A stretch of 64,000 bases of DNA. Source: Cytophagales bacterium. Its GTDB lineage: Bacteria; Bacteroidota; Bacteroidia; Cytophagales; Cyclobacteriaceae. Where the stretch lies: positions 124,001 through 188,000 of the forward strand of contig JAKSDQ010000158.1 in the NCBI GenBank assembly GCA_022360015.1, read 5' to 3'. Under the pieces are notes generated by a model. That model searched no databases. It saw nothing but the letters and a program-made list of their open reading frames with translations, and had not been told where the DNA came from. A program made the position numbers and the translations under genes. Below, piece after piece: positions 1-64,000 of the stretch. Within the stretch, counting starts at the first letter, position 1; each line of letters opens with the position of its first letter.

Positions 1-172
1 TCATAGCTATAATTTTATCAAAAAAACCTGGTAAATTATCCCAAAGCTAACTTTCAGGGAACAACCAACAAATATTTTACGTTAATTAAGTAACCAGTAG
101 TTGTAAACGACAATTCAAAGGTGAAAGATCGTTAGTGTTAGCCAATTTATTCGTAAATTTCTGGTTGTAATT
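1..172. other. left-edge non-coding stretch
   Basis: AT-rich sequence upstream of the first small ORF. I see no ORF, dyad or RNA gene here. A TAAATTTC octamer about 20 bases before the next start codon is one base from the Bacteroidota -7 element TAnnTTTG. Confidence 0.4.
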
Positions 173-460
173 ATGATTAAAAAATCTACCATAGTAAACC
201 TTTTAAACTACCTGATAGAGCAGCACCGGGATCTAACCTGGAAGCTTGACTGCTGCTACAGCGACGGTAAAGATTTAATCATCTACAAAATCCTGATCAA
301 CTCTCTGCAAAACAACCAGATTAAAGGCAATATACAATTTAATTCCAGCAATGGTGAGGTCCTAACCTTCAATTACCTGGGGTTTAAATTAAAAGACAAA
401 ACAGGAATTGTTGACTTGTTGCTTGACCTTTGCAACTACGAAAGAACTTCGCTGGTCTAG
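173..460 (+). CDS. small hypothetical protein (95 aa)
   Basis: I do not recognise the family. The 95-residue product has no signal peptide or membrane segment, alternates basic and hydrophobic stretches, and contains a Cys-Cys pair near residues 27-28. Its composition (several Leu/Ile/Asn and Lys, ordinary codons) looks like a real small cytosolic protein rather than a shadow, and nothing overlaps it on the other strand. It stands alone about 100 bp upstream of the iron ABC operon, with the DtxR-like dyad between them, so there is no clear functional link. Confidence 0.55.
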   Translation: MIKKSTIVNLLNYLIEQHRDLTWKLDCCYSDGKDLIIYKILINSLQNNQIKGNIQFNSSNGEVLTFNYLGFKLKDKTGIVDLLLDLCNYERTSLV

Positions 461-507
461 CCCTTATCCTCCATATTGAAAACAAAATAACTTATTCACC
501 TTTAATT

Positions 508-526
508 ATTTAGATTTATTCTAAAT
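508..526. promoter_or_regulatory. DtxR/MntR-like dyad upstream of the iron ABC operon
   Basis: A perfect inverted repeat, ATTTAGA-N5-TCTAAAT (19 bp), lies 38 bp before the start codon of the Fe(III) binding protein. The TTTAG...CTAAA architecture resembles the metal boxes of DtxR/IdeR/MntR-type repressors, which are also about 19 bp with 7-bp arms. The site is seen directly; the regulator and metal are inferred from the iron-uptake genes that follow. Confidence 0.45.
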
Positions 527-564
527 ACTTTCTATTTTTATAATTCAAAATCAACAAATAGACC

Positions 565-1620
565 ATGTTTAAAAATCACTTAACTATTTTTTTGATAGCC
601 ATCACCAGTGTTATGATATATTCCTGTGATATTAAAAAGGCAGGTACCCAAAACGAAAACACGGATGAACAAGTAGTAAACGTCTACACCCACCGGCACT
701 ACGAGGTAGACAAGCAACTTTTTGCTGATTTTACTACTGAAACGGGCATAAAGGTGAATGTTGTAAACGCCAGTGCGGATGAACTGATACAGAAAATGGA
801 GATGGAAGGTGAAAAATCCCCGGCGGATGTGTTAATTACGGTTGATGCAGGCAGGTTGCACAGAGCCAAAGAAAAGGGCCTCATTAAAAGTATTAAATCC
901 GGCCTACTGGAAAATAATATACCTGGCAAATTCCGGGATCCGGAAGGTTACTGGTTCGGTCTTACCTACCGGGCCAGGGTTATTGTATACGCACCTGATC
1001 GCGTTGACCCCACTGCCCTTACTACCTATGAATCCCTGGCGGACGAAAAATGGAATGGAAAGTTATTGATCCGTTCCTCAGGCAATATTTATAATCAGTC
1101 ATTACTGGCTTCGCTCATTGCCGCAAACGGGAGGGATGAGGCCAAAAAATGGGCTGAAGCTGTTGTTAATAACCTGGCCAGGGAACCTAAAGGCAGCGAT
1201 CGGGACCAGGTAAAGGCTATCGCTTCTGGCATTGGAGATGTTGCTGTGGTCAATTCTTACTACATAGGAAAACTGCTGGATTCAAAAGTGGAAGAAGAGG
1301 TAAATGCCGGCGAAGCCGTACAGGTGTTCTTCCCGAATCAGGAAGGCCGTGGTACACACATTAATGTGAGTGGTGCTGCTGTTGCCAATCACGCTCCCAA
1401 CGAGGCAAACGCCATAAAGTTTATAGAATATTTATCAGACGAAAAGGCTCAATCAGTTTTTGCAGGCGCTAACTTTGAATATCCGGTGAAGCCCGGAATT
1501 AAATTTGCATCGCTTTTAGACGCCTGGGGAACATTTAAGTCTGATTCCGTTAACCTTTCTGTTTTGGGTGAAAATAACAGGGATGCGGTTATGATTTTTG
1601 ATGAAGTCGGCTGGAAATAG
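565..1620 (+). CDS. Fe(III) ABC transporter substrate-binding lipoprotein (FbpA/FutA type)
   Basis: Extracytoplasmic solute-binding protein that would capture ferric iron and deliver it to the permease encoded next. Residues 1-21 are a lipoprotein signal peptide ending in the lipobox IYSC, with Cys21 as the lipidated residue. The rest has the FbpA/FutA layout: HRHYEVDKQLFADF near the N-terminus, a central YWFGLTYRARV segment, and NSYYIG around residues 230-235, where the family places its iron-ligating tyrosines. The length of 351 aa is normal. The gene is 36 bp upstream of the permease and follows a DtxR-like dyad, so iron control is likely. A periplasmic binder for another metal is possible but less likely. 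Confidence 0.9.
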   Translation: MFKNHLTIFLIAITSVMIYSCDIKKAGTQNENTDEQVVNVYTHRHYEVDKQLFADFTTETGIKVNVVNASADELIQKMEMEGEKSPADVLITVDAGRLHRAKEKGLIKSIKSGLLENNIPGKFRDPEGYWFGLTYRARVIVYAPDRVDPTALTTYESLADEKWNGKLLIRSSGNIYNQSLLASLIAANGRDEAKKWAEAVVNNLAREPKGSDRDQVKAIASGIGDVAVVNSYYIGKLLDSKVEEEVNAGEAVQVFFPNQEGRGTHINVSGAAVANHAPNEANAIKFIEYLSDEKAQSVFAGANFEYPVKPGIKFASLLDAWGTFKSDSVNLSVLGENNRDAVMIFDEVGWK

Positions 1621-1656
1621 AATCCGGCGATTTTTGACAAATTATTCAAATAGATT

Positions 1657-3321
1657 TTGGCATTAAACAAATATCGGGCCTCACGAAAAATTACTTTTAA
1701 TTCGTGGACAGTTTACCTGATAGTTATTGTCCTTGTTATTGCCATTCCGCTGCTTTCTATATTCTTTGGCCTTTTTAAAGGGCCCGGACAAGCCTGGGGT
1801 CATATCCAAAAAAACCTGTTGCCTGATTATGTGGCTAACTCACTGGTTCTGGTTCTTGGAACAGGACTGTTGACCACATTACTGGGGGTGTCGACAGCTT
1901 GGTTTGTAAGTACCTGCGATTTTACAGGAAGAAAGTTTTTTGAGTGGGCATTGATATTACCTCTCGCTATTCCTTCCTACATTATTGCCTATACCTATGC
2001 CGGTATATTCGATTATGCCGGCCCCGTACAGATTATCTTTCGCCAATGGTTTCCTGATGAGGTATTTGCTTTTGATATTATGAACATCTACGGAGTCATT
2101 ATTTTATTATCGTTCGTTTTATACCCTTATGTTTTTGCCACGGTAAGAGCCTCATTCATCAATCAATCCAGGTCAATGATCGAATCCGGCCGTATACTGG
2201 GCAGTACTCCATGGCAGGTATTTTACAAATTGGCCCTGCCACTTGCACGTCCGGCCATATTCGCCGGGGTAAGCCTGGTCGTCATGGAGGTACTCAATGA
2301 CTACGGCGCCGTTAAATACTTTGGCGTACCTACCTTTACTACCGGTATTTTCAGGGCCTGGTTTTCTCTTGAAGACATACAGTCGGCTATTTTTTTATCA
2401 GCTTTGTTAATGGGTTTCGTCTTGTTTCTCCTGGGGCTGGAACAAATACAACGGGGACAAAGAAAGTATGAACAAATCTCCAACAGCTTTAGGGCCCCCG
2501 CCCGATTTCAATTGAAGGGGATAAAGCGTATTGCTACATTTATTATTTGTTTGATTCCCCTTTTGTTTGGATTTATCATACCTGTATTACAGTTAGGCTT
2601 TTGGGCAAATAAAACTTTTGAAGAAGTATTGGGTCAGGAATTCTGGCAAATGATTGTCAACAGCTTCTCTGTTGCGGCAGTTGCAGCGTTTCTATGTGTT
2701 TTGGTGGCCCTGATCCTTGTTTACGCTGTCAAACTGACTCGCAGTTATTTTTCCGACGTCGCGGCCAGGGTAGCTAACATGGGTTATGCTATTCCGGGTG
2801 CTGTCATCGCGGTCGGGGTTATGATTCCAATTCTGGCCCTGGACAGGTATTTGACCAATTTTCTTGAAAGAGTTACCGGTAACTCTACAGGACTGATCAT
2901 ATCAGGTACATTGCTTATATTGATTTTTGCTTATCTTGTACGTTTTTTGGTGGTTGCATTCAATCCGGCCGAAGAAGGATTCAAAAAAATCGGGTGGCAG
3001 CTTACTGAAGCAGGCAGAACGCTGGGCTTCAGTCCTTTCAGGTGCCTGGTAAAAATCAATGTCCCCTTAATGAAAGCTGCGCTTGTCAGTGGTGCTTTGT
3101 TGGTTTTCGTTGATGTATTGAAGGAGCTACCGCTAACCCTTATACTGAGACCATTCAACTTCCATACCCTGGCTACCAGGGCCTTTGAGCTGGCCAGCGA
3201 TGAAATGGTGGCCGAATCGGCCAATGCAGCCCTCATTATTGTGCTTACCGGTATCATCCCCATTATTATCTTAAGTAAATTAATCTCCGGAAATTCATTT
3301 TATGAAAGCATTGCAGATTGA
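1657..3321 (+). CDS. Fe(III) ABC transporter permease, two fused permease domains (FbpB type)
   Basis: Inner-membrane channel of the ferric iron importer. The 554 aa hold two binding-protein-dependent transport domains, roughly residues 50-270 and 330-550, with about twelve hydrophobic segments in total. Each half has an EAA-like loop (ESGRILGSTPWQVFYKLALP near 180-200 and EAGRTLGFSPFRCLVKINVP near 450-470) that contacts the ATPase. The duplicated single-chain layout is usual for FbpB/FutB. The start used is TTG at 1657; no ATG lies between it and the first membrane segment, so TTG is plausible. The 3' end overlaps the ATPase gene by 20 bp, which indicates translational coupling. Confidence 0.9.
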   Translation: MALNKYRASRKITFNSWTVYLIVIVLVIAIPLLSIFFGLFKGPGQAWGHIQKNLLPDYVANSLVLVLGTGLLTTLLGVSTAWFVSTCDFTGRKFFEWALILPLAIPSYIIAYTYAGIFDYAGPVQIIFRQWFPDEVFAFDIMNIYGVIILLSFVLYPYVFATVRASFINQSRSMIESGRILGSTPWQVFYKLALPLARPAIFAGVSLVVMEVLNDYGAVKYFGVPTFTTGIFRAWFSLEDIQSAIFLSALLMGFVLFLLGLEQIQRGQRKYEQISNSFRAPARFQLKGIKRIATFIICLIPLLFGFIIPVLQLGFWANKTFEEVLGQEFWQMIVNSFSVAAVAAFLCVLVALILVYAVKLTRSYFSDVAARVANMGYAIPGAVIAVGVMIPILALDRYLTNFLERVTGNSTGLIISGTLLILIFAYLVRFLVVAFNPAEEGFKKIGWQLTEAGRTLGFSPFRCLVKINVPLMKAALVSGALLVFVDVLKELPLTLILRPFNFHTLATRAFELASDEMVAESANAALIIVLTGIIPIIILSKLISGNSFYESIAD

Positions 3322-4366
3322 GCATTTATCCAAAACATATTTTAAAAGGGATGGGCCAGTAGTTTCGGATATCTCTTTGCAGGTGGAAGCCGGTAAAACC
3401 CTGGCCCTCCTGGGCGAAAGTGGCAGCGGTAAAACCACGCTCCTAAGATTAATCGCCGGATTGGAACATCCTGACAAAGGTGCAATCCTGATAGGAAATC
3501 AGGTGGTAGCAGACACCCGGACATTTGTCAAACCCGAAAACAGAAAGGTGGGTTTGGTTTTTCAAAACCTGGCGCTGTTCCCTCATCTGAGTATTTTTGA
3601 CAATGTGTCTTTTGGGCTGAGGGGCATAAGCAGGCAGGAAAAAGCTGCAAAAGTCGAGGAGGTTTTAACCCTGGTAAATCTATGTGGCATGGAAAATCGT
3701 TTTCCACATCAACTTTCAGGAGGGCAACAACAACGAGTGGCACTGGCTCGTGCATTGGCTCCGAAGCCTGAAGTTATCCTTCTCGATGAGCCTTTTAGTA
3801 ATCTTGACAGTGTGCTAAAAAACCAGGTTCGTGAAGAGATTAAAAAAATATTAAAGCAGGCATCAGCCACAACAATTTTTGTTACACACGATACCACAGA
3901 TGCATTGCTGGCAGCCGACAAGATAGCTCTCATGCATCATGGCCGAATACTACAAACAGGCAATCCTGTCGAAATATATACTAATCCGTCTGATGAAAAT
4001 GTCGCCAGGTTCTTTGGTAAAATCAACACTTTACATCTCCATAAAACCGAGTCCGGCTGGCACTCCGAAGCCGGTGAGCATCTAAATTTACCAGACAAGT
4101 GGACAGAAGACCAACTCAAAATCATTTTTCGCCCTGAAAATGTGAATCTTGTCAAGCAAAGTGAATGTGGTTTGGCCGCCCGGCTCGTTGCTTCTGATTA
4201 TATGGGAGATCATTGCCTTTTGACCGTGTCAGCCGGTACCCCGAAATTCCAACCTCATTTACTTTTTATCAAAGCGCCGGCCAACCATAATTATCGGGCC
4301 GGCAACCTGGTATTTTTTCAAATCGACTTTCATAAAGCAAAAATCATATTACCATCATCCGGGTAA
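3302..4366 (+). CDS. Fe(III) ABC transporter ATP-binding protein (FbpC type)
   Basis: Cytoplasmic ATPase that powers the iron importer. Walker A GESGSGKTT is at residues 38-46, the ABC signature LSGGQ at 138-142, Walker B VILLDEP at 158-164 and the switch histidine at about 196 (FVTHD). The C-terminal 120 residues form a TOBE-type regulatory domain, as in FbpC/PotA. The length of 354 aa is normal. The start codon overlaps the permease end, and this is the last gene of the operon. Family membership is certain; the ferric substrate follows from the neighbouring binding protein. Confidence 0.92.
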   Translation: MKALQIEHLSKTYFKRDGPVVSDISLQVEAGKTLALLGESGSGKTTLLRLIAGLEHPDKGAILIGNQVVADTRTFVKPENRKVGLVFQNLALFPHLSIFDNVSFGLRGISRQEKAAKVEEVLTLVNLCGMENRFPHQLSGGQQQRVALARALAPKPEVILLDEPFSNLDSVLKNQVREEIKKILKQASATTIFVTHDTTDALLAADKIALMHHGRILQTGNPVEIYTNPSDENVARFFGKINTLHLHKTESGWHSEAGEHLNLPDKWTEDQLKIIFRPENVNLVKQSECGLAARLVASDYMGDHCLLTVSAGTPKFQPHLLFIKAPANHNYRAGNLVFFQIDFHKAKIILPSSG

Positions 4367-4379
4367 ATCTCAACCGCCC

Positions 4380-4400
4380 GTGAATGGTTGTGGCATTCAC
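4380..4400 (+). terminator. weak hairpin after the iron ABC operon
   Basis: Inverted repeat GTGAATG-N7-CATTCAC just after the ATPase stop codon. The 7-bp stem is plain, but no T-run follows, so it may be a rho-assisted end or a pause site rather than a true intrinsic terminator. Confidence 0.3.
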
Positions 4401-4515
4401 CTTGATAGGTTTAGTTCGATGTTGTGTTTATCGATAAATAAGACAGATTCGTCTCATGCCATTTCCATCTTCCGGGTCATATGCGTAAATTTATACCTGA
4501 TCAAAAACACCTTTC

Positions 4516-7500
4516 ATGATTCCCCAACCTGCCCCCAACATAGCTAGTTGGCTGTTCGGAATTGTGCTGCTTTCCATTGGCCTGGGAGGCTGTGATTCCG
4601 GCAGTTCCGATCATAAATCTGTGGAAGCAAATGCCATGGGTAGTCAGTCCGATTCACTGAAAACATTGGCAGCTAAGCCAATGGGTGAAGTATACACCCA
4701 TCCATATCTTATAAAAGCTGACGAAATCAGGGATAAGGAGGGTTTCACAAATGCCATACCTTATTACGAGGCGGCAGTTTCATTGTTTGAGAAAGACGGG
4801 AATTGGGAGGGCTTGATTTCTGCGAAGAACAGGGTTTCTTCTTATTACGCTGACAGGAGCTATTATGACATCTCCTATTATGACAGCCTGTTGATAAACT
4901 TAGAAAATACATGGGAATTAGGAAAAAAGTATCTGGAATCCACGAGTTTATCATTTTCGGAAATTCAATATTGGTTTGGAAAGTATTTTGAGGAAACAAA
5001 TGATCCTTACCAATCGATATCCTTTCATCAAAAAGCCTTGAACAACAGGGTTAAGCAACTCGGCAACAATAACCTGTTAGTTGCTGAAAGTTTAAAAGCG
5101 CTTGGTGATGTTTATTTTTACCAGCTTTCGGATTATAACAATGCCGAAAATTTTTATGAAAGATCGGTAGACATTAAAAGCCAACTACTAGATAGTGCCA
5201 ATGTAGATCTAATCCGTGGTTATTATTCCATGGCAAGAGTTAAAAGGTTAAATGATGATACTGAAAGTGCCATTAATTACGGATTAAAGGCATTAAAAAT
5301 AGCGATGATGAATCCAATAGAAAACAAGCAACGGATTGGGTTATGTCATAATGTTTTAGCCAATATCTATAATGACAAAAATGACTACAAAAATGCGGAG
5401 TTACATTACCAAAAAGCCATTGAAATTTCAAAAGCCAAATTTGGCGAAAACAACCATGATTTGCCCATTTATTACAATGGATTAGGAACAATTTTTTTAC
5501 AACAAAAAGAGCTTGGATTAGCCAAATCATATTTCACTCAGAGCCTTCATATAAATGAAATGTATTTCCCTGATGATTTGGATGAAATTGCTGATAACTT
5601 TACGAGTTTGGGATTGGTTTACACACAACTAAAATTGTATGACTCCGCATTGATATATTTCAATAAAAGTTTAGAAATAAAACTAAAACAGTTTGGCACA
5701 AAAAATGCCCGAACCGGGTTAATTTATGAATTTTTAGGTGATATGTATGCTGATAAGGGACATCTGGAGATGGCGCTGCAACACTATCAAAATGCCCTGA
5801 TTAGCATAGTCGGAAATTTTAATGAAAATGATGTTTTCGTCAATCCGAAATTTTCTTCACAGGTACATGGATTTAGATTCGTTCATGTAATAATCAGCAA
5901 AGCCCTTTTATTAAAGCGGTGTTATCATGAAAGCCATAATATCAAATATCTTGAAGCCTCTTTAAAAACTTATTTACTGGCTAATAAAATAATTGATCGA
6001 AAAAGAAACAATGATATTACCGAAGAGTCCCGGCTGGTGTTGATTGAAAATCACTTTCAGGATCAAATGGAAAATGGAATCGATTGCGCATTTCTATTGT
6101 ATCAACTAACCGGCAAGCCTGAATTTCAAAATACGGCATTCCAATTGATCGAAAAAACAAAATACATGTTGCTTTTTGAATCATTAATAAAAAATAAAAA
6201 AAATCAGCAATTTGGAGTCCCGGATTCTCTTTTAGCACTGGAAAAAAACCTAAAAGTTGAAATGGCATTTTTCAAACAAAATTTAGACGAATTACTACAA
6301 GACGAAAATTTGAATCAACAACAAGTCGATAGGTTACAAAATAAGGTTTTCAGCACCGCAGTTAAGCAAGAAAAACTGTATAAAAAGCTTAAAGACGAAT
6401 ATCCAAGATACTACGATATCAAATTTGACAGTGTAACGTTGTCAATCAAAGATATTCAAAAAGCGCTGAAGAACAGAGGCGTTGAAATTATTGAGTTTTA
6501 CTATGGGAAAAAAAATATCTATATCTTAAGTATCTCGAATGAAATAATAAAATTTCAAAGATTAGAAAAATCCCAACTATTAGAAAACGCTATAACCACT
6601 TATTTAGAACAAATTTCAAGTTCACCAGATATAACCAGTTTAGAAAACTATAGACGCTTTTGCCAAAGTGCTTCGCAACTTTACGAATTATTAATGAAGC
6701 CAATATTGACCAAGGATTCATTGAATAAAAACCTGGTTATTATTCCACATGGCAGGCTTTCGGTTTTACCCTTTGAGTCCATTATTAAACCCGTTGCAGC
6801 TTACAATAAAGTTGATTACAAAAATTTAAGTTACCTCATCAAAGACCATCAGTTCAGCTATGCCTATTCAGCTAATTTATTGTTTAAAACCAAGACTAAG
6901 CAACAAGCTATTTCCAAGCCAAAAATACTGGCCTTTAGCTACTCCAATGAATTCCACAAACCAAAAAATCGGGATGAAATAATTGGTTCATCTAAGGAAA
7001 TAAATACTATCTCAAAGTTTGTAAAAGGTACCTTTTACAAAGGACAGTATGCCACTGAATCCACTTTTAAATCAACGGCTTCCCAATTTGACATTTTGCA
7101 TTTGGCGGTACACGGAAGGGCTGACGATGAAAGTAAATTAAGTAACAGGCTATTATTCAAGAATGAACTTGACTCCACCAATGACGGGGTATTGCATTCC
7201 TATGAGGTATTAAACCTGAATATTGACGCTAAACTCGTAGTTCTGAGTGCCTGTGAAACAGGATTAGGACAGCAGTTTAAAGGAGAGGGAATTTTTAGCA
7301 TGGCAAGGAGTTTTGCCTATGCGGGATGTGAAGCAATTATTATGAGCTATTGGAAAGCAAAGGATAACGCAACTGCTGATATAATGGGAAGCTTTTACAA
7401 GTATTTGGTTGATGGAGCAACGGTTGATAAAGCGCTCAGGAAAGCTAAGATAACCTTTATTAATGAATCTGAGGAGCTTACCGCCCATCCTTCAGCCTGG

Positions 7501-7644
7501 GCAGCTTTTGTACCATTTGGAGATATGAGTACCCCAATTTTTCAGAACCAAAATGCAAGTGCTGAAGTATTGGGGTATTTCTTCCTGATTAGTGTGATCA
7601 CCTTAATACTATGGTACATGGCAAAAAACAAAGCGTTTAAATAG
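4516..7644 (+). CDS. TPR-CHAT caspase-like lipoprotein 1
   Basis: Predicted cysteine peptidase of clan CD with a large TPR sensor region. A lipoprotein signal ends in GLGGC (Cys26). Residues 60-470 contain repeated TPR helices (ALNNRVKQLG, YNGLGTIF, YFNKSLEIKLKQFG types). About 560-650 is a coiled linker, and the CHAT domain covers roughly 720-1010. The catalytic pair is intact: His866 in HLAVHG and Cys913 in LSACETG. A hydrophobic segment at about 1015-1035 precedes a short basic tail, so the peptidase probably faces the periplasm, anchored at both ends. A paralogue follows at 8371, and an ECF sigma operon converges on the pair. Codon use resembles the neighbours, with a slightly AT-richer middle. 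Substrate unknown. Confidence 0.88.
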   Translation: MIPQPAPNIASWLFGIVLLSIGLGGCDSGSSDHKSVEANAMGSQSDSLKTLAAKPMGEVYTHPYLIKADEIRDKEGFTNAIPYYEAAVSLFEKDGNWEGLISAKNRVSSYYADRSYYDISYYDSLLINLENTWELGKKYLESTSLSFSEIQYWFGKYFEETNDPYQSISFHQKALNNRVKQLGNNNLLVAESLKALGDVYFYQLSDYNNAENFYERSVDIKSQLLDSANVDLIRGYYSMARVKRLNDDTESAINYGLKALKIAMMNPIENKQRIGLCHNVLANIYNDKNDYKNAELHYQKAIEISKAKFGENNHDLPIYYNGLGTIFLQQKELGLAKSYFTQSLHINEMYFPDDLDEIADNFTSLGLVYTQLKLYDSALIYFNKSLEIKLKQFGTKNARTGLIYEFLGDMYADKGHLEMALQHYQNALISIVGNFNENDVFVNPKFSSQVHGFRFVHVIISKALLLKRCYHESHNIKYLEASLKTYLLANKIIDRKRNNDITEESRLVLIENHFQDQMENGIDCAFLLYQLTGKPEFQNTAFQLIEKTKYMLLFESLIKNKKNQQFGVPDSLLALEKNLKVEMAFFKQNLDELLQDENLNQQQVDRLQNKVFSTAVKQEKLYKKLKDEYPRYYDIKFDSVTLSIKDIQKALKNRGVEIIEFYYGKKNIYILSISNEIIKFQRLEKSQLLENAITTYLEQISSSPDITSLENYRRFCQSASQLYELLMKPILTKDSLNKNLVIIPHGRLSVLPFESIIKPVAAYNKVDYKNLSYLIKDHQFSYAYSANLLFKTKTKQQAISKPKILAFSYSNEFHKPKNRDEIIGSSKEINTISKFVKGTFYKGQYATESTFKSTASQFDILHLAVHGRADDESKLSNRLLFKNELDSTNDGVLHSYEVLNLNIDAKLVVLSACETGLGQQFKGEGIFSMARSFAYAGCEAIIMSYWKAKDNATADIMGSFYKYLVDGATVDKALRKAKITFINESEELTAHPSAWAAFVPFGDMSTPIFQNQNASAEVLGYFFLISVITLILWYMAKNKAFK

Positions 7645-7734
7645 CTCTTGTGCCTGTTGTAACAACTTTCGATGCTAATGTCGATGATGAAGCTTCCTTT
7701 TTTTCCCAAAAAGAAAAGCGAACAACCGGTGTAT

Positions 7735-8148
7735 TCAGGGTGGGCAAAGTAACCTGTCAACGGCTTTTTTGAGTGTTCTCTCAATATCCTTCTCGTCCGT
7801 TTCTTTGGTCAATTTGTCCAATTCTTTTGGATCAAGCTTTAAAAGTACCTTCGCAAAGATATTCAGGTTTTTGGTAATGGGATGTTCGTCGATTTCCTTT
7901 TCGTTTAAAACAACATCTGTCGCTAACTCTATTGTAGCCTTAGAGCCATTTTGGCCTGTAATCACCTTGGCATTTTCATCTATTTTGAATAATACCGGAC
8001 TTCCAAATGTGAGGGTTCTTGAAACATTATTCTTTAAATAAACAATCTCCTTACATCTGCCAAACTTATCAAGTTCCTCGGCTATAATTATTCCATACGG
8101 TTTTTCCCTTGAATTCATCTTCGGGTCTTTTATAAATCCTTTGGCCAT
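7735..8148 (-). CDS. hypothetical protein between the two CHAT genes (137 aa)
   Basis: No family recognised. There is no signal peptide or membrane span. Residues 12-75 look like a beta-rich, OB-fold-like stretch (YGIIIAEELDKFGR, RTLTFGSPVLFKI), and the C-terminal half is helical and highly charged (Lys/Glu rich), ending in CPP. It sits alone on the minus strand between the paralogous TPR-CHAT genes and ends 90 bp from the end of CHAT gene 1. It is therefore likely to have been captured with the duplication, or to be part of the same functional block, but that is inference only. Confidence 0.6.
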   Translation of the reverse strand: MAKGFIKDPKMNSREKPYGIIIAEELDKFGRCKEIVYLKNNVSRTLTFGSPVLFKIDENAKVITGQNGSKATIELATDVVLNEKEIDEHPITKNLNIFAKVLLKLDPKELDKLTKETDEKDIERTLKKAVDRLLCPP

Positions 8149-8370
8149 ATTTGGTAAATTTAGATTAATAGTTCTTTTCCAGTTATTTCATTAAATTCGA
8201 AATCCTTGAATTACCTTAATTAAAAAAACATCAAATGGTAACCCATCTTACATAACCCGCGGTCGAATATAAAAAAAATCGAACAATTAAGCCACTAAAT
8301 ACCAAATACTTGATTTTCATCTTCACCCCAAACTTTCTATTTTTATCTTCAGAATTAAAAGCTTTTCAGA

Positions 8371-11300
8371 ATGGGTTACAGTTGCCGTGATATCAGGGTA
8401 GGATTATACTATATTTTTTGCTTGTTTGCCATTCCCGGTGTTTTTTTAGCATGCAGAGATCATGGCGATCAAATTTCAAATAAGGATAAAGTTTCAATCA
8501 AAGAAGACACTGTAATGATGGATAATTTTGATGACTACAGCCATCCTTATCTGACCAAAGCACTCTCCGTGCAGAAAGAACAAGGCCGCCGGGCAGCGGA
8601 GGAGTTTTTCATTGCGGCACTTTCATTGTATGAAAAGGAAAAAAACTGGATCGGTTATGCCAAAACAGCCATCAGGCTGGCAAAAAATTACAATAACCCC
8701 GTTGACCGAAAGAAAACAGCTCCGATACTTCGAAAAGCAATGGGCTACTGGGTGAAGCATAATGGGAATAATAACAGCATTGCCGCGGACTTACATGAGA
8801 AATTCGGGGACTACTTTTATTATTCAAATGAGGCGGATAGTGCCTTAACCCACTATTCAAAATGCCTGCTTACGAGGGAAAACATCTATGATAATAACCA
8901 CCTGAAACTAGCCAATATAAACCATAGGCTCGGTAATTTGTATCGTTGGAGGTTGAATGAGTATTACAATGCCGATAAGTATTACACCAGAGAATTGGTC
9001 ATCAGGGAAAACGCTAAAGATACGGTGGCAAAAAACTTTTCTTATTGTTATTACAATCTCGCTGTGACTAACAGAGTAAAAAATGATCATGAAAAGGCCC
9101 TTATTTATGCCAATAAAACCCTAGACTTTCTTAACAAATATGACAGTAGCAATCATGCCATACGAAAAAGGTGTTTTAACGTGCTTGCAAACATCTCCAA
9201 TGAAATAAAAGATTTTGAAAATGCCATATACTATTACAATCAGACAATTGGGTTAAGTACAGGTCAAAAAGATCCTGGTTCAGTAAACAGTCTGGCTCTT
9301 TACTATAATAACCTAGGGACAGTATACCGACAATTAAACCGCCCCTCCACAGCCATCAAGTATTATGATAAAGCACTTCTCACCTATCAAAGCAATGCGA
9401 ACCTAGCGGGACTTGCAGACACCTATAATAAGCTTGGCATCGCCTATATAGATTTAGGAAATCTTGATTCCGCATTTTATTTTATCCATAAATATGTGGA
9501 TGAGACAAAGTCATATTATGGTAAAAAACATTTCAGAACAGCCAAATCCATGATAGTTCTGGCCAAGAGGCTCAGCAGTGAAACTTCTTTGTTGGATTCG
9601 GCGCTTACCACTGCCCACCTCGCCTTGATTTCGGGTTTAAACAATTTTAACCAAAAAGACCCTTTGGTTGTCCCTTCTTTAGCGGAAATGGAATATAATT
9701 TTTATCTTATCGATGCACTGAAATCCAAAGGGCAGATTTTAACTAAAATGGCTACTGAAAATGATTTGAATCCTAAATTGCTTAAGGGTGCCATGGATTC
9801 ATTTTTATTGTCTGACAGCCTGATCACTATTGAAAGAGGAAATTTTGGCATAGAAAATTCCAAATTATATCTAGCCAATGACTACAAATCCATTTATGAG
9901 CACTCCCTGGAGTGTGCCTATGATTTATATTATATCACGCAAGAGGAGATTTACTATCAATATGCCTTTAATTTTATGGAGAAAAGCAAATCCCGGCTGT
10001 TATTGGAAAATCTGGAAAACATAGAAACTTTGAATCGAGCCGGGGTTTCGGAAGAAGTGAAAATTTTGGAAAGAAATCTGAAAACGGAAACTGCTAACCT
10101 CAATAGTGCTTTAAAAAATGAAAAAGAAAAACCTTATCCTGATTCACAAAAAATCAATTTGATTAATCAAAAACTCTTTGGTTTAAGTACAAAAAGGGAT
10201 TCCCTAACCACTTTTTTATCCACTAATTTCCCACAATATTTTAACATTAAATACAAACATAAAAATTACCCTATTGCCACCGTTCAATCCTTGATCGATG
10301 ATAAATCGCTGGTTGAATATTTTTGGGGTGATTCAGCCATTTACATGTTATCCATCACCCGTCAATCGGTTCAATTTAAAAAAGTGTCAAGGGATTCGGT
10401 TTTTATGAATAAGTTCAATAATTATTTAAAATTAGTGTCAAATCCACAGGTCAACCTGGTTGATTCTACCATAAATCTTTCTTCCTGGTTATTTGATAAA
10501 TTGTTATCCTCTGTCCTGAATAAGCCCATGGACAAACCGGGCAATTTGATTATTATCCCCGATGGTCCGCTAGCTTATCTGCCTTTTGAAACCCTCATTA
10601 CAAAAAACGATGGTCTGAAAAAACCGAATTTCAAAACCGCTGATTACCTGCTTTATGACTGGACGATCGGCTATGTCTATTCCACAGAGTTATTGTTTAA
10701 CAAAAATGTAAAAGAAAAAAAGAGGGCTTTAAAGCTATTAGCATTTAGCTACTCTGACAATACAATGCGATCGACTATCATGAACGAGGGAGAAAGTTTG
10801 GTTCATATTCAGGGAAGTGCCAAAGAAATCGAAGCGATAAAGTCATTAATAAATGGCAGGTTTCTCAAGGGGGAGGAGGCGACGGAAGCACAATTTAAAA
10901 ACCTGGCACCTGGATTTGACATCTTACATCTTGCAATACACGGATCAGCTAGCAAAGGGGATAGTATCGATGCCAAATTATATTTCAGGGATCAATCTCA
11001 TGAATCAGAGGATGGCATATTATACCCTCATGAATTATATAATTTAAATTTGGGTGCCGACATGGTGGTGTTAAGTGCGTGTGAAACAGGGTTGGGAAAT
11101 TACAAAAAGGGCGAAGGTGTCTTCAGTATGGCCAGGGCCTTTGCCTATGCAGGCTGCCCCTCTATCGTAATGAGTCTTTGGAAAGTTAATGACCAGATTA
11201 CCGCACGTATGATGAAGGATTTTTATAAGAACTTAAATAAAGGACTTGAAATCAATACCTCCCTGAGGTATTCCAAATTAAGTTATCTGGATAAAGCTGA

Positions 11301-11466
11301 CGAACTTACGGCCCACCCTTTTTATTGGGCGGCTTTTGTGCCCATTGGGCAATCAAAAGTCATTGCGCCTCGTAACTATTTGTATTGGATAATAGGATCT
11401 TTGGTTGTTTTACTTGTTGGCTTAAGTATAAAAAAATTTATGAGCGCTTCTTCAGCAGGGCATTGA
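8371..11466 (+). CDS. TPR-CHAT caspase-like lipoprotein 2
   Basis: Paralogue of the product at 4516. A signal peptide ends in VFLAC (lipidation at Cys28). It then repeats the HPYLxKA motif seen at the same place in paralogue 1, followed by TPR helices to about residue 430, a coiled segment near 545-620 and a CHAT domain at about 700-990. The catalytic pair is His857 (HLAIHG) and Cys904 (LSACETG), both present. A transmembrane helix at about 1000-1020 precedes a short basic cytoplasmic tail. The topology suggests a periplasmic peptidase. The gene converges with the lipoprotein/peptide/anti-sigma/sigma operon immediately downstream. Both copies look functional, so they may differ in what their TPRs sense. 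Confidence 0.88.
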   Translation: MGYSCRDIRVGLYYIFCLFAIPGVFLACRDHGDQISNKDKVSIKEDTVMMDNFDDYSHPYLTKALSVQKEQGRRAAEEFFIAALSLYEKEKNWIGYAKTAIRLAKNYNNPVDRKKTAPILRKAMGYWVKHNGNNNSIAADLHEKFGDYFYYSNEADSALTHYSKCLLTRENIYDNNHLKLANINHRLGNLYRWRLNEYYNADKYYTRELVIRENAKDTVAKNFSYCYYNLAVTNRVKNDHEKALIYANKTLDFLNKYDSSNHAIRKRCFNVLANISNEIKDFENAIYYYNQTIGLSTGQKDPGSVNSLALYYNNLGTVYRQLNRPSTAIKYYDKALLTYQSNANLAGLADTYNKLGIAYIDLGNLDSAFYFIHKYVDETKSYYGKKHFRTAKSMIVLAKRLSSETSLLDSALTTAHLALISGLNNFNQKDPLVVPSLAEMEYNFYLIDALKSKGQILTKMATENDLNPKLLKGAMDSFLLSDSLITIERGNFGIENSKLYLANDYKSIYEHSLECAYDLYYITQEEIYYQYAFNFMEKSKSRLLLENLENIETLNRAGVSEEVKILERNLKTETANLNSALKNEKEKPYPDSQKINLINQKLFGLSTKRDSLTTFLSTNFPQYFNIKYKHKNYPIATVQSLIDDKSLVEYFWGDSAIYMLSITRQSVQFKKVSRDSVFMNKFNNYLKLVSNPQVNLVDSTINLSSWLFDKLLSSVLNKPMDKPGNLIIIPDGPLAYLPFETLITKNDGLKKPNFKTADYLLYDWTIGYVYSTELLFNKNVKEKKRALKLLAFSYSDNTMRSTIMNEGESLVHIQGSAKEIEAIKSLINGRFLKGEEATEAQFKNLAPGFDILHLAIHGSASKGDSIDAKLYFRDQSHESEDGILYPHELYNLNLGADMVVLSACETGLGNYKKGEGVFSMARAFAYAGCPSIVMSLWKVNDQITARMMKDFYKNLNKGLEINTSLRYSKLSYLDKADELTAHPFYWAAFVPIGQSKVIAPRNYLYWIIGSLVVLLVGLSIKKFMSASSAGH

Positions 11467-11502
11467 CAGGATCAAAAGACACAATCATCCGAGTATTAAT
11501 CC

Positions 11503-11533
11503 AAAAACAGGTTAGCCAGTAACTGACTAACCT
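11503..11533 (-). terminator. rho-independent terminator after the acidic lipoprotein gene
   Basis: Read on the minus strand, an 11-bp stem with one G-T wobble (AGGTTAGTCAG pairing CTGGCTAACCT, loop of 3) is followed by GTTTTTGG. It lies 23 bp after the stop codon of the 56-aa lipoprotein gene. The same element recurs at 11811-11845. Confidence 0.75.
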
Positions 11534-11609
11534 TCTTACTTGATAGCTTTCCAATCTAATTTTCATCCTTTGGCGGCGGCTCATCATCTCGGGGTTCATC
11601 ATCTTCAGT
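11503..11609 (-). repeat. 107-bp direct repeat, copy 1
   Basis: This copy matches 11815-11921 over 107 bp with a single mismatch (position 11519 against 11831). It contains the last 17 codons, including the stop, of the 56-aa lipoprotein gene and its terminator. The near identity implies a recent duplication or gene conversion. Confidence 0.9.
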
Positions 11610-11726
11610 TGATTGCACTTCAAGGTTAGATGAGTCAGATTTTGGATTGATATCTTCCAGAGAGTCTTCATTGCAAGCCGCAAATGAAAACATTACTATG
11701 ACGAAGGGTAAGATTATTTTTCGCAT
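11556..11726 (-). CDS. small acidic lipoprotein (56 aa)
   Basis: Short gene with ATG at 11726 and TAG at 11556-11558. The product starts with a lipoprotein signal (MRKIILPFVIV...) and lipobox SFAAC, with Cys18 as the lipid site. The mature 39 residues are strongly acidic and end in the tail EDDEPRDDEPPPKDEN. That tail is identical to the end of the 40-aa peptide encoded just upstream in the same orientation, because of a 107-bp duplication. A strong terminator follows. The role is unknown. Its place behind an ECF sigma/anti-sigma pair and opposite two CHAT peptidases makes it a candidate signal or substrate of that system. Confidence 0.65.
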   Translation of the reverse strand: MRKIILPFVIVMFSFAACNEDSLEDINPKSDSSNLEVQSTEDDEPRDDEPPPKDEN

Positions 11727-11754
11727 GTTTTTAATTTTAGGTTGAAAAAATTTG

Positions 11755-11764
11755 GTGTAACTAT
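11755..11764 (-). promoter_or_regulatory. ATAGTTACAC element upstream of the acidic lipoprotein
   Basis: On the minus strand ATAGTTACAC lies 28 bp before the lipoprotein ATG. ATAGTTACA recurs before the ECF sigma gene (13417-13426) and before the small secreted protein (16575-16584), always on the transcribed strand. It is a candidate recognition element for the local ECF sigma factor; this is not proven. Confidence 0.35.
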
Positions 11765-11810
11765 TAAATAAAATTGTGTTTGATTATGTTAAGGTAAACA
11801 TTATGGTTAT

Positions 11811-11845
11811 AAAAAAAAACAGGTTAGCCAATAACTGACTAACCT
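11811..11845 (-). terminator. rho-independent terminator after the 40-aa acidic peptide
   Basis: A 10-bp stem (AGGTTAGTCA-type arm) is followed on the minus strand by nine consecutive T residues. It closes the sigma/anti-sigma/peptide operon 23 bp after the peptide stop codon. Confidence 0.75.
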
Positions 11846-11921
11846 TCTTACTTGATAGCTTTCCAATCTAATTTTCATCCTTTGGCGGCGGCTCATCATC
11901 TCGGGGTTCATCATCTTCAGT
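11815..11921 (-). repeat. 107-bp direct repeat, copy 2
   Basis: This is the second copy of the 107-bp element. It carries the acidic 3' end of the 40-aa peptide gene plus its terminator. Only one base differs from copy 1, although the 5' parts of the two genes are unrelated. Confidence 0.9.
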
Positions 11922-11990
11922 ATCATAACCCATAGTTGCTTCTTCCACCTCATCCTCAGGATCGACAAAGTTTTTATCTTGGTCTAACAT
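11868..11990 (-). CDS. acidic 40-aa peptide in the sigma operon
   Basis: ATG at 11990, stop at 11868-11870, starting 29 bp after the anti-sigma-like gene ends. The product has no signal peptide (MLDQDKNFVDPEDEVEEA at the start) and finishes with EDDEPRDDEPPPKDEN, shared exactly with the neighbouring 56-aa lipoprotein. Almost half of the residues are Asp or Glu. It looks like a real terminal cistron because it is framed by the operon and a terminator. Function unknown; an acidic mimic that binds the sigma factor or the TPR protein is one possibility. Confidence 0.55.
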   Translation of the reverse strand: MLDQDKNFVDPEDEVEEATMGYDTEDDEPRDDEPPPKDEN

Positions 11991-12019
11991 AGTAGTGTTT
12001 ATTTAAGGTTAACAATAAA

Positions 12020-12802
12020 TCATTTGCTTATTTTTTTTAATATCTCTTTGGCCTGCTTGCTTTTAGAGTAATCGCTGTTTTTTACGATAGTAAAAACTTC
12101 TATGGATTTTTCAATATTCCCGGCCTGCAAATATCCAAGGCCCCTGTACCATTGAAGCTGATTCTCAAAATTTCCAGGATTTTCCAGGGCCTTTTCAAAG
12201 GCCTCTATGGCCTTATCAGGTTGCTCTTCGACCAGATACGAATTGCCCAGATACAAGTAAACGCCGGAATCCTTTTCAACCCCAGGTAATTCATTGAACA
12301 TTTTTATAGCCAGTGAATAATTACCCTGATCATAAACCTGCATCGCCTGCTCAAAACTGGTTTGCACGGTTGATTTACCCCTGGTGGTGGCGCTCATCAC
12401 ATTATCGTATGTTTCAAAATATGCCTGGTAAATATCACCAGGAGCGGATCTGTGATTGAAAAGGAAAATACTGCTTACTGCCAATATGACCACACTTGCC
12501 GCTGCCATCAACCAATACCTTCTGTTCCGCATCGGCACCGCCTTTTCTTCCTCCTGATCATCATCGACATGTTCCTGCCAATTGACTTCGGGCAGCTTCT
12601 GTTCCAGGTCTTTCAATTGCTGCATCATCTTGTTTCTGGCAGCATATTGTATGCCACCAATCAAAATCCGGACCTGATCGAGTAGCTTTTTGAAGTCATC
12701 TTCACTGGCCAGCCTTTGTTCCACTATCTCCCTTTCCTCAATACCGAGATCATTCTCGATATACCGCTCCAATAACGCTATGTCTTTTTCCAATTCGTTC
12801 AT
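12020..12802 (-). CDS. membrane protein with periplasmic TPRs, probable anti-sigma factor
   Basis: A 260-aa single-span protein. Residues 1-90 are helical and charged with no membrane segment (MNELEKDIALLERYI..., then an acidic DDDQEEE stretch). One transmembrane helix covers about 97-115. Residues 125-260 contain TPR units (QAMQVYDQGNYSLAIKMF, YLGNSYL, AIEAFEKAL) and end in AKEILKKISK. A cytoplasmic N-terminus before one span, encoded 5 bp after an ECF sigma gene, is the standard anti-sigma layout. No zinc-binding HxxxCxxC is present, so it is a non-canonical type. The TPR part resembles the protein at 41495-42061. The binding role is inferred from position and topology. Confidence 0.72.
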   Translation of the reverse strand: MNELEKDIALLERYIENDLGIEEREIVEQRLASEDDFKKLLDQVRILIGGIQYAARNKMMQQLKDLEQKLPEVNWQEHVDDDQEEEKAVPMRNRRYWLMAAASVVILAVSSIFLFNHRSAPGDIYQAYFETYDNVMSATTRGKSTVQTSFEQAMQVYDQGNYSLAIKMFNELPGVEKDSGVYLYLGNSYLVEEQPDKAIEAFEKALENPGNFENQLQWYRGLGYLQAGNIEKSIEVFTIVKNSDYSKSKQAKEILKKISK

Positions 12803-12807
12803 GTTTC

Positions 12808-13368
12808 TTATACGGTATTCATTGTCCTTTCTTCAAAAATCTTTTTTAGCCTTTTCATGCATTTATACTTTTGGTTCTTGGCAGTATCCGTATTTTTATA
12901 ACCCAGGCTTTTTGCAATATCAGTCATCGACTTTTTGTGATAGTAATACATTTCCAATAAACCCCGGCAAGGCTCACCCAAAAGGTGCATGCAGTGCTCC
13001 ACCAGTTTCAGCGTGGCCTCCTGCTTCTCAACATCTTCTGTTGGCTGATCTTCATTCATTAAATCCATGGTTCCATCCATATTATGAGTAAATCTGGTGG
13101 CGAACTTTTTTTGTTCCAGCATCTTATTTTTTCCAATGGCAAATAAATAAGACTTTATACTGCTGGTCATTGTTGTCAATCTTCCGTTGATGATATTCTC
13201 ATAAAATATCATGATCGCTAACTGATAGACCTCTTTTGCTTCCTCTATGTTACAACTATAGGTCCGGATTATCCAGGAAATAAATTCTTGACGATACTTT
13301 TCATATATGGTTCCCAACTCACGTTCATCTCCTGTTTTTATCCTCGCAATGACGTCGTTTTCACTCAT
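12808..13368 (-). CDS. ECF RNA polymerase sigma factor
   Basis: Sigma-70 family group 4 protein of 186 aa. Region 2 (about residues 15-90, with YEKYRQEFISWI and EEAKEVYQLAIMIFYENI) recognises the -10 and core enzyme. Region 4 (about 125-180, GLLEMYYYHKKSMTDIAKSLGYKN followed by AKNQKYKCMKRLKKIF) is the helix-turn-helix for the -35. There is no extra C-terminal domain. It heads an operon with the anti-sigma-like TPR protein 5 bp downstream. An ATAGTTACAT element lies 48 bp before the start codon and may allow autoregulation. The two TPR-CHAT genes converge on this operon. Confidence 0.88.
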   Translation of the reverse strand: MSENDVIARIKTGDERELGTIYEKYRQEFISWIIRTYSCNIEEAKEVYQLAIMIFYENIINGRLTTMTSSIKSYLFAIGKNKMLEQKKFATRFTHNMDGTMDLMNEDQPTEDVEKQEATLKLVEHCMHLLGEPCRGLLEMYYYHKKSMTDIAKSLGYKNTDTAKNQKYKCMKRLKKIFEERTMNTV

Positions 13369-13679
13369 CTAAGTATACTTAATGGATTGATGGAAAAAAG
13401 GTAACCTTATTTTCAAATGTAACTATTTTTAGAATGCTGAAAATTACAATTCCCGGAATTTTAGGAAGAATACCTCATTTCATTCACCGGGTAATTTTGT
13501 ACAGTAACACTTTAATTAGCACAAATTAACGAAGAATGTTCAAGATATTTGTACATTTTCAATATTAAATTTTGAATAATCATTAAGTTACTGATTTTTT
13601 CAGAAAGCTAATAAGCCAGTTTCCCAAAATCTATGAATCGCTCACTGATGCTACCAACCTGGCTGGGAATGGCCCTTTG
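13369..13679. other. upstream region of the ECF sigma operon
   Basis: About 310 bp between the sigma gene start and the end of the flavoprotein gene, both transcribed leftwards. It contains the candidate ATAGTTACAT element and is otherwise AT-rich. I see no ORF with credible composition and no RNA gene. Confidence 0.5.
13417..13426 (-). promoter_or_regulatory. ATAGTTACAT element upstream of the ECF sigma gene
   Basis: Minus-strand ATAGTTACAT starts 48 bp before the sigma ATG, and a second GTTAC lies 11 bp further downstream. It shares nine bases with the elements at 11755 and 16575. It is a possible autoregulated ECF promoter. Confidence 0.35.
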
Positions 13680-15182
13680 TCAGGTTATTGTACCGGTGGT
13701 ATTAAGCGGAAGGGGCAATTCCACCTCATCAAACATTAATCTATCTGAAAACCGATTACTGAAAATACCACTGGCATTAAACTCAAAAAAGACTTTTTGC
13801 CAGCTTTTAAATTTCGGATACATTTGCCGTACCAATTCAGGCCTGCCTATCAGGCAGTTATTGATTTTACCCCAATGTGGAATACCACCGTATGACAGAA
13901 ACAGGTCCTGAAAGTGATCCAGCATCAAATCCGCCCCCTTGGTTTTGGTCATGAAAGGTGCATCTATGTATATGACATCACGTTCATATTCCATAGTTAA
14001 ATAGGCTTTCGATCTTTTAACAAAGCGCAGGCCCAGCGGCGCTGACTGGTATAGCCGGCCTTCTTCTTTCATCTTTTCCACGAGGATGAATAAAGCTTCA
14101 ATGGCATCTAAATACCGGTTCTCTATCAAATCAAAAGCAAATTCACAATCATATGCCCTTATCTTGATAAACTCCACACCCTGGTACAGTACCTTGTGTG
14201 CCCTGTGAATATAGGATTTGTCATGCTGGCTATTTAAAGCGGTTTCGAGCAAATTAGGAATACGGTTCGGCCTGAAGACCACATTAAACAACGTGATATA
14301 GTAAGCCACCGGAATATTGGCCAAATAGCCACTTAACAGATTTCTGGTGGCCTGACCAAGGCTTCTTTTTTTAGGCTTTTCGACCAATGTGTGCTTCATG
14401 ACCATACATGTACGGTCCTCCTTTTCGGGTAGCTTATAAGGGTTTATCTGCACCTGTACTCCCCTTGTTCCTTTGAAAAGGGAACCGTCGGCAATCGCCG
14501 GTTTAATTTCCTCCCATGGATGGCATGTCTTATTCTCTTCCAGCCAGTACATATCTTCAACCTTCAGAATGTAGGAGTAAATTATGCCTAAGCAGCCAAG
14601 ACTAACCAGCACACTATAAAATTTGTCATCGTCCTGAACTAACTCTATAAATTCATGGTGATAGTTGGTTGGGTCAGTAATGCCATCTTTCGGTTCTATG
14701 CGAAGCACTTTGCCACCGGTGATGACTATGATCATAGATTTTACCATTCCCGATATTCCCGGCAGACCGATGCCCGTACCGTGTGTGCCGGTGGCTATGG
14801 CTCCTGAGATGGTTTGGTTGTCAATACCTCCCATGTTCAAAACAGCCAGATTAAGGTCATCCAAATCCCTGTTCAACTTTTGTATGCTGATTCCAGACTC
14901 AATTTCTATCAGGTTATCCAGACGGCAACTTTCTTTGAGCACCTGTTTATTAAGATTAAGCACTTGATTAAGCCTGCACATATCCACCAGATAGCCGTCA
15001 GAAAGAGCAATGTCTGAATATGAATGGCCTGACCCAATCGCTTTTACCCGCATTCCCTTATCTTCTGCCTCATGAATTATCTGCACTATGTCCTGTAAAG
15101 ACTCCGGAAGAAAGTATTTAACTGGCGTGACATAAAACTTTTTGATGGTGTTTTTCCAGGTGTGTCTAGTCTTAGATTCCAT
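13680..15182 (-). CDS. FAD-binding oxidoreductase, D-arabinono-1,4-lactone oxidase type
   Basis: VAO-family flavoprotein of 500 aa, probably oxidising an aldonolactone or sugar alcohol. The N-terminal PP-loop FAD-binding domain contains VKAIGSGHSYSD (residues 47-57), where His53 is at the position that binds FAD covalently in family members. NQTISGAIATGTHGTG follows at about 120-135. The C-terminal half is the ALO-type cap, with QSAPLGLRFVK and the typical end AFIDAPF-like/PHWGK stretch (GGIPHWGKINN near 450). No signal peptide, so it is cytoplasmic. It is followed at 99 bp by a Gfo/Idh/MocA enzyme on the same strand, which may belong to the same sugar pathway. Exact substrate unknown. Confidence 0.83.
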   Translation of the reverse strand: MESKTRHTWKNTIKKFYVTPVKYFLPESLQDIVQIIHEAEDKGMRVKAIGSGHSYSDIALSDGYLVDMCRLNQVLNLNKQVLKESCRLDNLIEIESGISIQKLNRDLDDLNLAVLNMGGIDNQTISGAIATGTHGTGIGLPGISGMVKSMIIVITGGKVLRIEPKDGITDPTNYHHEFIELVQDDDKFYSVLVSLGCLGIIYSYILKVEDMYWLEENKTCHPWEEIKPAIADGSLFKGTRGVQVQINPYKLPEKEDRTCMVMKHTLVEKPKKRSLGQATRNLLSGYLANIPVAYYITLFNVVFRPNRIPNLLETALNSQHDKSYIHRAHKVLYQGVEFIKIRAYDCEFAFDLIENRYLDAIEALFILVEKMKEEGRLYQSAPLGLRFVKRSKAYLTMEYERDVIYIDAPFMTKTKGADLMLDHFQDLFLSYGGIPHWGKINNCLIGRPELVRQMYPKFKSWQKVFFEFNASGIFSNRFSDRLMFDEVELPLPLNTTGTIT

Positions 15183-15281
15183 GACATTTAATTTAAACTT
15201 TAAAGAATTGCGTCCCCCTTCAACTATTTAATGCCATTCCACCAATCATGTAACCACCCTACCCCCCTTCCATTTTCATTT

Positions 15282-16289
15282 TTATTTACCCAAGTTTTCC
15301 CAACGCCCCGACCCACCCGCTCTGAAAATTGCTTCGATCACTGCCATGTTATGCAAAGAATCTTCAAGCGGCACCGGAACTTCCGTATCCTGCAAAATTG
15401 CCTGCGAAAACGCATCCCCCTGCAAAGTATATTGATTACAGGCTTCTATGGTAATCACCTGGGTGGCTTGGGTTGAAATGTCCCCATCATTAATCAATAT
15501 CCTGCAGGGTCGATCGTCGGGGGCATTAAAGGGTATTTCAATTTCGATCATTTTCTTCGTCCCAAAAAACTGCATGGTCTGGTGGCGCTGAATTTGTGTT
15601 GCTGCCGTAAAAGTGGCCTGCCCGGAAGGAAAGTCCATCAGAACGGAAACCAACCGGTCTACCTTCAGATCAGGGTCATAATCTATCAAAGAAGCCACCC
15701 TTTGGGGCTCCTCCCCGAAAATGAATCTTGACGTGTGAACAGGATAACAACCAATATCATACAAAGCACCGCCTCCAAACTCCGGGATGTTTCTAATGTT
15801 CCGGGGGTCATTATTAAAATAACTGAAAAAACCGTGGATTGATTTCAAGTCACCTATTTCACCTTGTGCAATCAATTGGCGGGTAGTGACCCATTGCGGG
15901 TGGGTTCGAACCATAAATGCCTCACCCACCTTTACTTTTTGCCGGTCCCGGGCTTTTATCAATTCACGTACCTCGCTGGTATTGATGGCAACAGGCTTTT
16001 CACAGAGCACATGTTTACCGGCATTCATACATTGAATGGTTACAGGCATATGAAGGTGATTAGGTAACGGATTGTAAATAGCATCAACAGACGCATCAGC
16101 CAGTAATTCCTGATATGAACCATAAGCCCTGGGTATCCCCAGCTCCCGGGCCACCTGCTTTACTTTTTCCCCGTCCCTCGATGCAATGGCAACAATTTCC
16201 GAGAACTCTCCGGCCTGCATGGCCGGGATCACTTTTTTTACACCAATGTTAGCGGTACTTAAAATTCCCCATTTTACTTTTTCCGACAT
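15282..16289 (-). CDS. Gfo/Idh/MocA family oxidoreductase
   Basis: NAD(P)-dependent sugar-type dehydrogenase of 335 aa. The N-terminal Rossmann fold runs from residue 1 to about 120, with GILSTANIGVKKV at 8-20, NPLPNHLH at 73-80 and the diagnostic EKPVA at 97-101. The C-terminal alpha/beta domain has the substrate pocket (GGGALYDIGCYPVHTSRF at about 170-190, with the conserved Asp and His). It is cytoplasmic with normal length. A small secreted-protein gene starts upstream and ends only 5 bp before it, so the two probably share a transcript. The substrate cannot be read from sequence alone. Confidence 0.9.
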   Translation of the reverse strand: MSEKVKWGILSTANIGVKKVIPAMQAGEFSEIVAIASRDGEKVKQVARELGIPRAYGSYQELLADASVDAIYNPLPNHLHMPVTIQCMNAGKHVLCEKPVAINTSEVRELIKARDRQKVKVGEAFMVRTHPQWVTTRQLIAQGEIGDLKSIHGFFSYFNNDPRNIRNIPEFGGGALYDIGCYPVHTSRFIFGEEPQRVASLIDYDPDLKVDRLVSVLMDFPSGQATFTAATQIQRHQTMQFFGTKKMIEIEIPFNAPDDRPCRILINDGDISTQATQVITIEACNQYTLQGDAFSQAILQDTEVPVPLEDSLHNMAVIEAIFRAGGSGRWENLGK

Positions 16290-16294
16290 GTTGC

Positions 16295-16528
16295 CTAAGT
16301 TATCAAATTTTCATTAAAAAACGCCATGTCTGCATCCAGGCCGTTGCACAATTCATCCACGGCGTTTACTTCGACTTGAATCGTTTCTCCCGCCATAACA
16401 GTGATCTCCCCGGGAACAGTTTTGAGAAATACTTTTTTTTGTTGTGCCCAACCGTTTACCTGTGGTATTGAATTGATACTAAGGGGTAGGAAAAAAACCC
16501 CCACGAAGTGATCATACATACTTTTCAT
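16295..16528 (-). CDS. small secreted hypothetical protein (77 aa)
   Basis: Taken from ATG at 16528; a TTG five codons upstream is also possible. The N-terminus is hydrophobic (HFVGVFFLPLSIN) and could be a signal peptide. The rest has a beta-like segment (KKVFLKTVPGEITVMAGETI) and ends in a part containing Cys and acidic residues. I do not recognise a family. The gene ends 5 bp before the Gfo/Idh/MocA gene and is preceded by an ATAGTTACAC element like the one before the ECF sigma gene. That makes it a possible member of the same regulon. Confidence 0.42.
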   Translation of the reverse strand: MKSMYDHFVGVFFLPLSINSIPQVNGWAQQKKVFLKTVPGEITVMAGETIQVEVNAVDELCNGLDADMAFFNENLIT

Positions 16529-16574
16529 AGTGATACTTTTCAAGGTTTAAGTCAAATGAAATTACAAAATTTAA

Positions 16575-16584
16575 GTGTAACTAT
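16575..16584 (-). promoter_or_regulatory. ATAGTTACAC element upstream of the small secreted protein
   Basis: Third copy of the ATAGTTACA element on the minus strand, 46 bp before the ATG at 16528. The spacing is nearly the same as before the sigma gene (48 bp). Confidence 0.33.
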
Positions 16585-16689
16585 CCGGACAATTTGCAGC
16601 GTTCGATAATATTGATTTTATTGACAGGCAGAAGTGGCTCTTTTGTGGCAGAAAAATATTTTCCGTTGCAGGCAATATTTTTTCGCAAT

Positions 16690-16709
16690 TTGTTATGCAT
16701 GCATAACAA
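16690..16709. promoter_or_regulatory. perfect 20-bp palindrome, probable MarR operator
   Basis: TTGTTATGCA followed directly by its reverse complement TGCATAACAA. It lies seven bases upstream of a TAAATTTG -7 element, so it covers the -33 region of the promoter for the MarR-fadNAE operon. The position suits a repressor that blocks polymerase. The MarR-family protein encoded next is the obvious candidate binder. Confidence 0.65.
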
Positions 16710-16716
16710 TTTTTAC

Positions 16717-16724
16717 TAAATTTG
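16717..16724 (+). promoter_or_regulatory. Bacteroidota -7 element of the MarR-fad operon
   Basis: TAAATTTG is an exact TAnnTTTG match. The transcription start would be near 16730, leaving a leader of about 70 bases before the MarR start codon. The -33 TTTG is not at the standard distance, and the palindrome occupies that place. Confidence 0.5.
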
Positions 16725-16803
16725 TTTACCCAATAAGTAAAGTAGCAGCAAAAGAAAGTTGATATGAAATTTTATCGGCAAGTCGGGATAAAATGGAAAA
16801 TTA

Positions 16804-17277
16804 ATGAAAAGAGAGGAAACTATAGACTACAACATCAAAATCATGTGGCATGCTATTTCCAGAATGTATAACCAGGAGGCAAGCAAACATGATATCACTA
16901 CTTCTATTGGGTTTGTCTTGTTGAATATAGATTTTGAAGAGGGTACTCCTGCCACTAAAATTGCACCATTGTTGGGTTTGGAGTCCAGGAGTTTAACCAG
17001 AATGTTGAAAACCATGGAAGAAAAAAACCTGATTTACAAAATGCAGGATCCGGTAGATAAGCGTTCTGTCAGGATTTTTCTAACCGAGGAAGGCAAGAAA
17101 AAACGGGAAATATCTGCCAGGACTGTTAAGCTTTTCAACAACAAGGTAAGAGCATACATTCCTGAAAAAAAACTGAAAACATTTTTCGGTGTGATTGGCG
17201 ACATCAGCAAAGTAATCGAAGACATGAACAAAGAAAACCCACAGGAAAACAAAAAAAAAGAAATTTACATTAACTAA
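16804..17277 (+). CDS. MarR family transcriptional regulator
   Basis: Winged-helix repressor of 157 aa. The core lies at residues 30-105: FVLLNIDFEEGTPATKIAPLLGLESRSLTRMLKTMEE forms the recognition helices and LIYKMQDPVDKRSVRIFLTEEGKK the wing. It is the first gene of an operon with three beta-oxidation genes, 20 bp before fadN, and a perfect palindrome sits in its promoter. Ligand-controlled repression of fatty-acid degradation, perhaps by an acyl-CoA, is the likely role. B. subtilis controls its fadNAE operon with a TetR protein instead, so this would be a different regulator on the same gene set. Confidence 0.88.
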   Translation: MKREETIDYNIKIMWHAISRMYNQEASKHDITTSIGFVLLNIDFEEGTPATKIAPLLGLESRSLTRMLKTMEEKNLIYKMQDPVDKRSVRIFLTEEGKKKREISARTVKLFNNKVRAYIPEKKLKTFFGVIGDISKVIEDMNKENPQENKKKEIYIN

Positions 17278-17297
17278 TCAAAACATTTTTCCATACA

Positions 17298-19700
17298 ATG
17301 AAAAGAAGCATCAAAAAGGTTGCTGTATTAGGCTCGGGCATTATGGGTTCTAGGATCGCCTGCCATTTCGCTAACATCGGAGTGGAAGTGCTGTTATTGG
17401 ACATCGTTCCCAAGGAGTTGAATGATGTCGAAAAAGCCAAAGGACTTTCCCTGAAAGATCCACAGGTAAGAAACCGGATCGTCAATGAATCTTATACTAA
17501 TACAGTTAAATCCAAACCAGCCGCCCTTTACAATAAAGATTTCGCCAACAGGATTACTTTAGGAAACTTCGATGACCATATGAAAGATATTGCGGGCTGT
17601 GACTGGACTATGGAAGTGGTGGTAGAAAATCTAAAAATAAAAAAGGAAGTCTTCAAGCAGGTTGAAAAGTATCGTAAGCGAGGTACCCTGATTACTTCAA
17701 ATACTTCGGGAATACCCATCAACCTGATGTTGGAAGACCGGAGCGACGATTTCAAAAAACACTTTTGCGGAACCCATTTCTTCAATCCACCCCGGTACCT
17801 GAGGCTTTTGGAAATCATCCCTACCAAGAAGACCGACCCCGCAGTGGTAGACTTTTTGATGGATTATGGCGATTTGTTCCTGGGAAAAACTACGGTATTA
17901 TGTAAAGACACCCCGGCTTTTATAGCCAACAGAATTGGTATTTATGGCATTATGTCGGCTATGCACACCATCGAAAAAATGGCGTTGACCGTTGGTGAAG
18001 TAGACCGGTTAACCGGTCCGGTCCTGGGAAGGCCGAAATCCGCCACATTCAGAACTATGGATGTGGTCGGTTTGGATACCACGGTTAAAGTTGCCGGCAA
18101 CCTCTATGCAGGCCTTCCGGAAGACGAGGGAAGGGATACTTACAAATTACCGAATATTGTAAAAGCGTTGCATGACAGAAAGTGGTGGGGTGACAAAACC
18201 CGGCAGGGATATTTCAAAAAAACAAAAAATGCCGAAGGGAAAACCGAAATTCTGGAGTTAGACCTAAAGAAACTTGAATATGGCCCCAGAACCAAGGCAA
18301 AGTTCAAGGCCCTGGAAGCTGTAAAGGATATCGAGGATTTAAAGCAAAGGATAACAATGCTGGTCAATTTCGACGATAAAGCCGGAAAATTCTACCGTTC
18401 CACTTTTTATGACTTATTCAAATACTGTTCTTTTCGTATTCCTGAAGTGGCCGATGAGTTGTACAAAATCGACCAGGCCGTCAGTGCTGGTTTTGGATGG
18501 GAACTGGGGCCGTTTGCTTCATGGGATCTGCTGGGGGTTCCGGAAACGGTCAAGAAGATGGAAGCAGAAGGGTTTAAACCGAATCAGTGGGTATATGATA
18601 TGCTGGAAAAAGGCATAACCTCTTTTTTCAGTAGCGAAAACGGGAAAAAACAATATTATGACATTTCCACCGGTGCCTATAAAGTAGTGCCCGGAACCGA
18701 AGGCTTGATCCTGCTTGATAATCTTCGTAAAAACAATGTGGTATGGAGCAATAAAGGCGCCACTATCTTTGATATAGGGGACGGTGTAGTGAATTTAGAG
18801 TTCCACACCAAAATGAATTCCATGGGACCCGAAGTGATAGAAGGACTGAACACAGCCTATAACATTGCTGAAAAGGATTTCAGAGGACTGGTTGTGGGCA
18901 ACGAAGGACAAAATTTCTCCGCAGGGGCCAATCTGGCTATGCTGTTCATGTTTGCCTGCGAACAGGAGTGGGATGAGATCAACATGATGATCGCCCAGTT
19001 TCAAAATACCATGCGCAAGGCAAGATTCTCTTCTGTACCTGTGGTAGTTGCCACTTCCGGGTTGGCCCTCGGGGGCGGGTGTGAATTGTCGGTACATGCC
19101 GACCGTATTCAGGCCCACGCCGAGACATACATGGGCCTGGTAGAAGTTGGAGTCGGATTAATTCCCGCAGGTGGTGGAACCAAAGAAATGGTACTAAGGG
19201 CATCAGACGCCAATATTCCCGGCGATCCTGAGTTAAACCAACTGCAGGCCTATTTCATGAATATTGCCACCGCCAAGGTGGCCACTTCAGCACACGAAAT
19301 CAGGGAATTGGGCTACATGAGATCAGAGGATCAAATTACGTTAAACCGCTCCAGGCTTATAACAGATGCAAAAAAGACAGTCATAGAATTAGATGAAGCA
19401 GGTTACACGGCCCCTCTTCCCAGGAAAGATATTAAGGTACAAGGCAAAACAGGGCTGGCTTTGTTTGAAGCAGGTATTCATGGCATGAAATTTGGAAATT
19501 ATATATCTGAGCATGACGTCAAAATTGCACAGAAGTTGTCATGGATAATGAATGGGGGTGATCTTTCATACCCTACAAACGTGTCGGAACAATACTTACT
19601 GGATCTTGAACGGGAAGCTTTTTTGAGTCTTACCGGAGAAAAGAAAACACTGGAAAGAATTCAAAGCATTTTGTTTAAAGGCAAACCTTTAAGAAACTAA
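17298..19700 (+). CDS. fadN: 3-hydroxyacyl-CoA dehydrogenase / enoyl-CoA hydratase (FadN type)
   Basis: Bifunctional beta-oxidation enzyme of 800 aa that hydrates trans-2-enoyl-CoA and oxidises 3-hydroxyacyl-CoA. The dehydrogenase comes first: the NAD-binding VLGSGIMGSRIACHF is at residues 10-24, SNTSGIPI and GTHFFNPPRYL follow, and the C-terminal dehydrogenase domain reaches about 430. The crotonase-type hydratase domain covers about 490-720 (NFSAGANLAMLF; GLALGGGCELSVHAD; VEVGVGLIPAGGGT). This domain order is that of FadN (YusL), opposite to E. coli FadB. It lies between MarR and fadA in an operon with the order fadN-fadA-fadE. Confidence 0.92.
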   Translation: MKRSIKKVAVLGSGIMGSRIACHFANIGVEVLLLDIVPKELNDVEKAKGLSLKDPQVRNRIVNESYTNTVKSKPAALYNKDFANRITLGNFDDHMKDIAGCDWTMEVVVENLKIKKEVFKQVEKYRKRGTLITSNTSGIPINLMLEDRSDDFKKHFCGTHFFNPPRYLRLLEIIPTKKTDPAVVDFLMDYGDLFLGKTTVLCKDTPAFIANRIGIYGIMSAMHTIEKMALTVGEVDRLTGPVLGRPKSATFRTMDVVGLDTTVKVAGNLYAGLPEDEGRDTYKLPNIVKALHDRKWWGDKTRQGYFKKTKNAEGKTEILELDLKKLEYGPRTKAKFKALEAVKDIEDLKQRITMLVNFDDKAGKFYRSTFYDLFKYCSFRIPEVADELYKIDQAVSAGFGWELGPFASWDLLGVPETVKKMEAEGFKPNQWVYDMLEKGITSFFSSENGKKQYYDISTGAYKVVPGTEGLILLDNLRKNNVVWSNKGATIFDIGDGVVNLEFHTKMNSMGPEVIEGLNTAYNIAEKDFRGLVVGNEGQNFSAGANLAMLFMFACEQEWDEINMMIAQFQNTMRKARFSSVPVVVATSGLALGGGCELSVHADRIQAHAETYMGLVEVGVGLIPAGGGTKEMVLRASDANIPGDPELNQLQAYFMNIATAKVATSAHEIRELGYMRSEDQITLNRSRLITDAKKTVIELDEAGYTAPLPRKDIKVQGKTGLALFEAGIHGMKFGNYISEHDVKIAQKLSWIMNGGDLSYPTNVSEQYLLDLEREAFLSLTGEKKTLERIQSILFKGKPLRN

Positions 19701-19745
19701 ACCGAGACCAGATTACTTAATTAATAAGAACAAAAAACTAATATT

Positions 19746-20921
19746 ATGGATGCATATATTGTAGCAGGATTCAGAACCGCCGTTGGAAAAGCCAAAAGAG
19801 GCGGATTCAGATTTACAAGACCCGACGATTTGGCTGCCGATGTTATCAAACACCTGGTAGGCTCAATCGAAGGTTTTGACCCTGTACGGGTTGATGATCT
19901 CATCGTTGGTAACGCTGTGCCGGAGGCTGAGCAGGGTATGCAAATGGGCCGTATGATCTCTCTGCTTTCTTTACCCCTGGAAGTTCCGGGCATGATGATT
20001 AATCGTTATTGCGGATCAGGGCTGGAAGCCATCAATATTGCTTCGGCAAGAATACACGCAGGAATGGCCGATTGCATCATTGCCGGTGGCACAGAATCGA
20101 TGTCATTGGTGCCGGTTATGGGTTACAAAACCGCCCTGAACTGGAAAATTGCCAAAGACCACCCTGAATATTATCTCAGCATGGGTATAACCGCGGAGCA
20201 GGTAGCCAAAGATTTTAACATTTCCAGGGAAGACGCTGATGAGTTTTCTTACAATTCCCACCAAAAAGCCATTAAGGCCATCAAAAAGGGAAAATTTAAG
20301 GATGAAATTGTACCCATAACTGTCCGGGAAACTTATGTGGACCAGCATGGTAAAAAGCAGTCCCGGGAGTTTGTAGTAGACACAGACGAAGGACCAAGGG
20401 AAGACACAAGTCTTGAAGCACTGGCAAAGCTCAAACCAGCTTTTGCCGCAGGAGGGAAGGTCACTGCCGGTAATTCTTCACAAACCTCCGATGGTGCTGC
20501 ATTTGTCATGGTAATGTCAGAAAAACTGGTTAATGAGCTAAATCTCAAGCCTATCGCCAAAATGATATCATATACCACCGCTGGTGTAGATCCGCGGATT
20601 ATGGGAATAGGTCCGGTGGCAGCAGTTCCAAAAGCTTTGAAAATGGCCGGCCTGAAGCTAAAAGACATAGAACAAATTGAACTCAACGAAGCATTTGCCA
20701 CCCAATCGCTGGCAGTAATCCGGGAACTGGATATGGATATTGATAAACTCAACCCCAATGGCGGTGCTATTTCCCTTGGGCATCCACTGGGATGCTCCGG
20801 AGCCAAGTTGTCCATTCAACTGTTTAATGAGATGAGAAGAAAGAAACAAAAATACGGTATGGTTACAGCCTGTGTCGGGGGTGGACAAGGAGTTGCCGGC
20901 ATTTATGAGTTATTGAACTGA
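19746..20921 (+). CDS. fadA: acetyl-CoA acyltransferase (3-ketoacyl-CoA thiolase)
   Basis: Thiolase that cleaves 3-ketoacyl-CoA with CoA to release acetyl-CoA, the last step of each beta-oxidation cycle. The nucleophile is Cys89 in NRYCGSGLEA. The other catalytic residues are His346 in LGHPLGCSGA and Cys376 in ACVGGGQG. The length of 391 aa is standard. It starts 45 bp after fadN and 64 bp before the acyl-CoA dehydrogenase, so it is co-transcribed. A biosynthetic acetoacetyl-CoA thiolase is the alternative, but the operon argues for degradation. Confidence 0.93.
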   Translation: MDAYIVAGFRTAVGKAKRGGFRFTRPDDLAADVIKHLVGSIEGFDPVRVDDLIVGNAVPEAEQGMQMGRMISLLSLPLEVPGMMINRYCGSGLEAINIASARIHAGMADCIIAGGTESMSLVPVMGYKTALNWKIAKDHPEYYLSMGITAEQVAKDFNISREDADEFSYNSHQKAIKAIKKGKFKDEIVPITVRETYVDQHGKKQSREFVVDTDEGPREDTSLEALAKLKPAFAAGGKVTAGNSSQTSDGAAFVMVMSEKLVNELNLKPIAKMISYTTAGVDPRIMGIGPVAAVPKALKMAGLKLKDIEQIELNEAFATQSLAVIRELDMDIDKLNPNGGAISLGHPLGCSGAKLSIQLFNEMRRKKQKYGMVTACVGGGQGVAGIYELLN

Positions 20922-20985
20922 CAACAATACATAAAATTATCATAACTATAAACGACTGAAAAGTACAGTCAAAAATTTTAAAAAA

Positions 20986-22782
20986 ATGGACGCAGTAGAA
21001 AAAAAAGAAGCTATAAAAGGAGGGGAATTTTTAATCAGGGAATCGGAGGCCAGCGAAATATTCATTCCGGAAGAATTCTCTGAGGAGCAAAAAATGATGG
21101 CACAGGCCACACAGGATTTCATTGACCATGAAGTGAAACCAGTATTGGAAAGATTGGAGAAAGGGGAATATGAACTGGGTCAGCATTTACTGAAAAAGGC
21201 CGGGGAACTCGGCCTTTTAGGCATTTCAATCCCTGAGTCTTATGGTGGTTTGGGCATGAACTTCAACACTTCCCTTTTGATTGCCGATATATTAGGTTCT
21301 GCCGGCTCTTTTTCCACAACTTACGGCGCCCATACAGGAATCGGCACCCTGCCCATATTATATTATGGCACTGAAGAACAAAAGCAAAAGTATCTGCCAA
21401 AACTGGCCTCCGGTGAATGGGTAGGCTGTTATTGTTTAACAGAACCGGATGCGGGTTCGGACGCCAACTCAGGCAAGAGCAAAGCTGTGCTTTCCGATGA
21501 TGGTAAACACTATATTCTCAATGGTCAGAAAATGTGGATCTCCAACGCGGGTTACGCCGATTGTCTGATCGTGTTTGCGAAAATCGATGAAGATGCCCGG
21601 CTTTCTGCCTTTATTGTGGAAAGAACCTGGGAAGGAATCACTATGAACGATGAAGAGGTTAAACTCGGTATCAAGGGGTCATCCACCAGGCAGGTCTTTT
21701 TCAACGATGTGAAAGTTCCCGTTGAAAATTTACTTTCAGAAAGGGAAAACGGTTTTAAAATCGCAGTAAACATCCTAAATATTGGCAGGATAAAACTAGG
21801 CGCAGGTGGTATTGGTGGCATGAAAGAGGTCATTGACCTGAGTACCCGCTATGCCATTGAAAGAAAACAATTTGGTATATCTATTGCCCGGTTTGGTGCC
21901 ATTAAACATAAGTTGGCCACCATGGCTATTAAAACCTATGTTACCGAGTCACTAAATTACCGGGCCGGTCAAAATATTGACGACAAAATCTCTTCCCTGA
22001 TTGCAGAAGGCATGGAAGAGAACGAGGCAAAATTGAAAGGCATTGCACAATTCGCCATTGAGTGCTCTATCAGCAAGGTACATGGGTCAGAAGTGTTGGC
22101 TTACTGCGCCGATGAAGGCGTACAAATCTATGGCGGCATGGGCTTCTCTGAAGATGCACCCATGGCCAGGGCCTACCGTGACGCAAGAATTACCAGGATT
22201 TACGAGGGAACCAATGAAATCAACCGTATGTTGATGATTGATATGATACTGAAAAGGGCCATGAAGGGCGAGCTTGATTTAATGGGACCAGCCATGACTG
22301 TACAAAAAGAGTTAACATCTATTCCCGATTTTAGTACTCCGGATAACAGCCACTTGTTTGATGCTGAGAAAAGGGTATTGAACAACCTGAAAAAAGCCGG
22401 GTTAATGGTCGCCGGGGCAGCGGCTCAAAAGCTGATGGAAAAGCTAAGTCATGAGCAGGAAATCCTGATGAACCTTGCCGATATATTAATCGAAATTTAT
22501 GCAGCAGAATCAGCCATCTTAAGAACGGAAAAACTGGTCGACATGAAGGGCGAAGAAGCATGCGGAAGGCAGATCGATATGGCTAAAACTTATTTACACT
22601 ATGCTGTCAACGTTGCCCAGACAGCCGGAAAAGAAGCCATTTATGGTTTCGCTGAAGGGGATGAATTACGCGTAATGTTAATGGGATTAAAAAGGTTTAC
22701 CAAAATTGATGCTATGAACCTAAAAGAGGCAAGACGAAGAATAGCTGATCATTTGATTGAAAATAATGGTTACAGTTTTTAA
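20986..22782 (+). CDS. fadE: acyl-CoA dehydrogenase (FadE type)
   Basis: FAD enzyme for the first beta-oxidation step (acyl-CoA to enoyl-CoA). The flavin and substrate segments CYCLTEPDAGSDANSGKS and WISNAGYADCLIVFA are at about 145-200. The catalytic glutamate is probably Glu407 in RIYEGTNEINR. At 598 aa it is longer than short-chain enzymes, because about 170 extra C-terminal helical residues follow the core, as in B. subtilis FadE (YusJ). It is the last gene of the operon; no clear terminator is visible after it. The long chain suggests long-chain acyl-CoA substrates. Confidence 0.92.
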   Translation: MDAVEKKEAIKGGEFLIRESEASEIFIPEEFSEEQKMMAQATQDFIDHEVKPVLERLEKGEYELGQHLLKKAGELGLLGISIPESYGGLGMNFNTSLLIADILGSAGSFSTTYGAHTGIGTLPILYYGTEEQKQKYLPKLASGEWVGCYCLTEPDAGSDANSGKSKAVLSDDGKHYILNGQKMWISNAGYADCLIVFAKIDEDARLSAFIVERTWEGITMNDEEVKLGIKGSSTRQVFFNDVKVPVENLLSERENGFKIAVNILNIGRIKLGAGGIGGMKEVIDLSTRYAIERKQFGISIARFGAIKHKLATMAIKTYVTESLNYRAGQNIDDKISSLIAEGMEENEAKLKGIAQFAIECSISKVHGSEVLAYCADEGVQIYGGMGFSEDAPMARAYRDARITRIYEGTNEINRMLMIDMILKRAMKGELDLMGPAMTVQKELTSIPDFSTPDNSHLFDAEKRVLNNLKKAGLMVAGAAAQKLMEKLSHEQEILMNLADILIEIYAAESAILRTEKLVDMKGEEACGRQIDMAKTYLHYAVNVAQTAGKEAIYGFAEGDELRVMLMGLKRFTKIDAMNLKEARRRIADHLIENNGYSF

Positions 22783-22899
22783 TGTAAGAGCGACTTAAAA
22801 TCAGTGAATTGCGGTTCAATATAGGCTTATTTAGTTTTTGATATTTTTCACATTATAGTTATTCATACAAAAAAATTTAATAAAAATTAACATTTTTTG

Positions 22900-22929
22900 T
22901 TTGATCCTCTATGGAAATGACTATATTTG
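22900..22929 (+). promoter_or_regulatory. Bacteroidota-type promoter of the small-gene cluster
   Basis: TTTG at 22900-22903, an 18-base spacer and TATATTTG at 22922-22929 match the TTTG-N-TAnnTTTG consensus. The predicted start is near 22935, 13 bases before the ATG of the 94-aa protein. Confidence 0.65.
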
Positions 22930-22947
22930 ATGAAAAATTGATAGGCC

Positions 22948-23232
22948 ATGCGTACTATTCTGAAAGATAAGATCAAGTTAAAAAGCCTTTTAGGAGGTAC
23001 TGAAGTTTGCGAAAAAAGTAATCATGAGAAAAATTTAGTCCATCTGAAATATTTGATTAAATACTTCTCAAAAGTAAAAAACCAGGGATTAATTGACGAT
23101 GAAAAATTTAAACTTTTGGTGGCAGTAGTCTACCAAAATTTCATTGAAAAAGAGATTGAAGCCAGAGTTAATAAAAAAATCATTAACAGCATTCGCTCTT
23201 TGTTTAGTTCTTCCCGACATGTCACACAGTAA
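22948..23232 (+). CDS. hypothetical protein (94 aa), first of a three-gene cluster
   Basis: Unrecognised. The product is basic and helical with no signal peptide (LKDKIKLKSLLGG at the start, then a leucine/lysine-rich middle and EKEIEARVNKKI near 75-86). A good promoter stands directly before it. The following 39-aa ORF starts inside its last codons (13-bp overlap), and a one-span membrane protein comes next. The three look like one transcript of unknown purpose. Confidence 0.55.
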   Translation: MRTILKDKIKLKSLLGGTEVCEKSNHEKNLVHLKYLIKYFSKVKNQGLIDDEKFKLLVAVVYQNFIEKEIEARVNKKIINSIRSLFSSSRHVTQ

Positions 23233-23338
23233 ACAGTTAGCAGAAAAAGCAAAATTTGATATTGAAGAAAATCAACTGAAAAGTGAAGAATTCAGATTTT
23301 TGGAGGATCTGCCATTAGAGCTAAGAGAGGTCTTGTAG
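23219..23338 (+). CDS. overlapping small ORF (39 aa)
   Basis: ATG at 23219 overlaps the end of the 94-aa gene, and the stop is 12 bp before the next start. The product (MSHSKQLAEKAKFDIEE at the start) is acidic and helical and ends in LPLELREVL. The overlap suggests translational coupling. It could be the small partner of the preceding basic protein. Confidence 0.42.
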   Translation: MSHSKQLAEKAKFDIEENQLKSEEFRFLEDLPLELREVL

Positions 23339-23350
23339 TTTGGATTGACA

Positions 23351-23644
23351 ATGCAAAAATATCCAGGTTCTTTTACACCCTCTATTGCCAGTAAAATTAC
23401 TAAAAAACATCTTGATAAGATACTTGATTTAACCAAAGATGATAGCGATAAAAATTACAAAGCTAATCTTTGGAATATGGGAATGAGAATCTCCATACTC
23501 ATGATAGTTACAGGATTGTTTGTCTTTTTGACTTATTATTTTGGCAGAACAGATAAAGAATTATATTTAGAGCTGGTAAAAGTCATCATTGCATTTTTAG
23601 GGGGAGTGGGTATCGGATATGGGATGAAAGCGAAAAAAACCTAG
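23351..23644 (+). CDS. small membrane protein (97 aa)
   Basis: Start taken at ATG 23351; a TTG two codons upstream is also in frame, but the ATG is preceded by a purine-rich AGAGAGG about 23 bp upstream. Residues 1-40 are polar and basic. Two hydrophobic segments follow (about 43-64, MRISILMIVTGLFVFLTYYF, and about 77-92, VIIAFLGGVGIGYGM). Family not recognised. It is the third gene of the cluster, so a membrane anchor for the two preceding small proteins is possible. Confidence 0.58.
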   Translation: MQKYPGSFTPSIASKITKKHLDKILDLTKDDSDKNYKANLWNMGMRISILMIVTGLFVFLTYYFGRTDKELYLELVKVIIAFLGGVGIGYGMKAKKT

Positions 23645-23714
23645 CTTCTGTGGCAAAACGAGCCAACAAATCGCACCCTCAGGCAGCGATTTATTAGCTG
23701 GTATAATGGTTTTC

Positions 23715-23891
23715 TTAGCTCCCACACCCGACACAATCAATACTGGAGTCCATAGGTTTTACGCCTTTTAACTTCATTTCAAGGTTGTGGATTTTGTCTT
23801 TGATATCCATATCAGTGAACATATCTCCTGTCAACCGGTTTTTCAGATTCTCAATTTCACGAGCTAGCTGATCTTTGATGTCCTGGTCCAT
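23715..23891 (-). CDS. hypothetical protein with C-terminal CVGCGS (58 aa)
   Basis: Taken from ATG at 23891. The sequence is a short coiled-coil-like helix (QLAREIENLKNRL, KIHNLEMKL) ending in DCVGCGS, which could bind a metal. An in-frame start 17 codons upstream gives an implausible extension. No neighbour on the same strand. Function unknown. Confidence 0.45.
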   Translation of the reverse strand: MDQDIKDQLAREIENLKNRLTGDMFTDMDIKDKIHNLEMKLKGVKPMDSSIDCVGCGS

Positions 23892-24222
23892 ATTAAAACG
23901 CTTTTTTATTTTTGAAAAATCAATGTGATAATGAATGATCAAGTATTGATCACCGTATCATTATTATATCTGTTGAAGGTAAAAATTTTATTCTTGAAAT
24001 ACATGTTATTATAGGATGAAATGGGTCATAAACAGAGATGAATAACCCGGGGCAATAGGCTATTCAGGTTAAGCCACCTGACCGTAGGCTATACAGGGTA
24101 GCGAAACGTAAAGTTGAGTTTGCCAATGGTTTTAAAAGGCAACAAGAAGATTAAAAGCTGAATCTGGAAGTTAATAGCTTTGTTTAATATATTTGATATT
24201 ATGAAAATAAAGTAAGTCAGAT

Positions 24223-25245
24223 TTGAATAACAATATCAGAGACGGTATAAACTATCTTGCCAGATGGAATCTAAAAAAACTGGTGAACGCTCAAAAAGTA
24301 GTTGCCAGTTATCTTTATTCCAGGATAACCCGTAAACCTGTGCACTGGGGGTTACCGATCAGTATTTCATTTGAACCGACTACATCCTGTAATTTACGCT
24401 GTCCTGAATGTCCCAGTGGATTAAGGTCTTTTACACGCCCCACAGGCATGCTCACAGATGAATTATTCAAAAAAACAATTGATGAGCTAAAAGACACCCT
24501 GACCTACTTGTTATTCTATTTTCAGGGAGAGCCTTATCTTCATCCCCGGTTTTTGGATTTGGTACAATATGCCTCCCAAAAGGGAATTTATACAGCTACC
24601 TCCACCAACGGCCATTTTCTAAATGATGATATGGCGAAAAAAACGGTAGAATCAGGCCTGGACAGATTAATAGTCTCAATCGACGGCACAACGCAGGTGA
24701 CATATCAATCATACCGGATAGGAGGAAAACTGGAAAAAGTGCTGGCAGGTACGCGAAATGTAGTCAAATGGAAAAAGGCACTTAAATCGACTACCCCACA
24801 CGTAATTTTTCAATTTTTAGTGGTAAAACCCAACGAGCACCAGATCCAAGAGGTCAAGAAATTGGCCAAAGACCTGGGTGTCAATGAAGTAGGTTTTAAA
24901 ACTGCCCAGATTTACGACTACAAAAACGGCTCATCCCTAATACCGACCATCGAGCGTTATTCCAGGTACAAAAAACAAAAAGACGGCACGTATGTTATCA
25001 AAAACAAATTACTGAATCACTGCTGGAAAATGTGGCACTCCAGCGTAATCACGTGGGATGGGAAGGTGGTACCATGCTGTTTCGATAAAGATGCCCGGCA
25101 TAAAATGGGCAATGTTACACAACAAAGCTTCAAGGAGTTGTGGCATGGTAAACCCTACCGGCAATTCCGCGCAACCTTGCTTAAATCCCGCAGCGAGATC
25201 GAAATGTGTAAAAACTGTACCGAAGGCACCAGGATTTGGGCTTAA
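24223..25245 (+). CDS. radical SAM / SPASM domain protein
   Basis: S-adenosylmethionine radical enzyme of 340 aa. The 4Fe-4S motif CNLRCPEC uses Cys56, Cys60 and Cys63. The TIM-barrel segment LLFYFQGEPYLHPRF follows and VSIDGTTQVTYQSYR is near 155-170. The C-terminal SPASM-like region carries HCWKMWHSS, VVPCCFDKD and MCKNCTEG cysteines for an auxiliary cluster. The start is TTG at 24223; the upstream ATG at 24201 is in another frame and runs into a stop. A TATATTTG -7 element is at 24188-24195. Such proteins modify peptides or sugars; no precursor peptide gene is obvious next to it. Confidence 0.85.
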   Translation: MNNNIRDGINYLARWNLKKLVNAQKVVASYLYSRITRKPVHWGLPISISFEPTTSCNLRCPECPSGLRSFTRPTGMLTDELFKKTIDELKDTLTYLLFYFQGEPYLHPRFLDLVQYASQKGIYTATSTNGHFLNDDMAKKTVESGLDRLIVSIDGTTQVTYQSYRIGGKLEKVLAGTRNVVKWKKALKSTTPHVIFQFLVVKPNEHQIQEVKKLAKDLGVNEVGFKTAQIYDYKNGSSLIPTIERYSRYKKQKDGTYVIKNKLLNHCWKMWHSSVITWDGKVVPCCFDKDARHKMGNVTQQSFKELWHGKPYRQFRATLLKSRSEIEMCKNCTEGTRIWA

Positions 25246-25322
25246 ACGGTTGCGCTTGGGAAAAATGAGGCTGGACATTGGAAGAGGTAATGGAGAGACA
25301 CAGATAGATGAAGGCCCATTGG

Positions 25323-26525
25323 CTATTTCCTGAGGTGATAAAAAAGATGCCCAGCCCGAAGGCCAAGCGTGGCAATAATTGGAAAAAAGGCGGCATTGTA
25401 GCCTTGTGGAATCAGGGGCCATAAAATCAACAACAACACCATTAAAATTGAAACCACGAAAAAATATTTCCCCAGATAAGCAGGCTTTTTCCGGGGAATT
25501 AGAAGTAACACCGCAGGAAAATGGAAGGGAATAGCCCATAGCAAATTGAGGTTGTTGGCAGCCGCCCTGTGATCCGTTCCAAACCAGAGAAACAACAAAA
25601 ATATGCCCAGAAAGCCACTAAGGGAAAACAGGCCTATATCAATCCAATACCTAACCTTATCTTTCCTGAACCCCAGAAAGGTGATCATTGCCAAAAGAAA
25701 AAATATAGACCAAAAAACAAATTTTGGTGTGAAAACACCCACATCCAGCGTCTGTGGAGTACCTTGAAAATATACACTTTTTTGTTTTACCAAAGGCACA
25801 TATCCGCTATCTCGCCTGATCCTGGCCTGGTTAAAAGCCTTATACACGTAACCGGGTAGAAACATGTACTCCAGGGGAGACATCTTTTTATCCATAGGAA
25901 GACCCAGACAAATATCTATACCGAAGTCACCCCATGGCTGATAGACCGAAAGCGAGTCAACCATATCCCTAAAGCTGTCATCGGGGGTTACGTAGGTTTC
26001 GTCAAAGACTAATTTGTCACCTAAAACATGCTTGAAAACATCCCTGATACGGGTGGCGCAATTGTCGTAGAAGTAATCATAGAAATAATACCTGTTTTCA
26101 GGCAGGGCATTGTTGGCCAAAAATTCAAAAGTGGCCTGCTTCTCTTGCTGGTTGAGGTCAAGCAATTGCTCGTGAATGGTACGGCCAAAGTAAATATACT
26201 GGTTGGTGAACCGGTCAAATTCCCTGGCACCAACCATGTATCTTAGATACCCTTTTGTGAAATTTAAGGTAAAATTGGGGTCATCAAAGTCGAATATTCC
26301 ATAGTCGAAGGCAACATCCAGATCGTTTGGCGGATCATTAATCCTGATAGCACTATGGCCGTAAATGGTAGAGATAGCTTCCTGACCTGGTTCAGGTGTC
26401 AGAAGACTCACCTTTGCCTGAGGAGATAAAGTAATAAACTGTGCCTGGGAGCCTTGAAAAACAAGCAGACAAGCCAGAAAAACCATGTGTTTAATCAGAC
26501 TCATGAACATATTGCTGGTTACCAA
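25323..26525 (-). CDS. DUF4105 membrane protein
   Basis: 400-aa protein of the DUF4105 family, common in Bacteroidota and unassigned in function. The signal peptide ends near FQGSQAQ (about residue 28). The DUF4105 domain follows (STIYGHSAIRINDP, FDYGIFDFDDP, RYYFYDYFYDNCATRIRDVF, with conserved Tyr/Asp/Cys). The last 130 residues hold about four hydrophobic segments. It overlaps the upstream inositol-monophosphatase-family gene by 7 bp, so the two are coupled. Family assignment rests on the YDNCATR motif and general layout. Confidence 0.82.
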   Translation of the reverse strand: MVTSNMFMSLIKHMVFLACLLVFQGSQAQFITLSPQAKVSLLTPEPGQEAISTIYGHSAIRINDPPNDLDVAFDYGIFDFDDPNFTLNFTKGYLRYMVGAREFDRFTNQYIYFGRTIHEQLLDLNQQEKQATFEFLANNALPENRYYFYDYFYDNCATRIRDVFKHVLGDKLVFDETYVTPDDSFRDMVDSLSVYQPWGDFGIDICLGLPMDKKMSPLEYMFLPGYVYKAFNQARIRRDSGYVPLVKQKSVYFQGTPQTLDVGVFTPKFVFWSIFFLLAMITFLGFRKDKVRYWIDIGLFSLSGFLGIFLLFLWFGTDHRAAANNLNLLWAIPFHFPAVLLLIPRKKPAYLGKYFFVVSILMVLLLILWPLIPQGYNAAFFPIIATLGLRAGHLFYHLRK

Positions 26526-27307
26526 TGCTGTTGAATTACTTTTAGCATTTGCGCATGAATGCTATTCCCCGCAACAATTTCACCCCCGAAGATAAAATTA
26601 TCTTCTCCCTTAAAATCGGTCACTATCCCGCCGGCCCGCTGCACTATGAAAGCCCCTGCAGCCACATCCCATGGGTTCAGATTGTATTCAAAAAACCCTT
26701 CAAATCTGCCACAGGCTACATAAGCAAGGTCAACAGCCGCACTTCCAAGCCTTCTCAATCCATGTGTCCTTTGCATAAAGCTATCCAGCATTGACAAATA
26801 CTTCCCGAGGCTTTGAAAGTTGTGATAGGGAAAACCTGTTGCCAGCAATGATCCACCCAGGTCACTGGTTTCGGAGACCTTAATAATCTGATCATTACAA
26901 TAAGCAGGGCTATGGGACAAGGCATAAAAGCATTCTGTACGGTTTAACTCGTATACGAGCCCCAGTACGATCTCTTTTTGATGGATCAAGGCAACACTGA
27001 TGCCATAGACCGGCAAACCATGTACAAAGTTGGTGGTACCATCCAAGGGATCAATAATCCACTTGTAAGATTCCTCCTCGTGGGTGGCCGTACCTTCTTC
27101 GGTGATAAAACCTGCTTCCGGCAGTAAATTCGACAGCCCTTCGACCAACATGCTCTCGGCTGTTTTGTCCACATAAGAAACCAGGTCATTAAGCCCCTTG
27201 AGCTGAATTGCATTTTTGTCAAAAGAGCTGCTTTCTGTTTGAATAAAACTACCTACTTCAGATACCAGGATTTTTAATTCGGCTAAAACTTGATCGAGAT
27301 CAGGCAT
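26519..27307 (-). CDS. inositol monophosphatase family protein
   Basis: Mg-dependent phosphatase of 262 aa (SuhB/CysQ superfamily). Metal-binding motifs are WIIDPLDGTTNF at residues 83-94 and NPWDVAAGAFIVQRAGG near 210-226; the acidic ITEEGT stretch near 68-73 supplies the first ligand. Substrate could be inositol phosphate or PAP. It lies upstream of the DUF4105 gene with 7 bp overlap. Confidence 0.88.
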   Translation of the reverse strand: MPDLDQVLAELKILVSEVGSFIQTESSSFDKNAIQLKGLNDLVSYVDKTAESMLVEGLSNLLPEAGFITEEGTATHEEESYKWIIDPLDGTTNFVHGLPVYGISVALIHQKEIVLGLVYELNRTECFYALSHSPAYCNDQIIKVSETSDLGGSLLATGFPYHNFQSLGKYLSMLDSFMQRTHGLRRLGSAAVDLAYVACGRFEGFFEYNLNPWDVAAGAFIVQRAGGIVTDFKGEDNFIFGGEIVAGNSIHAQMLKVIQQHW

Positions 27308-27685
27308 ATTTTTTTGTTTTTGATCGCTTGAACCATGTCCAACAATTTCCCTGACAGCATTTATTATTACCAGACACTATACTATGATTTAAAAATCGAT
27401 CAAACAGAGTTATGCAATGATAAAAATTGCATTTCAATTTTCCTTGGCATTTTTAATAAATTGTAGGAGTATAAAAACGAAAATCGCCCTAAAGCCTTGG
27501 GTGACAATGAGCGATTTTCAACTTAAACCTAAAACCTATGAAGTATTATCTGTACAACAAATTAACTTCCAAATAGTTTTAGGAGATTAAAAAATTATCT
27601 TATACATAAAAAATTCCTGAATAACAAAACAAACTTGCGGTTTTTTTGTATCTTAGATAAGCTTTAAAAACGAGAAGTTGATAAT
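27308..27685. other. divergent intergenic region with a hairpin
   Basis: 378 bp between the divergent inositol-phosphatase and response-regulator genes. It contains the inverted repeat GAAAATCGC-N23-GCGATTTTC at 27479-27519 and otherwise AT-rich sequence. A small RNA is possible, but I see no firm promoter for one. Confidence 0.4.
27479..27519 (-). terminator. hairpin in the divergent region, terminator-like on the minus strand
   Basis: 9-bp arms GAAAATCGC and GCGATTTTC with a 23-base loop. On the minus strand the stem is followed by GTTTTTATAC. No minus-strand gene lies directly upstream of it, so it could end a short RNA or be a regulatory hairpin. Confidence 0.3.
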
Positions 27686-28087
27686 ATGATGAAAAGCATT
27701 CTGCTTATTGACGACGAGGACATTAACCTGTTTATCCTGCAAAACCTTTTAAGGCTTAGCGGAATAAAGGCAGAAATAGTGTTTTTTAATACCTCAATGA
27801 AAGGTATTAATCATTTGCAAGGCCTGATCGACCGAGGGGAAAAGTTTCCGGATCTTATTCTGTTGGATATTGAGATGCCGGTTTTAAATGGATGGGATTT
27901 TCTGGATATGTATAAGCAGTTTGATAAAACCTACACCTATGACTGCAAGGTGATTATTTTTACCACATCGATCATAGAGCAGGACATGATCAAAGCCAAA
28001 TCATATGAGGAAGTGGAAGATTTTGTCAATAAACCTATGACAATTGAAATGCTTAAAACAATTCAACAAGCACATTTCGTGAATTAA
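27686..28087 (+). CDS. single-domain response regulator (CheY-like)
   Basis: 133-aa receiver domain. The acidic pair is Asp9-Asp10 (LLIDDEDINLF), the phosphoacceptor is Asp61 in LILLDIEMPVLNGWDF, the conserved Thr is in FTTSII, and the Lys is in VNKPM. There is no output domain, so signalling is by protein contact. No histidine kinase is in the window. It converges with rsmI, leaving 4 bp between stop codons. Confidence 0.9.
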   Translation: MMKSILLIDDEDINLFILQNLLRLSGIKAEIVFFNTSMKGINHLQGLIDRGEKFPDLILLDIEMPVLNGWDFLDMYKQFDKTYTYDCKVIIFTTSIIEQDMIKAKSYEEVEDFVNKPMTIEMLKTIQQAHFVN

Positions 28088-28091
28088 ATTA

Positions 28092-28796
28092 TCAGGCTGA
28101 TTGCTTGTTCCGGCGATGTCCGGCGATAACCAAAACATACTCACCCTTATTTTTTTTGTTTTCAAAAGTCTCCACAAGTTTTCCCAGTGTCCCGTTTAAG
28201 GTTTCTTCATACACTTTAGTCAGTTCCCGGGAAACAGAAGCTTGCCGGTCCTTGCCAAAAACTTCCTCAAATTGACGAAGTGTTTTCATCAACCGGTGAG
28301 GAGACTCGTAGAAAATCATTGTTCTGTGCTCAAGCCTTAGCTGTTCGAGTTTTTTGTTTCTGCCCTTTTTATGGGGCAAAAATCCTTCAAAAACAAAACT
28401 ATCGCCAGGTAATCCGGACTTAACCAGGGCCGGCACAAAGGCAGTGGGGCCTGGCAGGCATTCAACGATGATATCCCTGTCCAGACAGGCCCTCACCAGC
28501 AAATATCCCGGATCAGAAATACCAGGGGTGCCGGCATCTGAAATTAAGGCCATCTTTTCCCCTTTCTCAAGGCGCTCCACAATGGCCGGTACCACCTTTT
28601 GTTCATTAAAAGTATGATAGCTCTGCAAAGGCTTCCGGATATTTAAGTGCTTTAACAATACCCCCGATTTTCGGGTATCTTCAGCCAGGATTATATCCAC
28701 GGATTTCAGGATATGAACAGCCCTGTAAGTAATATCTTCCATGTTTCCTATTGGCGTAGGTACTACAAAAAGCGCCGCAGATGATGATACTGTCAT
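28092..28796 (-). CDS. rsmI: 16S rRNA (cytidine(1402)-2'-O)-methyltransferase
   Basis: RsmI adds a 2'-O-methyl to C1402 of 16S rRNA. The tetrapyrrole-methylase fold is recognisable by FVVPTPIGNMEDITYRA at residues 10-26, ILAEDTRKSG, LISDAGTPGISDPG and the ECLPGPTAF loop. The length of 234 aa is a little shorter than the 280 aa of E. coli, as is usual in this phylum. It is the last gene of a small operon after a methyltransferase lipoprotein and the pterin dehydratase (21 bp spacing). Confidence 0.92.
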   Translation of the reverse strand: MTVSSSAALFVVPTPIGNMEDITYRAVHILKSVDIILAEDTRKSGVLLKHLNIRKPLQSYHTFNEQKVVPAIVERLEKGEKMALISDAGTPGISDPGYLLVRACLDRDIIVECLPGPTAFVPALVKSGLPGDSFVFEGFLPHKKGRNKKLEQLRLEHRTMIFYESPHRLMKTLRQFEEVFGKDRQASVSRELTKVYEETLNGTLGKLVETFENKKNKGEYVLVIAGHRRNKQSA

Positions 28797-28817
28797 ACCG
28801 GACTGACCACGCAGATC

Positions 28818-29051
28818 TTAAGATACCAACTCATCAATGGCTGCGGCCAGTTTATGATCTTTTTCAGTTACTATATCACCGGCATCATGCGTTGACAGTT
28901 CAATCGAAACCTGGTTGTACACATTGGACCAAAAGGGGTGATGATCCATTTTTTCGGCTATAATAGCCACCTTGGTCATAAAACCAAAAGCTTCTGTAAA
29001 GTCTTTGAAGCTAAAATTTTTTTTCAGTTTGTTATCTTCCTCTTGCCACAT
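28818..29051 (-). CDS. 4a-hydroxytetrahydrobiopterin dehydratase
   Basis: 77-aa PCD/DCoH enzyme that recycles the pterin cofactor of aromatic amino-acid hydroxylases. The diagnostic stretch [17 protein letters not shown] is at about 34-50 and [19 protein letters not shown] follows. Shorter than the usual 95-115 aa because the N-terminal extension is missing, which is common here. It sits between a methyltransferase lipoprotein (11 bp) and rsmI. Confidence 0.88.
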
Positions 29052-29062
29052 AATTGAAAAGT

Positions 29063-29761
29063 TTATTGTGCTATGATAATGTATTGATATGTAAGGCTAA
29101 CAGTATCTACACTGATCTGTTCAAATCCAGCCTGTTTTAATTCCGATTCAGCGTCAGTGGTAGTTACTTTTAATACATCAGGAGGTCCTGTGGGGATATC
29201 CCCGGTCTTAAAATCAACAATAACCACTTTACCGTCTTTCTTTAATCCCCGGCGTAACTTTGTCAGGTAGTCTGTTCTTTCTTCGATATTGAGATAGGTA
29301 TTCACAAGCAAGGCAATATCAACCTCTTCTTCCTCCAGGCTGGGGTCATTTGGTGGTACCAATCTTGTTTCAACTTTCCTGGCAATCTCGTCATTAAGAC
29401 CGGATTTCCTTTCTTCAATAAACTCCAGGAACTGCTCCTCAATATCAATTGCCAGCACCTTTTCAGCCTGATTGATTAAACGAAATGTAAAATAACCGGA
29501 TCCTGCCCCTATATCGGCAATTACCTTTTCATTCAGGTTCCCTAGTTTATCTATGACCAAATCCGGATTTTGCCAGTCCACCCTGCCGGGATCCTCATAT
29601 TGTTCGACCAAGGCCTCAAATGAAGGTGCCTGCCGGTCTTGTATAACAGGGGCCTGAACATCATGCAGATCTTCTTCCTGGTCCATTTTTTGGGACTCTT
29701 TACCGGAATTACAGCTTGTGAAAACAAGGATCGGTAGAAAAACAGATAATACTTTTATCAT
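29063..29761 (-). CDS. lipoprotein with class I SAM methyltransferase domain
   Basis: 232 aa. Lipobox VFTSC with Cys17 as lipidation site, then a linker and a Rossmann methyltransferase: [16 protein letters not shown] at about 92-107 is motif [15 protein letters not shown] motif II, and [16 protein letters not shown] the later acidic region. A methyltransferase exported to the envelope would need SAM outside the cytoplasm, so its activity is unclear. First gene of the operon with the pterin dehydratase and rsmI. Confidence 0.82.
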
Positions 29762-29908
29762 AGGTCAATTCTTATCAACATCAAAGGTAGCAATTTTAGT
29801 GCTAAACTTTTGAATATTGATTGCATGTAACATTTTGTCTGTAACTGAAGGTGTTATTAACTGCCAATCGATTAAATTGCGGTAATCACTGGCATAACTC
29901 CACGTATT

Positions 29909-30349
29909 ATGAGCCTTTCATTAGATAGGGATGAATTAAATTCCATCCGTAAAAGCTACTATAACTTATTGGCGCATTTTATTCACATGGAATCGGCTAA
30001 GGAAGATTTTATCGATGGAATATTTAAATGGGGCGTTCAACTTGATTTCAGTAAAAAAGATATTTACGATGTTATTGCTAACCCGATGTCGATTCGGTTC
30101 ACTAAGCCAAAAGACAAGGTCGAGGCCATAGAATGGGTATATGATCTGGTTTATATGATTTATCTGGATGGAAAGGTAGAAGATATTGAGTTAGAAATTA
30201 CCACAGAATACGCTAAAAAGCTGGGTTTCGAGCCACATATTGTTAACGATCTGTTAAAAGCGATTGTTACTGCACCATACGATGGCATCGAAAAGGAGGA
30301 GGTTAGGGCAGAAATCAAGCAATTTGTCAATGAAAATCTTGGCAAGTAG
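29909..30349 (+). CDS. conserved hypothetical protein, TerB-like helical fold
   Basis: 146 aa, no signal peptide. The segment EAIEWVYDLVYMIYLDGKVEDIELEITTEYAKKLGF (two parts around residues 70-110) resembles the TerB/DjlA-type helical domain that binds a metal through acidic residues. I cannot be sure without a profile search. It converges with a DUF493 gene (4 bp apart). Confidence 0.6.
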   Translation: MSLSLDRDELNSIRKSYYNLLAHFIHMESAKEDFIDGIFKWGVQLDFSKKDIYDVIANPMSIRFTKPKDKVEAIEWVYDLVYMIYLDGKVEDIELEITTEYAKKLGFEPHIVNDLLKAIVTAPYDGIEKEEVRAEIKQFVNENLGK

Positions 30350-30353
30350 CGCT

Positions 30354-30638
30354 TCATAAAGAGATCACCCCATCAATTTTATATGCTTTACGGTAGATAT
30401 CCATCACTTCATCACTGGAATTCATAACAACATCTGCAGAGATACTTATGTACTTCCCCCCTTTCGAGGAACGGAATTTGAGCTCCTCTCCCGGAAAAAT
30501 GTCTTCGAATTCCCCTTCTTTCCCACTGGGAACGATGAATTTAAACAGATATTTCGAAGGCCACCGGTAATGGTCATCCAACTGTTTTTTAAAAGCACTA
30601 TCGTCTTTCTTTTCGGGCATGTAATGAATTTTTCCCAA
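30354..30638 (-). CDS. DUF493 family protein (YbeD-like)
   Basis: 94-aa member of the DUF493/YbeD family. HYRWPSKYLFKFIVPSG at about 23-39 and SSKGGKYISISADVVMNSSDEVMDIYRK are the family features. An ATG at residue 7 could be the true start. Last gene of the PpiD/CNNM/LptC cluster, 40 bp after ppiD. Function of the family is poorly known. Confidence 0.85.
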   Translation of the reverse strand: MGKIHYMPEKKDDSAFKKQLDDHYRWPSKYLFKFIVPSGKEGEFEDIFPGEELKFRSSKGGKYISISADVVMNSSDEVMDIYRKAYKIDGVISL

Positions 30639-30678
30639 GTGGGATGAACTAAATACTTTTATTGCAAAAAATTGATTC

Positions 30679-32778
30679 CTAGTAAAATTTATACCGGTAA
30701 TCTTCTATAGCGGCAAAGTTCTTAACGGCCTCTAACACATTGATTGATACACGGGATTGTTCTGTTTGTATTTTTTGTGTTTTATAGGTAGTATAATCCG
30801 CAATTTCGGGTGCTTCTGTAAAATTAACCAGCTCTATTATCACCACTCCATTGTCCGTTGAAAATGGTGCTGACCTTTCTCCAGGATTTAATGAAAAGGC
30901 CTTACCTACCACTTTGGGGGAGGAAAAGCCAATAGAAGGTAACGAGATGCTGCTGAATTTCAGATCACTGTTGGTGTAGACATTGGCATCTGACCCATAA
31001 CTCTCAGCGATTTCATCGAGGCTCCCGCTTAACCCATCTAACGTATTGATAATCTGATCTGCTTTTAACAGGTTCTTCACCTTTATGTTCACCTCATTTC
31101 TTACATCTTCCAGGTCTGCGGTTCCCTTTTCTACTTCTCCGGTCAATACTGCTACCACGTAGCTTTCATCCAGTTCAAATGTTTTTGAAACTTCTCTAAC
31201 ACTGGCATCATTAAACATCCATCGCACAAGGTCCCTGGCCCCTGACAAATTATTAATGTTTCTCGCGTTTTTATCGATCCCTTGTGCAGATAAAACTGTT
31301 AAAGTGTCATTTTCAGCGTTAGCTATAAACTCGTCATAGTTTCCCGAATCAAATGCAAACAAGTCTGCTTTTCTGTAAACCCTTTCCCTTGTTTCTTCAC
31401 TGGCATACATTTCTCGTTCAATGGTGGCGACTTTAAAAGCCTCGTTGGTTTTTGGCTCAGTAACTTCTATAATGTGATAGCCAAACTCCGTCTCTACCAA
31501 CCTGTTTACCAAACCGGGCTGTGTCCTTGCAAATACAGCCTCTTCGAACTTGGGAACCCAGGTACTGCCCTCTGTGCCCCAGCCAAGATCACCACCTCTT
31601 GAAGCCATTCCATCTTTTCCGAATTCTCTGGCCTTCTCTGCAAAATCAGCACCGTTTCTGATTTCCCTTAACACTCCCTGAGCTTCTTTTTTAATCTTTG
31701 CCTTTTCTTCATTCGAGTCATCATTCCATGTAAACAAGATATGCCTGGCTTTTGCTGAGAAAACGGTATCTTCCAAAACCTCCGAAATCTTGTAAAACTT
31801 GTATCTTCCACTTTCATAGAAAGGTCCCCTGACCTGACCTTCGGCCAACCCTTCCACATCCAATTTCAAAAGTTCCGGCAATTGACCTACGGTATACCTG
31901 TTAAAAAATACATTACCATCGGTGTTGATTTTAGCAAAAATGGAGTCATCCTTCGCCTGCTGGAATTCGTCTTTCAAAGCCGCCATGGTCTCGTTAAAGG
32001 CAATAGTATCATCGTGTGAAGGCTTAATTTCAAAGTTCACGTAGCTTAAAGACTTGCTCTCTTCCACTGTAAATTCCTCTGCGTGTTCCTGCAAATAATC
32101 ACTTAACTGTAACTCCGTTACCTGAACCAAAGAATCCGAAACGGTATAAAACGGAATATACAAATATTTAACTTCGGCCACTGCCGTTTGGGCCTCGTAT
32201 AATGTCTTCGCCTCCTCGGTGGTAACATGGGTTGAAAGGCCCAGCAGATTGTCATACTTCACCCTTAGCCTTCCAAGCTTCAGGTCACGTTCGTAGCTTT
32301 CCCACTGTGCCCTTTGGCTAGGTGGCAGGTTTGCAATGCTCTGCAAGGTGGCTACCACCTGGTCGACATTAAATTCGCCGGTCTCAGGATTAGTAAACTG
32401 TTGCCTGATACCCGGGTCAATGTTTCTTCCTTGAACCATATCAACGAGTTCATCATTGGTAACCATCAGGCCAAGGGCATTGAATTCCGGTTTAAAAGCT
32501 ATGTCAGAGATAATGGCATCCCACGCTGCATTTCTGACAAAAGCCATCTGGCTTTCTCCGGGATTGCCATATCTTGCCTTTAACATCTCTACCCTTTGGC
32601 TATACTCCTTTGCGTCTATTTCCTGACCCGCCACTTCTCCTATGGTATTATTGTTTCCTCCCAAAAGTGCAGAATTAGGTCCCAGAAGATCGGCCAAAAC
32701 GAAGGATAAAATCGCGATTGCCACAGCTGCAACCACAAACTTTCCCATCTTATTCCTTAACGTGTTGATTAATGCCAT
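30679..32778 (-). CDS. ppiD: PpiD-type peptidyl-prolyl isomerase (SurA_N domain)
   Basis: Inner-membrane periplasmic folding factor of about 699 aa. Start taken at ATG 32778 (MALINTLRNKMGKF), matching the family N-terminus; an upstream ATG adds ten unlikely residues. One N-terminal membrane helix (VVAAVAIAILSFVLAD), then a SurA-like N-domain, a rotamase domain (KARHILFTW, SRGGDLGWGTEGSTWVPKFEEAVF, ETEFGYHIIEV) at about 340-450 and a long C-terminal part. It follows the CNNM/CorC gene by 70 bp in the envelope cluster. Confidence 0.9.
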   Translation of the reverse strand: MALINTLRNKMGKFVVAAVAIAILSFVLADLLGPNSALLGGNNNTIGEVAGQEIDAKEYSQRVEMLKARYGNPGESQMAFVRNAAWDAIISDIAFKPEFNALGLMVTNDELVDMVQGRNIDPGIRQQFTNPETGEFNVDQVVATLQSIANLPPSQRAQWESYERDLKLGRLRVKYDNLLGLSTHVTTEEAKTLYEAQTAVAEVKYLYIPFYTVSDSLVQVTELQLSDYLQEHAEEFTVEESKSLSYVNFEIKPSHDDTIAFNETMAALKDEFQQAKDDSIFAKINTDGNVFFNRYTVGQLPELLKLDVEGLAEGQVRGPFYESGRYKFYKISEVLEDTVFSAKARHILFTWNDDSNEEKAKIKKEAQGVLREIRNGADFAEKAREFGKDGMASRGGDLGWGTEGSTWVPKFEEAVFARTQPGLVNRLVETEFGYHIIEVTEPKTNEAFKVATIEREMYASEETRERVYRKADLFAFDSGNYDEFIANAENDTLTVLSAQGIDKNARNINNLSGARDLVRWMFNDASVREVSKTFELDESYVVAVLTGEVEKGTADLEDVRNEVNIKVKNLLKADQIINTLDGLSGSLDEIAESYGSDANVYTNSDLKFSSISLPSIGFSSPKVVGKAFSLNPGERSAPFSTDNGVVIIELVNFTEAPEIADYTTYKTQKIQTEQSRVSINVLEAVKNFAAIEDYRYKFY

Positions 32779-32848
32779 TACATTGATTTTATAATTAAAG
32801 GACGGCAAAAATAACTAGTAAAACGGTTAAATTCAAAATTTTAGGTAA

Positions 32849-34132
32849 TCAATTCTCTTCAGCGGAAGACTTGATAAAGATTTTTACGGTTTCTATGTGG
32901 GTATCCTTTTTGGAAACTATTTTAAACGTAAAAGCTTCCAGGTCAATAATCTCGCTTACGTCGGGAATGTTTTCTGTTTCGGACAAGATATATCCCCCCA
33001 AAGTGTCATAGTCACCTTCGGGTATATTCCATTGATAAGTGTCGTTGAGATAATCTATTTCATGCCTGGCGCTTAGCAGGTAAGTCTGATGGTCTATCTT
33101 CTGTTCTACCAAATCCTCAGCATCGTGTTCATCTTTGATCTCCCCGAATATTTCTTCTATGATATCCTCTATGCTTACAATTCCGGAAGTGCCCCCGAAT
33201 TCATCCACCACCAGTGCCAGGCTTTTATGCTCAGTGATGAGCTGGATCATCAGTTCATTGGCCATCATCGTTTCCGGAACAATGGGTATGGGTGATAGAA
33301 TTTTGCTGATTGAATCCGGTTTAGTAAACAATTTGAGTGAATGACAATACCCGATGATATCATCTATGGATTCCTTGTATACCAAAATTTTCGAGTGGCC
33401 GGACGCTACAAAAGCGGATCTCAAATCTTCTATGGAATCCTCAATTTCCACCGCCGCGATTTCAGTTCTCGGAATCATGCATTCACGTACTCTTACTGTT
33501 TTAAATTCAAGGGCATTAGTGAAAATTTTGGCATTCACGTCTACCTCATCTTCATGCGTTGCCGAGTTTAGTACATTTTTAATGTAATTGTTCAGATCAA
33601 TCAGGCCAAATACCGGTTTGTCTTCGGAGTATTCCAGTCTAAGTATTTTCTCTATAATAAATTTTGACACATTGATCATGACCCAAACCAAAGGAAACAA
33701 TATCCAGTAAATCAACTTAAGGAGAGGGGCAAAAAACTTTAACATCCTGTTGGGATTCAGCAGAAACAGGCTCTTGGGCGTAAACTCAGCGGTAACTAAC
33801 ACAATAATAGTGGCCAGTAGGGTCTGAATCAGGGGTACCAGAATATCTGAACTGATATAGTGTGGCAGATAGGATGCAATGACCGGTTCCAATAGTTTGG
33901 CCATGTAAATACCATAAATCACCAGTGCTATGGTATTGCCGACCAGGGTTGTTGCGATAAACCGGGAGGAATTATTCATAAAGTTTGACAATATCCTGGC
34001 CGAGCCTACGCCTTGCTTGCTTTTCAGTTCGATATATAGCTTGTCTGCCGAGACAAATGCGATTTCAACGCCTGAGAATATTCCGGAAAAAATCAAGGCC
34101 GTAATAATGATTATAATATAGTAAGTTTCCAT
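32849..34132 (-). CDS. hemolysin family CNNM/CorC membrane protein (GldE-like)
   Basis: 427 aa. The N-terminal DUF21/CNNM region holds about four membrane segments (GIFSGVEIAFVSADK; FIATTLVGNTIALVIYG; VTAEFTPKSLFLLNP). A pair of CBS domains covers about 205-330 (RVRECMIPRTEIAAVE and LALVVDEFGGTSGIVSIEDIIEEIFGEI), followed by a CorC/HlyC domain. In Bacteroidota the relative GldE acts in gliding; others move Mg or Co. I cannot choose between these. It lies between the 71-aa membrane protein and ppiD. Confidence 0.88.
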   Translation of the reverse strand: METYYIIIIITALIFSGIFSGVEIAFVSADKLYIELKSKQGVGSARILSNFMNNSSRFIATTLVGNTIALVIYGIYMAKLLEPVIASYLPHYISSDILVPLIQTLLATIIVLVTAEFTPKSLFLLNPNRMLKFFAPLLKLIYWILFPLVWVMINVSKFIIEKILRLEYSEDKPVFGLIDLNNYIKNVLNSATHEDEVDVNAKIFTNALEFKTVRVRECMIPRTEIAAVEIEDSIEDLRSAFVASGHSKILVYKESIDDIIGYCHSLKLFTKPDSISKILSPIPIVPETMMANELMIQLITEHKSLALVVDEFGGTSGIVSIEDIIEEIFGEIKDEHDAEDLVEQKIDHQTYLLSARHEIDYLNDTYQWNIPEGDYDTLGGYILSETENIPDVSEIIDLEAFTFKIVSKKDTHIETVKIFIKSSAEEN

Positions 34133-34150
34133 TCAGTGGGTTTGGAGGTT

Positions 34151-34366
34151 TTAGCCATTTTTGTTTTTCCCCTTTCCGGTTCCAGGGGGTTCGTCATCTT
34201 CCATTTCTTCGTGTTGCTTTTTCCTATAAAAATAATATAATAGAAGTGCTATGGTGAACATAAAAATAAAATAGGAGTTTTGAATTCCAAAATTCATAGA
34301 TTGATGCACACCAATAATGGTTAATACAACCGATAATGACAGAAGAATTATGTCAGTTAACTTCAT
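34151..34366 (-). CDS. small membrane protein (71 aa)
   Basis: Two hydrophobic segments (residues 5-25 and 31-50) and a charged tail (KKQHEEMEDDEPPGTGKGK). The tail is probably cytoplasmic. Family unknown. It lies 18 bp before the CNNM/CorC gene in the lptC-ppiD cluster. Confidence 0.6.
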   Translation of the reverse strand: MKLTDIILLSLSVVLTIIGVHQSMNFGIQNSYFIFMFTIALLLYYFYRKKQHEEMEDDEPPGTGKGKNKNG

Positions 34367-34431
34367 AAACGAGACAGAAACATAATAATTTCCACAAAAT
34401 TAAGGGCAAACTTTTGAATTTAATAAAAATA

Positions 34432-34971
34432 TTAAAACTCATCCTCCAGATAGATTTCGCCGGTGATCTTTCCAATTTGGTAGGACGAAAAATCCTGATT
34501 GGCTGTAAGGCCTACTCCTTTAATTATTTTGGTTTGTGTGGTAATGTTGACAAATTTCTCAGTATGAACTTTTTCTGTTCTTGGATTCCAGAATAACTCC
34601 TCAGAATTAAGTTTTTCGCCGGTTTGAAAGTTAACTACCTCCACATCTTCTTCTACTTTATAGAGGTTTTCAGACTTTGTATAATATCCTCTGTTAGCGG
34701 TAATGGTGGAGGTAATTTTGGAATATTCATCATAAAACTCTATATAAACACCTTCAGGATACTCCAAATCACCATTTTGAAAAGTCAATTGCCTGTCGCC
34801 TTTAATCCTGAGCTTTATGACCGCAGAATCACTGACCATTGTGACTACATTGTGTGACTCAACAATAGGGCCATCATATTCATCTTCTTCATCGATGGCG
34901 TCGTTTCCACTACAGGCGGCAATGCCCCACAAGACAAAGCAATATAGTAGCAATTTAAACAGGTTTGACAT
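34432..34971 (-). CDS. lptC: LPS export protein LptC
   Basis: 179-aa periplasmic protein of the lipopolysaccharide transport bridge. Lipobox GIAAC with Cys20, so here it is a lipoprotein rather than the membrane-anchored E. coli form. The OstA-like beta-jellyroll is visible in VEFYDEYSKITSTITANRGYY-like and SEELFWNPRTEKVHTEKFVNI segments. A strong terminator ends 12 bp upstream of its start, so it must have its own promoter or depend on read-through from the TPR/coaX genes. Confidence 0.85.
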   Translation of the reverse strand: MSNLFKLLLYCFVLWGIAACSGNDAIDEEDEYDGPIVESHNVVTMVSDSAVIKLRIKGDRQLTFQNGDLEYPEGVYIEFYDEYSKITSTITANRGYYTKSENLYKVEEDVEVVNFQTGEKLNSEELFWNPRTEKVHTEKFVNITTQTKIIKGVGLTANQDFSSYQIGKITGEIYLEDEF

Positions 34972-34983
34972 ACGAGCAGATAC

Positions 34984-35019
34984 AAAAAAAGGCGGTCTGA
35001 TTATTTCAGGACCGCCTTT
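34984..35019 (-). terminator. rho-independent terminator between the TPR gene and lptC
   Basis: Perfect arms AAAGGCGGTC and GACCGCCTTT with a 12-base loop. On the minus strand seven T residues follow. It ends the coaX-OMP-TPR transcript and starts only 12 bp before lptC. Confidence 0.85.
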
Positions 35020-35034
35020 GTCAAAGATTGAATG

Positions 35035-36351
35035 TTATCTTTTGTCTATTACGACCTTTTCTTTGATCCAACAACCGACATCCATTGAAGAACCAACTTC
35101 CTTATTCTCAGTAAAAATATCTTCTGCCGATGGAAACTGCTCCTTGGCCGTGGCCATCCTCGAGGAGTTACCTGCCAGCTTATACATTTTATAGGCAGCC
35201 ATATACACGGCACGATCCTCAACCCTGCTCTCCTTTTTAGCACAATCCTCAAAACTTCCAAAGTACAGATCGCCTATGTAAGTATATGCTTCTTTTTTAC
35301 TAGGGTCTGCCCCCGCAGCCTTGCGGTATTGTTCCCGGGCAGAGATTTTGTTGCCTTTTACCCGGTACAAATTTCCGATTTCAATATAGGCGTCGGCTTT
35401 TTTAGCATTATCTTCGGTCAGGTTAATCGCTTCATTAAAATATTTTATCGCATTGTCATAGTCTTTATTTTCCCGGCTTTTAAAGGCTATAAGCAGTGCT
35501 ACACCGTATTCAGGCTCTCTTGCATAAACAGTTTCCGCAGCCTTAATAACAACCGGAAGTTTCGTACACTTCGAATTAAGGGCATGCCCGACAATACTCT
35601 TTGCCAATTTCAGGTCATCGGGATCAGCTTCAAATTTGGGTCCCAGCTTATTTTCTATAAAGTCGCAATCAATTTTTACAATAGCTGCCAACATCCCATT
35701 AATAGTGCTTTTGTATTGATTTAATCTTGCTACGTTTTTCTTTGCTTTCATTTTTTCGTCTATGACCGCATTGACTCTTTCATAGATTTCCAGTATCTCT
35801 TCTTCACTAATATCACCCCCGGTAAGTTTTTTCCTCCTTACAATATCAAAATAGCCAATGGTATTGTTATCGAGCACTTTTGCTCCGTTTAGTTCAAATA
35901 CTTTATCAAACAAATCCAGCAATTCCGAATACCTGGATTTGTCTCCTTTGTGGTATTTGTAGGCTTTGGCGGCTTTTCTGTTTAAAACATATCCTTCCTT
36001 TCCAAAATATTTGATTCTAAGATCGTACATAATCAGGGCCGAGTCCTGATATTTTTTTTTGCCCGCTTCATCCTTTTCAAGGTCTACCAAAGCCTCATAA
36101 ATCTTGGCGCCGTTGATATAGATAGAGGGATTCAAGTCAGGGGCATTTTTCAAAAGCCAGGTTAAATGCGGCACCGCCTCTTTGAAATTTCCCATTTTTC
36201 TACTATCATTATAGAGCGCATTTTTAGCTTTTGCCTGGGATTCCATTTCGGGATCCGATGGCCATTTCCAGGCGCTTCCTCCATTTTGCGCGGTAACGAT
36301 GCCAGTTGTAATGAGGATTACAACTAAACTAAAAATAATTCTCATCTTCAT
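35035..36351 (-). CDS. secreted TPR protein in the coaX operon
   Basis: Start taken at ATG 36351 (MKMRIIFSL); an upstream ATG would overlap the previous gene. A signal peptide ends near GIVTAQN. The 438-aa mature region has TPR units (YINGAKIYEALVDLEKDE, ALLIAFKSRENKDYDNAIKYFNEAI, AYIEIGNLYRVKGNKISAREQYRKAA). No catalytic motif. Placed after coaX and an outer-membrane beta-barrel, so it may act in the periplasm with that barrel. A terminator follows. Confidence 0.8.
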   Translation of the reverse strand: MKMRIIFSLVVILITTGIVTAQNGGSAWKWPSDPEMESQAKAKNALYNDSRKMGNFKEAVPHLTWLLKNAPDLNPSIYINGAKIYEALVDLEKDEAGKKKYQDSALIMYDLRIKYFGKEGYVLNRKAAKAYKYHKGDKSRYSELLDLFDKVFELNGAKVLDNNTIGYFDIVRRKKLTGGDISEEEILEIYERVNAVIDEKMKAKKNVARLNQYKSTINGMLAAIVKIDCDFIENKLGPKFEADPDDLKLAKSIVGHALNSKCTKLPVVIKAAETVYAREPEYGVALLIAFKSRENKDYDNAIKYFNEAINLTEDNAKKADAYIEIGNLYRVKGNKISAREQYRKAAGADPSKKEAYTYIGDLYFGSFEDCAKKESRVEDRAVYMAAYKMYKLAGNSSRMATAKEQFPSAEDIFTENKEVGSSMDVGCWIKEKVVIDKR

Positions 36352-36368
36352 AACTTTGTATTTTCTAA

Positions 36369-37652
36369 TTAGTTCAATACTCTTCTTTGGAACCAACGGT
36401 CATTAAAACTAATACCAAAATAAACCCTAACATAATTCTCCTGAATTAAACCGTCATCAGTGGTTCCTCTTTGGCCATATTTAAAGGCCAGATTCATGGT
36501 TGACAGTCCCTTGACAGGGAAAGAAACCCCAAAATTTATACCAAAGTCGTCCAGTTGTTGGTCTGAAACCTCAAATGGTGTTTTTTGATAATCAAAGCCC
36601 AAGCGGTAAGTTACCCGTTTCAAATAGCTTTCAACTGAGGTAATATCGGGCGTAAACTCAGCCCCTAAGTTAATGCCATAATTGTCAACCAATGATGCAT
36701 TTCTTTGTTCAAAATCCTGAAAGTCAGACCAGTTATTCATATGCAAATCGGCACCGACTGTTAATTTATAAAGTATTTCATAAGAAAGCCCAAACCCAAG
36801 CCTTGAAGGCAAACGAATATCGCCTCTCGAATCGTCTATCAAGGTGTCAACCGAAACCTGACTGTTACCTACCAAACGTCTTAATTCTCCTGTCTTCAAC
36901 TTTTTTGCCCTTAGATCTGACTCAATATCGTAAGTGAATCCGATATTTAAAAACCTCTTATCTTTAATTTCCAGGCTGTAAGCCAGACCGGAGGACAATG
37001 TAAAGCCATGAATGCTGGTTTTATCAACCACGGAGGTAAGCAAACCTATGGGAAAATCCTGATCCCCGGGCAGGGCCAGGGTCTCGTTCACAATGGAGCC
37101 GAACAGAATGGAAGCCTTTACTCCTATGGACAGGTTTTTAGCGATTTTAAATCCATTGGAAAAATAGGCTTGTGTGAGACCTCCTTCTCCCGTATAATTA
37201 AAGGTAAGCGGTATTTCATCATTTCCTATCACCGTACCTTCCGATAGAATATTGTAGTTAACTGTGGTCAGAGGCATGATACCCAAACCGGATGTCCACC
37301 GGTTACTGATTACCGGAAAGGCCATTGCAAAATAGCCCAATCCTCCTCCTGAGTTGTTTTGGGATAAACCACTGTCATTTTCCAGGCGTCTTGATTCATA
37401 CACCATACCCGCTTCCAGTACGGTAAAGACGTTTTTTGTCAATAATGCGGGATTGAGATTATTAAGGTACCAACTCTGACCATTGCTCACACCAATACCT
37501 CCCATTCCCAAATTGGTAGTAAAGGCCGCAGAATTAATGTCACCCAAACCGTTAACCGTGTAAGGGGAAATATTTATCTGGCCAAGCACAATATTGCCAC
37601 TTGATAGAAATAATGTCAAACCAAGAAAAAACCCTCTACAAGCCTTTAACAT
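36369..37652 (-). CDS. outer membrane beta-barrel protein, FadL/PorV-like
   Basis: 427 aa with signal peptide (GLTLFLSSGNIVLGQ). The mature part has amphipathic strands typical of a barrel (GLGYFAMAFPVISNRWTSGLGI; GVKASILFGSIVNE; FLNIGFTYDIESDLR) and ends in a strand with YFGISFNDRWF. It resembles the OMPP1/PorV group without a clear assignment. It overlaps the coaX end by 17 bp and is followed 17 bp later by the TPR protein, so the three are one operon. Confidence 0.72.
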   Translation of the reverse strand: MLKACRGFFLGLTLFLSSGNIVLGQINISPYTVNGLGDINSAAFTTNLGMGGIGVSNGQSWYLNNLNPALLTKNVFTVLEAGMVYESRRLENDSGLSQNNSGGGLGYFAMAFPVISNRWTSGLGIMPLTTVNYNILSEGTVIGNDEIPLTFNYTGEGGLTQAYFSNGFKIAKNLSIGVKASILFGSIVNETLALPGDQDFPIGLLTSVVDKTSIHGFTLSSGLAYSLEIKDKRFLNIGFTYDIESDLRAKKLKTGELRRLVGNSQVSVDTLIDDSRGDIRLPSRLGFGLSYEILYKLTVGADLHMNNWSDFQDFEQRNASLVDNYGINLGAEFTPDITSVESYLKRVTYRLGFDYQKTPFEVSDQQLDDFGINFGVSFPVKGLSTMNLAFKYGQRGTTDDGLIQENYVRVYFGISFNDRWFQRRVLN

Positions 37653-38394
37653 TATAGCCTAAAATTCTATTTAAACCTATTAATACCAAATCAGGGATAA
37701 AAGTCACATGAACAGAAAGATTTCTTTTCAGCAACTGTGAGTCTCCACCGCAGACAATAATTCGTAAATCTGCAAATTTACTGGCATACATCCGAATCAT
37801 TTGAGTAATTTCTGCCATTGTTCCGTGCAAAACACCGCTTAAAATTGACAATTTTGTAGTTTTACCAAGCCAGGGAACCTCCTCTTCTACCTCAACCATG
37901 GGAAGGCGCGCCGTAAATTCGTGTATTGATCTGAATCTCAGATGAATACCGGGAGAAATAGCCCCTCCTTCATATTCCCCTTCCTTATTAACCAGATCAT
38001 ACGTAATACAAGTTCCAGCATCTACCACTAAATTATTTTTATCAGGAAAAAGGTTATTGGCACCAACCACCCCTGCCAAACGGTCCAGTCCCAAAGTGTC
38101 TTTGGTCTGGTAATGATTTTTTACCGGTACAGGAGTTTTATGACTCATTATCAAGCAGTTAACTTCCTTTGTGATCTTGTCGGCAATAGCGCCAACTTCC
38201 TGATTAACAGAAGAAAGGATGACATTTGCAGGCAGGCGATGATTAACCATATCGATGAGCTGCTCAATGCCCAGACCTTCTAATTTCTCCACCAACTCAT
38301 CGCCTTCAAAAATTCCACATTTTGCGGAAGTGTTACCCAAGTCAATGGCAAAGTTCATCCACTTGTCCTTATTCAGTTCTTTAGAAGATGACAA
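37636..38394 (-). CDS. coaX: type III pantothenate kinase
   Basis: First enzyme of coenzyme A synthesis, phosphorylating pantothenate. 252 aa. Phosphate motif IDLGNTSAKCG at about 17-27 and the pair DTLGLDRLAGVVGA and VVDAGTCITYD mark the CoaX family of the ASKHA fold. A start at the second methionine (MNFAIDLGN) is possible, giving 240 aa. First gene of the operon with the outer-membrane and TPR proteins. Confidence 0.93.
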   Translation of the reverse strand: MSSSKELNKDKWMNFAIDLGNTSAKCGIFEGDELVEKLEGLGIEQLIDMVNHRLPANVILSSVNQEVGAIADKITKEVNCLIMSHKTPVPVKNHYQTKDTLGLDRLAGVVGANNLFPDKNNLVVDAGTCITYDLVNKEGEYEGGAISPGIHLRFRSIHEFTARLPMVEVEEEVPWLGKTTKLSILSGVLHGTMAEITQMIRMYASKFADLRIIVCGGDSQLLKRNLSVHVTFIPDLVLIGLNRILGYNVKGL

Positions 38395-38560
38395 AAGTAA
38401 TAAAAATAGATAAAGTTTACACTGTATTTAATGCCTTATACCGAATAAAAGTTGTCTTAAGGGCTTGGTATAGCGTAATATGGGGGTTATTGGTGTCTTT
38501 TACTTAGATTCTTTTTACCTTTCAACTAAAATATTTTTCAGGCATCATCAATTAATTTCG

Positions 38561-38568
38561 TAGCTTTG
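38561..38568 (+). promoter_or_regulatory. -7 element before the amino-acid dehydrogenase gene
   Basis: TAGCTTTG matches TAnnTTTG, 22 bp before the ATG at 38591. No good TTTG at the -33 position. Confidence 0.4.
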
Positions 38569-38590
38569 CGAGCTAATATATGGTGAGCCT

Positions 38591-39817
38591 ATGAAGGAAT
38601 TGTTGGCAAAATTTGAGAATAAAAAGCCGGAAATTGTGTTCGAATGGCACGATTCACAGACAGAGGCCAGGGGCTGGGTAGTAATTAACTCATTAAGAGG
38701 CGGAGCGGCAGGTGGGGGAACCAGAATGAGAAAAGGATTAGACAAACGGGAGGTTGAATCCCTGGCTAAGACGATGGAGGTAAAGTTTACCGTATCAGGC
38801 CCACCGATCGGAGGGGCAAAATCGGGTATTGATTTTGATCCCAATGATGCCAGAAAAGAGGCCGTGCTGAGAAGATGGTATCAAGCCGTAATCCCGCTTT
38901 TAAAGAAATACTATGGCACCGGCGGTGACCTGAATGTGGATGAAATAAATGAAGTCATTCCCATTACTGAAAACTACGGGCTGTGGCATCCGCAGGAGGG
39001 TGTGGTAAACGGACATTTTAAAGCTACAGAACCACAAAAAATAAGGAAACTAGGGCAGTTGAGGCAAGGGGTTTCCAAGGTGATGGAGGATCCAAACTAC
39101 ACACCTTCGGTTTCCAAAAAATTCACCATTGCGGATATGATCACAGGCTTTGGGGTGGCTGAAGCAGTAAGGCACTATTATGATTTATGGGGTGGCGAAA
39201 TCTCAGATAAAAGGGCCCTCATTCAGGGCTGGGGTAACGTTGGATCGGCCGCTGCCAGTTACCTAGCCAAATTTGGGGTCAAAATTGTCGGGATTATTGA
39301 CAAATCGGGTGGAATCATTTCGCAACAGGGACTGGGACTGAAGGAAATTAAACAACTACATGTAAACCGTAATGGTAATACGTTAAAAGCTGACGGGCTT
39401 ACCGGCTTTGATGAAATGAATGAGAAGTTCTGGGATCTGGGTGCTGAAATATTTATCCCCGCAGCGGCCTCAAGGTTGGTATCAAATGATCAATTGCAAC
39501 GTATGATTGACAACCATCTTGAAGTAATCTCCTGCGGCGCCAATGTGCCTTTCAATGATCCGGAAATTTTTTTCGGACCTACGGGAGAAAAGGCCGATGC
39601 CTGTGTTTCCGTTATCCCGGATTTTATAGCCAATTGTGGTATGGCCAGGGTATTTGCCTACTTGATGAGTGAATCTATTGAGCTAACTGATGAGGCAATT
39701 TTTGCCGATACCTCTGCCACCATCAGGAATGCTTTACAAAAAACCTACAACATCAACCCAAAACCAGTGCATATTGCCAAAACTTCTTTTGAAATTGCTT
39801 TAAATCAATTAATCTGA
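38591..39817 (+). CDS. Glu/Leu/Phe/Val dehydrogenase
   Basis: NAD(P)-dependent oxidative deamination of an amino acid, 408 aa. Substrate domain: GGAAGGGTRMRKG at about 38-50, GPPIGGAKSGIDFDP with the catalytic Lys at about 80, GTGGDLNVDEINEV with the catalytic Asp. Rossmann domain: IQGWGNVGSAAASYLAKFGVKIVGIID near 214-240. It is the branched type common in Bacteroidota; glutamate or leucine are both possible substrates. Single gene. Confidence 0.88.
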   Translation: MKELLAKFENKKPEIVFEWHDSQTEARGWVVINSLRGGAAGGGTRMRKGLDKREVESLAKTMEVKFTVSGPPIGGAKSGIDFDPNDARKEAVLRRWYQAVIPLLKKYYGTGGDLNVDEINEVIPITENYGLWHPQEGVVNGHFKATEPQKIRKLGQLRQGVSKVMEDPNYTPSVSKKFTIADMITGFGVAEAVRHYYDLWGGEISDKRALIQGWGNVGSAAASYLAKFGVKIVGIIDKSGGIISQQGLGLKEIKQLHVNRNGNTLKADGLTGFDEMNEKFWDLGAEIFIPAAASRLVSNDQLQRMIDNHLEVISCGANVPFNDPEIFFGPTGEKADACVSVIPDFIANCGMARVFAYLMSESIELTDEAIFADTSATIRNALQKTYNINPKPVHIAKTSFEIALNQLI

Positions 39818-39939
39818 CACTAATTATTAGACAAATATGAATTTTTGAATAAATCCTGCCGAGTATTTCTGGCTTGTTTGCTTTTAAAGGCATTAGATTC
39901 TATTTTAGTAATACCTAATCTTATTAACCTAACCTCTTA

Positions 39940-40119
39940 ATGAATAAGTTCTTAATCCCGTTTTTTTTGTCCCTGATACTGCTGCTGTTTTCAAATTATT
40001 CGTTAAGCTACGCTTTAGACTCCCCAACTTCCCCCCCCCAAAAAACGCTCTTTCAGTTAACCGAAATAGTAACCCGATTGCAGCAAACAACATTCCGGAG
40101 GCTGAAACTCCATCTATGA
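39940..40119 (+). CDS. signal-peptide ORF out of frame with the downstream antiporter
   Basis: ATG at 39940 gives 59 aa beginning MNKFLIPFFLSLILLLFSN, a good signal peptide, then continuing past a C9 tract (40031-40039) into an unlikely sequence that ends exactly over the ATG of the antiporter (ATGA overlap). One extra base in the C9 or the following A6 run would fuse the signal peptide in frame to residues leading directly to MKDDPEANTEDE of the antiporter. This is therefore more likely the 5' part of that gene than a separate peptide. Confidence 0.5.
   Translation: MNKFLIPFFLSLILLLFSNYSLSYALDSPTSPPQKTLFQLTEIVTRLQQTTFRRLKLHL
40031..40045 (+). repeat. C9-A6 homopolymer tract
   Basis: Nine C residues followed by six A residues. 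Such a tract is prone to slippage during replication and to sequencing error. It lies at the point where the signal-peptide and antiporter frames must join. Confidence 0.85.
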
Positions 40120-41486
40120 AGGATGATCCCGAAGCCAATACTGAAGATGAACATCACCATGCCCCGGGCTGGACTGTGATTCCTTTTATATTATTATTGC
40201 TAATGATCGCAACAGGGCCGCTGTTTTATGAGCATTTCTGGCATAAAAACTACCCTAAAATAGCTGTTTTTCTGGCTGCTATTGTGGTTTTATATTATGT
40301 TTTCGCACTTCATAATACCCATGGCCCCATTCATGCGCTGATTGAATATGTTCCGTTTATTTCATTATTATCTGCCCTTTACATAGCTTCCGGAGGTATT
40401 TCTATCCATATTGATAAAAAAGCCACTCCCAGGGCGAATTTGGGGTTGCTTTCAGTTGGGGCTGTTATATCCAACATCATCGGAACTACGGGGGCTTCCA
40501 TGTTACTGATCCGGCCATTTGTTCGTTTGAACAGGAATCGTATCCGGTCGTATCACATTATATTTTTTATCTTCATAGTCAGCAATATCGGCGGTTCCCT
40601 GACCCCGATCGGTGATCCTCCTTTGTTTTTGGGCTTTTTAAAAGGGGTACCTTTTAAATGGACCATGATCCATAATCTGCTGCCCTGGGCTTTCGCATGT
40701 ACTTTACTATGCACTGTCTTTTATCTTTTCGATAAGCGAAACAAGGACACTCCGGAAGATCCCGAAGAAGAGCCGGTTACTTTTTCCGGCAAGGTGACTG
40801 TTGAAGGAAGCAAGAATTTTCTCTGGCTGGGACTGGTGATAGTGGCGGTATTTTTTGACCCCAATATTTTTGACTGGGTGCCAAGTATCCACTATGAAGG
40901 TACAAAGATATCTTATATCAAAGAGACAATCTGGTTGATGGTGGCTTATGCCTCTTACAGGCTTGCCAGCAAAAAGGCAATCAGTGATAACGATTTCAGC
41001 TTTGAACCTATCAAAGAAGTTGCCTTTCTGTTCATAGGCATATTTGCTACCATGATGCCTGCCATTGAGTTGGTGGGAAATTTTGCATCTTCTGAAGATG
41101 GGTCAAAGTTGATAACCCATAACACTTTGTATTGGGGAACCGGTTTTCTTTCCGGACTTTTAGACAACGCCCCTACCTATATCAATTTCCTGACCGCCGC
41201 CATGGCTGCCAAGGGAAGGGATATTTCAGTGATGTCAGATGTCATTGATTTTGCGAATGGGGGTCTTCCACAATCTATCCTTTACCTTAAGGCCATTGCT
41301 GTCTCAGCGGTTTTTTTTGGTGCGATGACTTATATCGGCAATGGGCCTAATTTCATGGTAAAATCAATCGCTGAACAAATAGGCATTAAAATGCCCTCAT
41401 TTTTCGGTTATATCATCCGATACTCCATTCCTGTATTGTTGCCTGTACTTTTCATTGTCTGGCTGATATTTTTCGCCTTTTACTAA
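40116..41486 (+). CDS. sodium:proton antiporter (NhaD-like, ArsB/NhaD superfamily)
   Basis: 456-aa inner-membrane protein with about eleven hydrophobic segments. NhaD-type marks: HNTHGPIHALIEYVPFISLLSALYIASGGI near 66-95, NIIGTTGASMLLIRPFVRLN, NIGGSLTPIGDPPLFLGFLKGVPF, and LLDNAPTYINFL near 348-360. Exchanges Na+ (or Li+) for H+. The acidic, histidine-rich N-terminus (DEHHHAPG) before the first span fits the end of a signal-peptide-plus-linker region encoded out of frame just upstream. Ends 8 bp from the convergent TPR gene. Confidence 0.88.
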   Translation: MKDDPEANTEDEHHHAPGWTVIPFILLLLMIATGPLFYEHFWHKNYPKIAVFLAAIVVLYYVFALHNTHGPIHALIEYVPFISLLSALYIASGGISIHIDKKATPRANLGLLSVGAVISNIIGTTGASMLLIRPFVRLNRNRIRSYHIIFFIFIVSNIGGSLTPIGDPPLFLGFLKGVPFKWTMIHNLLPWAFACTLLCTVFYLFDKRNKDTPEDPEEEPVTFSGKVTVEGSKNFLWLGLVIVAVFFDPNIFDWVPSIHYEGTKISYIKETIWLMVAYASYRLASKKAISDNDFSFEPIKEVAFLFIGIFATMMPAIELVGNFASSEDGSKLITHNTLYWGTGFLSGLLDNAPTYINFLTAAMAAKGRDISVMSDVIDFANGGLPQSILYLKAIAVSAVFFGAMTYIGNGPNFMVKSIAEQIGIKMPSFFGYIIRYSIPVLLPVLFIVWLIFFAFY

Positions 41487-41494
41487 AGCCGATG

Positions 41495-42061
41495 TCACAA
41501 CTTTTTCAGAATTTCTGCGGCCTTGTTTTTGTAGGGTAAGTCGGATGACACAATCGCTTTAAATAGCTTCTGAGCTTTTGCCTTTTGACCTGCCTTTACA
41601 TAGGCCAGACCGAGGTACCACGCAGATGGGGCTGAGAAAGCAGGATCGTTTAATTGCATCACCTCCTGAAAATCAGCGATAGCAAATTCCGTATTTCCCG
41701 ACGCAAGCTGACAAATGGCATAATAAAACTGCCATGTGGTATTGCCCGGATCGTCAATCACTGCCTCCTCAAACTTTATCATCGCCGCCTTATAATTTCC
41801 ACTTTCGTACAGGTCCATAGCATGGCGGTATTTCTGGTAATCATATCCGTCACCAGTTTTCAAAACATTAGTAAAAGGCTGGAAATAAACCTGATACAGA
41901 CTTACTCCGGATGCTTTGTTACCAAAAATCAAATGTGTTACCGCCCATAAAACAGCAACCGTCATTATCACGGTTAGCAGTCGCACCAATCTGCCAGGGG
42001 TACGGAGGTTTGCCAGTTCAACCTCCTGACCGTTATTTTTTCTTTCTAAAGATGATTTCAT
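41495..42061 (-). CDS. membrane-anchored TPR protein, paralogous to the anti-sigma TPR region
   Basis: Start taken at ATG 42061 (MKSSLERKNNG); an in-frame ATG 15 codons earlier is less credible. About 188 aa: short polar N-terminus, one span (LLTVIMTVAVLWAVTHLIF), then TPRs (YRHAMDLYESGNYKAAMIKFEEAV; AWYLGLAYVKAGQKAKAQKLF) ending in AAEILKKL. The YQVYFQPFTNV after the span and the ending match YQAYFETYDNV and AKEILKKISK of the product at 12020, but the cytoplasmic N-terminal domain is missing. No sigma gene is adjacent. Confidence 0.78.
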   Translation of the reverse strand: MKSSLERKNNGQEVELANLRTPGRLVRLLTVIMTVAVLWAVTHLIFGNKASGVSLYQVYFQPFTNVLKTGDGYDYQKYRHAMDLYESGNYKAAMIKFEEAVIDDPGNTTWQFYYAICQLASGNTEFAIADFQEVMQLNDPAFSAPSAWYLGLAYVKAGQKAKAQKLFKAIVSSDLPYKNKAAEILKKL

Positions 42062-42319
42062 CGTATTGTAATCATTTGATAAACCTTTAACGGACAAAAT
42101 TAGCATAAAAGTGTCTATTTCATCGCAGTTATGATTTGATTCCTGTAAGAGCCAGATACAATTACATTGATTTTTTTACTTTTGTTGTTTTTTTCACGTT
42201 AATACACCAGATACCGCCAAAGCCTAATTATATTTGCCAACCATATAGCCGCCCGCCTGTATACATTATGGTGACGATCAAATAATAAATAACCTCGTGA
42301 GTCAGTTATTGATTTAATA

Positions 42320-42327
42320 TATCTTTG
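42320..42327 (+). promoter_or_regulatory. -7 element immediately before the OmpH-like gene
   Basis: TATCTTTG matches TAnnTTTG and ends five bases before the ATG at 42332. If used, the mRNA would have almost no leader. Confidence 0.4.
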
Positions 42328-42331
42328 CGGC

Positions 42332-42898
42332 ATGAAAAAAATAGTTTTCTTCTGCTTTTACCTGATTTTTTTGGTAAGCCTCGTGGATAACATTCAGGCT
42401 CAGAAAAAAGATGTACCCAAACAAAACAAATGGGGGTATATCGACACTAATTTTATTTTAAGTAAAATGCCGGACTACCAAAAGGCACAGGAAGAAATAG
42501 CGCTCTTGTCTGAAGCCTGGACCGAAGAACTTAAAACTAAATACCAGGAAATCGATACCCTGCAAAATGATTTGCAGGAAGAGGCTGTTTTATTGTCACT
42601 CGAAGAAAAAACAAAGCGAATGGAGGAAATCAAGGCTAAATCCGATTCACTAAACGCTTATCGCCACAGCATCTTCGGCATTGATGGGCAGTTTTTTCAA
42701 AAGAAAAAGGAAATTTTAAAAACAGTTCAGGACCGGTTATTTGAAGCCATTGAAAAAGTGGCTGAAGAATACAAATTGCAGACTGTCTTTGACAAAGCCG
42801 GTGATCAGAATATTATTTATATCAATCCCGTCCATGATTACTCCGATTATGTACTTGAAAAGCTAGGCCTTGGCGACCCCAATGACATTATAAGATAG
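42332..42898 (+). CDS. OmpH/Skp family periplasmic chaperone
   Basis: 188 aa. A signal peptide ends near NIQAQKK. WGYIDTNFILSKMPDYQKAQEEIA follows, the family N-terminus, then a long coiled-coil (EEAVLLSLEEKTKRMEEIKAKSDS; KKKEILKTVQDRLFEAIEKVAEEYKLQTVFDKAG). Skp-like proteins hold unfolded outer-membrane proteins. Followed by aspS on the same strand, 80 bp away. Confidence 0.87.
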   Translation: MKKIVFFCFYLIFLVSLVDNIQAQKKDVPKQNKWGYIDTNFILSKMPDYQKAQEEIALLSEAWTEELKTKYQEIDTLQNDLQEEAVLLSLEEKTKRMEEIKAKSDSLNAYRHSIFGIDGQFFQKKKEILKTVQDRLFEAIEKVAEEYKLQTVFDKAGDQNIIYINPVHDYSDYVLEKLGLGDPNDIIR

Positions 42899-42946
42899 TT
42901 AAATCATCTCTCTTGAAATAAATCGGGCAAAAGACAAAACTATTGT

Positions 42947-42954
42947 TAAATTTG
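42947..42954 (+). promoter_or_regulatory. -7 element of aspS
   Basis: TAAATTTG is an exact TAnnTTTG match, placing the transcription start near 42960. This rules out the upstream in-frame TTG codon as aspS start and supports ATG 42979. Confidence 0.5.
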
Positions 42955-42978
42955 CGGTCGGATTTAAAAACTGATGTC

Positions 42979-44727
42979 ATGTTAAGGACATATAATTGTG
43001 GTGAGTTGAGAATTCAACATGCCAATGAAACCGTTACACTTTGCGGATGGGTGCAAAAGTTAAGGGATAAAGGGGGTATGGTTTGGGTGGATTTACGAGA
43101 CCGCTATGGAGTAACCCAGCTTATTTTTCAGGAAGGTGAAACCGCCAGAGCATTAATCAGGACCGCCAAAACGCTTGGCCGTGAATACGTAATCCAGGCT
43201 TCGGGAACGGTGGTCGAGCGTTTTGCAAAAAATGAGAACATGGCTACCGGTGAGATAGAAGTGAAAGTAAACAAATTGACTGTGTTAAACCCGGCCAAGG
43301 TTCCTCCATTCATCATTGAAGATGATACTGACGGGGGTGATGATCTTCGTATGAAATACCGGTATCTTGACCTGCGAAGAAATCCTGTAAGAAAAAGCCT
43401 GGAACTGAGGCACAGGCTCATGCAGCTAACCCGCTCGTTCCTCGACGATCAGGCGTTTATTGAGGTAGAAACGCCTGTACTGATAAAATCCACGCCCGAA
43501 GGGGCCAGGGACTTTGTGGTGCCTTCCCGAATGAATCATGGCGAATTTTATGCCTTGCCCCAGTCCCCCCAGACATTCAAGCAACTGTTGATGGTTTCGG
43601 GGTTTGACCGCTATTTTCAAATCGTTAAATGCTTCAGAGATGAGGACTTAAGGGCTGACAGGCAGCCGGAATTTACGCAAATAGACTGCGAAATGTCTTT
43701 TGTTACCCAGGAAGATGTTTTTGAAACTTTTGAAGGACTCATTAAATCCCTTTTCAAGCATATCAAAGGGATAACGTTAGAAGCTTTTCCCCGTATGTCT
43801 TACCACGAAGCTATGAAAACCTATGGTTCAGATAAACCTGACACACGGTTTGATATGAAATTTGTGGAGCTTAATAAGGTTGTCCAGGGCAAAGGTTTTA
43901 ATGTTTTCGATCAGGCTGAACTGGTGGTAGGTATCAATGCCAGTGGCTGCGCCGGTTATTCCAGAAAACAACTGGATGCCCTAACTGATTTTGTGAAAAA
44001 ACCACAGGTAGGTGCCAAAGGACTGGTGTATGTAAAATATAATTCCGATGGCAGCTTCAAATCTTCAGTGGATAAATTCTATGGTCAGGATGACTTGAAA
44101 GCCTGGGCCGAAAAGTTTGAGGCAGTTCCCGGTGATTTGATGCTGGTATTATCCGGTGACATCGATCATACCAGAAAGGCACTTTCTGAACTGCGGCTGC
44201 ACCTGGGTGACCTCCTGGAATTGAGGGATAAAGACACTTTCGCACCGCTTTGGGTGGTGGATTTTCCATTGTTGGAATGGGATGAGGAAACCCAGCGATA
44301 TCATGCCATGCATCATCCCTTCACTTCTCCCATGGCCGAAGATATACCCCTTCTGGATACTGATCCCGGGAAGGTGAGGGCCAATGCTTATGACATGGTT
44401 GTAAATGGTGTTGAATTAGGTGGCGGATCGATACGGATCCATAACCGTGACACACAACAACGCATGTTCCGGCATCTGGGGTTTTCGGAAGCAGAGGCAA
44501 AGTCCCAGTTCGGATTTTTGATGGAAGCCTTTGAATATGGGGCACCTCCACACGGAGGCATCGCCTTTGGATTTGACAGGCTTTGTGCGTTGTTTGGAGG
44601 TTCCGATTCTATCCGTGACTTTATTGCATTTCCCAAAAATAACGCAGGTCGTGATGTAATGATTGATTCTCCCTCTGTCATCGCCAAAGAACAACTGGAT
44701 GAATTAGGTATTGCACTGAAAATTTAA
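42979..44727 (+). CDS. aspS: aspartate--tRNA ligase
   Basis: Class II synthetase charging tRNA-Asp; 582 aa from ATG 42979 ([11 protein letters not shown], the typical bacterial start). The OB-fold anticodon domain is at 1-105 ([23 protein letters not shown]). Catalytic motif 2 is [18 protein letters not shown], the bacterial GAD insertion lies at about 275-410, and motif 3 is [16 protein letters not shown] near 535-550. An in-frame TTG further upstream lies before the predicted transcription start, so I do not use it. Whether it also charges tRNA-Asn cannot be told from the sequence. Confidence 0.95.
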
Positions 44728-44846
44728 AGTTGCATGGCAAGGCATATGGATCAGGGGAGAGGATATATAATATAGCCCACCGGTAGCTGTTGCATAACTT
44801 AAAAATGTGCTTGTATTTTTATTTTATAGGCGAAAACGGCTGTGTG

Positions 44847-44893
44847 CCTTTGTGTCTCCGTGGTGACAATGGTTAGTCACAAAGACACAAAGG
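44847..44893. repeat. REP-like imperfect hairpin
   Basis: Outer arms CCTTTGTGTCT and AGACACAAAGG (11 bp, perfect), inner arms GTGAC and GTCAC. It lies 120 bp after aspS in an intergenic region of about 295 bp with no ORF. There is no T-run, so it is not a plain terminator. It looks like a dispersed intergenic palindrome; other copies would have to be sought in the genome. Confidence 0.55.
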
Positions 44894-45022
44894 GTCTTGT
44901 CGAAAACGTTGTGCAACACCCGCGTCCGCTTGTGCTCCCTCCCCCGGCTGTCTCTTTTTCAAATGCTTGTTCATCATCGACAAAAGGTAACCGTTGCCCG
45001 GGTTACTCTTGCAGTTGTTGTT

Positions 45023-45508
45023 TTATGTAGCAACTAAAAAGGCAGTTGCTTCTACGTCGATCGACAAAGCTCCGGTAGACAGGGTAATATTCTCCGTGGT
45101 GGTATAAACAAGGTCAAAACTTTCAGAGGTGATTTGCTTGATTTGAAAAGTGTATGTTTCAGCTAAAGCAGTTAAAACCATGGTTATCTCGGTTTCATCC
45201 GCTGATAAACTCCAGGTTCCTTCAATAGTAGTTCCCTGATCTTCAATGGTAAAAGTATTCTCCTCAAAAGTAATCGTTCCGTTTAATGGTAAATTTGCCA
45301 ATATATCACCCACGAAAGGGGCCAGTAACTGATCCGATATAGGCTCACCTAGAGTTGATGCCTGTACGTCAAATGTATTTACTCGCCATGAATGCGCCGT
45401 GATGAGTTCAATATTATTAGGCGAACTGTCGTCATCACTATCACATGCCATTAACAACAGAAATGGGAGAACATAAAAAAAGGTTTTGATCAATTGTAAT
45501 TGTGTCAT
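45023..45508 (-). CDS. lipoprotein, lipocalin-like
   Basis: 161 aa, lipobox LLMAC with Cys22, acidic linker DSDDDSSP, then a beta-rich domain (HSWRVNTFDV; GTITFEENTFTIEDQGTTIEGTWSLSADE split over strands; YTFQIKQITSESFDLVYT). The pattern resembles the lipocalin-like domains of Bacteroidota lipoproteins. No neighbour on the same strand. Function unknown. Confidence 0.72.
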   Translation of the reverse strand: MTQLQLIKTFFYVLPFLLLMACDSDDDSSPNNIELITAHSWRVNTFDVQASTLGEPISDQLLAPFVGDILANLPLNGTITFEENTFTIEDQGTTIEGTWSLSADETEITMVLTALAETYTFQIKQITSESFDLVYTTTENITLSTGALSIDVEATAFLVAT

Positions 45509-46066
45509 TTTTTAGTAACTGTTAAGGTGGTTTAAACTTCAATTTCCACTTTTATTTTGGATAGAGTAGGTAAAGGTAAATAACAAAACCAACCAACTGA
45601 AATCTCATTTAATATTTTAATAAAATAAATTAAGCATTTCAGAAAATGGAAATTTGAATATCAATGAATATGGCAAATTTTAAGACTTGAATGATTTAAA
45701 AACTGGAAAAATGTATAAAAAAACGTGATCAAGCATTTTTTTTTAGTCTTTTTGAACTTTTTGTTTGACAACTTTTATTTCAAACCTTTTCCTGCCGGCA
45801 ATTCCTGCCCTAAGCTGCCAGGTTCTTGTGGCTTCTTCTACTAACGGTAGAGACACCCGTAAAAATCATGAAAACCTTCAATATTAGCGTGAAATCATAA
45901 GCGGAACAGAACACTGGAGTACCATTTTACAAATGGATCAAATAGCTTAAAATAAGAGAATAAAATAGCTAACGATTGATTTTCTTTCTTACCGGGAGCT
46001 CGAAGATTTTTTCATTATTATTATGGAAAAAACCTGGCAAAAAGAATAACCACTAAACGACCTATC
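45509..46066. other. 558-bp intergenic stretch
   Basis: AT-rich, with A and T runs near 45715-45780. I see no ORF, RNA gene or clear promoter. It precedes a FetB pseudogene, so it may include decayed upstream sequence. Confidence 0.4.
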
Positions 46067-46543
46067 ATGAGTGACTCGATTCAAATAATACCCTTTGCCA
46101 ACCTCGTCCTGGCATTCCTGCCAGTGATTGCGGTGATTGTAATTCTATGGAAATGGAAGCTTGAGTACAAGAATGCGCTCTACGCAGTTGCACGGATGCT
46201 CATACAGCTTCTACTGATTGGTTATTTTCTGGCCTAGATTTTTGAGAGTGATGATGCCCGAATCGTTGTTGCCGTGCTGGCCGTCATGCTGTTTTCATCG
46301 AGTTAGATCGCCCTTCAGGCATCACTCATTCCCATTATAAATTCGCTTTTTGCCGTGGGACTGGTTTCCCTTCCCGGGATGATGACAGGTCAAATCCTGT
46401 CGGGTGTTTCACCCTTCATCGCTGCCAGGTATCAGATCATGGTAATGTGTATGATATTTGGTTCAGCCGGTATTTCATCGGCCGTGTTTTTGATTTTGAT
46501 TAAACATGATCTCAGACAATCATCAATCAAAAAAGGTGACTAA
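46067..46543 (+). pseudogene. FetB/YbbM-type (UPF0014) iron-export permease, broken
   Basis: From ATG 46067 one frame reads a FetB-like protein with two in-frame TAG codons (46235 and 46304). N-terminal LPVIAVIVILWKWKLEYKNALYAVARMLIQLLLIGYF and C-terminal IPIINSLFAVGLVSLPGMMTGQ belong to the same permease. About 100 central residues of the family are missing (normal length about 250 aa, here 158 codons). The 3' end overlaps the convergent carbonic anhydrase gene by 21 bp. No matching ATPase (FetA) is adjacent. Confidence 0.85.
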
Positions 46544-47278
46544 CCCGGAATCCATATCATATTTAGCACCAATTATTTTAATTTCTTTGTTATCCTCCAT
46601 CGCCTTTAAAATCGGACTTCGCTCACGGATCGCTTCAATGTTTAATTTCACATTGTTTGCAGCAACATGTGAAACAAATTCACTATTTTTAGAAGTTTTG
46701 TTACCTTCAAAGTCCTGTGATTTCTCGACAGCAGGTTTTATTTTGGTAAGCATACTGGTAATGTTACCCATCTCAACATTGTCAATAGCAGCCTTCACCG
46801 CCCCACAACTTTCATGACCCATGATCATGATAATTTTGGAACCGGCCACTTTACATCCAAATTCCATGCTGCCCAAAATATCTTCATTAATAAAATTTCC
46901 CGCTACCCTTGCCACAAAAATATCCCCTATTCCTTTATCAAAAACATCCTCTACAGGTATGCGGCTATCCAGGCATGAAAGAACCACCGCTTTCGGAAAT
47001 TGGCCATGTGTGCTTTTCCGCACCTGTTCGGCATGGTCTCTTGCCGTAAGGTCATTGTTAATGAATCTTTGATTGCCCTCCTTTAAACTTTGTATAACTG
47101 CATCAGGCGTTAGCTGGGCCTGTTCCTCCGCCGTTAAGATTTTTTCTACCAACGGTTCTATATTGGCATAAGGATTTTCGTTTACCGGTTCCTTCTCTGT
47201 TGTTTGATTTTGATTGGCGCAGGAAAACATCATTAACGTCAAAAATAGTACTCCTAGTTGTTCTAAATTTCGTTTCAT
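46523..47278 (-). CDS. beta-carbonic anhydrase, lipoprotein
   Basis: Interconverts CO2 and bicarbonate, here exported. 251 aa with lipobox MFSC (Cys20). Zinc ligands: Cys102 and Asp104 in LSCLDSRIPVE, His155 and Cys158 in MGHESCGAV. VARVAGNFINEDILGSMEFG is also typical. Periplasmic beta-type enzymes are known in Bacteroidota. Converges with the FetB pseudogene. Confidence 0.92.
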   Translation of the reverse strand: MKRNLEQLGVLFLTLMMFSCANQNQTTEKEPVNENPYANIEPLVEKILTAEEQAQLTPDAVIQSLKEGNQRFINNDLTARDHAEQVRKSTHGQFPKAVVLSCLDSRIPVEDVFDKGIGDIFVARVAGNFINEDILGSMEFGCKVAGSKIIMIMGHESCGAVKAAIDNVEMGNITSMLTKIKPAVEKSQDFEGNKTSKNSEFVSHVAANNVKLNIEAIRERSPILKAMEDNKEIKIIGAKYDMDSGLVTFFD

Positions 47279-47624
47279 CGTAATCTTTTTATGCAGACAA
47301 CAATTACTGTCTCATTTAGTTTATGGGTTTCAAACTTTTGATTTTCGTAAATCCATAATTAATTAACACCGTTTCAGTATGTTATAGCAGTTTTTTCTTA
47401 CACAAACTGTTATTCATATTGCTACACTAAGAGCGTACAAAAGATTTATACCTTATCATAGTACATGAAGCCAAAGCTTTACCAGTAGCCTGCAGCCAAG
47501 CTGCCGTTAAGACCTGAGCCTTCAGCATTTGCATAGAGCTATTTTAAGTCAACCGCGGTACGTCGGCAACATCTTTTGTCGATAAACAATTGACAACTGT
47601 GCATAACAGTGTTATGTTTGCTTT
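47279..47624. other. intergenic region between carbonic anhydrase and TetR genes
   Basis: 346 bp. Only the TetR promoter/operator at its right end is recognisable. No ORF with credible content. Confidence 0.4.
47590..47620 (+). promoter_or_regulatory. promoter and dyad before the TetR gene
   Basis: TTG at 47590-47592, 20-base spacer and TATGTTTG at 47613-47620. Between them lies ACTGT-N5-ACAGT (47596-47610), the usual place for an autoregulatory TetR operator. The ATG follows the -7 element by four bases. Confidence 0.55.
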
Positions 47625-48170
47625 ATGAAAGCTTCTAAAGCAGACATCCTGGAAAAGACCGTTCAACTGGCCGGCAACAAAGGATGGGCGGATATATCGG
47701 TCAGGGAAATATCCAAAGCCATTGGTTACAGTACCATTAAAATATATTCCGATTTTGGTGGCAAAGATAAGTTGTTGTTTGAGATTCAAAAGCAGGGGTT
47801 TGCGATGCTGGAGGAAAAGTATAAAAAAGCAATAGCTGGTCTCAGCTCACCGAAGGACAAGCTGATACGGATAAGTATCGCCCACATCCGGTTTTCCTTT
47901 GAACAACAGGCTTATTATGATTTAATGTTTTCTTTGAACGCGGCCCATTGTCAATCGGATATTGGAACCATAAAAATAAAAGTAAGCCTGGTTATCAGGG
48001 ATATTTTAAAAGAGATTACCACGAATGACAATAAAATGGCTTTTCTGCAATACTACTCGCTTATACATGGTTTTGCTATTGTCTGCAGGGAATTACCCGC
48101 TATAAAACCAAATACCCTGGATAATATGGTGAAATCCTTCATGCTAAACTTTATCAAAGGAATAGCTTAA
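47625..48170 (+). CDS. TetR/AcrR family transcriptional regulator
   Basis: 181 aa. N-terminal helix-turn-helix KADILEKTVQLAGNKGWADISVREISKAIGYSTIKIYSDFGGKDKLLFEI (two parts, residues 4-53) is the TetR DNA-binding domain. The C-terminal ligand domain resembles the TetR_C_33-type (AHIRFSFEQQAYYDLMFSL). The promoter contains ACTGT/ACAGT arms. No target gene beside it on the same strand; the target is unclear. Confidence 0.88.
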   Translation: MKASKADILEKTVQLAGNKGWADISVREISKAIGYSTIKIYSDFGGKDKLLFEIQKQGFAMLEEKYKKAIAGLSSPKDKLIRISIAHIRFSFEQQAYYDLMFSLNAAHCQSDIGTIKIKVSLVIRDILKEITTNDNKMAFLQYYSLIHGFAIVCRELPAIKPNTLDNMVKSFMLNFIKGIA

Positions 48171-48327
48171 AGATTTTGTTTGGCTCACCAGTTTCCATGA
48201 TGGTGATTTCAGGGACATTTTCAGGATGATTAATTTCATTCATTAATGGTATTAGTTGCTGAAATCCCTCCTGCGCTAATTTTCTTTCTTCATGAGTAGG
48301 CGGTAAATTCAATTTTAATTCGGACAT
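48154..48327 (-). pseudogene. truncated antitoxin/excisionase-type regulator (57 aa)
   Basis: ATG at 48327 and stop at 48154. The sequence SELKLNLPPTHEERKLAQEG and ITIMETGEPNKIF resembles the N-terminus of the antitoxin-like HTH regulators that normally continue for another 80 residues to an excisionase-type helix-turn-helix. Here the helix-turn-helix is missing and the reading frame ends inside the convergent TetR gene. Probably a remnant. The family match is from memory of the pattern, not a search. Confidence 0.38.
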
Positions 48328-48365
48328 AACTGTTATTTTTCATTTCTTTAAGTATCGCATAAAAA

Positions 48366-48396
48366 TAAGCGAAACATTTGTTATATATTTCGCTTA
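48366..48396. repeat. inverted repeat TAAGCGAAA/TTTCGCTTA
   Basis: Nine-bp perfect arms with a 13-base spacer, between the antitoxin remnant (start 39 bp away) and the MntA gene. Could be the old autoregulatory operator of the remnant antitoxin gene. Confidence 0.4.
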
Positions 48397-48564
48397 ATTA
48401 TTACATTCAATTTCTCACAAAAAAATGACTCGAAAACTGTTAAAAATACTATCTCGCATATCTCATCTGGCAAGATGTGTATTTATTTATCAAAAGCTTA
48501 GTTATCCTTATTTGTTATGTTGAAGAAGTAAAAAACATTTGAATAAAAATAATAATTTTGATTT

Positions 48565-48855
48565 ATGAGGACATTACCGGAAATAAAAACCATTTTAAGC
48601 AAGCACAAAAACCATTTATTTCGTGATTATCCGATAAAATCGATGGCGATATTTGTTTCATTTTCCAGGAAAGAGCAAAATGACTCAAGTGATCTGGATA
48701 TATTGGTCGAATTTAAAGATAAGATAGGAATTCGATTTATAGACCTGGCTGAAGAAATTGAAAATATTGTCGGATTTAAAGTTGATTTGGTTTCTAAAAA
48801 TGGGATCAAAGAAAAGTATTTACAAGCTATAGCCTCTGATTTAATTTATGTCTAG
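48565..48855 (+). CDS. MntA-type nucleotidyltransferase antitoxin, degenerate GS motif
   Basis: 96-aa minimal nucleotidyltransferase. MntA antitoxins inactivate HepT toxins by AMPylation. The family motif GSx10DxD reads here VSFSRKEQNDSSDLD: the Ser and both Asp are kept, but the Gly is Val. This may weaken nucleotide binding. The stop overlaps the HepT start by 8 bp, as in typical MntA/HepT pairs. Confidence 0.82.
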   Translation: MRTLPEIKTILSKHKNHLFRDYPIKSMAIFVSFSRKEQNDSSDLDILVEFKDKIGIRFIDLAEEIENIVGFKVDLVSKNGIKEKYLQAIASDLIYV

Positions 48856-49135
48856 TCGGGATAAACAGCTTTTATTGGAGGATATGTTACAATCTGCATT
48901 GAAGATTAAGCAATATACGCAAAACCTTGACCTTAATACTTTCATGACAGATGAAAAAACCAAAGATGCTGTTGTCCGCAATTTTGAGATAATTGGAGAA
49001 GCCGCCAACAGGATTGATCCTGATTTCAGAAGCAATAATCCCGAAATAGAATGGACGCGAATAAGAGGATTTAGAAATAGAATTGTACATGATTATTTTG
49101 GAATTGATTATGAAATTGTGTGGAAAATTATTTAG
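48848..49135 (+). CDS. HepT-like toxin (DUF86), frameshifted C-terminus
   Basis: HEPN-family RNase of 95 aa. The active motif RNRIVHDY (Rx4HxY) is intact near residues 78-85. The frame ends at TAG 49133-49135 just after VWKII. A different frame continues with LDELIEHLRTLISKTKAS up to 49188, which looks like the expected last helix, so a small deletion has shifted the frame. The catalytic residues precede the break; the toxin may be partly active or dead. Confidence 0.75.
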   Translation: MSSRDKQLLLEDMLQSALKIKQYTQNLDLNTFMTDEKTKDAVVRNFEIIGEAANRIDPDFRSNNPEIEWTRIRGFRNRIVHDYFGIDYEIVWKII

Positions 49136-49304
49136 ATGAATTGATTGAGCATCTTAGAACACTCATCAGTAAAACCAAGGCCAGTTAGTTAGTCTCAGCA
49201 GTTTACAAAATAATGAGGTCATCTTTAACCTACCACCATAACCAGGCATCTTATTTGGTGATTTACAGAACAATTCAAAAATTTTACTGCTTGCAACAGA
49301 CCAT

Positions 49305-49499
49305 TCAACCACGCTTTGGATCTTGTCCACAAAATATCCTATCCAGCTCCCGCTTTTTAACTACCAAATCCACATAAAAATCAAAAGCCCGCTCCCCAAA
49401 TTCTTTATCATTTTCCGGATGAATATTTTCAACCAGTTTCTTTTGGCGGCAGAAGTACCATTCATAAAACTCATCGGAGGTTATATATTCAAAACCCAT
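49305..49499 (-). CDS. hypothetical protein (64 aa)
   Basis: Aromatic and acidic short protein (YITSDEFYEWYFCRQKKLVE in the first part, then AFDFYVDLVVKKRELDRIF). Family not recognised. It stands alone in the damaged accessory region, so it may be a remnant of a larger gene. Confidence 0.4.
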   Translation of the reverse strand: MGFEYITSDEFYEWYFCRQKKLVENIHPENDKEFGERAFDFYVDLVVKKRELDRIFCGQDPKRG

Positions 49500-49713
49500 T
49501 TCTTTAAAATCAATGAACTGAAGTCCAGTAAGTGAGTACTGGCATCAACGGCAGCCCGATTCAGGCTGTTGATGAGTTTTAAATTTTATAATTCCGCTTT
49601 GATCAGGGTTATTGCAAGCTCAAAAGTATGATCCGTTTTTAAAAAAATTTAGATGATCAAAAAAAGAAAAATGGGGGAGCTGCGAATTGTAATCAATCAA
49701 AGAAGCCGTATAA

Positions 49714-49774
49714 GTTGGTTGTATCCAACGACATCAAATTGTAATTTTACAACCGCTCAATTGTAATCTTACAA
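49714..49774. promoter_or_regulatory. three dyads upstream of XRE regulator 1
   Basis: GTTGG-N6-CCAAC (49714-49729), TTGTAA-TT-TTACAA (49739-49752) and TTGTAA-TC-TTACAA (49761-49774). The last two are 22 bp apart, two helical turns, and end 16 bp before the -33 element. Likely operators for the XRE protein. The TTGTATCC core of the first dyad recurs before both related XRE loci. Confidence 0.55.
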
Positions 49775-49789
49775 CCACCTGTAAAGGTC

Positions 49790-49820
49790 TTTGGAACAAC
49801 CTCGGAAATTGATATATTTG
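49790..49820 (+). promoter_or_regulatory. promoter of XRE regulator 1
   Basis: TTTG (49790-49793), 19-base spacer and TATATTTG (49813-49820), a full consensus match. The ATG is four bases after the -7 element, so the mRNA is nearly leaderless. Confidence 0.7.
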
Positions 49821-49824
49821 GTTT

Positions 49825-50250
49825 ATGGAACACGAAACCAAACAACAGCCAATTAACCTGGGAAGAAAGATTATGCAGATGCGCGAGCTACTGGGTATCA
49901 GACAGGAGGCTGTAGCCGAAAAATTAGGCATAAGTCAACAGGCTGTATCTAAAATCGAGCAAAAAGAGCATGTTGACGATGTTATGCTGGATAGGGTAGC
50001 CAAGGCTCTGGGCGTTAACGCAGAAGCTATTAAAAACCTTGACGAGAAAGCCACTGTTTTCAACGTTGTCCAAAATAATTATGAAGGTGCAACGAATCAC
50101 GGAGCAGTACAGAATTATCAATGCACTTTTAACCTGCTTGATAAGTGGGTAGAAGCCATGGAAGAAAATAAAAAACTGTATGAGGAATTGCTGAAAAGTG
50201 AGCGGGAGAAGGTGACGATGTTGCAAAAACTTTTGGAAGAGCGGAAGTGA
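49825..50250 (+). CDS. XRE-family HTH regulator 1
   Basis: 141 aa. The helix-turn-helix lies at residues 13-67 (IMQMRELLGIRQEAVAEKLGISQQAVSKIEQ). A short middle region follows (VVQNNYEGATNHGAVQNYQCTF) and a C-terminal coiled helix DKWVEAMEENKKLYEELLKSEREKV. Close paralogue of the product at 62006 and of the broken copy at 54123. Operator-like dyads precede it, so it probably regulates itself. The Fic gene follows 78 bp downstream. Confidence 0.88.
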   Translation: MEHETKQQPINLGRKIMQMRELLGIRQEAVAEKLGISQQAVSKIEQKEHVDDVMLDRVAKALGVNAEAIKNLDEKATVFNVVQNNYEGATNHGAVQNYQCTFNLLDKWVEAMEENKKLYEELLKSEREKVTMLQKLLEERK

Positions 50251-50328
50251 AGTGGCTTTTTAATCATGAAATAAACAAACCCTTTCGGATATACAGGCAT
50301 TGATGTCAATTTGCTCTAAAGTGAAAAT

Positions 50329-51801
50329 ATGACAAATCAAAAAGTACATCGACTTTGGAAACATATTGAATTGAGCAATACATGGCTTCAATGTGACACT
50401 TCGACAATTGATGATTTATCACCATCCTGGTACCACCGAAGAGAGGCACTTCAAAATAATTCTCAGGAATATCAGGAGTTTATCACCGAACTGAAACGAG
50501 AACACGCCATCGAAACTGGTATCGTAGAGCGCATGTATGAACTGGAGAAGGGGATAACAGAAACTTTCATCAAGAAAGGATTTATTGAATCATATATAAG
50601 TCACAATGACACAAACGTGCCTGTTCCTAAACTTCTTGCACATTTATCGGATCATCTTAATGCCGTTGACTTTGTTTTTGATGTGGTAAAGGAAAATAGA
50701 GATTTAACAATTGGTTTCATTAAGGATCTGCATGCTCTGGTAACCCGGAATCAGGAGTATACTGAAGGTATAGACCAGTTTGGAAATAAAACTAATATAG
50801 ATCTCAGAAAAGGGGATTTTAAAATCTTTGAAAACAATCCTACCCGGGAAGATGGAATAAAAGTGATGTATTGCCCTCCGGAACATGTTCAGGCTGAAAT
50901 GGATAATCTGGTGTCAATCTATAATGAAGCCGAACAAAATAGCGTTCATCCCTTAATATGTGCAACATGGTTTCACCATGCTTTTACAACCATTCATCCA
51001 TTTCAGGATGGTAACGGTAGGGTGGCGAGACTACTGTCTAGTTTAATCCTTATTAAGCACGGACTTTTCCCATTTACAGTGCCTCGTGAAGAAGCCAAGG
51101 TTAGATATATCGACGCATTGGAAAAGGCCGATTCAGGGGATCCTCAACCATTGGTCGAATATTTTGCTGAAGTACAAAAACGACATATAGAGAAAGCCCT
51201 GAATTTAAAAGAAGTATCAAGTTCTTCTTTTGACGAAGTGGCCAATATTTTCTCAGATAGAATTGAATCCTGGCAAAGAAAGAAATTAGAGACAAGAGAC
51301 AAATTGCTGGAAGATGCTAGGGTCAGGGTTTTTGAATTCTGCCAAAAACATTTAAACATAGTTTCTGAAAAGCTAAGGACAAGGCTTAATGGAAATGCTA
51401 CTATTTCCATTGATTCATGTGCACCGGGTGAATCTGATAGACAAGAATATTTTTATGGGCAAATAATAAAGTACGCAAGAAAGTACGATTATTATTTTAA
51501 CCGGACGCTGCCTAAGGGTTGGTTGACTTTTAAAGTGGAACTGGATAGAAGTAAACGTTATCAACTTGGAATTACGTTACATCACTACGGTTATGACGAT
51601 GGAACACTTGCTATTGGCGCATTTCTGGAATATCTAAGTATTGATGATAATGATAAGCGAGTTGATTCCGCTTTACCATTGGAGATTAAACCACATGTAA
51701 TCTCTATCACAAAAGATATCGAATCAAAAGAAAAGAACATTGCGACATTCATTGAAAACGCCATTACTCAAACTATGGCTCAAATTGCAAGTGAACTATA
51801 A
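50329..51801 (+). CDS. Fic family protein
   Basis: 490 aa. The Fic core motif HPFQDGNGRVAR is complete at residues 223-234, so AMPylation (or another nucleotidyl transfer) is possible. In class II/III enzymes an inhibitory helix carries [S/T]xxxE[G/N]; the best match here is TGIVER at 63-68, where the last residue is Arg instead of Gly or Asn. The C-terminal 200 residues are helical and of unknown use. It follows an XRE gene, as some toxin-like Fic genes do, but the target is unknown. Confidence 0.88.
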   Translation: MTNQKVHRLWKHIELSNTWLQCDTSTIDDLSPSWYHRREALQNNSQEYQEFITELKREHAIETGIVERMYELEKGITETFIKKGFIESYISHNDTNVPVPKLLAHLSDHLNAVDFVFDVVKENRDLTIGFIKDLHALVTRNQEYTEGIDQFGNKTNIDLRKGDFKIFENNPTREDGIKVMYCPPEHVQAEMDNLVSIYNEAEQNSVHPLICATWFHHAFTTIHPFQDGNGRVARLLSSLILIKHGLFPFTVPREEAKVRYIDALEKADSGDPQPLVEYFAEVQKRHIEKALNLKEVSSSSFDEVANIFSDRIESWQRKKLETRDKLLEDARVRVFEFCQKHLNIVSEKLRTRLNGNATISIDSCAPGESDRQEYFYGQIIKYARKYDYYFNRTLPKGWLTFKVELDRSKRYQLGITLHHYGYDDGTLAIGAFLEYLSIDDNDKRVDSALPLEIKPHVISITKDIESKEKNIATFIENAITQTMAQIASEL

Positions 51802-51844
51802 AGACATGCCAAATAGCAGTAAGGTTACTGAAATATAAGCTCAT

Positions 51845-53735
51845 ATGTACCAGGATAACTTACTGAAGGAATTTAGAAGAAAATAACGAACCGTCAAAGA
51901 GAATAAAAGAATCGTTTTCTTAGGTGATATAATTCACGGGGAAGCTAACATAGACTCCCTTAGTGCTATTGTGATTGACTATTTGATTAAGGAAGAGGGA
52001 TTTAATACGATAGCTTTTGAAAGTGGCATTTATGACCTGCACATAGCAAATAAAAAGCTAAGGAAGGGCTTAAATGTCAACGCTATTCTTTCAGAAAGCA
52101 TTTACACTGTATGGTTAGGGGCCTCACTCCAGCCACTTGTTAATGTAATAGATGAAAACAGAGAACAAATAAAACTCATCGGATTCGATCCTGAGTTTTC
52201 AGGAATAAATTATGGAGATATAGATCTTGAACTTTACCAGTTACTAAACCGGGGCGGCATAACTCCCGATTCGAGTGTAATGATGGCTGGTCAGTTAATA
52301 TACGTCCGATGCCGGAATTACCTGAAAACAGTATTGAATTTAAACTTTCCCGTAGCATCAACAATGCGGCATTGGTCAATTTAACTTCATTTGACAATGA
52401 ATAGCCATTATACTCATCTGTTTTTATTCAAGAAAAACCTATCCAGGGCCATTGGCAAACCGTATTTGATTGGGTCATTTTCTCAAGAGAAATTATTCCA
52501 AAAACAAAGGTTGCGTTCTCTTTAGAGCAAAGCCCGAAAGTAGAGGACACAGATATCCCCAAAAAGCCCGGTACTATATCTTCTCAAGAGAAAAAACAAG
52601 TGTTGTTGTTAAGTAAAAAAGGGGTAACATTAAAAGGTCAGGTGGTAGATAAATCCGGTCAACCCATTCCATTTAGTTCCCTGGCCATTAAAGGTTCGGC
52701 TTATGGCGTGGTTTCCAATGAAAAAGGTCAGTTTTCCATTCAAATTCTGATACCCTAACCATTTCAAATGTGGCTTATGAAGTGAAGGAGCTCTGCTTAA
52801 AGCATATTGGTAAGAATGAGTTTTTAACCGTTACCCTTGATGAAAAAGTGATAAAACTCCCCGAAATTATCATAGCTGATGAAAAGGGTAGCGCATTGGG
52901 GATACTCAATGAAGCCATTGAAAGCATCGATGAAAACTTTCATCACGGCCCTTTTTCAAGCCTCGTATTTCAAAAAAGTGTCCTTCTTGATTCAATTAAC
53001 AACAGCCCTACTTCAATCCATTGGTTGTCCAAAAATTATGTCCCCTCCGGCTATTCAGGTAGAACCCCCAATTCTGGCTGGGAATTGATACAAGCCAGAA
53101 AAGGAGTTTATAATGAGCAGGAGGAAAAATTCCAGTATAAAAATTATAAAACTACCATTCATGATTTCATGGGGATCAGTTTAAATGATTGGATCCTGTA
53201 CCGGAAAAACACTTTTCTTAACCCAAAGAAACATAAATTCTTCACTTTTGATTTGGAAGACGTGTTTAGTCTGAATAATCAAGAGGTTTATAAAATAAGC
53301 TTTGTATGTAACAGAATTAGCCCTAAAACATCAAACTTCACTTTGAATGGTGCAAAAATTTTCAGAGGATATGTACTTATAAACGCAGAGGATTTTGCAA
53401 TTATTAAGATGGAATCTGAGCTTGTCAGCGATATTAATGATATTTCCCGCACAGCATACAGGAATCTGGACTCAGAACAACCTACCCTCATTTTTAAAAC
53501 TACCATTGAGTATGAGCATGTCAAAGGACATTATTTGCCAAGGTATGCGTCCAGATTCGAAAACTACAACGATTTCGGGTTTAGGGAATACTTTTATTTC
53601 AATCATGAACCAGGTGAAATAAATAATTTCGGAGCCAATTTTGATACTAAAAAGAGCAATACATTAATGGATTGGGCAGAAGTACTTAAAACTGTTGGAA
53701 ATAAACCCCAAAAAAATATACAGACTGAGCATTAA
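51845..53735 (+). pseudogene. erythromycin-esterase-like / carboxypeptidase-regulatory fusion, broken
   Basis: ATG at 51845 opens a frame with TAA at 51884, after which RIVFLGDIIHGEANIDSLS and GFNTIAFESGIYDLH read as the start of an erythromycin-esterase-like domain. Around 52285 the frame changes (a shifted frame continues with PENSIEFKLSRS...), with TAG at 52402, then QTVFDWVIFSREIIPKTKV. A carboxypeptidase-regulatory beta domain follows (LKGQVVDKSGQPIPFSS, 52630-52750), broken by another frameshift near 52745. The last piece is open to 53735. The esterase domain also lacks about 200 residues. Inactive. Confidence 0.82.
52770..53735 (+). CDS. open C-terminal fragment of the broken fusion gene (321 aa)
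   Basis: GTG at 52770 opens 321 codons that continue the carboxypeptidase-regulatory domain in the new frame (upstream in frame is DTLTISN, the expected end of that domain). The body resembles the region that follows such domains in DUF5686-type envelope proteins (KISFVCNRISPKTSNFTLNG; FRGYVLINAEDFAIIKMES). There is no signal peptide, so even if translated it would stay inside the cell. I treat it as part of the pseudogene. Confidence 0.55.
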   Translation: MAYEVKELCLKHIGKNEFLTVTLDEKVIKLPEIIIADEKGSALGILNEAIESIDENFHHGPFSSLVFQKSVLLDSINNSPTSIHWLSKNYVPSGYSGRTPNSGWELIQARKGVYNEQEEKFQYKNYKTTIHDFMGISLNDWILYRKNTFLNPKKHKFFTFDLEDVFSLNNQEVYKISFVCNRISPKTSNFTLNGAKIFRGYVLINAEDFAIIKMESELVSDINDISRTAYRNLDSEQPTLIFKTTIEYEHVKGHYLPRYASRFENYNDFGFREYFYFNHEPGEINNFGANFDTKKSNTLMDWAEVLKTVGNKPQKNIQTEH

Positions 53736-54122
53736 AATATGAACCTTTATTATAAAAACTGACATATCCAAGACATATAAAAAGGATAGGCTAAAAGTCA
53801 TTTATGACATTTATCAAGTTGGAGCGGTAACTATGATTGCTAAAAAAAGAATTTCGGCACTGGCTCGGCGACAATGAAACATTTGTTGCTGAAGGCCCTA
53901 CCGTTACTGCCCAAGAAGCAGGAATGTTTTGCGAAGACCATTTTAAAAAATTTTTAACGTCACAAAAATAAAATAGGGTAGCCCCGAATTTTAATAACCA
54001 AAGAAGCTGTAAAAGTTATTTGTATCCAACCACATAAAGTTGTATTTTTCATCACTTTTACCCCTCCCCAATGCAAAGTCCTGACTTTGTGTATAAACCT
54101 TGGAATTAAAGATATTTGATTT
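53736..54122. other. region with a short coding remnant
   Basis: Between the broken fusion and the XRE remnant. A 44-residue open stretch to the stop at 53969 reads KEFRHWLGDNETFVAEGPTV and further residues, and looks protein-like, while the only ATG (53832) is in a different frame. I take it as another remnant. The last 120 bases resemble the upstream region of XRE regulator 1. Confidence 0.4.
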
Positions 54123-54238
54123 ATGGGAAACAAAATCAAATCCCGGTCTAAACACATCGGAAGAAGAATCGGCCGCATGCATCAGTATTAAGAATTAAAC
54201 AGGAAACTGTGGCTGATTTATTCTGGGTATTTTTTTGA
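54123..54238 (+). pseudogene. broken copy of the XRE regulator
   Basis: ATG at 54123 gives MGNKIKSRSKHIGRRIGRMH, matching the start of the XRE protein at 62006 (MEHKTRSQTKHMGRKIGRMR), then a stop. One base is missing; the next frame continues RIKQETVADLF like GIKQDTVADQL of the intact copy and then ends at 54238. All sequence coding for the rest is gone. The upstream part keeps the TTGTATCCAAC core (54020-54030) and a GATATTTG near-promoter. Confidence 0.85.
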
Positions 54239-54246
54239 CAATGATT

Positions 54247-54273
54247 AAAAAGTTTCACAAAAGGAAACTTTTT
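54247..54273. promoter_or_regulatory. dyad upstream of higBA
   Basis: AAAAAGTTTC-N7-GAAACTTTTT, 10-bp perfect arms, 22 bp before the HigB start. Such dyads are normally bound by the HigA antitoxin to repress the operon. Confidence 0.55.
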
Positions 54274-54295
54274 AGCACTTTTTACGTTATAACAC

Positions 54296-54628
54296 ATGAA
54301 AGTTCACTTAATAAAAACGCAATCAATAGAGGATTACATCAATAGAAATACTCAAAGTCAGGTTCCTTTTAAAAATTGGTTGTCAATTGTTAAGTATGCA
54401 AATTGGAATAAACCTGAGGATATTCTTGCCACCTTCAACAGTGCTGATATTTTAGGAAATGGAATCAATAGAGTGGTGTTTAATATTGGAGGCAACAATT
54501 ACAGGATGATATGTAAATACTGTTTTGGTAAGAATAAAGTGCATCTATTTATTAACTGGATAGGGACCCATTCAGAGTACACAAAATTATGTAAAAATAG
54601 GGAGCAATATATTATCAATGCTTACTGA
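54296..54628 (+). CDS. higB: HigB-type toxin (mRNA interferase)
   Basis: 110-aa RelE/HigB superfamily toxin that cleaves mRNA on the ribosome. NRVVFNIGGNNYRMICKYCFGKNKVHLFINWIGTHSEYTKL (two parts, residues 58-98) is the HigB_toxin family signature. The toxin gene comes first, with the antitoxin 8 bp downstream, the usual HigBA order. Start ATG 54296 is after the dyad. Confidence 0.9.
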   Translation: MKVHLIKTQSIEDYINRNTQSQVPFKNWLSIVKYANWNKPEDILATFNSADILGNGINRVVFNIGGNNYRMICKYCFGKNKVHLFINWIGTHSEYTKLCKNREQYIINAY

Positions 54629-54636
54629 ACCGTAAA

Positions 54637-55086
54637 ATGAAAATTGAAAGGATGAAAACATTAAAATATACCATCATTAAATCCAAGAAACAATACAATG
54701 AGTATTGCAATATCCTGGAAGAGCTAATAGCCCAGAATAAAGAAGCTTCAACAGATGAAATAGAATTGCTTAACTTATTAATTGAAAAATGGGATAAAGA
54801 GCACAGCACGTTTGATGATCTTAACCCCGTTGAGTTAATCAAGGCTATGATGGAAGAAAATAATATGAAACCAAAAGATCTTGTAAAAGTATTAGGTTTA
54901 TCGAAAGGAACTGTCTCGAAAATATTAAACTACCACAAGGGACTTTCCAAAGAAACCATTCGCAAACTCTCAGATTATTTCAAAGTGTCTCAGAAGGCAT
55001 TTAATCGTCCATATAAATTAGTTAATGAAGTGAACAGACATTTCCACGATGCAAGCCTGAGGAACACAAAAAAGGATAATTTTTAG
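54637..55086 (+). CDS. higA: HigA-type antitoxin with HTH
   Basis: 149 aa. N-terminal helical part (KKQYNEYCNILEELIAQ; DEIELLNLLIEKWDKEHS) that binds the toxin, and a C-terminal XRE helix-turn-helix (MEENNMKPKDLVKVLGLSKG at about 70-90). ATG at 54652 (MKTLKYTII) is an alternative start. It represses its own operon through the dyad at 54247 in well-studied relatives. Confidence 0.88.
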   Translation: MKIERMKTLKYTIIKSKKQYNEYCNILEELIAQNKEASTDEIELLNLLIEKWDKEHSTFDDLNPVELIKAMMEENNMKPKDLVKVLGLSKGTVSKILNYHKGLSKETIRKLSDYFKVSQKAFNRPYKLVNEVNRHFHDASLRNTKKDNF

Positions 55087-55376
55087 TATGCTGCGGCTCT
55101 TTTGCTGAAACAAAGAACGGAAAGTAGTTTTAAGATTTCGGGGGATCTTAGCATTTAACAATTGTATACGGGAGAAAATTTCTTGTGAATACCTGAAAAC
55201 TTACCAATGGTTACAAGGCCACTTAGAAATTATCCGATAATTTTCTCAAAAGTACCTGAAACTTCAATCCCCGGATCCGTACATGTCTATCAACAATTTG
55301 GCCATGATGGCATCCCAGATATAATTGGAAGGGTTATGTTGTGGTCAGGTCATTTTCTCCCTGCGATTCACAATTT

Positions 55377-56675
55377 TTAGAAATCAGTCCTGTACACCTT
55401 TTTATTGAAATTCTCATCATTAAGTTCCAGATAATCCAAAGAACCACTGCCGGAAAAATTAATGTTGAAGCCCACAATTTCACCAATATCCTCTGAAAAA
55501 GCCACCTCAAAAATAGTGTCCTTGTTTAAAGAAACCGTAGCCACATTATGCTGTACATTAATTCTCATTAATTGCCATTCGTAGACATCTACACCAAAGG
55601 CAGATAAGTCATGACGCTTACCATTTTTAGTAACATCTCCAAACTTCACAAAGAGATTTCCCACGCAACCCCTGGTAGTCAATGGAATTGAATGAATCCC
55701 ATCCTCACCCAGAATCTTTACTGAGATCTCAGGACAGGCGAGGTTCAAAATACTATCACTACGCACCCTGGTTTCCAAGGTAAAATTACCACTTCCTACC
55801 TCTTTAAATTCATCGACGTAGAAATAGCTAACCATAAGATCCTTGTTGAGATCAATGTTATTCATTCGCAGATGATCTTTCGTAACCTGCAAAATCCCAG
55901 CTTTAATCAAATCATTATTACGGATGTAAGTAGGCACATTGTCTATAAAGCTGTATCGCGCAACTGACAGCCAACCTTTGGTATTTACCCTTACTATGGT
56001 TTCTTTCAGCACAGAATCATTGGCAATCAGTTTGGCTTCATGTACTCCCGGATAATAATAAATACTTGTCAACGTGGTATTCTCCGGAAGCACTTCATCC
56101 CTTTTAAATCGATTCCAGGATTGCTGAATAAAAAAACTGTCCGCGGTCACGGTACTCACATTATAATTAAAAATGACGGTATTCGGCGCACCTGCAGTAA
56201 CGGAATTGTTGCTGGAAAAAGTCACTTCCTTAGGCTGGAAGGAAACTTGTCCGGTGGGTTTTGAAACCTTTTTGGATTGTGTAAAGATCATTGAAGCTAC
56301 AGTCAACACAAAAATCAACACCAGGACGGCAATTACTTTTCTGTATTTATGTCTGGTTTTACGCTTTTTTTCCGGATTTGAATGCAGCGTTTTTTCAGCA
56401 TTTGGTAAATGGGCTGCTTTAAAGTCAAGCCAACTGGTATAATCCAAAAACCTGGCTAAGGCCTCCAGAGTAGCCGGATGGGGAGTGCCTTTATAGTCTG
56501 GTTTCCAGATGCGTTTAATAGTTGACAAGCTGAGGCCAATTCCCGTTTTATGCTCCAGCAAGCCAATCAGGTTAAGATAATCCCGCTGTTTCCATTGGTT
56601 ACTCGGAAGCCAGCCCAGCTTTTCTTCTATCAGACGTTTGCAATGTGCTATATAAGATCCTTCATTATTTATCAT
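55377..56675 (-). CDS. ToxR-like membrane-bound regulator with extracytoplasmic sensor domain
   Basis: 432 aa. The cytoplasmic part has a helical DNA-binding-like domain (residues 27-80: LIGLLEHKTGIGLSLSTIKRIWKP, EALARFLDYTSWLDF). A basic patch (KKRKTRHKYRK) precedes one membrane span at 113-132. About 300 residues outside form a beta-rich region (TLETRVRSDSILNLACPEIS; GSGSLDYLELND), laminin-G-like. This layout suits a one-component regulator that senses outside and binds DNA inside. It is transcribed away from the beta-helix gene 107 bp apart. Confidence 0.68.
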   Translation of the reverse strand: MINNEGSYIAHCKRLIEEKLGWLPSNQWKQRDYLNLIGLLEHKTGIGLSLSTIKRIWKPDYKGTPHPATLEALARFLDYTSWLDFKAAHLPNAEKTLHSNPEKKRKTRHKYRKVIAVLVLIFVLTVASMIFTQSKKVSKPTGQVSFQPKEVTFSSNNSVTAGAPNTVIFNYNVSTVTADSFFIQQSWNRFKRDEVLPENTTLTSIYYYPGVHEAKLIANDSVLKETIVRVNTKGWLSVARYSFIDNVPTYIRNNDLIKAGILQVTKDHLRMNNIDLNKDLMVSYFYVDEFKEVGSGNFTLETRVRSDSILNLACPEISVKILGEDGIHSIPLTTRGCVGNLFVKFGDVTKNGKRHDLSAFGVDVYEWQLMRINVQHNVATVSLNKDTIFEVAFSEDIGEIVGFNINFSGSGSLDYLELNDENFNKKVYRTDF

Positions 56676-56782
56676 TTAACCGGTTTTTGAACGCTAAAAG
56701 AACGAAAATAGAATTTTATTTCAATAACAGAATAAAGATTATTGACTGGTTTAATAAATATATAATCTTGAATTTAATAAAT

Positions 56783-57814
56783 ATGAAAAAGAAACTATTT
56801 TTATTTTTTATAGTGTTGGGCCTCCTTGTTAATTGTTTAAACGCACAAATATTCTATGTAGATGTACTAAATGGAAATGACATTAATCCGGGCTTGGCAG
56901 AAGCACCTTTTCAATCAATTTCCAAAGCGGTGACGGTAGCTAATAGGTTGACAGGTAAGGGTTCTATCACTATTAGAGTGATGCCAGGAATATATACATT
57001 GGAAGATAAAGTAGCCATTAATCCGGTAAGAATATTGGATGATACATCCAGGTTTATCATAGAAGCTGGTATCATGCCTGATGACGATTTATGGTCACCC
57101 GAAAAAATGCCCGTAATACAATCCATATCCGGTAATAACTCAACAACCTTTTTTCCTCATTCTACCGGCTTTCTTGTGTCTTCTATTAATGTAACCATAA
57201 GTGGTTTGAAATTTCTGGGGAATGCCAACCCCTTAGTAGACTATTATTATCCCATTGCAAAAGAAGATCAAACATTAAAAGATTTGGAAGTCTCGCAATG
57301 TTATTTTATTGGTAACAAAGAGGCAGCAAAAATTCAGGGGGCAGTGTGGGCACATGGACCTGGTAACACCATTTCACATTGTATCTTTTATCAATGCAGA
57401 AATGCTGTGTTATTTTTTAATAATGTAGATGGATTTACGATCAAAAACTCCATTGTAACCGGTGCTTACGAAAGTGCCTTTTGGTTTGGCCCTGATGACT
57501 TTAAATTTAATTTTACCAACAACGTTATTGCCAACAACAACAACTTTCTTGTTGGCCGTTCTGCAGAATTAAAATTCTCATCTGCTTTTTCAAATAGCGT
57601 AATTGCCAATAACAATGGATTTGCGGGATATTGGTCGAGAGAGAAAAAAGCAATAATACCAATCGCTAAACCCAATATTGTCGAGAAAAAAATCATCAAA
57701 TCCGGAGCCATCAATTTGATTGTAAACAATGCGGTGAAGCTGGATAAAAAGCACCTGCATCTCACGGAGGACTCCAAGGGTTACAGGTTGGCAGCTGGGA
57801 TATTCAAAAAATGA
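56783..57814 (+). CDS. secreted right-handed beta-helix protein (DUF1565-like)
   Basis: Start at ATG 56783 (MKKKLFLFFIVLGLLVNCLN), a clear signal peptide; an earlier in-frame ATG at 56645 overlaps the divergent regulator and is not credible. The mature 320 residues begin FYVDVLNGNDINPGLAEAPF, the entry motif of DUF1565/pectate-lyase-like parallel beta-helices, and later coils carry Asn ladders (NVIANNNNF; NSVIANNNGF). Likely polysaccharide-binding or -cleaving; no catalytic residues identified. Confidence 0.8.
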   Translation: MKKKLFLFFIVLGLLVNCLNAQIFYVDVLNGNDINPGLAEAPFQSISKAVTVANRLTGKGSITIRVMPGIYTLEDKVAINPVRILDDTSRFIIEAGIMPDDDLWSPEKMPVIQSISGNNSTTFFPHSTGFLVSSINVTISGLKFLGNANPLVDYYYPIAKEDQTLKDLEVSQCYFIGNKEAAKIQGAVWAHGPGNTISHCIFYQCRNAVLFFNNVDGFTIKNSIVTGAYESAFWFGPDDFKFNFTNNVIANNNNFLVGRSAELKFSSAFSNSVIANNNGFAGYWSREKKAIIPIAKPNIVEKKIIKSGAINLIVNNAVKLDKKHLHLTEDSKGYRLAAGIFKK

Positions 57815-58135
57815 TACAAAAGGAAAACTGCCTTTTGAAAGGTTGAAAAAATTAAAAAAAGATTTCCGTCTGTGAATTTCGGATTTCATTGAATAGCTCC
57901 TTGTTTTACAGCACGATACGGGCTGGCCAAGCCCAGTTCAGCAAGTCAGGATCGCAAAGCTTCTTGTCTAGAGATCTGTTTTTTGGGGTTACCTGTCAAA
58001 GGTTGTCTGTATGAAAGTGAGAATGGCAAAACTTTGATGTTTACTATTTTTTTGTAAAAGCTAACCGTTGAGATTTTTTTCTACTTCTGGCAACTCAAAC
58101 CGACTTTTTTTAAAAACTTGTAAAACATCCAAATC
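57815..58135. other. region between beta-helix and lipoprotein genes
   Basis: 321 bp. A small hairpin CAAAAGG-N7-CCTTTTG lies directly after the stop (57817-57837) without a T-run. Otherwise nothing recognisable. Confidence 0.4.
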
Positions 58136-59197
58136 ATGACGGGAAACTGGAATTTTTTACCAAAAACAATCGGTTATGGGGCGCTGGTTATCCTGGGCAT
58201 GCTTTCATCCTGCGGAGAAGATGAAACACTTGACGGGCAAGCGTTATCCACGGGTAAGATGATAATGGTACCGATGAATATTGGCACTACTTCCGTAGAG
58301 GTAACAGGTAGAATTCATAGAACCAACTCGTTAAAAAATGTATTTACATTTATCCTCGTTCGTGAAATAGATAATGAAGACAGGCTTGACTTTTATGAAG
58401 TAGAAGATTATTACGCGGCAGGAGTTTTTGAAGGGGTGCCAACGGGGCAGAATCTGGAGATGAAACAAGGACATGAATACGAAATCACCGTAAAGGTATT
58501 GGCAGCCAGTGAGACTTCGCACGGCCTTCTGGTCACCGATGATGGACCAGGCAGAAAAACAGTGGTACCTCATCACCCATGGGAACCCGAATTACAGGAA
58601 AAAAATTACAACGTGGTTGTAACAAATAAGATACACTATGAAGCGTCAGCTTTAAAGGCCGTTAATCTGGCTGAAAGGCAGACATGGAGAACCGGATTTG
58701 CCATTTATATCGATGGAGATGGCAGCATACAGGAAGGTGAACATATGCCTGAACTCGACGCCTACTACAAGCAATTGGATTTCATAGCCTCTCAGGATGC
58801 GGAGATTAATGTGGATTTAAGGCATCATGCATTTGCATTGAGACTGGAGACAAACGGTTCGATTACCGCTAGTTACAGGGCCAAATTGGGCTATCCGGAG
58901 CGGGAAGGATACACACGCGATTATTTAAACATTCACCCACAAAAAACTTCGGACAGGAAAGTGGCAACATTTTACAGCGTAGGTACCATAGGCGCAGTTT
59001 ACGCCCTGATCGTTGAGAAAAATGATGGGAATGGCTGGGAGGAAATTTATAGGGATTCTCAAAATTTTTACCTCCTCAAGGAACGTGCAATCATTATCGG
59101 TGAATCCGATAATCCATCAAACAAAGGAAATCCGAATATTTCTTTCGACACCCGGGAGATTACCGAGGGAGAGCCGATTGAAATACCGGCTGATTGA
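58136..59197 (+). CDS. hypothetical lipoprotein (353 aa)
   Basis: Lipobox LSSC, Cys26, then an acidic linker. The mature part is beta-rich (TTSVEVTGRIHRTNSLKN; FRTGFAIYIDGDGSIQEGEH-like) with many acidic and aromatic residues. The family is not recognised. Same strand as the beta-helix gene and followed by a terminator. Confidence 0.68.
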   Translation: MTGNWNFLPKTIGYGALVILGMLSSCGEDETLDGQALSTGKMIMVPMNIGTTSVEVTGRIHRTNSLKNVFTFILVREIDNEDRLDFYEVEDYYAAGVFEGVPTGQNLEMKQGHEYEITVKVLAASETSHGLLVTDDGPGRKTVVPHHPWEPELQEKNYNVVVTNKIHYEASALKAVNLAERQTWRTGFAIYIDGDGSIQEGEHMPELDAYYKQLDFIASQDAEINVDLRHHAFALRLETNGSITASYRAKLGYPEREGYTRDYLNIHPQKTSDRKVATFYSVGTIGAVYALIVEKNDGNGWEEIYRDSQNFYLLKERAIIIGESDNPSNKGNPNISFDTREITEGEPIEIPAD

Positions 59198-59277
59198 TCC
59201 TGAAACTAAATAAATCAATCAGCAACTCATATGTGGCCCTTTGTCGATTACTTTTTATAGTAATCTTTCAGATAAAT

Positions 59278-59308
59278 AAAAATCCCTGATAACACATTGG
59301 GGATTTTT
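59278..59308 (+). terminator. bidirectional rho-independent terminator
   Basis: Arms AAAAATCCC and GGGATTTTT with a 13-base loop; T-run on the plus strand and, because of the A-run, also on the minus strand. It ends the lipoprotein gene 80 bp after its stop. Confidence 0.75.
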
Positions 59309-59486
59309 GTTAAAATACAACTTGTTGTAATCGGTTTTTACTGGTTTCTAGCTGTGAAATCGAAAAGATATATGAGACCGTTAGTCAGTTTTGAGATTAG
59401 GATTTAGCGAATAACTTTCTTTTTCCCCTTTAGTAAATGGTTACTTATGCGTATGTAAGGTGGATTTCAAAGATAAAAAGTGAAAA

Positions 59487-60089
59487 TCAGACTGACCTGT
59501 GTAAAGAGATGATTTCAGAAGGTGAGTAATGATTGACAAAAGTCTTAGGCCTGTTTTTACGCAGAAATTTGGAAAAAGCCATTTCCCAGGCCCCTTTTAC
59601 AAATTCATTTCTGCTGACCAAAAAAACATAAGAGCTTAATTCATTCACCGTATCTTCCCAAAACAGCGTAGATACTTTTGGCAGACCATATAAATAGGCC
59701 AGCCCTTTTGACTGGGTACCATATATAATGATAGGATTTTGGTCCTTCCGGATTCGATAGGCCATTTTAAGCCATATCCGGATATTTACTATATTCTTTT
59801 TTCGAATTTTTCTGTCCATCCAAAAGCAACAAACCTCTGTATACAAGGCCAAATCAGACAATTTCAAATAGACCTCCCGGTGATTTTGTTGAGCAACAAA
59901 CAACTCAACGGTCCTTAACCTTTCATTGGATGAAGAGAGAACAAACCCGGCAATCAATATTTTGTTTTGATAAAATCCATAAACCCTGGACTTTTTTAGG
60001 AAGTCATCAGGAATCTCCAAACCTGACAGTGATTCATACCTCATTTTAAATTCACTGATTTCGTTTCCTGATATCAATTTTAGTTTCAT
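59487..60089 (-). CDS. hypothetical protein, possible acyltransferase-like fold (200 aa)
   Basis: Cytosolic, basic protein. Segments KSRVYGFYQNKILIAGFVLSSSNE and RTVELFVAQQNHREVYLKLSDLALY are reminiscent of the GNAT-type beta-strand and helix pattern, but I do not see the acetyl-CoA Q/RxxGxG/A motif. It stands alone on the minus strand. Function unknown. Confidence 0.5.
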   Translation of the reverse strand: MKLKLISGNEISEFKMRYESLSGLEIPDDFLKKSRVYGFYQNKILIAGFVLSSSNERLRTVELFVAQQNHREVYLKLSDLALYTEVCCFWMDRKIRKKNIVNIRIWLKMAYRIRKDQNPIIIYGTQSKGLAYLYGLPKVSTLFWEDTVNELSSYVFLVSRNEFVKGAWEMAFSKFLRKNRPKTFVNHYSPSEIISLHRSV

Positions 60090-60739
60090 AAAAATTAACG
60101 CCGTTATAGCCTAAAAAATAATTTGTTCGATTCAATGAGTTTTAGGGATAGTCTTTAATAGTATGATGTCTGCATACTAAAGTAAAAAATGAGCATTGGA
60201 TCTTAAATGATAGGTCTTTTGGTAGATTTTGCAAGATGCAAATATAACCTGATATATTGGGGTATCAAAAGAATCACCATGGACAGTTTAGTGGACAATT
60301 GCTTTTATGGTAAATCCGTTTTCTACCCGAAGCCTCCACTACCTCTGATGCCATCAGTAGCCGGAGCAAGATGCTTTTTATGATACTATCCTATCTTGTT
60401 CTATTATCAAATCCTGACAGCCATCCAAATTACTTCATAAGTCAAAATGAAGGATCTGATTTTCCTGGTAATATTTACAGATCTGTTTAAAACTGCCTTC
60501 AATATTTGCGGAAAGGTCGGCTATGAAGTCTAAGGGTTTCATTCTCATTAGTCTATTAATCCGGCTTTAAACATATTACAGAAACAATTCATTCCATAAT
60601 CTACTGTAAGCGATTTTTTATGGAATTTGCATGATTCTGTTACCGATCATCAATGATTTTAACTTTCGGAATCAACAGAAAATGATTTTGAAATACAAAA
60701 TTCTATTTTATAGTTGATTTTATCGTTTTAAATTTAAAA
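60090..60739. other. 650-bp intergenic stretch upstream of the Panacea gene
   Basis: No convincing gene. A 37-codon minus-strand ORF (60435-60548) is weakly protein-like. No CRISPR, tRNA or strong dyad before 60740. The expected toxin partner of the downstream Panacea protein is not encoded here. Confidence 0.4.
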
Positions 60740-60784
60740 TTTTCAACTTTAAAGTTGAAAACCAATGGAAAGGGGTTATATTTG
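60740..60784 (+). promoter_or_regulatory. palindrome and promoter of the Panacea gene
   Basis: A perfect 22-bp palindrome (TTTTCAACTTT with AAAGTTGAAAA, 60740-60761) overlaps the -33 TTG (60755-60757). A 19-base spacer leads to TATATTTG (60777-60784). The predicted transcription start near 60790 lies after the in-frame ATG at 60765, so translation must begin later, at 60861. Confidence 0.7.
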
Positions 60785-60860
60785 TGTTATAATATATAAT
60801 TATGCAACAAAAGAAGCATCGCAGCCTACCCGATTGATTATCCTTTTAAAAGCAGATGAT

Positions 60861-61877
60861 ATGAAAAGTTCAATAACCGGTAAAAAGATGTTACTTCACA
60901 AAGAAAAAAGGAAGTTAAGTTTTAGAAAGGAAGAATTTCCGGTGGTATATCATTGTTATCTGTGCGATGATAGTGGAGAAAAGTTTACTTCCACGGAACT
61001 TGATGAAATCAACATGCAGCAGTTGTATAATCAATACCGGGACAAACATAACCTGCCATTTCCGGATGAAGTGAAAACAATACGCAGGAAGTATGGACTT
61101 TCTGCGATCAAGATGGCTGAAGTGCTGGGGTTTGGTGTCAACAGCTACAGGAATTATGAAAGTGGGGAAATGCCGAGTAATTCAAATGGCAAACTGATTC
61201 AGCTTGTCAACGATCCTAAGAAATTCAGGGATTTGGTAGAACTATCAGAAGCATTGGATCAGGAAGCAAAAGTTAAACTATTGCGGAAAGTAGACGCACT
61301 TATAGAAAATGCTGAAGATCACTCATTTTCTTTTGAGCTTGAGGATTATCTCCTGGATGGAGATTTGCCGGATGAGTTTTCCGGTTACCGAAAGTCGAAT
61401 CTTAAACGGCTTACCGAAATGGTTGTATTTTTTACCGAACGGCTGAAACCCTGGAAAACACAAATGAATAAGTTGTTGTTTTATGCTGACTTTTTAATGT
61501 TTAAACGCACTTGTTTTTCTATGAGTGGTGCGAGGTACAGGGCAATTAACATGGGGCCTGTACCTAATAATTACAATAGTATTTTCGAGTACATGGCTAA
61601 CAACGATGAAGTGGATATCAGTTACACGGAATTTCCTAATGGAGCGGTTGGAGAACAGTTTAAGCCCCATACAGGCAGAAGTTTTAATGCCGCACTTTTT
61701 GATGAAATTGAACTCCAGGTGTTGGATGATGTCGCTGATCGATTCAAGGATGTGAGCACTTCAGACATCATTGAAATCAGCCACAAAGAGCGTGCATGGA
61801 TAGACAATGAAGCCAGTAAGAGGATTATCAGTTATAAATATGCATTTGATTTAAGTCCGTTGAGAAAAGGAGTATAA
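60861..61877 (+). CDS. HTH-Panacea (SocA/DUF4065) antitoxin-like protein
   Basis: 338 aa from ATG 60861 (MKSSITGKKM); an earlier ATG is upstream of the predicted transcription start. The N-terminus has a CYLCDDSGEKFT zinc-finger-like pair, an XRE-type HTH at about 75-105 (GLSAIKMAEVLGFGVNSYRNYE), and a C-terminal Panacea (DUF4065) domain at about 185-330 (LLFYADFLMFKRT; GARYRAINMGPVPNNY). Panacea domains neutralise diverse toxins, usually encoded beside them. No toxin is visible here, so it may be an orphan, or its toxin has been lost. The palindrome in the promoter suggests autoregulation. Confidence 0.82.
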   Translation: MKSSITGKKMLLHKEKRKLSFRKEEFPVVYHCYLCDDSGEKFTSTELDEINMQQLYNQYRDKHNLPFPDEVKTIRRKYGLSAIKMAEVLGFGVNSYRNYESGEMPSNSNGKLIQLVNDPKKFRDLVELSEALDQEAKVKLLRKVDALIENAEDHSFSFELEDYLLDGDLPDEFSGYRKSNLKRLTEMVVFFTERLKPWKTQMNKLLFYADFLMFKRTCFSMSGARYRAINMGPVPNNYNSIFEYMANNDEVDISYTEFPNGAVGEQFKPHTGRSFNAALFDEIELQVLDDVADRFKDVSTSDIIEISHKERAWIDNEASKRIISYKYAFDLSPLRKGV

Positions 61878-61938
61878 GATAGGCACGAAGATCAGAAAAA
61901 AAAATACCTGTGGAACTTGCCGCGCCGTGGGTTGTATC

Positions 61939-61965
61939 CTACCACTTTAAGTGGTAGATTACCAC
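61939..61965. promoter_or_regulatory. overlapping dyads upstream of XRE regulator 2
   Basis: A 19-bp dyad CTACCACTT-T-AAGTGGTAG (61939-61957) shares its right half with a second one, GTGGTA-N3-TACCAC (61951-61965). The result is three half-sites TACCAC, GTGGTA and TACCAC in a row, just upstream of the -33 box at 61971. Probably an operator for the XRE protein that follows. Confidence 0.55.
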
Positions 61966-61970
61966 AGGCT

Positions 61971-62001
61971 TTTGAGACATTTTTAGAAATTAATATATTT
62001 G
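61971..62001 (+). promoter_or_regulatory. promoter of XRE regulator 2
   Basis: TTTG (61971-61974), 19-base spacer and TATATTTG (61994-62001). Same spacing and sequence as the promoter at 49790. The start codon follows four bases later. Confidence 0.7.
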
Positions 62002-62005
62002 ATTT

Positions 62006-62452
62006 ATGGAGCACAAAACCAGATCTCAGACAAAACATATGGGAAGAAAGATCGGCCGTATGCGGGAATTGCTGGGTATCAAACAAGATACCGTGGCCGA
62101 TCAATTAGGCCTCAGTCAGCAGGCCATCTCCAAAATTGAGCGGAGCGAAAATGTAGAGGATGCAACGCTTGAAAAGATGGCCAAGGCATTGGGGGTAACC
62201 ACTGAGGTGGTAAAAAATTTTGACGAGGAAGCCACAATCAACTATATTCAGCAAAACTATGAGGGTTCAAATCAAGGGGCATATAGCGTAGGGAACTATA
62301 ATTGCACCTTTAACCCAATCGATAAGTGGGAAAAGGCCATGGAAGAAAACAAAAAATTGTATGAGGACTTGCTAAAAGCAAAAGAAGCTTTGCTGGAGAG
62401 TGAAAAAGAAAAGGTAGCCATGCTGAAACAGTTTTTGGAGGAAAGGAAATAA
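62006..62452 (+). CDS. XRE-family HTH regulator 2
   Basis: 148 aa, paralogue of the protein at 49825. HTH at 12-66 (RELLGIKQDTVADQLGLSQQAISKIE). The shared C-terminal pattern is CTF-N-DKW-KAMEENKKLYE followed by a coiled helix, here one repeat longer (KAKEALLESEKEKVAML). Its operators differ from copy 1, so the two may control different genes. No clear partner is downstream; the truncated nuclease gene follows after 186 bp. Confidence 0.87.
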   Translation: MEHKTRSQTKHMGRKIGRMRELLGIKQDTVADQLGLSQQAISKIERSENVEDATLEKMAKALGVTTEVVKNFDEEATINYIQQNYEGSNQGAYSVGNYNCTFNPIDKWEKAMEENKKLYEDLLKAKEALLESEKEKVAMLKQFLEERK

Positions 62453-62638
62453 AGTAATTTTTTAATGTCTGTCTGCTTTGTGCGCATGACAGATTTAGTT
62501 AATGACTAATTCAGCTGGTGGTGAGATAGGATTTAAACGCTATAAACTAAGTTTTTTTAATATTCAAACCATCTATGACTCCTTGATTTTTTATCACAAA
62601 ATCAGTGATCATCCATTTCTAAACACAACTATTATCAT

Positions 62639-63004
62639 ATGAAACTTGGGAAACTAGAAAAAATAATTGACTTAAGAAGCGTGTGGGAACACGAAGCGAA
62701 AGATTTTACAAACTGGCTTGCGCGGGAACAAAACCTCGATTTGCTCAGCAATGAGATTGGCGTTAACATTTCCTTGATAAAAACCGAAGCGGAAACAGGT
62801 GATTTCTCAGTCGATATTTTGGCCGAAGAAGCAGAAACAGGCAAAAAGATAATCATTGAAAATCAACTTGAAAGAACCAACCATGACCACCTCGGTAAAA
62901 TTATCACCTATGCTTCCGGATATGAGGCGGAAACGGTTATTTGGATCGTAAAAGAGTTCAGAAACGAACATAAATCAGCCATTGATTGGTTAAATGAACA
63001 ATGA
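62639..63004 (+). CDS. truncated PD-(D/E)XK-type nuclease (DUF4268-like N-terminus)
   Basis: 121 aa with the nuclease core of a DUF4268-like protein: SVDILAEEAETGKKIIIENQLERT has the D-x(n)-E-x-Q pattern, and TYASGYEAETVIWIVKEFRNEHKSAIDWLNE follows. In complete relatives the protein runs on for another 100-200 residues; here it stops directly after this. The next ORF overlaps and has a different origin, so a deletion probably joined two genes. Confidence 0.6.
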   Translation: MKLGKLEKIIDLRSVWEHEAKDFTNWLAREQNLDLLSNEIGVNISLIKTEAETGDFSVDILAEEAETGKKIIIENQLERTNHDHLGKIITYASGYEAETVIWIVKEFRNEHKSAIDWLNEQ

Positions 63005-63275
63005 CCGGTTCGGAACCGAATTTGAAGAGGCCGACAAGCTATTCTTTGACCAAATAGAGGCGGAACTGATGGAGGACAAAACCCTTCAAACCCAGGCAAG
63101 GGTAAATAAGATTGACACATTCAAATATGCATTTGAAGACTTGTTTATTTCCAAACTGATAGATCGGATGGATCAAAATCATGAAATATTCGAAAAGGTA
63201 CCGGAAGACAAAGCGTTTGGGGATCTGGTGAAAGAATTAATGATGAAAAAAATATATAAGAAAATGAATGAATAA
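62994..63275 (+). pseudogene. C-terminal remnant of a type I restriction subunit (HsdR-like)
   Basis: 93 aa that resemble the last helices of type I R subunits (RFGTEFEEADKLFFDQIEAEL; YAFEDLFISKLIDRMDQNHEIF; LVKELMMKKIYKKMNE). The motor and nuclease domains are absent. The start ATG overlaps the stop of the nuclease fragment by 11 bp in another frame, as expected for a deletion that fused the two. No hsdM/hsdS is nearby. Confidence 0.55.
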
Positions 63276-63868
63276 CACTGGTTCTTGTCCTGAAATGAAT
63301 ATCCTCTAAACTCATAGGTCATAGAAACAATTCCGGATCAATCGGTTGTACAGGATATGCCCCAGGTTTTCGGCAATCGTTGTGGAAATACGCAGGTCAA
63401 GAAACATAAATATCCTTTCATCCACTTTGGGTCTGTAAAATTGCCCTCCACTAAATTCAACCCATTTTCAGGAATGCATGATCTGGTGCGACTGTTGCCA
63501 ACAGCCTTCTAAAATGTACTCAAAGCGTTCATTCCTGCAAGTAGTTTAATATGATTCCCGGTCAAAGTGGTTCCTAATAAATTTTGTCTCTTTCCACAGC
63601 ACCCAATCCCATCATTATTTACTTTAATATTTGACACAATAAACCACTCCCACCATGGATATACTAATTGTTTTGCTTGTAGTTTTCACCAACTATTATC
63701 ATATTTATTAGTAATTATAAGACATAGAGCGATAGGAACCACTTGTTCTGTCAAGAATTGGCACTAATCTGCCATTTGCTTCTGATTTCAATATAGTGAA
63801 AGTCTTATATTCAGACTCATTGAAACCATAAACTAAAACTTACAACACAAACCCTGATCTCACCGAAT
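63276..63868. other. 593-bp region before the last gene
   Basis: Mixed composition, no credible gene. No strong promoter, hairpin or RNA gene seen. Confidence 0.4.
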
Positions 63869-64000
63869 ATGTTACACAAAAAATGTTTGCTTCTCATCCT
63901 GTTTGCCTGGAGTAATCAGTTATTCCCGCAGGATATAAGACTTGGAATTGTCACTGATTTTCCACAGTCTCCGGTGATAGATTCTATTTTTCAAGTTATG
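63869..64000 (+). CDS. partial CDS at the right edge, TolC-like outer-membrane protein
   Basis: ATG at 63869, open to the window end (44 codons). Signal peptide MLHKKCLLLILFAWSN..., then DIRLGIVTDFPQSPVIDSIF. The mature start resembles the first residues of TolC-family efflux proteins of Bacteroidota. Too short to be sure. Confidence 0.5.
   Translation, partial: MLHKKCLLLILFAWSNQLFPQDIRLGIVTDFPQSPVIDSIFQVM

Follow-up and report, generated by a model that had tools for sequence, protein, structure and literature searches.

A candidate envelope-to-transcription switch in Bacteroidota pairing predicted periplasmic TPR-CHAT peptidases with an ECF sigma factor and its one-span anti-sigma factor

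What are two TPR-CHAT peptidase genes doing opposite an operon that encodes an ECF sigma factor and its putative membrane-bound inhibitor? The question is raised by a locus in the 64-kb stretch of Cytophagales DNA analyzed here (the window), which comes from a genome of 7.3 Mb. Both TPR-CHAT genes lie on the plus strand and are convergent with a minus-strand operon of sigma, anti-sigma, and two short acidic open reading frames. In the case of the TPR-CHAT protein Csx29, cleavage of a sigma inhibitor can release the sigma factor (PMC10028731), and the initial annotation of this DNA proposed a CRISPR-free analogue of that switch. We consider it likely that the locus encodes an envelope-to-transcription switch in which the CHAT peptidases cut the anti-sigma factor after Arg141 and thereby free sigma. 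The features referred to below are as follows.

4516..7644, plus strand: CHAT-1, 1042 aa, intact; signal peptide/lipobox (Cys26), TPRs, CHAT domain 722-1003, C-terminal span 1016-1032; key residues Glu828 (putative S1 acid), His866, and Cys913
6997..6999, plus strand: Glu828 codon of CHAT-1, putative S1-pocket acid
7735..8148, minus strand: 137-aa protein with a G-F-I-K-D-P motif, between both CHAT genes
8216..8243, minus strand: motif GGTTACC-N16-ATTAA upstream of the 137-aa gene
8371..11466, plus strand: CHAT-2, 1031 aa, intact; signal peptide/lipobox (Cys28), TPRs, CHAT domain 707-994, C-terminal span 1004-1020; key residues Glu819 (putative S1 acid), His857, and Cys904
10825..10827, plus strand: Glu819 codon of CHAT-2 (helix alpha1), putative S1-pocket acid
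11556..11726, minus strand: 56-aa acidic lipoprotein-like peptide with a lipobox and a duplicated tail
11868..11990, minus strand: 40-aa acidic peptide, no signal, kept in the sister species
12020..12802, minus strand: one-span anti-sigma factor, 260 aa; N-terminal helical domain predicted cytoplasmic, TPR domain predicted periplasmic
12359..12418, minus strand: flexible periplasmic loop of the anti-sigma factor (residues 129-148), proposed cleavage region
12380..12382, minus strand: Arg141 codon of the anti-sigma factor, proposed P1 residue (ATTR|GKS)
12808..13368, minus strand: ECF sigma factor, 186 aa
13379..13406, minus strand: putative autoregulatory promoter GGTTACC-N16-ATTAA upstream of sigma

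The peptidases, the sigma factor, and the predicted topology

Both CHAT proteins are intact, and the catalytic pairs first read from the DNA (His866/Cys913 and His857/Cys904) proved exact in the family alignment. The CHAT domain (PF12770) is recognized with E-values of 4.7e-53 in CHAT-1 and 1.3e-55 in CHAT-2, corresponding to 180.9 and 189.3 bits against a Pfam cut-off of 24, and is preceded by TPRs in both proteins. In the alignment of the CHAT family, the catalytic His is found in 67 of 67 sequences and the catalytic Cys in 66 of 67. On the basis of their sequences, CHAT-1 and CHAT-2 are thus predicted clan CD peptidases.

The operon facing them was likewise borne out by a TIGR02937 match and by the AlphaFold topology. 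The sigma factor passes TIGR02937 with 50.4 bits (cut-off 42.9), and a sigma gene sits directly upstream of the anti-sigma gene in nearly all mapped loci. The known anti-sigma model NF052375 matches its partner only weakly (27.6 vs 100 bits). The AlphaFold model of this partner (mean pLDDT 90) comprises a helical N-terminal domain, a membrane helix (93-115), and a TPR domain (149-259), the latter two being connected through residues 121-128, which form a juxtamembrane helix, and a loop at 129-148. Arg141 lies in this loop, a lower-confidence part of an otherwise confident model. From the gene pairing and the topology, we infer that the cytoplasmic N-terminal domain holds sigma.

On which side of the membrane the peptidases act is central to the question. 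The initial annotation anchored both by a lipobox and a C-terminal span, and both elements are indeed present in both proteins (LGGC26 in CHAT-1, FLAC28 in CHAT-2), but lipidation is not general: only 8 of 67 CHAT relatives match a lipobox, many of the others having a plain hydrophobic, signal-like N-terminus, and the lipobox was therefore rejected as a defining feature. The C-terminal span, on the other hand, is present in 55 of 61 anti-sigma-linked CHATs vs 12 of 54 CHATs without an anti-sigma gene nearby (p 4e-14 on the assumption, not true here, that the loci are independent). The tail beyond the span carries a net positive charge in all 125 CHATs (125/125). The N-terminal hydrophobic signal that linked CHATs have, combined with the C-terminal span and its positive tail, should place the CHAT domain in the periplasm, next to the membrane. 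The periplasmic position proposed at the outset for the two window proteins is therefore predicted for essentially all linked CHATs, whose catalytic domains would face the same side as the anti-sigma TPRs.

Conserved linkage, the promoter motif, and the small genes

If the CHAT genes and the facing operon belong to one system, they should be found together elsewhere, and a search for such adjacency had been called for in the initial annotation. Two separate searches covered 59 related genomes, one with the anti-sigma factor and one with the CHAT family, and the linkage sample consisted of the 60 best anti-sigma loci, whether or not they had a CHAT gene. In 35 of these 60 loci, the anti-sigma gene has a CHAT gene no more than 1.5 kb away, compared with 1.56 expected from CHAT density (P about 2e-48 for a null of uniform placement), so the adjacency of TPR-CHAT, ECF sigma, and anti-sigma is conserved. 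Linked CHAT genes are mostly convergent with the anti-sigma gene, often with touching stop codons. At the level of genomes, a strong anti-sigma match was found in 0 of 7 CHAT-free genomes vs 26 of the others (p 0.016). At the CHAT-less loci, a Pfam scan of the neighbors returned an M20 peptidase in L057 as the sole peptidase, and replacement of CHAT by other proteases was rejected on this basis; in L094, a guanylate cyclase-AAA-TPR protein occupies the CHAT position.

The pairing of two CHATs with one sigma, read initially as two inputs, also recurs, in L039, L040, L049, L073, and L090. The tandem CHATs of one locus always share the same S1 class (see below). The occurrence of such pairs in other genera too, with matched specificity residues, fits the two-input reading.

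Adjacency could have a simpler cause, namely that the CHATs are outputs of sigma, periplasmic effectors that are merely co-regulated with it and have no action on the anti-sigma factor. ECF operons often adjoin their targets, and CHAT and sigma share an operon at several loci. The promoter motif, however, points elsewhere. Three genomes, two from the same genus and one from another, share a conserved GGTTACC-N16-ATTAA block upstream of sigma. It has two exact matches in the 64-kb window, one before sigma and one before the 137-aa gene, and both sites are kept in the sister species; sigma thus probably controls itself and the 137-aa gene. Exact matches in the window are missing from the CHAT genes on their own strand. 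Genome-wide there are eight exact sites, and a comparison of the open reading frames downstream of them with the sister genome gave no orthologous pair besides the sigma operon and the 137-aa gene. As a mere co-regulated output would also give the covariation described below no reason to exist, we consider this explanation quite unlikely.

The small genes at the locus suggest another target for the peptidases. The acidic peptides, put forward in the initial annotation as possible substrates, are real open reading frames of 40 and 56 aa. They have an identical 17-aa end and near-identical DNA downstream, which indicates a local duplication; the sister species (locus L039) has one such peptide. 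They are confined to close relatives of the window, and this lineage-specific distribution led us to reject them as core parts. The 137-aa gene (8148-7735, on the sigma strand) had been missed and is kept between the CHAT genes across the genus. It is conceivable that the CHATs cut one of these small proteins and that sigma is controlled indirectly, as in the CHAT clade of the window small proteins do separate the anti-sigma and CHAT genes, and the peptides have an Arg within an acidic stretch. Nevertheless, such proteins are absent from the many loci in which the stop codons of the two genes touch or overlap. Neither the 137-aa protein nor the 40-aa peptide begins with a hydrophobic signal, so both are predicted to be cytoplasmic, and the conserved specificity tracks the anti-sigma loop. 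This possibility is, in our view, more improbable yet.

Covariation between the anti-sigma loop and the putative S1 pocket

The evidence that points most directly to the anti-sigma factor as a substrate comes from its loop, which is variable save for one residue: mostly Arg, with Gly, Ser, Asp, or Asn after it (ATTR141-GKS in the window). A second group of anti-sigma factors has Met instead, within a DPGLxTxM[S/G] motif. When 8 Met-type CHATs were first compared with 46 Arg-type CHATs, one alignment column stood far ahead of the rest, that of Glu819, which all 46 Arg-type CHATs keep and for which all 8 Met-type CHATs have Leu, Ser, or Phe instead. Loci fetched afterwards (40 from further families within the class, plus 80 named ones obtained with a Met-type query, whose patterns excluded the loop residue) left the rule unchanged, with zero exceptions among non-redundant pairs. 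In 50 of 50 non-redundant pairs with a CHAT Glu at this position, the anti-sigma residue is basic (49 Arg, 1 Lys), and in all 65 with Leu, Ile, Val, Thr, Ser, or Ala it is Met (65/65). As the loop has gaps, the P1 residue was read with the aid of the motif; two apparent Glu/Met rows are pattern artefacts (VMSATTR and VMNATTR) and are both Arg by eye, and the one unreadable case, a divergently placed pair (L184), is outside the non-redundant set.

The position of Glu819 makes sense of this rule. Specificity for S1 in clan CD resides in helix alpha1/L1, L4, and L5 (PMC4357240). In gingipain R and MALT1, a P1 Arg is held by an acid on alpha1; such alpha1 acids include gingipain Asp163, MALT1 Asp365, and TbMCA2 Asp95, and all separases have Asp or Glu at that position (PMC4626109). 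In the CHAT-2 model (mean pLDDT 84.6), Glu819 is on helix alpha1, which follows beta1 of the caspase fold; His857 comes after beta3 and Cys904 after beta4. Glu819 alone among 294 CHAT columns separates the two groups 100% vs 0%, and the top four columns by separation (819, 941, 902, and 909) are all located in alpha1, L4, or L5 (p about 1e-4 for the S1 regions, which were chosen after the columns had been seen).

It may be argued that two ancient operon clades produced the covariation as a side effect and that Glu819 is not an S1 residue. A quick tree suggested two independent Arg-to-Met switches, but we do not claim this, as a single clade of all Met-type CHATs is not rejected (p-AU 0.67). 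The switch from Arg to Met and from Glu to an aliphatic residue may therefore have been a single event, and the pair counts are not independent. The strength of the covariation lies instead in the identity of the residues and their retention across very divergent pairs. The two-clade account has to contend with a residue that is uniquely and perfectly separating and on alpha1, with next-best columns likewise in S1 regions, and with the presence of both gene orders among Arg-type loci. Of the alternatives considered, we find it the least credible.

A further alternative accepts the pairing of residues but not the cut: the Arg or Met could be the site of another protease or a binding site, with CHAT docking on or shielding the loop. 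The Arg is not a mark of CHAT-linked anti-sigma factors only, an idea that was rejected since 29 of 42 anti-sigma factors without a CHAT gene within 8 kb keep it. Its retention there fits another protease, or cleavage in trans; orphan CHATs with a C-terminal span exist in genomes G001 and G016. However, the catalytic dyad is practically invariant, and the covarying residue occupies the P1-specificity position, from which cleavage chemistry is to be expected; docking without cleavage thus appears very improbable, although a little less so than the two-clade account. Glu is also the state of 28 of 28 alignable unlinked, span-less CHATs, and Arg specificity is therefore probably ancestral. Taken as a pattern in sequences, the covariation points to direct cleavage of the anti-sigma factor by CHAT. 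The initial annotation, which named this protein as a possible target, is accordingly supported in part, but the likely site is Arg141 in the loop and not the TPR part.

The proposed pathway and its relation to known systems

From the genes, their conserved linkage, the predicted topology, the covariation, and the shared promoter motif, we infer the following pathway. Sigma would be held by the cytoplasmic domain of the anti-sigma factor, while CHAT-1 and CHAT-2 would be anchored in the inner membrane, facing the periplasm. Once their TPR domains meet a signal, the CHATs would act as site-1 proteases and cut the exposed loop between the juxtamembrane helix and the TPR domain after Arg141, whose side chain would be read by the S1 acid (Glu819 or Glu828). 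Loss of the periplasmic domain would then allow general proteolysis, probably by an M50 site-2 protease, to free sigma; M50 proteases are present. The freed sigma would in turn activate its own operon and the 137-aa gene.

More broadly, we lean towards the view that a CRISPR-free class of membrane-anchored proteases resembling separases and caspases is widespread in Bacteroidota and activates ECF sigma factors by site-1 cleavage. A genome would often hold several of these proteases in parallel, and their P1 codes, of which there would be at least two (Arg and Met), would be determined by a single S1 residue that has coevolved with the anti-sigma loop. CHAT proteins are abundant in this phylum, and the proposal names a definite substrate, the residue after which it should be cut, and a mutation expected to swap specificity. 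If true, caspase-fold peptidases would join the proteases through which envelope signals reach transcription. No description of this system and no described substrate for periplasmic Bacteroidota CHATs were found in the literature searched, which did not extend to most subscription journals or to preprints outside PubMed Central. A scan with a defense-system library gave a TPR match only.

In a Foldseek search with CHAT-2, the nearest solved folds were Csx29 (8eey, the best), separase, and the Myxococcus anti-sigma factor DdvA. The likeness to Csx29/Csx30/CASP-sigma lies in a TPR-CHAT peptidase, an adjoining ECF sigma factor, and, as proposed here, a sigma inhibitor with its cleavage site in a flexible loop. 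Cleavage of Csx30 falls between residues 427 and 429 and is abolished by deletion of Met427 (PMC10028731), which is reminiscent of our Met-type group. In contrast, Csx29 is cytoplasmic and is activated by Cas7-11 and target RNA, whereas the CHATs described here are membrane-anchored and predicted to be periplasmic, with a one-span TPR anti-sigma factor as the proposed substrate. As no match to a RAMP protein (PF03787) was found in the genome and the peptidase is predicted to be periplasmic, membership in type III-E CASP was rejected; the suggested analogy holds for the mode of working only. The locus does, however, provide a CRISPR-free relative for asking how the Csx29-Csx30-sigma switch originated.

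In DegS-RseA-RseP and RasP-type pathways, as predicted here, a periplasmic site-1 cut near the membrane is followed by a site-2 protease that frees sigma. However, DegS is a PDZ serine protease, and the site-1 protease proposed here is a caspase/separase-fold cysteine peptidase with TPRs. In DdvS-DdvA of Myxococcus xanthus (PDB 8rot, 8rw5), the transmembrane anti-sigma chain itself carries a matching CHAT domain, and the ECF sigma factor DdvS is active once DdvA is inactivated (PMC4374960). There, CHAT and anti-sigma are one polypeptide, whereas here they are separate and a distinct TPR anti-sigma factor is the proposed substrate. Separase (family C50) has in common a TPR-like/helical scaffold with a caspase-fold domain, an acidic S1 residue, and cleavage after Arg, the last two as proposed here for CHAT, but it is eukaryotic, acts on cohesin, and has no membrane anchor or sigma pathway. 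By analogy, then, the locus would work like both Csx29-Csx30-CASP-sigma and DegS-RseA while belonging to neither.

Small genes beside the CHAT genes

The two acidic peptide genes of the window (11556-11990, minus strand), one of whose products carries a lipoprotein signal, encode identical 17-aa tails and are followed by near-identical DNA, which points to a recent local duplication. A family of small proteins, with the motif G-x-I-x-D-P at the start, adjoins CHAT genes in the window and in related genomes, and more short lipoproteins with this motif lie in the equivalent position at loci L043 and L047.

Members of the G-x-I-x-D-P family adjoining CHAT genes
Window, 7735-8148, minus strand
L039 (sister species), 12797-13210
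L040, 9287-9715
L050, 8061-8432

Candidate targets and ligands

At L291 (G001:C2:1104) of the sister genome, a 265-aa reading frame with the sigma promoter motif 42 bases ahead of it is a possible additional sigma target. In the Met-type operons of Flavobacteriaceae and Cyclobacteriaceae (L203-L282), two uncharacterised families, a lipoprotein of ~390 aa and a protein of ~820 aa, are repeatedly encoded upstream of the sigma, anti-sigma and CHAT genes in the same direction, and are candidate targets or ligands.

Variant arrangements

The window encodes a second TPR anti-sigma-like protein (41495-42106, minus strand; 203 aa) with Lys-Thr-Gly in its loop, and no neighbouring sigma or CHAT gene was found. 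At L094, the position of the convergent CHAT gene is occupied by a gene for a double-zinc-ribbon/guanylate cyclase/AAA/TPR protein (5157-8441, plus strand), which overlaps the stop of the anti-sigma gene. At L129 and L153, genes for soluble CHATs lacking the C-terminal span adjoin ECF sigma genes accompanied by small membrane proteins of other kinds, possibly representing a second sigma-CHAT arrangement.
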